From Candidatus Raymondbacteria bacterium RIFOXYA2_FULL_49_16 (GTDB lineage: Bacteria; Fibrobacterota; OXYB2-FULL-49-7; XYB2-FULL-49-35): a DNA stretch of 19,682 nt. Position 1 is the stretch's first letter. Each line of letters starts with the position of its first letter. Shown here one piece after another: positions 1 through 19,682 of the stretch. The notes below the pieces were generated by a model. It saw nothing but the letters and a program-made list of their open reading frames with translations, had not been told where the DNA came from and did not search any database. Both the position numbers and the translations under genes were made by a program. The stretch covers positions 1 through 19,682 of the forward strand of contig MFYT01000112.1 of assembly GCA_001789205.1 (NCBI GenBank), given 5' to 3'.

Positions 1-160
1 TATCTTTAAACAAGCGGCTTAACATGGCATTTTATCTACGCAAAAAACGTATATCCTTCAGACATAGAGTCTAATCTGCCTTGCGCTCCTGACGCCGCTT
101 TTTGCGGAAAACACCATTCGCAAAAATCATCTGGAGTATGGCCCTGCCGTTGCGCTGACA

Positions 161-436
161 TTGCTCACCCCTGGCGCGGGAATGTTCTATACAGATCACC
201 CGATTGCCGGAACCCTCGCATCAGTACCGGATATTGTCACTCTTTTTTATGCTGCAACGGCCCAAGGCGAAGAAGCCATGGGATTAATCGTGTTGGTGCC
301 GGCAATTATCCTGGAAAGATTGATCATGGTTCCGGTTTCTTGCCTGGTGGTAAAACATTATAACATAAAACATGGACCATCATCCATAAGCATCCAGTAT
401 CAGGAAAATGGGATCAATCTTACGTATAGGTTTTAA
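161..436 (+). CDS. Small secreted/membrane protein, 5' end probably frameshifted
   Basis: The first usable start in the open frame is TTG at 161, giving 91 residues, but this is unlikely to be the true start. The same frame is open back to 68 and there encodes a classic signal-peptide core, LICLALLTPLFA followed by E, with no ATG, GTG or TTG before the stop at 65-67. One frame over, ATG at 24 opens a basic stretch (MAFYLRKKRISFRHR) that ends at a TAA at 72-74. Joining the two around 63-70 would give a normal secretion signal on a protein of about 135 residues. The mature part has hydrophobic stretches (GPAVALTLLTPGAG and GLIVLVPAIILERLIMVPV), so it may be membrane-embedded. I do not recognise the family. 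It is either a broken gene or a one-base sequence error. Confidence 0.5.
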   Translation: MLTPGAGMFYTDHPIAGTLASVPDIVTLFYAATAQGEEAMGLIVLVPAIILERLIMVPVSCLVVKHYNIKHGPSSISIQYQENGINLTYRF

Positions 437-802
437 TACTGCTATGAGTAATGTCCGGTTAATAATAGCGGATAAGGCAGAGTATACGCTTGGGTTAACC
501 AGTGAAACAGAGCCCACCGGTTAATAAAATGGTGCAAAACTGCCGGTTTGTTTCTCGAGGTTTTTCCTTGACTTGCATTCATTTTATCAACTATATATTC
601 AGTAGTCCATATAGTCCATGGCACGATTCAAAGCCTTGTCAAAACTGGTTTCAATGCGCAGGCACGGGGGCGCGTTGAGGTTTGGGGTTAAATTTGAGGA
701 ATGCCATGGAACACCGCATAGTATCCTGCAATAACGGCACACATAAAAACCTGTTCGTTTCTCAGACTATTTTCCTATGTACGCTTTAAAAGGAGTTCAT
801 GT
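437..802. other. Intergenic region with promoter and long leader
   Basis: This is 366 bases between the small membrane protein and the first barrel gene. I see no convincing coding sequence on either strand. It holds a good sigma70-like promoter at 568-597, which would give a leader of about 200 nt ahead of the gene at 803. No riboswitch or structured RNA was recognised in that leader. Confidence 0.6.
568..597 (+). promoter_or_regulatory. Sigma70-like promoter for the 803-2814 gene set
   Basis: TTGACT (568-573) is followed after an 18-base spacer by TATATA (592-597). Both hexamers are close to consensus. It points toward the gene at 803, about 200 bases away. The assignment comes from sequence match only. 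Confidence 0.45.
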
Positions 803-1423
803 ATGAAACTGGTGGTTCTTTTATTCCTTGTTTCGATTCTTTATGCTCAGGAAGCCAAATTCAAAAATTATTTCGCCCTTTCCTCGCGCGGCATTGAGTA
901 CGGAAGACACTATTCCGATAAACTGACAATAGCAGTGGCGGTGAATCCGGATCTTACCATTTTCTCTGATTCATCCTATGATAAATACACCACCTCCGAA
1001 TATAACAGACAAAACGATCGAACAATCACATCTTTTTCACTGGCCATTCCAATACGCTATTCCCTCGTAAACTCGAAATACTTATCTCTCCATGGCCTGA
1101 TTGAGCCGTCGGCCGGGTATGACCGATCATCAACGAAAGAACGAACCTACAACTACCTCGATTTTACGAACATAGAGGTATATAGATGTTCAAAATATTA
1201 CTTTGCGGATCTCAAAGTAGGCCTGGAGCCATGTTTTAAGCCCATTGACAGGGTTGAATTCTTTTGGTCTATTGTGATGGGCATGGCTTACTCCTTCGAT
1301 GACTCTGACAATCCCTCGTCATATGATACATCCAAACACACAAGGACAAGCAATTATTTGCGCTTTATTGGCCCGCACAACATATCCATTGTCGATGCCA
1401 TTGGAATTAAATTCTACTTCTGA
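803..1423 (+). CDS. Outer-membrane beta-barrel-like protein, unknown family
   Basis: This 206-residue protein begins with a short signal peptide (MKLVVLLFLVSILYA, cleavage before QEA). The rest is rich in alternating hydrophobic and polar strands with many Tyr, Phe and Ser residues, and it ends in IKFYF. A C-terminal Phe on an amphipathic strand is the usual signature for BAM-inserted outer-membrane barrels. The length suits a small barrel of 8 to 10 strands. The start is well supported: AGGAG at 791-795 lies 7 bases before the ATG. It is the first of three closely spaced genes (16-base gap to the next), probably one transcript from the promoter at 568. I recognise no specific family, and no function beyond an outer-membrane location can be claimed. 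Confidence 0.8.
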   Translation: MKLVVLLFLVSILYAQEAKFKNYFALSSRGIEYGRHYSDKLTIAVAVNPDLTIFSDSSYDKYTTSEYNRQNDRTITSFSLAIPIRYSLVNSKYLSLHGLIEPSAGYDRSSTKERTYNYLDFTNIEVYRCSKYYFADLKVGLEPCFKPIDRVEFFWSIVMGMAYSFDDSDNPSSYDTSKHTRTSNYLRFIGPHNISIVDAIGIKFYF

Positions 1424-1439
1424 TTAATATGAGGCCTGG

Positions 1440-2057
1440 ATGAAAACAATGATTCTGTTACTGGCTTGTTTTCCCATCTTCATGATAAACTGCGCTTCGT
1501 TGTCCACATTGCAGGACGCGCGGACCATTTCCCCTGATTCCGTGCAAATATATGTCAACTTCTCAAAACATATGGCATCGGCTGATTCCAATTACTTTTT
1601 CAATTCACCTGTTGGCTGCGAATTGGGTATGCGTAAAAGCTGGGTCAACAGGGTTGAAGTCACCATTGCATATGCCACTCCCATTGGCCTTGCGCTTGCC
1701 GGAAGATACCTCATTTTTGGCCAATCTGGCGCGCTTGCTTCGAGCATAGGCATAAAAAGCGGAATCAACGCCATTGAAGGACCGGACAAACAGACAACCG
1801 TGGTCTTTGACACATCAGTGCCCCTCTATATCTCCTACTATCCCGCCTCCTGGCTCGCGATAACCGGCGTGCCCATGTATTCGCTGAAAACATTCACGCT
1901 TGATTCTGGAAAATGGATGCATTCTCTGGTGGGCGCGAACATCAACCTCAAGGTGGGGGGCCGCTTTGGTTTTTTCGTGGAAGGCGGTTATTTCAGGGAC
2001 ATAAAACTGAAAGAGAGCGTGCGGCAACTGTCGGGCGCGCTCTTCTTCAGATTATAA
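1440..2057 (+). CDS. Lipoprotein-like beta-barrel protein, unknown family
   Basis: The protein has 205 residues. The N-terminus is a signal sequence with a possible but poor lipobox: MKTMILLLACFPIFMINC, then ASL. Asn directly before the Cys is atypical, so lipidation is uncertain. The body alternates hydrophobic beta-strand segments with Gly-rich turns (for example TIAYATPIGLALAGRYLIFG and FGFFVEGGYF), and the protein ends SGALFFRL, compatible with an outer-membrane barrel. GAGG at 1431-1434 precedes the ATG by 5 bases. It sits 16 bases after the previous barrel gene and 10 bases before the next gene, so co-expression is likely. The combination suggests a cell-envelope component rather than an enzyme; no catalytic motif was seen. 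Confidence 0.75.
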   Translation: MKTMILLLACFPIFMINCASLSTLQDARTISPDSVQIYVNFSKHMASADSNYFFNSPVGCELGMRKSWVNRVEVTIAYATPIGLALAGRYLIFGQSGALASSIGIKSGINAIEGPDKQTTVVFDTSVPLYISYYPASWLAITGVPMYSLKTFTLDSGKWMHSLVGANINLKVGGRFGFFVEGGYFRDIKLKESVRQLSGALFFRL

Positions 2058-2067
2058 GGGGCCATAT

Positions 2068-2814
2068 ATGATACGGCACGTTATTCTTATGCTCATGCCT
2101 GCCATAGCTTTGACATATACAAACCCAGTTATGCGGCCGCCCATGCCGCCCGTAAGCGGGATGTGGACAAGCCCAAAAATTGATCCGGGAAACAATGTGA
2201 TTGAATACCGTGTGTGTTATAAAAACGGAGAAGACGATATAATAAAATCAAAAATGCATGGTGTGTCTGAAATCAGCGACAACCCAAAGACCTATTTGAG
2301 CAAAGGACTGTTCAAACGGGTACGCCCAAAGGACACGGAATACATTTACGGCAACGACATGATGGGCACACCTTCTGGCGATCACTGGATATTCAATCCC
2401 ATGGGAGGCAGAATATCCACCTGGACCTATTACCCCTCGTCGAACAAAAAGGCCATTGCGCTCATTTCCAAAGAAGACGACAAGAAGGTCAAATACTCGC
2501 TGGTGTCAGTGCGAAAGTTCATCCAGGACGACCCACGGGCCATGACGTACGCGAACATCGAACTTGGCGGCAATCTGGCCTCTTTTGGCCTTCTCATGCT
2601 TGGCATGGCCGCATGGAACATTGGGGACGCCACGGGAAAATATGAGATTAAATATGGTTCTCTCTCGGTCCTGCTGGCCCCCATTCTGTTCCTGTGCACC
2701 AGGACAAAATACAAGGCCATTACCGCGTATAATCAGTTTGAGCCTGTGGAGGACAAGAGCTTTCATTTTTTTAACAACAAAAAGGAGAACGGCCTGGTAC
2801 CGTCTGATTTTTAA
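2068..2814 (+). CDS. Membrane-anchored protein of unknown function
   Basis: This 248-residue protein is not recognised. It starts with a signal-like hydrophobic segment (residues 1-16, MIRHVILMLMPAIALT), followed by a Pro-rich stretch (MRPPMPPVSG) and a polar middle region of about 130 residues rich in Lys, Asp and Tyr. Two hydrophobic segments follow, near 168-185 (LASFGLLMLGMAAWNIG) and 197-211 (GSLSVLLAPILFLC), then a charged tail. This predicts a periplasmic domain with a hairpin membrane anchor. AAGGGG overlaps the previous gene's stop and lies just upstream of the ATG. It is the third member of the 803-2814 set and may act with the two barrel proteins at the envelope. No enzymatic motif is evident. 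Confidence 0.75.
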   Translation: MIRHVILMLMPAIALTYTNPVMRPPMPPVSGMWTSPKIDPGNNVIEYRVCYKNGEDDIIKSKMHGVSEISDNPKTYLSKGLFKRVRPKDTEYIYGNDMMGTPSGDHWIFNPMGGRISTWTYYPSSNKKAIALISKEDDKKVKYSLVSVRKFIQDDPRAMTYANIELGGNLASFGLLMLGMAAWNIGDATGKYEIKYGSLSVLLAPILFLCTRTKYKAITAYNQFEPVEDKSFHFFNNKKENGLVPSDF

Positions 2815-2873
2815 TCAGGGACTATTGATAATCGCGGCGGTTGGGTCGTATATTTCAAACAGCGAATAATTCC

Positions 2874-3233
2874 ATGAACAAAAAAGACCTGAAAAAACAA
2901 TATACCCAGACACCACTGACCATGGGCGTGTATCAGATAAGAAACCTCACCAACGGCAAAATATTCATCGACAGCGGTCTTAACATGCCCGGCCGCATAA
3001 ACAGCAGCAGGTTCCAGCTCTCTCTTGGGTCGCACATGAACAAAGCGCTGCAGCAGGAATACACCGCAACCGGTCCGAACAATTTTACCTTTGAGGTCCT
3101 TGATCATCTGGAGCCAAAGGAAGACCCTGCCACTGACTATACCGGGGATTTGAACATGCTTTTAGAGATGTGGATAGAGAAGCTCCAGCCGTTTGACGAA
3201 AAAGGCTACAACAAACGCACAGCGGCGACATGA
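2874..3233 (+). CDS. Small GIY-YIG superfamily protein with altered active site
   Basis: The 119-residue protein matches a small GIY-YIG group that I know mainly from Firmicutes: MGVYQIRNLTNGKIF near the N-terminus, an LGSHMNKALQ helix, FTFEVLDHL, then LLEMWIEKLQPF and GYNK at the end. GIY-YIG domains cut DNA using the two Tyr motifs plus Arg and Glu. Here the first motif is GVY (18-20), but the second is FID (31-33) instead of YIG, so the conserved Gly is Asp. Arg41 and the C-terminal Glu residues remain. The protein is therefore a GIY-YIG fold that may not be an active nuclease. ATG 2874 was chosen over TTG 2841 because family members start with a short basic M..KK.LK helix. No Shine-Dalgarno sequence is visible for either start. 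Confidence 0.8.
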   Translation: MNKKDLKKQYTQTPLTMGVYQIRNLTNGKIFIDSGLNMPGRINSSRFQLSLGSHMNKALQQEYTATGPNNFTFEVLDHLEPKEDPATDYTGDLNMLLEMWIEKLQPFDEKGYNKRTAAT

Positions 3234-3319
3234 CCTGACGGAAAGCATCAATGCATCTGCGTACTTTTCAATAGCCTCTTGCTTAAGCTATTTTATAAAG
3301 TATCACACAAGGAGACAAT

Positions 3320-4012
3320 ATGCACATCCTTATCGTGGATGATTCCAAGACAATCCGCTTTATGCTCCTCCGCCTTCTTAAAGAACTGGGTTATGATACT
3401 ATCTCAGAGGCCGCTGATGTAGACGCCGCTCTCCTTATAATCCAGAAATCTCCGCCTGATCTCATATTTTCAGACTTTAATATGCCGGGAAAAAATGGGG
3501 TCGATTTTCTTAAAGCAATACGGCAAAACCCCGCTACCGACAAAATACCTTTTATCATGGTCACAACCTTTCACGATAAAAAAATTATCTACGATGCGGT
3601 AAAAGCGGGATTGCAGCACTACATATTCAAACCCATTGAAAAGAACCTTCTTATAGAAAAACTGACTGCGTTGTCGATTAGCCACCACATTCAACCGCCC
3701 GTTGTGGCAATCACCACGCACGTGATAGACTCGAATAAAGTCGGGGACGCTCCGCCGCTCAAAGATGAATCTGGGCCTGCGAAAAAAGAACAGAGCATCT
3801 CATTGGAACAGGAAAATGATATCATTGAACATTTTTTCCTCGTGTTTGACGGAGAAATGACCATACAGGAATTTCATGCATGGGCCGCGGCAAACATACT
3901 GCCTCATTTGCCCAAGGGATGCAAAACGCAATCGTCCGAGCAGCTTCTTGATTTTTTACGTTCAGCCGTCTCTAGCGGAATTCAGTCAGCGTTAAAAAAG
4001 ATCAATTCTTAA
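3320..4012 (+). CDS. CheY-like response regulator receiver with unrecognised C-terminal region
   Basis: Residues 1-120 form a complete receiver domain: acidic pair D7/D8 in ILIVDDS, phospho-acceptor D52 in SDFNMPGKNG, T82 or T83 after FIMV, and K104 in IFKP. A polar linker (about 125-160) leads to a C-terminal region (160-230, starting ISLEQENDIIEHFF) that appears helical and resembles no DNA-binding, HD-GYP, GGDEF or histidine kinase domain known to me. The expected role is a phosphorylation switch in a two-component or chemotaxis-like pathway. No histidine kinase gene is in the window, so the regulator is orphan here. AAGGAGA lies just before the ATG. Two hairpins follow the stop codon, the second a probable terminator. 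The receiver call is firm; the output is unknown. Confidence 0.92.
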   Translation: MHILIVDDSKTIRFMLLRLLKELGYDTISEAADVDAALLIIQKSPPDLIFSDFNMPGKNGVDFLKAIRQNPATDKIPFIMVTTFHDKKIIYDAVKAGLQHYIFKPIEKNLLIEKLTALSISHHIQPPVVAITTHVIDSNKVGDAPPLKDESGPAKKEQSISLEQENDIIEHFFLVFDGEMTIQEFHAWAAANILPHLPKGCKTQSSEQLLDFLRSAVSSGIQSALKKINS

Positions 4013-4039
4013 AAACCTGAACTGCAGACATAGGCCAAT

Positions 4040-4057
4040 CGCGTAATTCATTACGCG
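4040..4057 (+). repeat. Perfect hairpin, sister of the terminator stem
   Basis: CGCGTAA (4040-4046), loop TTCA, TTACGCG (4051-4057): a perfect 7-bp stem with a 4-base loop. No T-run follows. Its core GCGTAA-loop-TTACGC is nearly repeated in the next hairpin 15 bases on. Confidence 0.7.
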
Positions 4058-4071
4058 CCCTCTCCATTGGG

Positions 4072-4095
4072 CTGCGTAACCCATTGCGCAGTTTT
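4072..4095 (+). terminator. Intrinsic terminator after the response regulator
   Basis: CTGCGTAA (4072-4079), loop CCCA, TTGCGCAG (4084-4091): an 8-bp stem with one G-T wobble, followed directly by TTTT (4092-4095). This is a standard rho-independent terminator layout, 60 bases after the stop codon of the gene ending at 4012. Confidence 0.7.
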
Positions 4096-4230
4096 AAAAC
4101 CGCCAAAAAAAACACGTTTCTCTATCACCTTTTATATCATGGCATTACAACATCACTTTCACGCAATAGGCTTTGGGAACAGGGGTTGCTTTAATCAGGG
4201 CGTACACCAAAATTCAAAAGGAGAATAAAA

Positions 4231-4836
4231 ATGAAAACCAAGATCAAGACAACTGTTATCCGCTCCCTGGTCCTTACCGCCATGCTGGCCTTTTCCGCAA
4301 CTTATGCCCAGGAAACTCAAATGCAACAACCGCCTAAAGCCAAACCTAACGAACTTGGCGTGCGGTATTCTAATCTGACCGGTTATGGCGTCGCGTATCA
4401 GCGCAATTTCCTGACCCATTACTATGTCCGAACAACCGCGTGGTTCAAATATTATGAATACATCAAAGGTAAAGAAAGCATGCCGATATATGAGATGAGA
4501 AACGATATCACCTATAATTTCGGCCTGGATATTCAGCGCAATATTATTGAGGAAAACAAGTACCGGGTGGCCGGCTTTATCGGCGGCGGTTATGCAATCC
4601 GGGAAAAAACCAGCAAATCCAATGTTTCAGACAGCATAGTCATTGATGAGGGCGCGAAAAAACAGCGGCTGATTACTGCGGGATTAGGCGGAGACATCGA
4701 ATACTTCTTTTTTCCCAGCGTGTCCGTTGACCTGGGTGTCAGCTACAAATTCGATTATGACTACCAGGCAATCCAGATGGAAACCACCAAAGAAACCGGC
4801 CTTGGCACCATGATTGGCCTAAACCTCCGCTTCTAA
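4231..4836 (+). CDS. Outer-membrane beta-barrel protein, paralogue A of a tandem pair
   Basis: This 201-residue protein has a clear signal peptide (residues 1-26, ending SATYA before QETQ). It has a short Pro/Gln-rich linker (QQPPKAKP), then a barrel-like body with repeated amphipathic strands (LGVRYSNLTGYGVAYQ, VAGFIGGGYAI, SVSVDLGVSYKF) and the terminal strand GTMIGLNLRF ending in Phe. AAAAGGAG lies 7 bases before the ATG. The gene immediately downstream, 8 bases away, encodes a paralogue with the same order of motifs: SNLTGYG versus SNLSGYG, DIQRNIIEE versus EMQKDIIQE, GGGYAI versus GGYYYH. The two likely arose by tandem duplication and are co-transcribed. They could be porin-like or structural envelope proteins; no ligand can be named. 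Confidence 0.82.
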   Translation: MKTKIKTTVIRSLVLTAMLAFSATYAQETQMQQPPKAKPNELGVRYSNLTGYGVAYQRNFLTHYYVRTTAWFKYYEYIKGKESMPIYEMRNDITYNFGLDIQRNIIEENKYRVAGFIGGGYAIREKTSKSNVSDSIVIDEGAKKQRLITAGLGGDIEYFFFPSVSVDLGVSYKFDYDYQAIQMETTKETGLGTMIGLNLRF

Positions 4837-4844
4837 AACAAACC

Positions 4845-5390
4845 ATGAAAACACTCTTTGCCATACTGCTGTTTGTGGTCACCCAGGCCCTTTATGCCGG
4901 ACCAGACTACGTGAAATACCGCCAGGCGTTCGGCATAAAGGCCTCCAACCTTTCCGGGTATGGGGCCTTTTACGGCTTCAAACCCGGTGATAGATGGCGT
5001 ATTCAGGCCACAGGCATTTACTATCTGTTCGACAGCAAAGTTAAAGATGAGCAGCGGGTCATCACCGATTATACGCTAGGCCTTGAAATGCAAAAGGACA
5101 TTATCCAGGAAATGAAGCATCGGATTTATATCATGGCCGGCGGATACTATTATCATGATGATGACGCGATTAAAAGCAGCAACCCATTTCACAAGATCAA
5201 AGATTCCTATAACACTGGCCTTGGCATTGGGTATGAACGCTTTTTCCATCGCGTTACATTGGGCCTTGAGCTGGGCTATAAATTTTACAGCGACTTGTGG
5301 GTGGAAAAAAGAGGAATTGAAAATTGGGTCCCGGTATGGGAAAAGGTCACCAAAATCGGCGCAGGGTTGAACCTGGGGTTTATTTTCTAA
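4845..5390 (+). CDS. Outer-membrane beta-barrel protein, paralogue B of a tandem pair
   Basis: The 181-residue protein carries a signal peptide (MKTLFAILLFVVTQALYA, cleavage before GPDY) and a barrel-like body ending KIGAGLNLGFIF, again with C-terminal Phe. It aligns over most of its length with the protein just upstream: both have SNL[TS]GYG near the start, then [DE][IM]Q[RK][ND]II.E, a Gly/Tyr-rich strand, a predicted turn of about 20 polar residues, and LGV.YKF or LELGYKF near the end. The linker after the signal peptide is shorter than in paralogue A. No strong Shine-Dalgarno sequence lies in the 8-base gap, so translational coupling to the upstream gene is likely. The start is supported by the signal peptide. 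Confidence 0.82.
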   Translation: MKTLFAILLFVVTQALYAGPDYVKYRQAFGIKASNLSGYGAFYGFKPGDRWRIQATGIYYLFDSKVKDEQRVITDYTLGLEMQKDIIQEMKHRIYIMAGGYYYHDDDAIKSSNPFHKIKDSYNTGLGIGYERFFHRVTLGLELGYKFYSDLWVEKRGIENWVPVWEKVTKIGAGLNLGFIF

Positions 5391-5455
5391 AGCGCGGATA
5401 CGCTTGAGCGCGAACAGGCTTATCCTGACCTGTATCTTTTATATATATTTATTCA

Positions 5456-5944
5456 ATGACCAACAACGACGTTTTACGCAGAGTACGATATGCGCTGGAC
5501 CTGAGCGATGCTACTGTTGTCAATATTTTCGCTCTTGCCGGCCATACCATGCAGCTCCAGTTCCTCATCAATTTCCTGAAAAAAGAGGACGAACCCGGCT
5601 ATCTTGAATGTTCTGACCGGGTACTGGAATATTTTCTGGATGGCTTAATCCTCAAAAGAAGAGGGCCGCGGGACCCTAAAGCGCCAAAACCTGTTCCAAT
5701 GAAGGGACCGCTATCGAACAATGCCAAGCTGAAAAAACTCAGGATAGCCCTGGAATTGAAGGAAAACGAATTGCTTGCAATCATGAAACTGGCGGACATG
5801 CCGGTTTCGAGTCCTGAATTGACCGCCCTGTTCAGGAAAGAGGGCCATAAGAACTACAAACCGTGCGGCAACCAGTTCCTGAGAAACTTCCTCAAAGGCC
5901 TTACCATCCGGCTTCGCGGACCCCAGCCCACGACTGCCGCATAA
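5456..5944 (+). CDS. yehS: DUF1456 family protein (YehS-like)
   Basis: The 162-residue protein has two copies of the DUF1456 repeat. Copy one (about 1-70) starts MTNNDVLRRVRYALDLSD and contains FLKKEDEPGYLECSDRVL.FLDGL. Copy two (about 86-155) has LSNNAKLKKLRIALELKENELL, LTALFRKEGHKNYKPCGNQFLRNFLKGL. Length and repeat layout match the family, whose molecular function is not established; it is sometimes placed near helix-turn-helix-like regulators. The start is set by the conserved MTNND.LRR.RYAL opening. There is no Shine-Dalgarno sequence: the ATG follows an AT-only stretch (TTATATATATTTATTCA), raising the possibility of a leaderless transcript. It stands alone after the barrel pair and faces the large - strand gene. 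The gene symbol is by family resemblance. Confidence 0.9.
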   Translation: MTNNDVLRRVRYALDLSDATVVNIFALAGHTMQLQFLINFLKKEDEPGYLECSDRVLEYFLDGLILKRRGPRDPKAPKPVPMKGPLSNNAKLKKLRIALELKENELLAIMKLADMPVSSPELTALFRKEGHKNYKPCGNQFLRNFLKGLTIRLRGPQPTTAA

Positions 5945-5951
5945 GCGGCAG
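5934..5951. terminator. Hairpin at the convergent junction
   Basis: CTGCCGC (5934-5940), loop ATAA, GCGGCAG (5945-5951): a perfect GC-rich 7-bp stem whose loop contains the TAA stop codon of the DUF1456 gene. No T-run follows on either strand, so it may act as an mRNA 3' stabiliser or a weak bidirectional terminator between the convergent genes. Confidence 0.45.
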
Positions 5952-6006
5952 CCGTGTGTCAGCCTGTTTTCGCAAGTCCAATGTAAAGAAGTACCAACCG
6001 CCATCC

Positions 6007-9000
6007 TCACTTCAGCAAGGTAATCCTCTCCGTGAGCATCCTGTCCCCCACGCGCGCCTTGACCATATACACACCCGTGGGTAAATTCGATGCGTTCCAG
6101 ACAATGGAAACGCCGGAATCAGGGCCGCGAACGGTACGGGAGAAATCCTTGACGAGTTTTCCGGAAATGGCATAGACCTTTAAATCCGCGTATAAAGACC
6201 CGCGGCCAATGTTCTGTAAACTGATCGTTGCCGCTGGGTTGAACGGATTCGGTGAACATGTCATGGTAAAAGCAGCGTCGCAATGCACGCCGGATTCGAC
6301 CTGCGTCTCGGGGAACCCTTCGCCCATGATGACATACCGTATCATGTCATTGATCGCGAGAACGGTCAGGTAATTGCGCGCGGTCTGCCATCCGGCAGTA
6401 CCGCCGTCAAGACAATCATTGGAAAAATCATACCCGCCCGAACCGCAGCTTCTTGGATGTACGCCGTCTGAAAGAAGACCAATGCCGCCATGGTCGACCG
6501 CCCATTGGTACATGTCGATATAGGGGATTTTACGGCTGACGCACAACGCCCGCACCTTGTTGTTGTAGGGCGCAATAAGCGAATCACGGTCCGCTTTCCA
6601 TCCTGTCTCAAGGGAACCATCAAACGGCGGGATAAGATACACAAGCGGCATGACGCCCGCATCCATGAGCTGCTGAAGAATGTCCCGGTATTCAAGCGTG
6701 TCGGGCCAGCAGGGATCGCAGCGGCAGCCGGTACCCGGATAGGTGCAGTTGCCCCAATCGAGGGGAGCAGCATCAATGCAGTTGTTGGTGCCGATCATGA
6801 CAGTCGCTATCATGGGTCTGTCGCTGGCAAGCACCGGGGCGACCACGGAACTGACCCATCCGATACTTTGCCCGGATTGGTTCCCGTGCGCCACTCCCTT
6901 GGAATTGAGCATCCAATCATTTTGACGCGACGTTGAATCCAGGAATGCGTTGATTCCGGTCGCATTGGAAATATTCGTGATAGTGTTGTCCAGTTCAAGC
7001 CAGTACATGTTCTGGTTGGTGATGCTGTTCCCGAATGTGGCCACCCGGTATGTGTTCCAACCGCTGTCCCAGACGCAGTGGTGTAAATGGCGGAGGTTTT
7101 GGACAATGCCTTGGTCAAACACGGCCCGGTAATCGTCGATGTCTGTCCCGCTGCCGCCGGAAAGGTCGGTAGTCGCTGAATTGCCGTTCGGATATGCGCA
7201 TTGACTCCCTACTCCGCCTGTTGTCGTGGAACGTCCTTCGTTGGGCACCATGCCCGGGTTTGTCAGCTTGACCCAATGGTCTTTGACCCCCATCTGGCCC
7301 TGTGTGCCAAAAGGAGCGGCAATGACCGCTGTGGCATACGGCTTTCCGGAAAAATCAGTATTGGTGTATTCATTGCCTTCAACAGTATCTGAGACCGTAT
7401 AAATAGTCCCTTCGGTAGAACCGGTCATGTTGCCAAAATTATAGGTAAGAACCAACCTGTCCGTTGCGGAGCGTACGGTGTGGTCAATATCGTAATGCAT
7501 GCGAAGAAACGCCCGGTCTATTCCCGACTGCGTCCCGGTCTGGTTCTGGGTCAAGGAAAGCTTCATTGAGGCGGTTGCAGGACCACCGGCTATAGGATAG
7601 CGCAATTTTGATATCTTGGCACTGCCATTATCGATGAGGGTTGTCATCCAGTTGTCCTGGCCATTGCGGGCATCGGATACGCGGGCTGTTTCCGTGGCAT
7701 CGTTTCCCGCCCCCATTAACAGGGAAACCTCATAGGCGCCGCTATAGGTGCTGGGAGGATTGGGAATTGAATAATGATATGAACCCGAAAGGGCTTTGAT
7801 AGAGCCGTCACGCGGCGCCCGCACAGTCGTCACCGCGTCAAAGGTCGCGCTTGCCGTTGCGGTAAGCGTCTCATCATCGTCATATTTATACATCCTGAGT
7901 GTGTTTGTTCCGCAGCGAAGCATTGGCAAGCTTCCGGGGTTAAGCACAAATTTAGTAATAATGGTCAATACAGTGACCTTCATTCCCGCTTGGGGCAGGG
8001 TCACGCGCACAAGATAATCATACAACTCATTAAGCCCGGGGACCGCGGCGCCTGTGAACGATGTCCATGTTTTTCCCATGTTCGTGGACACTTCTTTGAC
8101 AGGAGTGCCACCAGTCACGGTCGCGTCGAAGGAACTTGAACTCATGGGATATGGCGTGTGTATGGCCCAGGTAATGGACGCATTGTCAGCAAGCGCCGCT
8201 GCCCCATCGTTGACAAGGTTTATTTGGACATCCTCGTATATGCCGTCAAAATAATCGTTATACGCGCTGCCGATTGCGGGCTGATACACCATGATGCCGT
8301 CTGACATGACTTTGTTCCAGTCAGTAGCGGAATTCATGGTGCTTGCCCATTCATTGTTTAATGCGTCCCAGTTCATCTGGATGGACTCCCCTTCGCGCAG
8401 CGAATAACTCATGTCGTGGAAATGTTCGTACGAGTCCCAAAAACAATAACAATTACCCGACCTGCTTCCCGCTGAATATGCGGCAGTCACATTGTCTACA
8501 ACGCTGGCCAGGTCAACATCGAAATAGTATTTTGGCCTGATATAGATGTTCGGGCTATATTGAAGGTTTTTGAAATAATTCGGGTTCGCGTCCCATTCCG
8601 CCAGTGAAGCCATATGGGTGCCGTACGCCGCCCAGCCACCCTCATCAAGATCCAGGTAATGCCATTGTCCATTGTAGTAAATTTCACACACACTGTGGAT
8701 AAATCCGCCGTTTTTAAGGAAATACCGCCGGCCTTCCAAACCAAGCCATTCAAAAAGCCCTTCCTGAATAGCGGACGATGGGCCGCAATAGCCGGTCCCG
8801 TAATTGTTCCATACTTTTATCGGATCGTTTATTGCCACGCCTTTTTCAAAAGCGGTCTCAATGACCGAATGGTGCCAAATGCTGTATTTCTGGGTCGCTG
8901 CCCAGTTCCATGAGAAGTCACAGATATCAGGTTCACGGTCAAGGGCGCGCCTGCCGTCAAAGAACCAGTGATAGACAGCCTTAATATATGGTTCTATTTG

Positions 9001-9207
9001 GGTCTGGTCTGTTGTTTTATGGACAGAGGGGAGATGTTTGTCCGCAACGCCTCCGGAATAATCAGGCAGGTAGTCTTCGTTAAAAATGGTTTCGTAGTTG
9101 TAAATATTTATCGCGAATTTTGATTTTACCCATGGACTTTTAAATTTCGCGAAAGAGACCCCCGGCAGGGTGCACAGAATGATGAGAACGCATGCAGCGA
9201 GTTTCAT
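6007..9207 (-). CDS. Secreted transglutaminase-like / SGNH hydrolase fusion with sorting domain
   Basis: The start is ATG 9207, because AGGAGG lies 6 bases upstream and a signal peptide follows (MKLAACVLIILCTLPGVSFA); an in-frame ATG at 9228 has no such support. The protein has 1066 residues. Region 1 is transglutaminase/papain-like, with Cys141 in GTGYCGPSS, His171 in GFIHSVCEIYYNGQWHYLDLD and a following Asp (186 or 188) as a plausible triad. The middle (about 300-710) is Thr/Ser-rich and probably beta-sandwich. Region 3 (about 718-960) is an SGNH hydrolase: block I GNSIT with Ser728 (Asp of GDS replaced by Asn), GTNN block III, and D914/H917 in SDGVHP. The last 85 or so residues (PNPFNP ... 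WNASNLPTGVYMVKA ... ITLLK) are a T9SS type A-like sorting domain. Likely role: extracellular esterase. It is the last gene of a three-gene run. Confidence 0.85.
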   Translation of the reverse strand: MKLAACVLIILCTLPGVSFAKFKSPWVKSKFAINIYNYETIFNEDYLPDYSGGVADKHLPSVHKTTDQTQIEPYIKAVYHWFFDGRRALDREPDICDFSWNWAATQKYSIWHHSVIETAFEKGVAINDPIKVWNNYGTGYCGPSSAIQEGLFEWLGLEGRRYFLKNGGFIHSVCEIYYNGQWHYLDLDEGGWAAYGTHMASLAEWDANPNYFKNLQYSPNIYIRPKYYFDVDLASVVDNVTAAYSAGSRSGNCYCFWDSYEHFHDMSYSLREGESIQMNWDALNNEWASTMNSATDWNKVMSDGIMVYQPAIGSAYNDYFDGIYEDVQINLVNDGAAALADNASITWAIHTPYPMSSSSFDATVTGGTPVKEVSTNMGKTWTSFTGAAVPGLNELYDYLVRVTLPQAGMKVTVLTIITKFVLNPGSLPMLRCGTNTLRMYKYDDDETLTATASATFDAVTTVRAPRDGSIKALSGSYHYSIPNPPSTYSGAYEVSLLMGAGNDATETARVSDARNGQDNWMTTLIDNGSAKISKLRYPIAGGPATASMKLSLTQNQTGTQSGIDRAFLRMHYDIDHTVRSATDRLVLTYNFGNMTGSTEGTIYTVSDTVEGNEYTNTDFSGKPYATAVIAAPFGTQGQMGVKDHWVKLTNPGMVPNEGRSTTTGGVGSQCAYPNGNSATTDLSGGSGTDIDDYRAVFDQGIVQNLRHLHHCVWDSGWNTYRVATFGNSITNQNMYWLELDNTITNISNATGINAFLDSTSRQNDWMLNSKGVAHGNQSGQSIGWVSSVVAPVLASDRPMIATVMIGTNNCIDAAPLDWGNCTYPGTGCRCDPCWPDTLEYRDILQQLMDAGVMPLVYLIPPFDGSLETGWKADRDSLIAPYNNKVRALCVSRKIPYIDMYQWAVDHGGIGLLSDGVHPRSCGSGGYDFSNDCLDGGTAGWQTARNYLTVLAINDMIRYVIMGEGFPETQVESGVHCDAAFTMTCSPNPFNPAATISLQNIGRGSLYADLKVYAISGKLVKDFSRTVRGPDSGVSIVWNASNLPTGVYMVKARVGDRMLTERITLLK

Positions 9208-9244
9208 GAAATTCCTCCTTTGCAGCAAAATTATGCGATAGTTC

Positions 9245-11407
9245 TTATTTAATCAATATTATCTGTTTTGTTAAAGCAACGCTTCCAGCGGTTGCTTTAA
9301 CTATATAAATCCCAGAAGAAAAAGCTGTGGCGTCCCATACGGCGCTTGCCCGGTGCTGGGACGCATGAAGAGCGAGTTTGGCAACGCAATGCCCGGAAAC
9401 ATCGTATATCCGGACATCGCCCAGGCCGTCCAGACCAATGCCCTGGACCGTGATCCTGGTGCTCGGATTAAACGGGTTCGGGTTCACTGTGATGCGCCGT
9501 TGCCCCAGCTGCCTGGCGAATTTCTCCGCGCCAGTGACTGGTACCAGAGGAACCATGACAAAACGGCTGCCGCCGCTGCTGCTGGTCCCGGTCTTTATGG
9601 AAAAATCGGAAAAAGTCACCAGACCCAAGGAATCGGCCGTGACCGTATCAATCTGATATAGGCTGTTCGTATTGCCAACCGCGGTATTTTTAACGATATA
9701 CTGTTCTCCGGGCATACTGACGAACCGTTGCAGTTTTCTTGGGGTAACATCAGCGACATCATCACCAACCAACGAAGCAATCACAATCTCGTATCTGTTG
9801 ATGGAATCAATCTGGTCTTGATATCCTCCAACACGATATGCCGGGGTGCTCCAGATGAAGTTACGGTTAAAATCATAATTCATGTCTAGCGGGGCATCGG
9901 GCAAGGGAAGAATGGGGTTTGATTGCGCGTCTGAAAATGCGGGATACGAATGGTTTTTGCGTATCTCCATTGTCTGGTCGTTCGAATTACCGTCGCAATA
10001 ATGGCCGGAATGCCCGTTCAACCGTCCAAGCCATCCTCTTTTGGTGGCGTTCAGGTTTGTATAGTAATTTTTTCCTTGCTGCGGCCAATTGACGCTGTTA
10101 TCCATGCCACCGGAACAGAGGGCGATGAACGGCATATCAAGACCGGGATGATCGAGGAGATACCGTTCAAGATTGAACCATTCATGAACGGTCATGCCCC
10201 CGAAATTTTCAGTCAGCCATTCGCTCCGCCAGCCCGTAAAAGCCACTTTCATATTGTCATTGGCGTTGTCTCCCCAGCTTGCTTCGCAATTGGTCAGCCA
10301 CTGCCAGGTCATTTCAAGAAAATTGGTCGGCGGCACATTGGCCCTTCCATAGGCGAAAAAGTCCGGGTAATTCTGGAGAAACATCAATGTACCGCCGCCG
10401 CCCATTGAACCGCCCCTGACTGAAATAAAGTTGGTGTCAATGCGATTTGAATAATAGGGCTCCTGTAAAATCATCCATTTCAACAAATTCATTATTCGCG
10501 CCTGATCAAAATTCACCACAGGCCCTGTTGTTGGTACAGGATCGCCGTCGCCGTATCTAATCTTCGATGTATCAAATTGATGTGTCTGGCTGTATCCAAA
10601 CCACCAATTGCCATTGCCGTAGGTTTTTATTTCAATGCCGGAGCAGAAGTATACGCACCAATTGCCGCGAGAATCCATGCTGCCACTATTCACAATACCC
10701 GGGTATCCATCCACATATACATTCAAAGGCAACCGGGTAGCGGTCCGGCGGTAATTCAAGGGAACGCCGACCCAATATACATAAGCCTTTGTGTTGGCCA
10801 TGGTCGTGTTGAACGTATCTATATCTACATATTGATAATATAAGCGCGCTGCCATGGAATCAGATTGCCAGAAAAGAACAGGTGTTGGGTCCTGAACAAT
10901 CTCGCTGATGGGACCCGCGCTGTTTCCCGCATCCACGGTCTTGTCCTCAGTGCCGCCTACAATTGCCGTGACTGCATAGTAATAATCCCCGGGAACATGC
11001 GTGGTGAGTACGATCATGCCCACGCCATCGGGAACAGGGACGCCGATGCCAGGCTGTGAATCGTCTATGGGGTTTATCACGTTCCGGGTAATGGTTACCA
11101 GCGGCCTGAAATTCGTGCTGAATTGCGCGCCATTGTCGGTCAGAGTCAGTTCTTTGGCCATGACCGGGTTATAGGCTGAATTCTGAGCGACCTGAAATCG
11201 TTTGTTGGATTCAATTAAATCTCCCGCTGTTATCGGAGATGTCTTGGAGTAAATGACATATGCCTGGCCGTTTACGACCTCGTTCCAGGTAATGAAAACC
11301 TGACCTGACCTGAAAAAGGCCGTGCAATTAGTGGGACGCGCGGAAAATACCGGCGATTGAACGGCCAGTATGCCCAGAAGCGCAAAAAAAACTGAAAAAC
11401 CTTTCAT
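9245..11407 (-). CDS. Secreted alpha/beta-hydrolase esterase with sorting domain
   Basis: The 720-residue protein has a signal peptide (MKGFSVFFALLGILAVQSPVFS, then ARPTN), an N-terminal fibronectin-III-like region (about 24-150, with SGQVFITWNEV and YYYAVTAI) and an alpha/beta-hydrolase domain (about 205-485). The nucleophile elbow is GGSMGGGG with Ser334. D436 in GGMDNSVNW and H466 or H469 in NGHSGHY are plausible partners, as in esterases and S9-like peptidases. A C-terminal sorting domain (about 640-720: NPNPFNPST ... IYDVSG ... SSGIYIVKA ... IILIK) predicts type IX-like secretion. A strong GGAGGAGGA precedes the ATG. It lies 48 bases after the upstream gene and 37 bases before the transglutaminase/SGNH gene. 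The substrate is unknown; a carbohydrate ester is an inference from context. Confidence 0.85.
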   Translation of the reverse strand: MKGFSVFFALLGILAVQSPVFSARPTNCTAFFRSGQVFITWNEVVNGQAYVIYSKTSPITAGDLIESNKRFQVAQNSAYNPVMAKELTLTDNGAQFSTNFRPLVTITRNVINPIDDSQPGIGVPVPDGVGMIVLTTHVPGDYYYAVTAIVGGTEDKTVDAGNSAGPISEIVQDPTPVLFWQSDSMAARLYYQYVDIDTFNTTMANTKAYVYWVGVPLNYRRTATRLPLNVYVDGYPGIVNSGSMDSRGNWCVYFCSGIEIKTYGNGNWWFGYSQTHQFDTSKIRYGDGDPVPTTGPVVNFDQARIMNLLKWMILQEPYYSNRIDTNFISVRGGSMGGGGTLMFLQNYPDFFAYGRANVPPTNFLEMTWQWLTNCEASWGDNANDNMKVAFTGWRSEWLTENFGGMTVHEWFNLERYLLDHPGLDMPFIALCSGGMDNSVNWPQQGKNYYTNLNATKRGWLGRLNGHSGHYCDGNSNDQTMEIRKNHSYPAFSDAQSNPILPLPDAPLDMNYDFNRNFIWSTPAYRVGGYQDQIDSINRYEIVIASLVGDDVADVTPRKLQRFVSMPGEQYIVKNTAVGNTNSLYQIDTVTADSLGLVTFSDFSIKTGTSSSGGSRFVMVPLVPVTGAEKFARQLGQRRITVNPNPFNPSTRITVQGIGLDGLGDVRIYDVSGHCVAKLALHASQHRASAVWDATAFSSGIYIVKATAGSVALTKQIILIK

Positions 11408-11455
11408 GAGTCCTCCTCCTTTAAACTGTATACATACACTTGCATTGCATCCGTA

Positions 11456-12949
11456 TCATTTCAGCAAAAAAACCTGTTTCGTCATGGTTTTGCCTTGTAG
11501 CGCAACTTTTACAATATAAATCCCTGATGGACGATGTTCCGCATTCCACATAATACCATGCGCAAGCTGCGCTCCATTGGCCACGCGTTTTTCTATAAGG
11601 GTTCCATTGAAACCGTATATGCTCATTTCGCAGGTGTTGTCAGCGCCAATGCCGGAGACAGAAATCCTCGTGCGCGGATTAAAAGGATTCGGCAATACGG
11701 ACATAACCGCATTTGCCCCTGAGACAACGGCCCTGGCAATCCGGCTGTTACCGGGCACGGCAATCTGATAAACATGAACATGCGGTTCCTCTGCCTGACG
11801 GTCTGTAATATAAAGTCTCCCGGTCTCAGGATCATAGCCCGCGCCGGTCATCGTGCAACTGCCGTCGGAACACATTTCATCCATTGTCCATACCCCATAG
11901 GGACGTATTTCCCAGCACTGTTTGGCCCCATTTTTTACCTGGAGCAGATCATTCGCGTCATATGCCCATATCCGGTGAACATAAGGATAGGCATGGCTTC
12001 CTTTGCCGCCCAGCACAGGATCATAACATACGATTTCCGGGGGATGGTCGTAACAAAATTCTCCAATACCGTGCGAACCGAAAAACAGCACGCTCCTGCT
12101 TCCCGGGGGAAAGGCGATGCCGCAAAACACCGAACTCCAGTTGAAAAGATCGCACGTATCACCAATCTGGCAGTCCTCCAATTTATGGTCGTTCGGATAA
12201 AAGACCACTGTGGTTCCGGGAATAGTATCTCTGACGCCGACGTCATCAGGATCAAAAACAGTGGCTGCCGGCCCGCCTGTGCTGCAGCTCAAAATCGAAA
12301 GGGCCTGGCCGCCCGAGAGAGCGGGTCCGCCAAGAAGCGGTTGCCATTCCAGAGGTATTGTCGTCATATGCGCGGCCACTGAACGCGGGTTTGCCACAGC
12401 GTCCATGGCGAAAAACCCCTGGAAATCATTGTCCAGGGACAGATTGAAACCAGAGACACCATGGGAATTGACCTGTGCGCACGCTCCGTCGTAAAAACTT
12501 GCCGCAGTGACAATAAGCCGTCCGTTATAGGGTAACATGCCATAAAGACGCGACATATAGCCGATATCCGTTTGAATATGTCCGTCAGTGACATCAGCAA
12601 AGGCCTGCAGCACAGTGGCACGGTGCATGCTGCTGTAGGTAGTGGTTTTAACCAGCATAGAGTCAGGCGGCACTTCTATTTGCGCCACATTCCCAGGATA
12701 CCAATTATGGCCTTCCATGAAAAGTGTGTGTTTGCCAGTTGAAGGATCTTTGTAGTACGTGACCGCGGCGCCGCTATACCCAAACCGTGAAGTCCCAATT
12801 TCCGCGGTTGACATGGAAAAAGCGCCGATGTAGGTAAAATCAGCTCTTTGGATAAGCGGCTCCTGTTCAGGGGCAATACCATTGACAAATTCAGGCAGAA
12901 CGCAAAGACCCAGGAATAGTGTAAAAATGAAATTAATAAAAATTCTCAT
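11456..12949 (-). CDS. Secreted protein of unknown fold with sorting domain
   Basis: ATG 12949 is preferred over ATG 12967: GAGGGGG lies 6 bases upstream and a signal peptide follows at once (MRIFINFIFTLFLGLCVLPEFVNG). The protein has 497 residues. The mature part opens LIQRADFTYIGAFSMS, an N-terminal pattern I associate with uncharacterised secreted proteins. It contains short repeats of the kind seen in beta-propellers (for example AGYDPETGRLYITDR and YDPVLGGKG). It has many Cys residues (DCQIGDTCDLF, CSDGSC), probably in disulphides. No catalytic triad is obvious. The C-terminal 85 residues (LPNPFNPRTRI ... IYGFNG ... PSGIYIVKV ... VFLLK) are a T9SS-like sorting domain. It is the first gene of the run that starts divergently from the regulator, hence the most directly regulated. 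Confidence 0.8.
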   Translation of the reverse strand: MRIFINFIFTLFLGLCVLPEFVNGIAPEQEPLIQRADFTYIGAFSMSTAEIGTSRFGYSGAAVTYYKDPSTGKHTLFMEGHNWYPGNVAQIEVPPDSMLVKTTTYSSMHRATVLQAFADVTDGHIQTDIGYMSRLYGMLPYNGRLIVTAASFYDGACAQVNSHGVSGFNLSLDNDFQGFFAMDAVANPRSVAAHMTTIPLEWQPLLGGPALSGGQALSILSCSTGGPAATVFDPDDVGVRDTIPGTTVVFYPNDHKLEDCQIGDTCDLFNWSSVFCGIAFPPGSRSVLFFGSHGIGEFCYDHPPEIVCYDPVLGGKGSHAYPYVHRIWAYDANDLLQVKNGAKQCWEIRPYGVWTMDEMCSDGSCTMTGAGYDPETGRLYITDRQAEEPHVHVYQIAVPGNSRIARAVVSGANAVMSVLPNPFNPRTRISVSGIGADNTCEMSIYGFNGTLIEKRVANGAQLAHGIMWNAEHRPSGIYIVKVALQGKTMTKQVFLLK

Positions 12950-12979
12950 ACCCAACCCCCTCTGCATAAATATGAGTCT

Positions 12980-12985
12980 TTTATA
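12980..12985 (-). promoter_or_regulatory. Candidate -10 box of the three-gene operon
   Basis: Read on the minus strand, TATAAA lies about 30 bases before the ATG at 12949 and directly downstream of one palindrome copy (12988-12998). No strong -35 was found at 17 bases, which fits a promoter needing or limited by a regulator. Weak evidence. Confidence 0.35.
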
Positions 12986-12987
12986 AG

Positions 12988-12998
12988 TTATCTAATAA
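12988..12998. promoter_or_regulatory. Putative operator, copy 1
   Basis: TTATCTAATAA, the reverse complement of the site at 13071-13081. Each copy is itself a palindrome, TTAT-NNN-ATAA. This one would fall between the -35 and -10 positions of the minus-strand promoter, so a bound repressor would block it. Confidence 0.5.
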
Positions 12999-13070
12999 TT
13001 TAACTTTGTTTAATCGCTTACGCAATTTCGTATTAAATAATATCAAGGTAATTTCATATTATTTTATATT

Positions 13071-13081
13071 TTATTAGATAA
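13071..13081. promoter_or_regulatory. Putative operator, copy 2
   Basis: TTATTAGATAA, ending 3 bases before the regulator's ATG. A protein bound here would block initiation of the regulator gene, consistent with autoregulation. The centre is 83 bp from copy 1. Confidence 0.5.
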
Positions 13082-13084
13082 ATT

Positions 13085-14140
13085 ATGAAATACCTGACCA
13101 TTTATAAACAATTAAAAGCGGATATTTTAGCGGGAAAATATTCACCTAATACAAAACTTCCCTATCTCAAGCAGCTTGGGATCTTATACGATTCCGCCCT
13201 TGGAACGCTTGAACGGGCAATACGTCTTCTGGAAACCGAGGGCCTGGTGGTAGCAATACCATCACAGGGGATTTATGTAAGAGACCCCAAGGCCCTTTTT
13301 ATCCAGCCGAACTTTAGAAAAGAGAAGATTCGCATCGCAATGCTTTCAAGGGCGGATCCACTCGATGCGATGAGTGCGGGGTTTTTCAGGGACATCATTG
13401 GTGGAATCACTACTTCCGAATGGATGCAAGGAGGCACCATTTATCCCATTTTCTGCCATGGCAAGGACATCCTTGAAATTTATAAGGAGATTAATGTCCT
13501 TGAGATCAACGCGATAATCACAGTGGATTTCTTCGACGAAGGCCTAAGGAGGGCGATAGAGACTATTAAATTGCCGATCGTTCACGCTGATCTTGCTGAT
13601 ATCGGGAGCAAAAAGCCCATTATAACCCCCAACAATCAGCAGGGAGGAGAAATCGCTCTTGAAAAACTCTATTCCCTGGGCCACCGAAGCATTCTCTATC
13701 TAGGGCATCATATGCAAAAACAGCGGAAAATGGACCCAATGGGCATGCTTCGATGGTTAGGCGCGTCTGAAAAGGCGAAAAAGTTGAATTTCCGCGATCT
13801 TCGGTTTGAAACCGCCACATATCTTGAGTCAAAAACCGCGGAAGAGGTCCAGGCGGCAATACGGAAACATAGTGACTGCACAGGTTTCATTTTTGGCAGC
13901 ATGACGTGTTTTCATGAGGCAAAAAGCAATCTGGAACATAGGACGATCAAAGGGCGTGAAAACATCGACGCGGTGATATTCAGCCTCCAGCATGGCCCCG
14001 AATCCCTCGATAAGAAACCAGTGATATTCTGCAGGTTTAACGGAAATAAAATGGGCAATCTGGCGGCAAAGACCCTGCTGGACAAATCATGGTCGTATCC
14101 GAAAATACAATACCTGCCCATGTTCCTGGAAAGCGATTAA
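13085..14140 (+). CDS. GntR-type transcriptional regulator with LacI-like sensor domain
   Basis: The 351-residue protein begins with a GntR winged helix-turn-helix (1-68): IYKQLKADILAGKYSPNTKLP, a recognition region GTLERAIRLLETEGLV, and the wing QGIYVRDP. Residues about 80-347 form a periplasmic-binding-like sensor of the LacI/AraR kind: KIRIAMLSRADP, INAIITVDFFDEG, PIVHADLADIG, NNQQGGEIALEKLYSLGHRSILYLGHH, then CTGFIFGS and PVIFCRFNGNKMGNLAAKTLLD. Such regulators bind sugars and leave or bind operators upon effector binding. It is transcribed divergently from the three-gene secreted operon and convergently with the acetylesterase gene, so control of one or both runs is likely. No Shine-Dalgarno sequence precedes the ATG. 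The effector, probably a sugar or sugar ester, cannot be deduced. Confidence 0.92.
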   Translation: MKYLTIYKQLKADILAGKYSPNTKLPYLKQLGILYDSALGTLERAIRLLETEGLVVAIPSQGIYVRDPKALFIQPNFRKEKIRIAMLSRADPLDAMSAGFFRDIIGGITTSEWMQGGTIYPIFCHGKDILEIYKEINVLEINAIITVDFFDEGLRRAIETIKLPIVHADLADIGSKKPIITPNNQQGGEIALEKLYSLGHRSILYLGHHMQKQRKMDPMGMLRWLGASEKAKKLNFRDLRFETATYLESKTAEEVQAAIRKHSDCTGFIFGSMTCFHEAKSNLEHRTIKGRENIDAVIFSLQHGPESLDKKPVIFCRFNGNKMGNLAAKTLLDKSWSYPKIQYLPMFLESD

Positions 14141-14141
14141 C

Positions 14142-14192
14142 AAACTCAAAAAGTTTTTCGCAGCGGTTTTACGCTCCATGGGCCTTGAGTTT
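14142..14192. terminator. Inverted repeat at the regulator/esterase convergent junction
   Basis: AAACTCAA (14142-14149) and TTGAGTTT (14185-14192) are perfect inverted repeats starting 1 base after the regulator's stop. A smaller stem, AGCG-GTTTTA-CGCT, lies between them. T-runs occur inside on both strands. It is a plausible bidirectional terminator, though the outer loop (35 bases) is long. Confidence 0.45.
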
Positions 14193-14201
14193 ATTAGGCA
14201 A

Positions 14202-15935
14202 TTATTTCAGATAAATTATCCGTTTAGAAATCGTTTTATTCCAGACGGACGCCTTTACCAGGTAAATTCCTGAGGGCAGGCTGCCAGCGTCCCATACAAT
14301 GCCCTCCAAAAGCTGTGAGCCAATGGCGGAAAACTGCCATACAACAGTTCCTGTGACGCTGTAAACCATTCCCTGGCATTGTTCCCGCAATCCAATATTG
14401 CGGACCATTATCCGCGTCCGGGGATTGAACGGGTTCGGCTGGGCTGTCAATACTGGCTCAGGATCAATGTTTCCGCGTAGACGTACAATGTCTTCGCTTT
14501 TTACTGTTCCTGATTCAGCAATAGGTTCATAATAAAATAGCTGAGCAGGAATTCCCGTTCCATCAGTCAGATTGACACTGTCTTTTATAGGATCAAATCC
14601 ATCTCCATACCCTACAAGCGCGTTCGCGCTGGCGGAAGATTCCAAGAAAATAAGCACGCTGTTCGGTCCATATAAAGAGATACCTGATATTGCTGATCTC
14701 ACCAAGGCGCCGCCAAGGCTATCCAGCACAAATAATCCCTTAATAGTATCCGAGGGCTGCAGGGAGTCCCTGACACCGGAAAACACAACGACGATTTTAT
14801 CATTATTGTCATCGATAAAAAACGCTTTGTCAAATCGCGGCCCTCCCCAGGTAAGCGTGTCCATGGCATAGGCCAGTTTCAACGCAGCACGCGCGAACCG
14901 TACCCCGGCAATTTTGTATCCAGGAGTGCTTAAGTGAACATTATCTTTCCTTGGAAGATCAAAGACGCTTACGCACGCGGCATTGGAATCTTCCTCGGCA
15001 ATAAGGCGTTGTTCGTTCCGGGTATGCATCCACCATCTTCCATCACCATACGCTGTCTCTCCACCGATTTGCGCGAGTACAATGGGCAATTGAGGGTTTT
15101 CAACATCGCCGCGTACATTATTAAAAAATGCCACGGTCCTTTCTTTATAGAGGCAAGAGCGTAAAGAATCGGTATCAGATTCCCCTTGGTACCATATCAT
15201 GCCTTTGATGATTCCTCCGGCAGCGTCAATTGTTCTCAGCAGAGGGGCGTATCCATAGCTATAGCTTGTTTGAGCCTTGTCCCAATAGGTAATACTCTGC
15301 CCTCCCGAGGCCGAAGCGATCAGGCCAATGGGAATTCCAGTGGTGTAATATACCTCCTTGGCAAACCGTAAAATAAGTCCGTGAGTGGTACTTGCAATTG
15401 GTTCCGCCGCCACTTGCCAGCACCCATCCCTGCGGTACATATCGATCATGTGGTGTACATAGGGTATTGATGGCTCCACATCAACCAGATCACCCCGTCC
15501 GCACATGTTTGACTGGCCCGAGGCCGCCCAAATATCCCCCACGAGCACATGTTCGGCAGTATCGGAAACTTCCAGTTCGGTTTCAGAAGCATCAATGGAC
15601 CTGAATAGGATTTTATATTCTCCGCCAACAGGTATCAGGGTGGAACCTGTCCATTGTCCTCCGGAAATGGCGCTTTCAATGGATGTCCAATTATATCCCT
15701 GTACACAACTTGTATCTTCCTGGTCAATGAGTTTTATTTGAATGTGCGCTGGTAAACCGCCCGCATACGTCCCTTTGAGACTGAGTCCCGCATGCGTTTC
15801 CGATGTTCTTTGAATAACGTGGTAATCCCTGAAAACATCCTCAGCATAATACGTATTTGGCAATACCATTTTTGCTGTTAACGCGCAGAACGCAATGGAA
15901 TGCAATAAACTCATCGCAAGCAAAATAAATTTCAT
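14202..15935 (-). CDS. Secreted SASA-type (sialate O-acetylesterase-like) esterase with sorting domain
   Basis: ATG 15935 is chosen: GGAGGT lies a few bases upstream and a signal peptide follows (MKFILLAMSLLHSIAFC). An alternative ATG at 15977 overlaps the MFS stop codon (TAATG) but has no ribosome binding site and would spoil the signal peptide. The protein has 577 residues. The SASA fold is shown by VLVGDIWAASGQSNM (nucleophile Ser142), WYQGESD (248-254) and KDNVHLS (D331/H334), in the order found in sialate O-acetylesterases and acetylxylan esterases of that superfamily. It would remove O-acetyl groups from sugars. After a beta-rich stretch comes a sorting domain (from about 491: QPNPFNPRTRI ... 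YSVTG ... LPSGIYLVKA ... IIYLK). It is last in the minus-strand run with the MFS carrier. Confidence 0.88.
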   Translation of the reverse strand: MKFILLAMSLLHSIAFCALTAKMVLPNTYYAEDVFRDYHVIQRTSETHAGLSLKGTYAGGLPAHIQIKLIDQEDTSCVQGYNWTSIESAISGGQWTGSTLIPVGGEYKILFRSIDASETELEVSDTAEHVLVGDIWAASGQSNMCGRGDLVDVEPSIPYVHHMIDMYRRDGCWQVAAEPIASTTHGLILRFAKEVYYTTGIPIGLIASASGGQSITYWDKAQTSYSYGYAPLLRTIDAAGGIIKGMIWYQGESDTDSLRSCLYKERTVAFFNNVRGDVENPQLPIVLAQIGGETAYGDGRWWMHTRNEQRLIAEEDSNAACVSVFDLPRKDNVHLSTPGYKIAGVRFARAALKLAYAMDTLTWGGPRFDKAFFIDDNNDKIVVVFSGVRDSLQPSDTIKGLFVLDSLGGALVRSAISGISLYGPNSVLIFLESSASANALVGYGDGFDPIKDSVNLTDGTGIPAQLFYYEPIAESGTVKSEDIVRLRGNIDPEPVLTAQPNPFNPRTRIMVRNIGLREQCQGMVYSVTGTVVWQFSAIGSQLLEGIVWDAGSLPSGIYLVKASVWNKTISKRIIYLK

Positions 15936-15976
15936 ACAAGGACCTCCACTGTAACGGGCTGGTTTCATGGCGGGCA

Positions 15977-17323
15977 TTAGGCGATGCTTTCACTGGCGGA
16001 AGCGGCGTCCACCCTTCTGTTCCCAATGATGACAAGCGGAACAGAGGCGCAGAGCGTCACGATCGTGCTGAGTATGAATAATACATGGTATTTTGTCAGT
16101 ATTGCCCCCCAAAGGGCATAATGAAAATCATGGAGCCGAAACATGATCCTTCCGGCAAGCACCGGCATCAGAATTGCGATGACGCCGATAAATATGCGGC
16201 TGAAGGCAAGATAGCCTGAGCGGCCTTTGTCCGGAAAGATCTCAAGGCCAAAATTGATTGCAAGCATTGAATGCGTGTGGCCCGCTGCGCCATTGAGTAT
16301 TTGGAAAATAACAATGGTAATGACGCCGAACCACGCCGAAGCGACCCACAGACCCATGGAGGCGCCCACAATTGCGGTGACAATGATCAGGGGAATACGG
16401 TGTCCCGTACGATCAGTGAACCTGCCCATGACAAGCACCATAATGCAGCTTACCATATATTGTACGCTAAGCATCCAGGCCACTTTGGTCATGCTGAACT
16501 TGAACGCGTCAATGAGATAAGCGCCCCAGAAAGTAAACAGCATGGTACGGCCCCCGGCCCACAATACATAAAACGCGATATAGCACCAAAGGGCGTTGCT
16601 GCGGTAATTCAGGCGTTCAGAATTCGACGCGCCTTTTGAAAAAAACAGGGCGCTCTTTGGCGTACGATCAGTCACGGACTTGTATAGGAAAGTCGCGACA
16701 AAAAAAGATCCGGCGAACATGATATAGACCGATGAATAGCCTTGCGGAGAAGGCCAGCGGTCGCATACACGTCCGATCAGGTTCATAAAAACGAATATGC
16801 CCGCAACGCCGATAAACCACTTCACGCTCGTGAACCAGCCAAGCCTGTGTTTTGGCACCAGATCGCCGATCCAACTGCTCTCAATGTTCCATTGTACTCC
16901 CCCTATGACGGCCAACAATAAGGAGAACCCAAGATAGCACCAAAGCGAATAGCCCGAGAACCAGGAAAACGAAGAAAAGAGGATGCTGGCGGCGATAAGT
17001 GAGGCCACGCTGAGACCGAGCGCCATTGAAACAATCATTGCTTTACGGTTTGATTTACATCGCCTGATCAGCAGCGTGCCTATCCACTGGAAAAGGCTCG
17101 TGAGGCCATTGACGCATCCAAATATTCCTATATGACGGTCGTCGCCTCCAAGGCTCCTTATTATAGCGGTGGGCACACCGCCAAGGCCCGTCTCCTCGCT
17201 CTGGTAAAGGACCGTGCCCAGGCCGAACTTAACGCGTTCGCGTTTCAGGACGCTTTCGTCCGTCACCTGACTGTGGTCGTTGACTTGGTCGGGACGCAGG
17301 GGCTTATCGTTCGTGAGACCCAT
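15977..17323 (-). CDS. MFS transporter
   Basis: The 448-residue inner-membrane protein has a hydrophilic N-terminus of about 30 residues and then around 12 hydrophobic segments, with Gly-rich helices typical of the major facilitator superfamily. The loop VMGRFTDRTGHRIPL (about 320-335) matches the MFS A-like motif G.[LF].DR.G.R; another charged loop, TLLIRRCKSNRKAM, sits in the first half. A long central loop, TDRTPKSALFFSKGASNSERLNYR, separates the two halves. AGGAG lies just upstream of the ATG. It follows the M28 peptidase gene by 44 bases and precedes the acetylesterase by 41 bases. Context suggests import of a sugar or other product released by the secreted esterases, but the substrate is not readable from sequence. 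Confidence 0.9.
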   Translation of the reverse strand: MGLTNDKPLRPDQVNDHSQVTDESVLKRERVKFGLGTVLYQSEETGLGGVPTAIIRSLGGDDRHIGIFGCVNGLTSLFQWIGTLLIRRCKSNRKAMIVSMALGLSVASLIAASILFSSFSWFSGYSLWCYLGFSLLLAVIGGVQWNIESSWIGDLVPKHRLGWFTSVKWFIGVAGIFVFMNLIGRVCDRWPSPQGYSSVYIMFAGSFFVATFLYKSVTDRTPKSALFFSKGASNSERLNYRSNALWCYIAFYVLWAGGRTMLFTFWGAYLIDAFKFSMTKVAWMLSVQYMVSCIMVLVMGRFTDRTGHRIPLIIVTAIVGASMGLWVASAWFGVITIVIFQILNGAAGHTHSMLAINFGLEIFPDKGRSGYLAFSRIFIGVIAILMPVLAGRIMFRLHDFHYALWGAILTKYHVLFILSTIVTLCASVPLVIIGNRRVDAASASESIA

Positions 17324-17367
17324 GGCAACTCCTGTCTAGACAAACGCTGATTGCTCGATGATTCATA

Positions 17368-18591
17368 TCACACATTCTCCTGTTGAATCCGGCGAATGAA
17401 CTCGCTGAAGACCAAAAAGTTGTTCTCAACCAATTCGGAAGGTATCTTTTCAGCCGTGTCCTCGGGCCTGTGCCAGAGAGGCAAGGTCCAGGTATATCCG
17501 CGGGAATTGATATTGATTCCCCTAACGCCTTCCCTGGCAAACGGCTCACCGTCAATATCCGGCGCTTGTACTATTGCCTTTGGCGTTCCTTGTATGGCCA
17601 GATCGGAACTGATCCTGATCAGAAGGTCCTGAAAACTGGCATCAAGAGTCTGGAGTTGCAGGTCTGGACCATAGGTAAGCGAATCAAAATTGACGAATAA
17701 TTTAATATTTCCAAGCGTCCCCTGCTCTTTACGCGCCCGCACATAATGCTGCGCACCATACGACCCCACTTCCTCAGCGGACGTTGCAAGAAACGTGAAC
17801 GTGTACCTGGGTTGCGTACCCGATAGCGTGTGCGCCAACATGAGCATGGTGATAAGTGACGCGGTGTTGTCATGCGCACCCACGGTATTGTAATTTGTGT
17901 CCGCATGCGCCATAAAAAGCACTTCTGCCTTTTCCCTGCCAGGCATTGTACCAGCGACTGAACATGTGTGTGCTTGTTCAGTGATCGTACGTTTAAACCG
18001 AAGGGTAACAGGGGTCTTATCCGCGCATGCCCGGTCCAATACCGTAACATCCTGCATGCCCACGCCTGCGGCAGGCAGGCCCTCCATCTTTTCCTGCCCG
18101 TACAACACGGGAACGGCCCTGCCAAATTTGCTTACGGTCAACCATCCAGTTTTCGCGCTGGACACACTATCGTTGATCTGGTATAATACGCCTTTTTCAA
18201 CTACTGACAGCGGTCCGGTAATGCCCGCTGCCTGCGTTTCCGGGCTCCCTTTGCTGGCATATGCCTCGATCCGGACAGGACCGACTCGCAACTCAGTCTC
18301 TCCCGAAAGGTCCCACCGCGTGAATATGAAGCAGTCAAAGGCGGCCTGTGGCAAGGAACGCTCCATTTCCCGCTTTATAATCCCGATTCCACGATCATAC
18401 GCAGGCGTGCCTGCCCATCGCGGACCTGAGTCAGTACACAGGGTCTTGAGCATGTCGTGCAGGTATCTTTTCCGTTTTTCCGGTGTATCAACCGCATTCC
18501 GCATATTCGTGACAGGTAGAGCGCACCCTCCTGCCAGCAATGGCCATGCTATGCAGCTTCCGCTGGAATATAAAAAATCCCTTCGTTTCAT
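17368..18591 (-). CDS. M28-family zinc peptidase, Tat/lipoprotein signal
   Basis: The start is placed at ATG 18591 because it opens a coherent signal, MKRRDFLYSSG..AWPLLAGGC; an upstream in-frame ATG at 18636 would add 15 residues. The signal has a twin-arginine motif (KRRDFL) and an acceptable lipobox (LAGGC), suggesting export in folded form and lipid anchoring. The 407-residue protein keeps all M28 metal and catalytic residues: H229 in MAHADTN, bridging D241 in GAHDNTAS, the E273/E274 pair in TSAEEVGSYG, D303 in VNFDSL and H374 in LPLWHRPEDT. M28 enzymes are two-zinc aminopeptidases or related carboxypeptidase or glutaminyl-cyclase-like hydrolases. It sits between the alpha/beta hydrolase and MFS genes, an odd partner for an esterase set; the substrate is unknown. 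Confidence 0.9.
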   Translation of the reverse strand: MKRRDFLYSSGSCIAWPLLAGGCALPVTNMRNAVDTPEKRKRYLHDMLKTLCTDSGPRWAGTPAYDRGIGIIKREMERSLPQAAFDCFIFTRWDLSGETELRVGPVRIEAYASKGSPETQAAGITGPLSVVEKGVLYQINDSVSSAKTGWLTVSKFGRAVPVLYGQEKMEGLPAAGVGMQDVTVLDRACADKTPVTLRFKRTITEQAHTCSVAGTMPGREKAEVLFMAHADTNYNTVGAHDNTASLITMLMLAHTLSGTQPRYTFTFLATSAEEVGSYGAQHYVRARKEQGTLGNIKLFVNFDSLTYGPDLQLQTLDASFQDLLIRISSDLAIQGTPKAIVQAPDIDGEPFAREGVRGININSRGYTWTLPLWHRPEDTAEKIPSELVENNFLVFSEFIRRIQQENV

Positions 18592-18645
18592 ATCTGTTTC
18601 TTTCCGTAGATTGATGACCATCGCCGATACCGGCATTTTTCGTCC

Positions 18646-19682
18646 TTATCTTATTAGCGCTACCTGTTTTGTCAGCAATAGTCTTCCAACCCGCACACTG
18701 ATGATATATACTCCACTGGAGCAATCGCTTGCATCCCAGATACATTGCGCCATTGCGGGATTCGTTTCAAACCTTTCTTTAAAGATAAATTCAGTTTTCA
18801 CCTTTTGGCCATTTAAATTATACATATTTACATGTATACCCTGGGTTCTCTGCGCCTCCGTGGTCTGTATTTGGATTATAGTTCTCGGATTAAACGGGTT
18901 CGGATATGCCGTGATACCCATCTTCAGCGCATCGTCCGCTTTTCCGGTACGCGTTGTGGTCACGTTCCTTCTCTGCAGAGACAACCAGGTCAGGGCTGCC
19001 TTGTAGTTGATCACATGACCACCGTTAAAGACCGTTATGCGGCAGCTGTTCGATGTCCTGCGAAACAAGACGCCTCCGGTCCCATAAAGGGGATCATAGG
19101 GCGCCTGGCCGGTAAGTGATGGCGGTACTGCTTTCTCCGTTACAAAGTACGCCATTTCTTCTTCGGTCAATGTATCTTCGGGAGCGGCCATGACATTAAA
19201 AGCGCGCAGAGACTGGCTGACCGGGACCGTTCCATCGTTTATCCCCGCGTTAATGTCAATATTGAAATCCACCGCATTATGGAGAAAATGGATAGGCGAT
19301 CTAGTATAGGATTGCGCTGCTGCTGCGGAATCGGTTACAGGATTTCCTCCGCAAGCGCTTTGAATCGACTGCCAAACGGTTGTGCCCAATGCGATACTTT
19401 CCTGATAATAAGCTGTGAGATCCGATACGCCGACCCATGCCGAGGCGCCGCCCCATATATCAGCGGCTTTGCCGGACATGAGCATGGTGGCATGCCCGCC
19501 GCCAGAAAGACCTATGACATAAATACGGTTTGTATCAATCGTGACCTGGGATTTCACATATGCCACGGCATCAATTATATCCTGCACAACAGCATTGGAA
19601 CCGGTTGAAATAGGATGACCGTTTGGACCTCTGAAATTGGGCGCGATGAACGCCCATCCGCTGTCAACAGCCCATTGTCCAT
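18646..19682 (-). CDS. Secreted alpha/beta hydrolase (S9-esterase-like) with sorting domain, 5' partial
   Basis: The frame is open to the window edge, so the N-terminus is missing; 344 residues are visible. The first visible segment, GWAFIAPNFRGPNG, is the strand and oxyanion region typical of prolyl-oligopeptidase-like esterases. Then come the nucleophile elbow GLSGGGHA, a likely acid in INDGTVPVSQS and the His in NGGHVINYKAA, in the right order for a Ser-Asp-His triad. The last 90 or so residues (YPNPFNPRTII ... YNLNGQ ... CSSGVYIISVRVG ... VALIR) form a type IX-like sorting domain; this one ends in Arg where the others end in Lys. An internal GTG at 19587 could be mistaken for a start but would remove the conserved core. 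It is the most upstream visible gene of the four-gene minus-strand run. Confidence 0.88.
   Translation of the reverse strand, partial: GQWAVDSGWAFIAPNFRGPNGHPISTGSNAVVQDIIDAVAYVKSQVTIDTNRIYVIGLSGGGHATMLMSGKAADIWGGASAWVGVSDLTAYYQESIALGTTVWQSIQSACGGNPVTDSAAAAQSYTRSPIHFLHNAVDFNIDINAGINDGTVPVSQSLRAFNVMAAPEDTLTEEEMAYFVTEKAVPPSLTGQAPYDPLYGTGGVLFRRTSNSCRITVFNGGHVINYKAALTWLSLQRRNVTTTRTGKADDALKMGITAYPNPFNPRTIIQIQTTEAQRTQGIHVNMYNLNGQKVKTEFIFKERFETNPAMAQCIWDASDCSSGVYIISVRVGRLLLTKQVALIR

Follow-up and report, generated by a model that had tools for sequence, protein, structure and literature searches.

Does the pair of short palindromes in the gap between a regulator gene and a divergent operon for secreted proteins serve as an operator, and if so, which protein reads it? 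The locus lies in a window of 19,682 nucleotides that makes up contig G000:C112 in full, so the right-hand operon is cut off before its 5' end; the genome totals 5.43 Mb in 112 contigs. The longest open reading frame of the first divergent gene starts at 12967; its probable start is the ATG at 12949, behind the probable ribosome-binding site AGAGGGGG, and the gap then extends over 12950-13084 (135 bp), where an earlier note on this DNA had taken 12968-13084. A consensus promoter scan gave nothing above shuffles, and no promoter was placed with confidence. The features discussed below are collected in Table 1.

Table 1. Genes and candidate regulatory features around the gap, in window coordinates.
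Feature	Position	Strand	Details
Divergent operon, gene 3	6007-9228	minus	GDSL-type hydrolase with sorting tail
Divergent operon, gene 2	9245-11407	minus	S9-type esterase/peptidase with sorting tail
Divergent operon, gene 1	11456-12949	minus	secreted protein with type IX sorting tail (TIGR04183, 24.1 bits, cut-off 23)
Probable ribosome-binding site of gene 1, AGAGGGGG	12956-12963	minus	6 nt upstream of ATG 12949
Left 23-bp copy, TTATTAGATAACTTATAAAAGAC	12976-12998	minus	operon-side operator candidate; 20/23 against right copy
Left 11-bp core, TTAT-CTA-ATAA, TTATCTAATAA	12988-12998		palindrome, centre 12993
Right 11-bp core, TTAT-TAG-ATAA, TTATTAGATAA	13071-13081		palindrome, centre 13076
Right 23-bp copy, TTATTAGATAAATTATGAAATAC	13071-13093	plus	regulator-side operator candidate; spans regulator ATG
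Regulator, 351 aa	13085-14140	plus	GntR winged helix 3-65; LacI/AraR-type effector domain ~80-351

The 11-bp pair is present as the earlier note described it: TTATTAGATAA is the exact reverse complement of TTATCTAATAA, each is itself a palindrome of the form TTAT-N3-ATAA, and the two centres are 83 bp, or 7.9 helical turns, apart. When the gap is aligned with its reverse complement, the cores extend to an inverted repeat of 23 bp, identical at 20 positions, whose copies are spaced 95 bp (9.05 turns) and have the consensus, read towards the gene, TTAT-TAG-ATAA-(C/A)-TTAT-(A/G)AAA. One copy stands at each end of the gap, and both are oriented alike with respect to the gene that they precede; besides being palindromic, the 23-bp repeat is a directional element in which three half-sites alternate. 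On the left, the copy stops 26 bp short of the ATG at 12949; on the right, it covers the ATG at 13085. The placing of a site at the gene start on either side stands and the right-hand core does adjoin the regulator's start codon, but the full copy actually runs across it.

Between the two copies, at 13031-13068, is a weaker AT-rich inverted repeat with 16-nt arms (88%). Two quite different readings of the 23-bp repeat were considered and set aside. A mobile element with terminal inverted repeats was rejected on the grounds that the genome holds no further copies of the arms, that no flanking duplication is seen, and that the right arm lies inside Met-Lys-Tyr codons conserved in the regulator family. 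An RNA hairpin was dropped since neither transcript would carry both arms if both promoters begin within or close to the copies.

With 77% A+T, the gap calls for caution about chance, as the earlier note had pointed out. Dinucleotide shuffles of the 117-bp gap as first delimited contain an inverted repeat of 11 bp or more in 3.1% of cases and two TTATNNNATAA in 0.5%, this last pattern having been chosen post hoc; a flexible paired-palindrome score of the gap gave P 0.045, and the exact 11-bp inverted repeat, in a second shuffle test, P 0.044. The 11-bp core alone is only marginal against shuffles (P 0.03-0.045), but the extended repeat is beyond chance, with P 0.001 over 12944-13096 (153 bp) and P 0.0065 over 12900-13150 (251 bp), at 4000 shuffles each. 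Nine bases of the right copy encode Met-Lys-Tyr, and without them P is 0.044; since the family keeps these codons for the sake of the protein, the strength of the independent evidence falls between the marginal and the low P values. Such results bear directly on the possibility that the two copies have no operator function and resemble each other only as promoter start regions do where DNA is very rich in A+T, the regulator's conserved ATGAAATAC adding to the likeness. The marginal P of the core, the base composition of the gap and the absence of such pairs from the other paralog gaps speak for it, whereas the 20/23 identity and its low P values speak against it, as does the occurrence of the sequence in two copies here and nowhere else in the genome, where a general promoter element would recur. 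We consider this explanation doubtful.

Genome-wide uniqueness is the strongest single result for the repeat. In 5,431,435 bases TTATCTAATAA occurs at only two places, both in the gap, while a control in which the core pattern is read backwards occurs eight times. The extended motif TTATTAGATAANTTATNAAA has two sites at 0 mismatches, none at 1 or 2 mismatches anywhere in the 5.43-Mb genome, and 15 at 3 mismatches; its control gave 18 matches at up to 3 mismatches. The degenerate pattern TTATNNNATAA, by contrast, is common, being found at 154 places, and pairs of it spaced 57-87 nt number two against one in the control: the specific sequence is special, the degenerate pattern is not. Where the context of near matches was read, they proved to be within open reading frames or next to unrelated genes, for example ones resembling typA and pckG, and the wider regulon for which the earlier note had proposed a scan thus failed to appear. 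The confinement of core and extended motif to this gap is unlike the pattern of a global regulator and points to the adjacent gene. It also speaks, together with the contexts of the near matches, against binding of the sites by some other transcription factor of the cell, which we regard as very improbable.

We therefore turn to the adjacent regulator, which the earlier note took, rightly as it proves, for a GntR/LacI-type hybrid of AraR-like build. Its winged helix matches PF00392 at 47.2 bits (cut-off 27; E 1.8e-12), and its predicted structure (mean pLDDT 86) resembles LacI/GalR-type effector domains, among them those of CelR with cellobiose, CcpA (2jcg: Z 24.3, rmsd 2.8 over 253 residues) and AraR (3tb6: Z 22.1, rmsd 3.1 over 251 residues). 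As modelled, its C-terminal part has the LacI/GalR-type periplasmic-binding-protein fold. In hmmsearch a profile of the regulator family finds both halves of AraR, the DNA-binding domain 4egy at E 3.4e-10 and the effector domain 3tb6 at E 1.2e-13. The regulator is built like AraR, yet is not classed as AraR itself.

That difference is plainest where AraR reads DNA. Its base-contacting residues are Glu52, Arg63, His64, Arg67 and Gln83 (PMC4494728); in an alignment of the family to 4egy, their equivalents in the regulator are Leu28, Leu39, Gly40, Glu43 and Pro59. With the reading residues of AraR replaced, one would expect a site that lacks the customary GT and AC boxes, and with leucine at the position of Arg63 the contact of arginine to G has been lost, in keeping with half-sites that contain neither G nor C. 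We infer from this the step from a lost arginine to AT-only half-sites. The candidate operator cores indeed lack the GT...AC boxes, of which Arg63 is the reader in operators of the AraR type, and where the AraR box of Bacillus subtilis is At(T/A)tGTaCGTAcaa(A/T)T, the core here is TTAT-N3-ATAA. AraR has the same two-domain layout, a GntR winged helix joined to a LacI/GalR-type effector domain, and it too uses paired operators; its boxes, though, are spread over a regulon, while the candidate sites here are confined to one gap.

In spacing the core keeps to the wider family: FadR-type sites usually leave 3 nt between an inner GT and an inner AC, which gives the 4-3-4 arrangement seen in TTAT-N3-ATAA. 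The half-sites TTAT and ATAA themselves are shared with the operator of BioR, a GntR-family regulator of alpha-proteobacteria, which is TTATMKATAA, with a spacer of 2 nt against the 3 nt found here. BioR sites precede the regulator's own gene and, in Paracoccus and Brucella, stand in pairs before target operons, which likens them to the pair in the gap, but BioR belongs to the FadR subfamily and so has an effector domain of another type, and it controls biotin genes where the neighbours here are secreted hydrolases.

The reading that we prefer as the simplest, and consider probably right, is that the 23-bp repeat is the private operator pair of the adjacent regulator, which would act as repressor and autorepressor with one site per promoter: two copies in 5.43 Mb, with none at 1-2 mismatches, are what a dedicated regulator leads one to expect. 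A ligand-free dimer would bind each copy through its TTAT-N3-ATAA core. The left dimer would cover the promoter start region for the three secreted hydrolases or related secreted proteins, and the right one the start of the regulator's own gene, ATG included, resulting in autorepression. Binding of a ligand, probably a sugar or oligosaccharide, to the LacI-like domain would then release the regulator and free both promoters. Such an operator pair is an ordinary, familiar kind of bacterial switch, and a candidate specific to this locus.

Whether the two dimers would act separately or jointly is addressed by the position of their sites. In divergons of the GntR family, jointly acting sites tend to lie in the middle of the gap and sites near the genes tend to serve their own operons (PMC4494728). 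The candidate sites are at the gap ends, a placement that fits separate, operon-specific sites, and the arrangement as a whole, regulator and target operon divergent with a site near each gene, is that of the GntR-family two-site divergons, although the operon-specific ones have been described for the FadR and HutC subfamilies and the regulator here is of AraR type. Each candidate site most likely serves its own promoter through a separate dimer. A refinement of the private-operator reading would have the dimers bind their copies cooperatively and join across the intervening DNA, as in B. subtilis, where the binding of AraR to in-phase operator pairs is cooperative and involves a small loop (PMC4218819). 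The shared domain architecture and the two spacings given above (83 and 95 bp), both near phase, are in its favour; phase agreement is weak evidence, as about one in five spacings falls within a tenth of a turn, and sites at gap ends are of the class read as operon-specific in PMC4494728 (71 of 100 double-site divergons in FadR, 28 of 60 in HutC). A loop of 83-95 bp is within reach, and so possible, but not favoured over separate action; we think it unlikely.

The private-operator reading gains a further dimension from the relatives of the regulator in the same genome. Including that of the gap, there are 16 full-length AraR-like regulators (L003-L018; L018 is flagged with a TGA in its matched stretch), the other 15 being 28-42% identical to it. 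At least 12 of the 16 diverge from a neighbour whose product carries a C-terminal type IX sorting tail or a related tail domain, a count in which some matches are below the Pfam cut-off. The family was not found in other genomes of the phylum (167 searched, E 1e-30), and an orthologue of the regulator appeared neither among 60 relatives, the 167 phylum genomes and plasmids nor in two scans of the genome contigs. The two positions with which the recognition helix reads DNA, 39 and 40, rank with the more variable ones of the domain, at entropies of 2.90 and 2.78 bits; the adjoining Thr41 is invariant. This variability predicts a separate private operator for each paralog, in agreement with the uniqueness of the site in the gap; the same prediction makes the paralogs unusable as a test of conservation of the sites.

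The gaps of the paralogs weigh against the private-operator reading, those of 15 paralogs having, as a rule, no inverted pair comparable to the one here; on the same side are the negative orthologue searches, the part that the Met-Lys-Tyr bases play in the significance and the negative promoter scan. Paired palindromes did not prove to be a general rule among them, best-pair P running from 0.015 to 0.9 over the 16 gaps with no clear overall excess, and an ungapped repeat search singles out the 12950-13084 gap; inverted-repeat signals in the L008, L011 and L017 gaps are weaker and barely above what many tests would be expected to yield. Nor did an operator common to the paralogs emerge: strong blocks are shared only within the close pairs L006/L007 and L015/L016, and the gap of the 13085-14140 regulator is in none of the top block-sharing pairs.

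Several observations were made on the paralogs in passing. The L015 and L016 gaps share a ATTATTTTACCC-TATACT block around position -24 relative to the start of the regulator, which may be an operator or a promoter of that pair, and those of the close paralogs L006 and L007 both keep an inverted repeat, noted by eye, of AATATATAT and ATGTATATT separated by 16 nt. Just downstream of a full-length regulator, L059:1156-1788 (minus) is a shortened paralog with a GntR domain and a partial effector domain, probably a decaying copy. A Shine-Dalgarno sequence is mostly missing at the regulator genes, the mean best match to AGGAGG being 2.4 of 6 against 4.3 for 43 other open reading frames, and at several regulators among L004, L005, L010 and L014-L017 a TATACT/TATATT-like box ends 5-8 nt before the ATG; sequence features of this kind suggest that the regulator messages may be leaderless.

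A broader picture can be offered tentatively, and we would not yet rely on it: that of at least 16 AraR-like regulators, in no other phylum genome searched, most of them facing a gene for a type IX-secreted protein, each of which may have evolved a private operator through changes at the two reading positions of its recognition helix, many seemingly expressed without a ribosome-binding site, with the pair in the gap as the first readable operator of the set. The expansion of regulators around the pair is of more interest than the palindromes themselves. If the private-operator reading is right, it would provide a concrete operator for a large set of regulators that seemingly switch secreted polysaccharide- or ester-degrading enzymes locus by locus, and a test case for how GntR recognition helices without a G-reading arginine choose AT-only sites.
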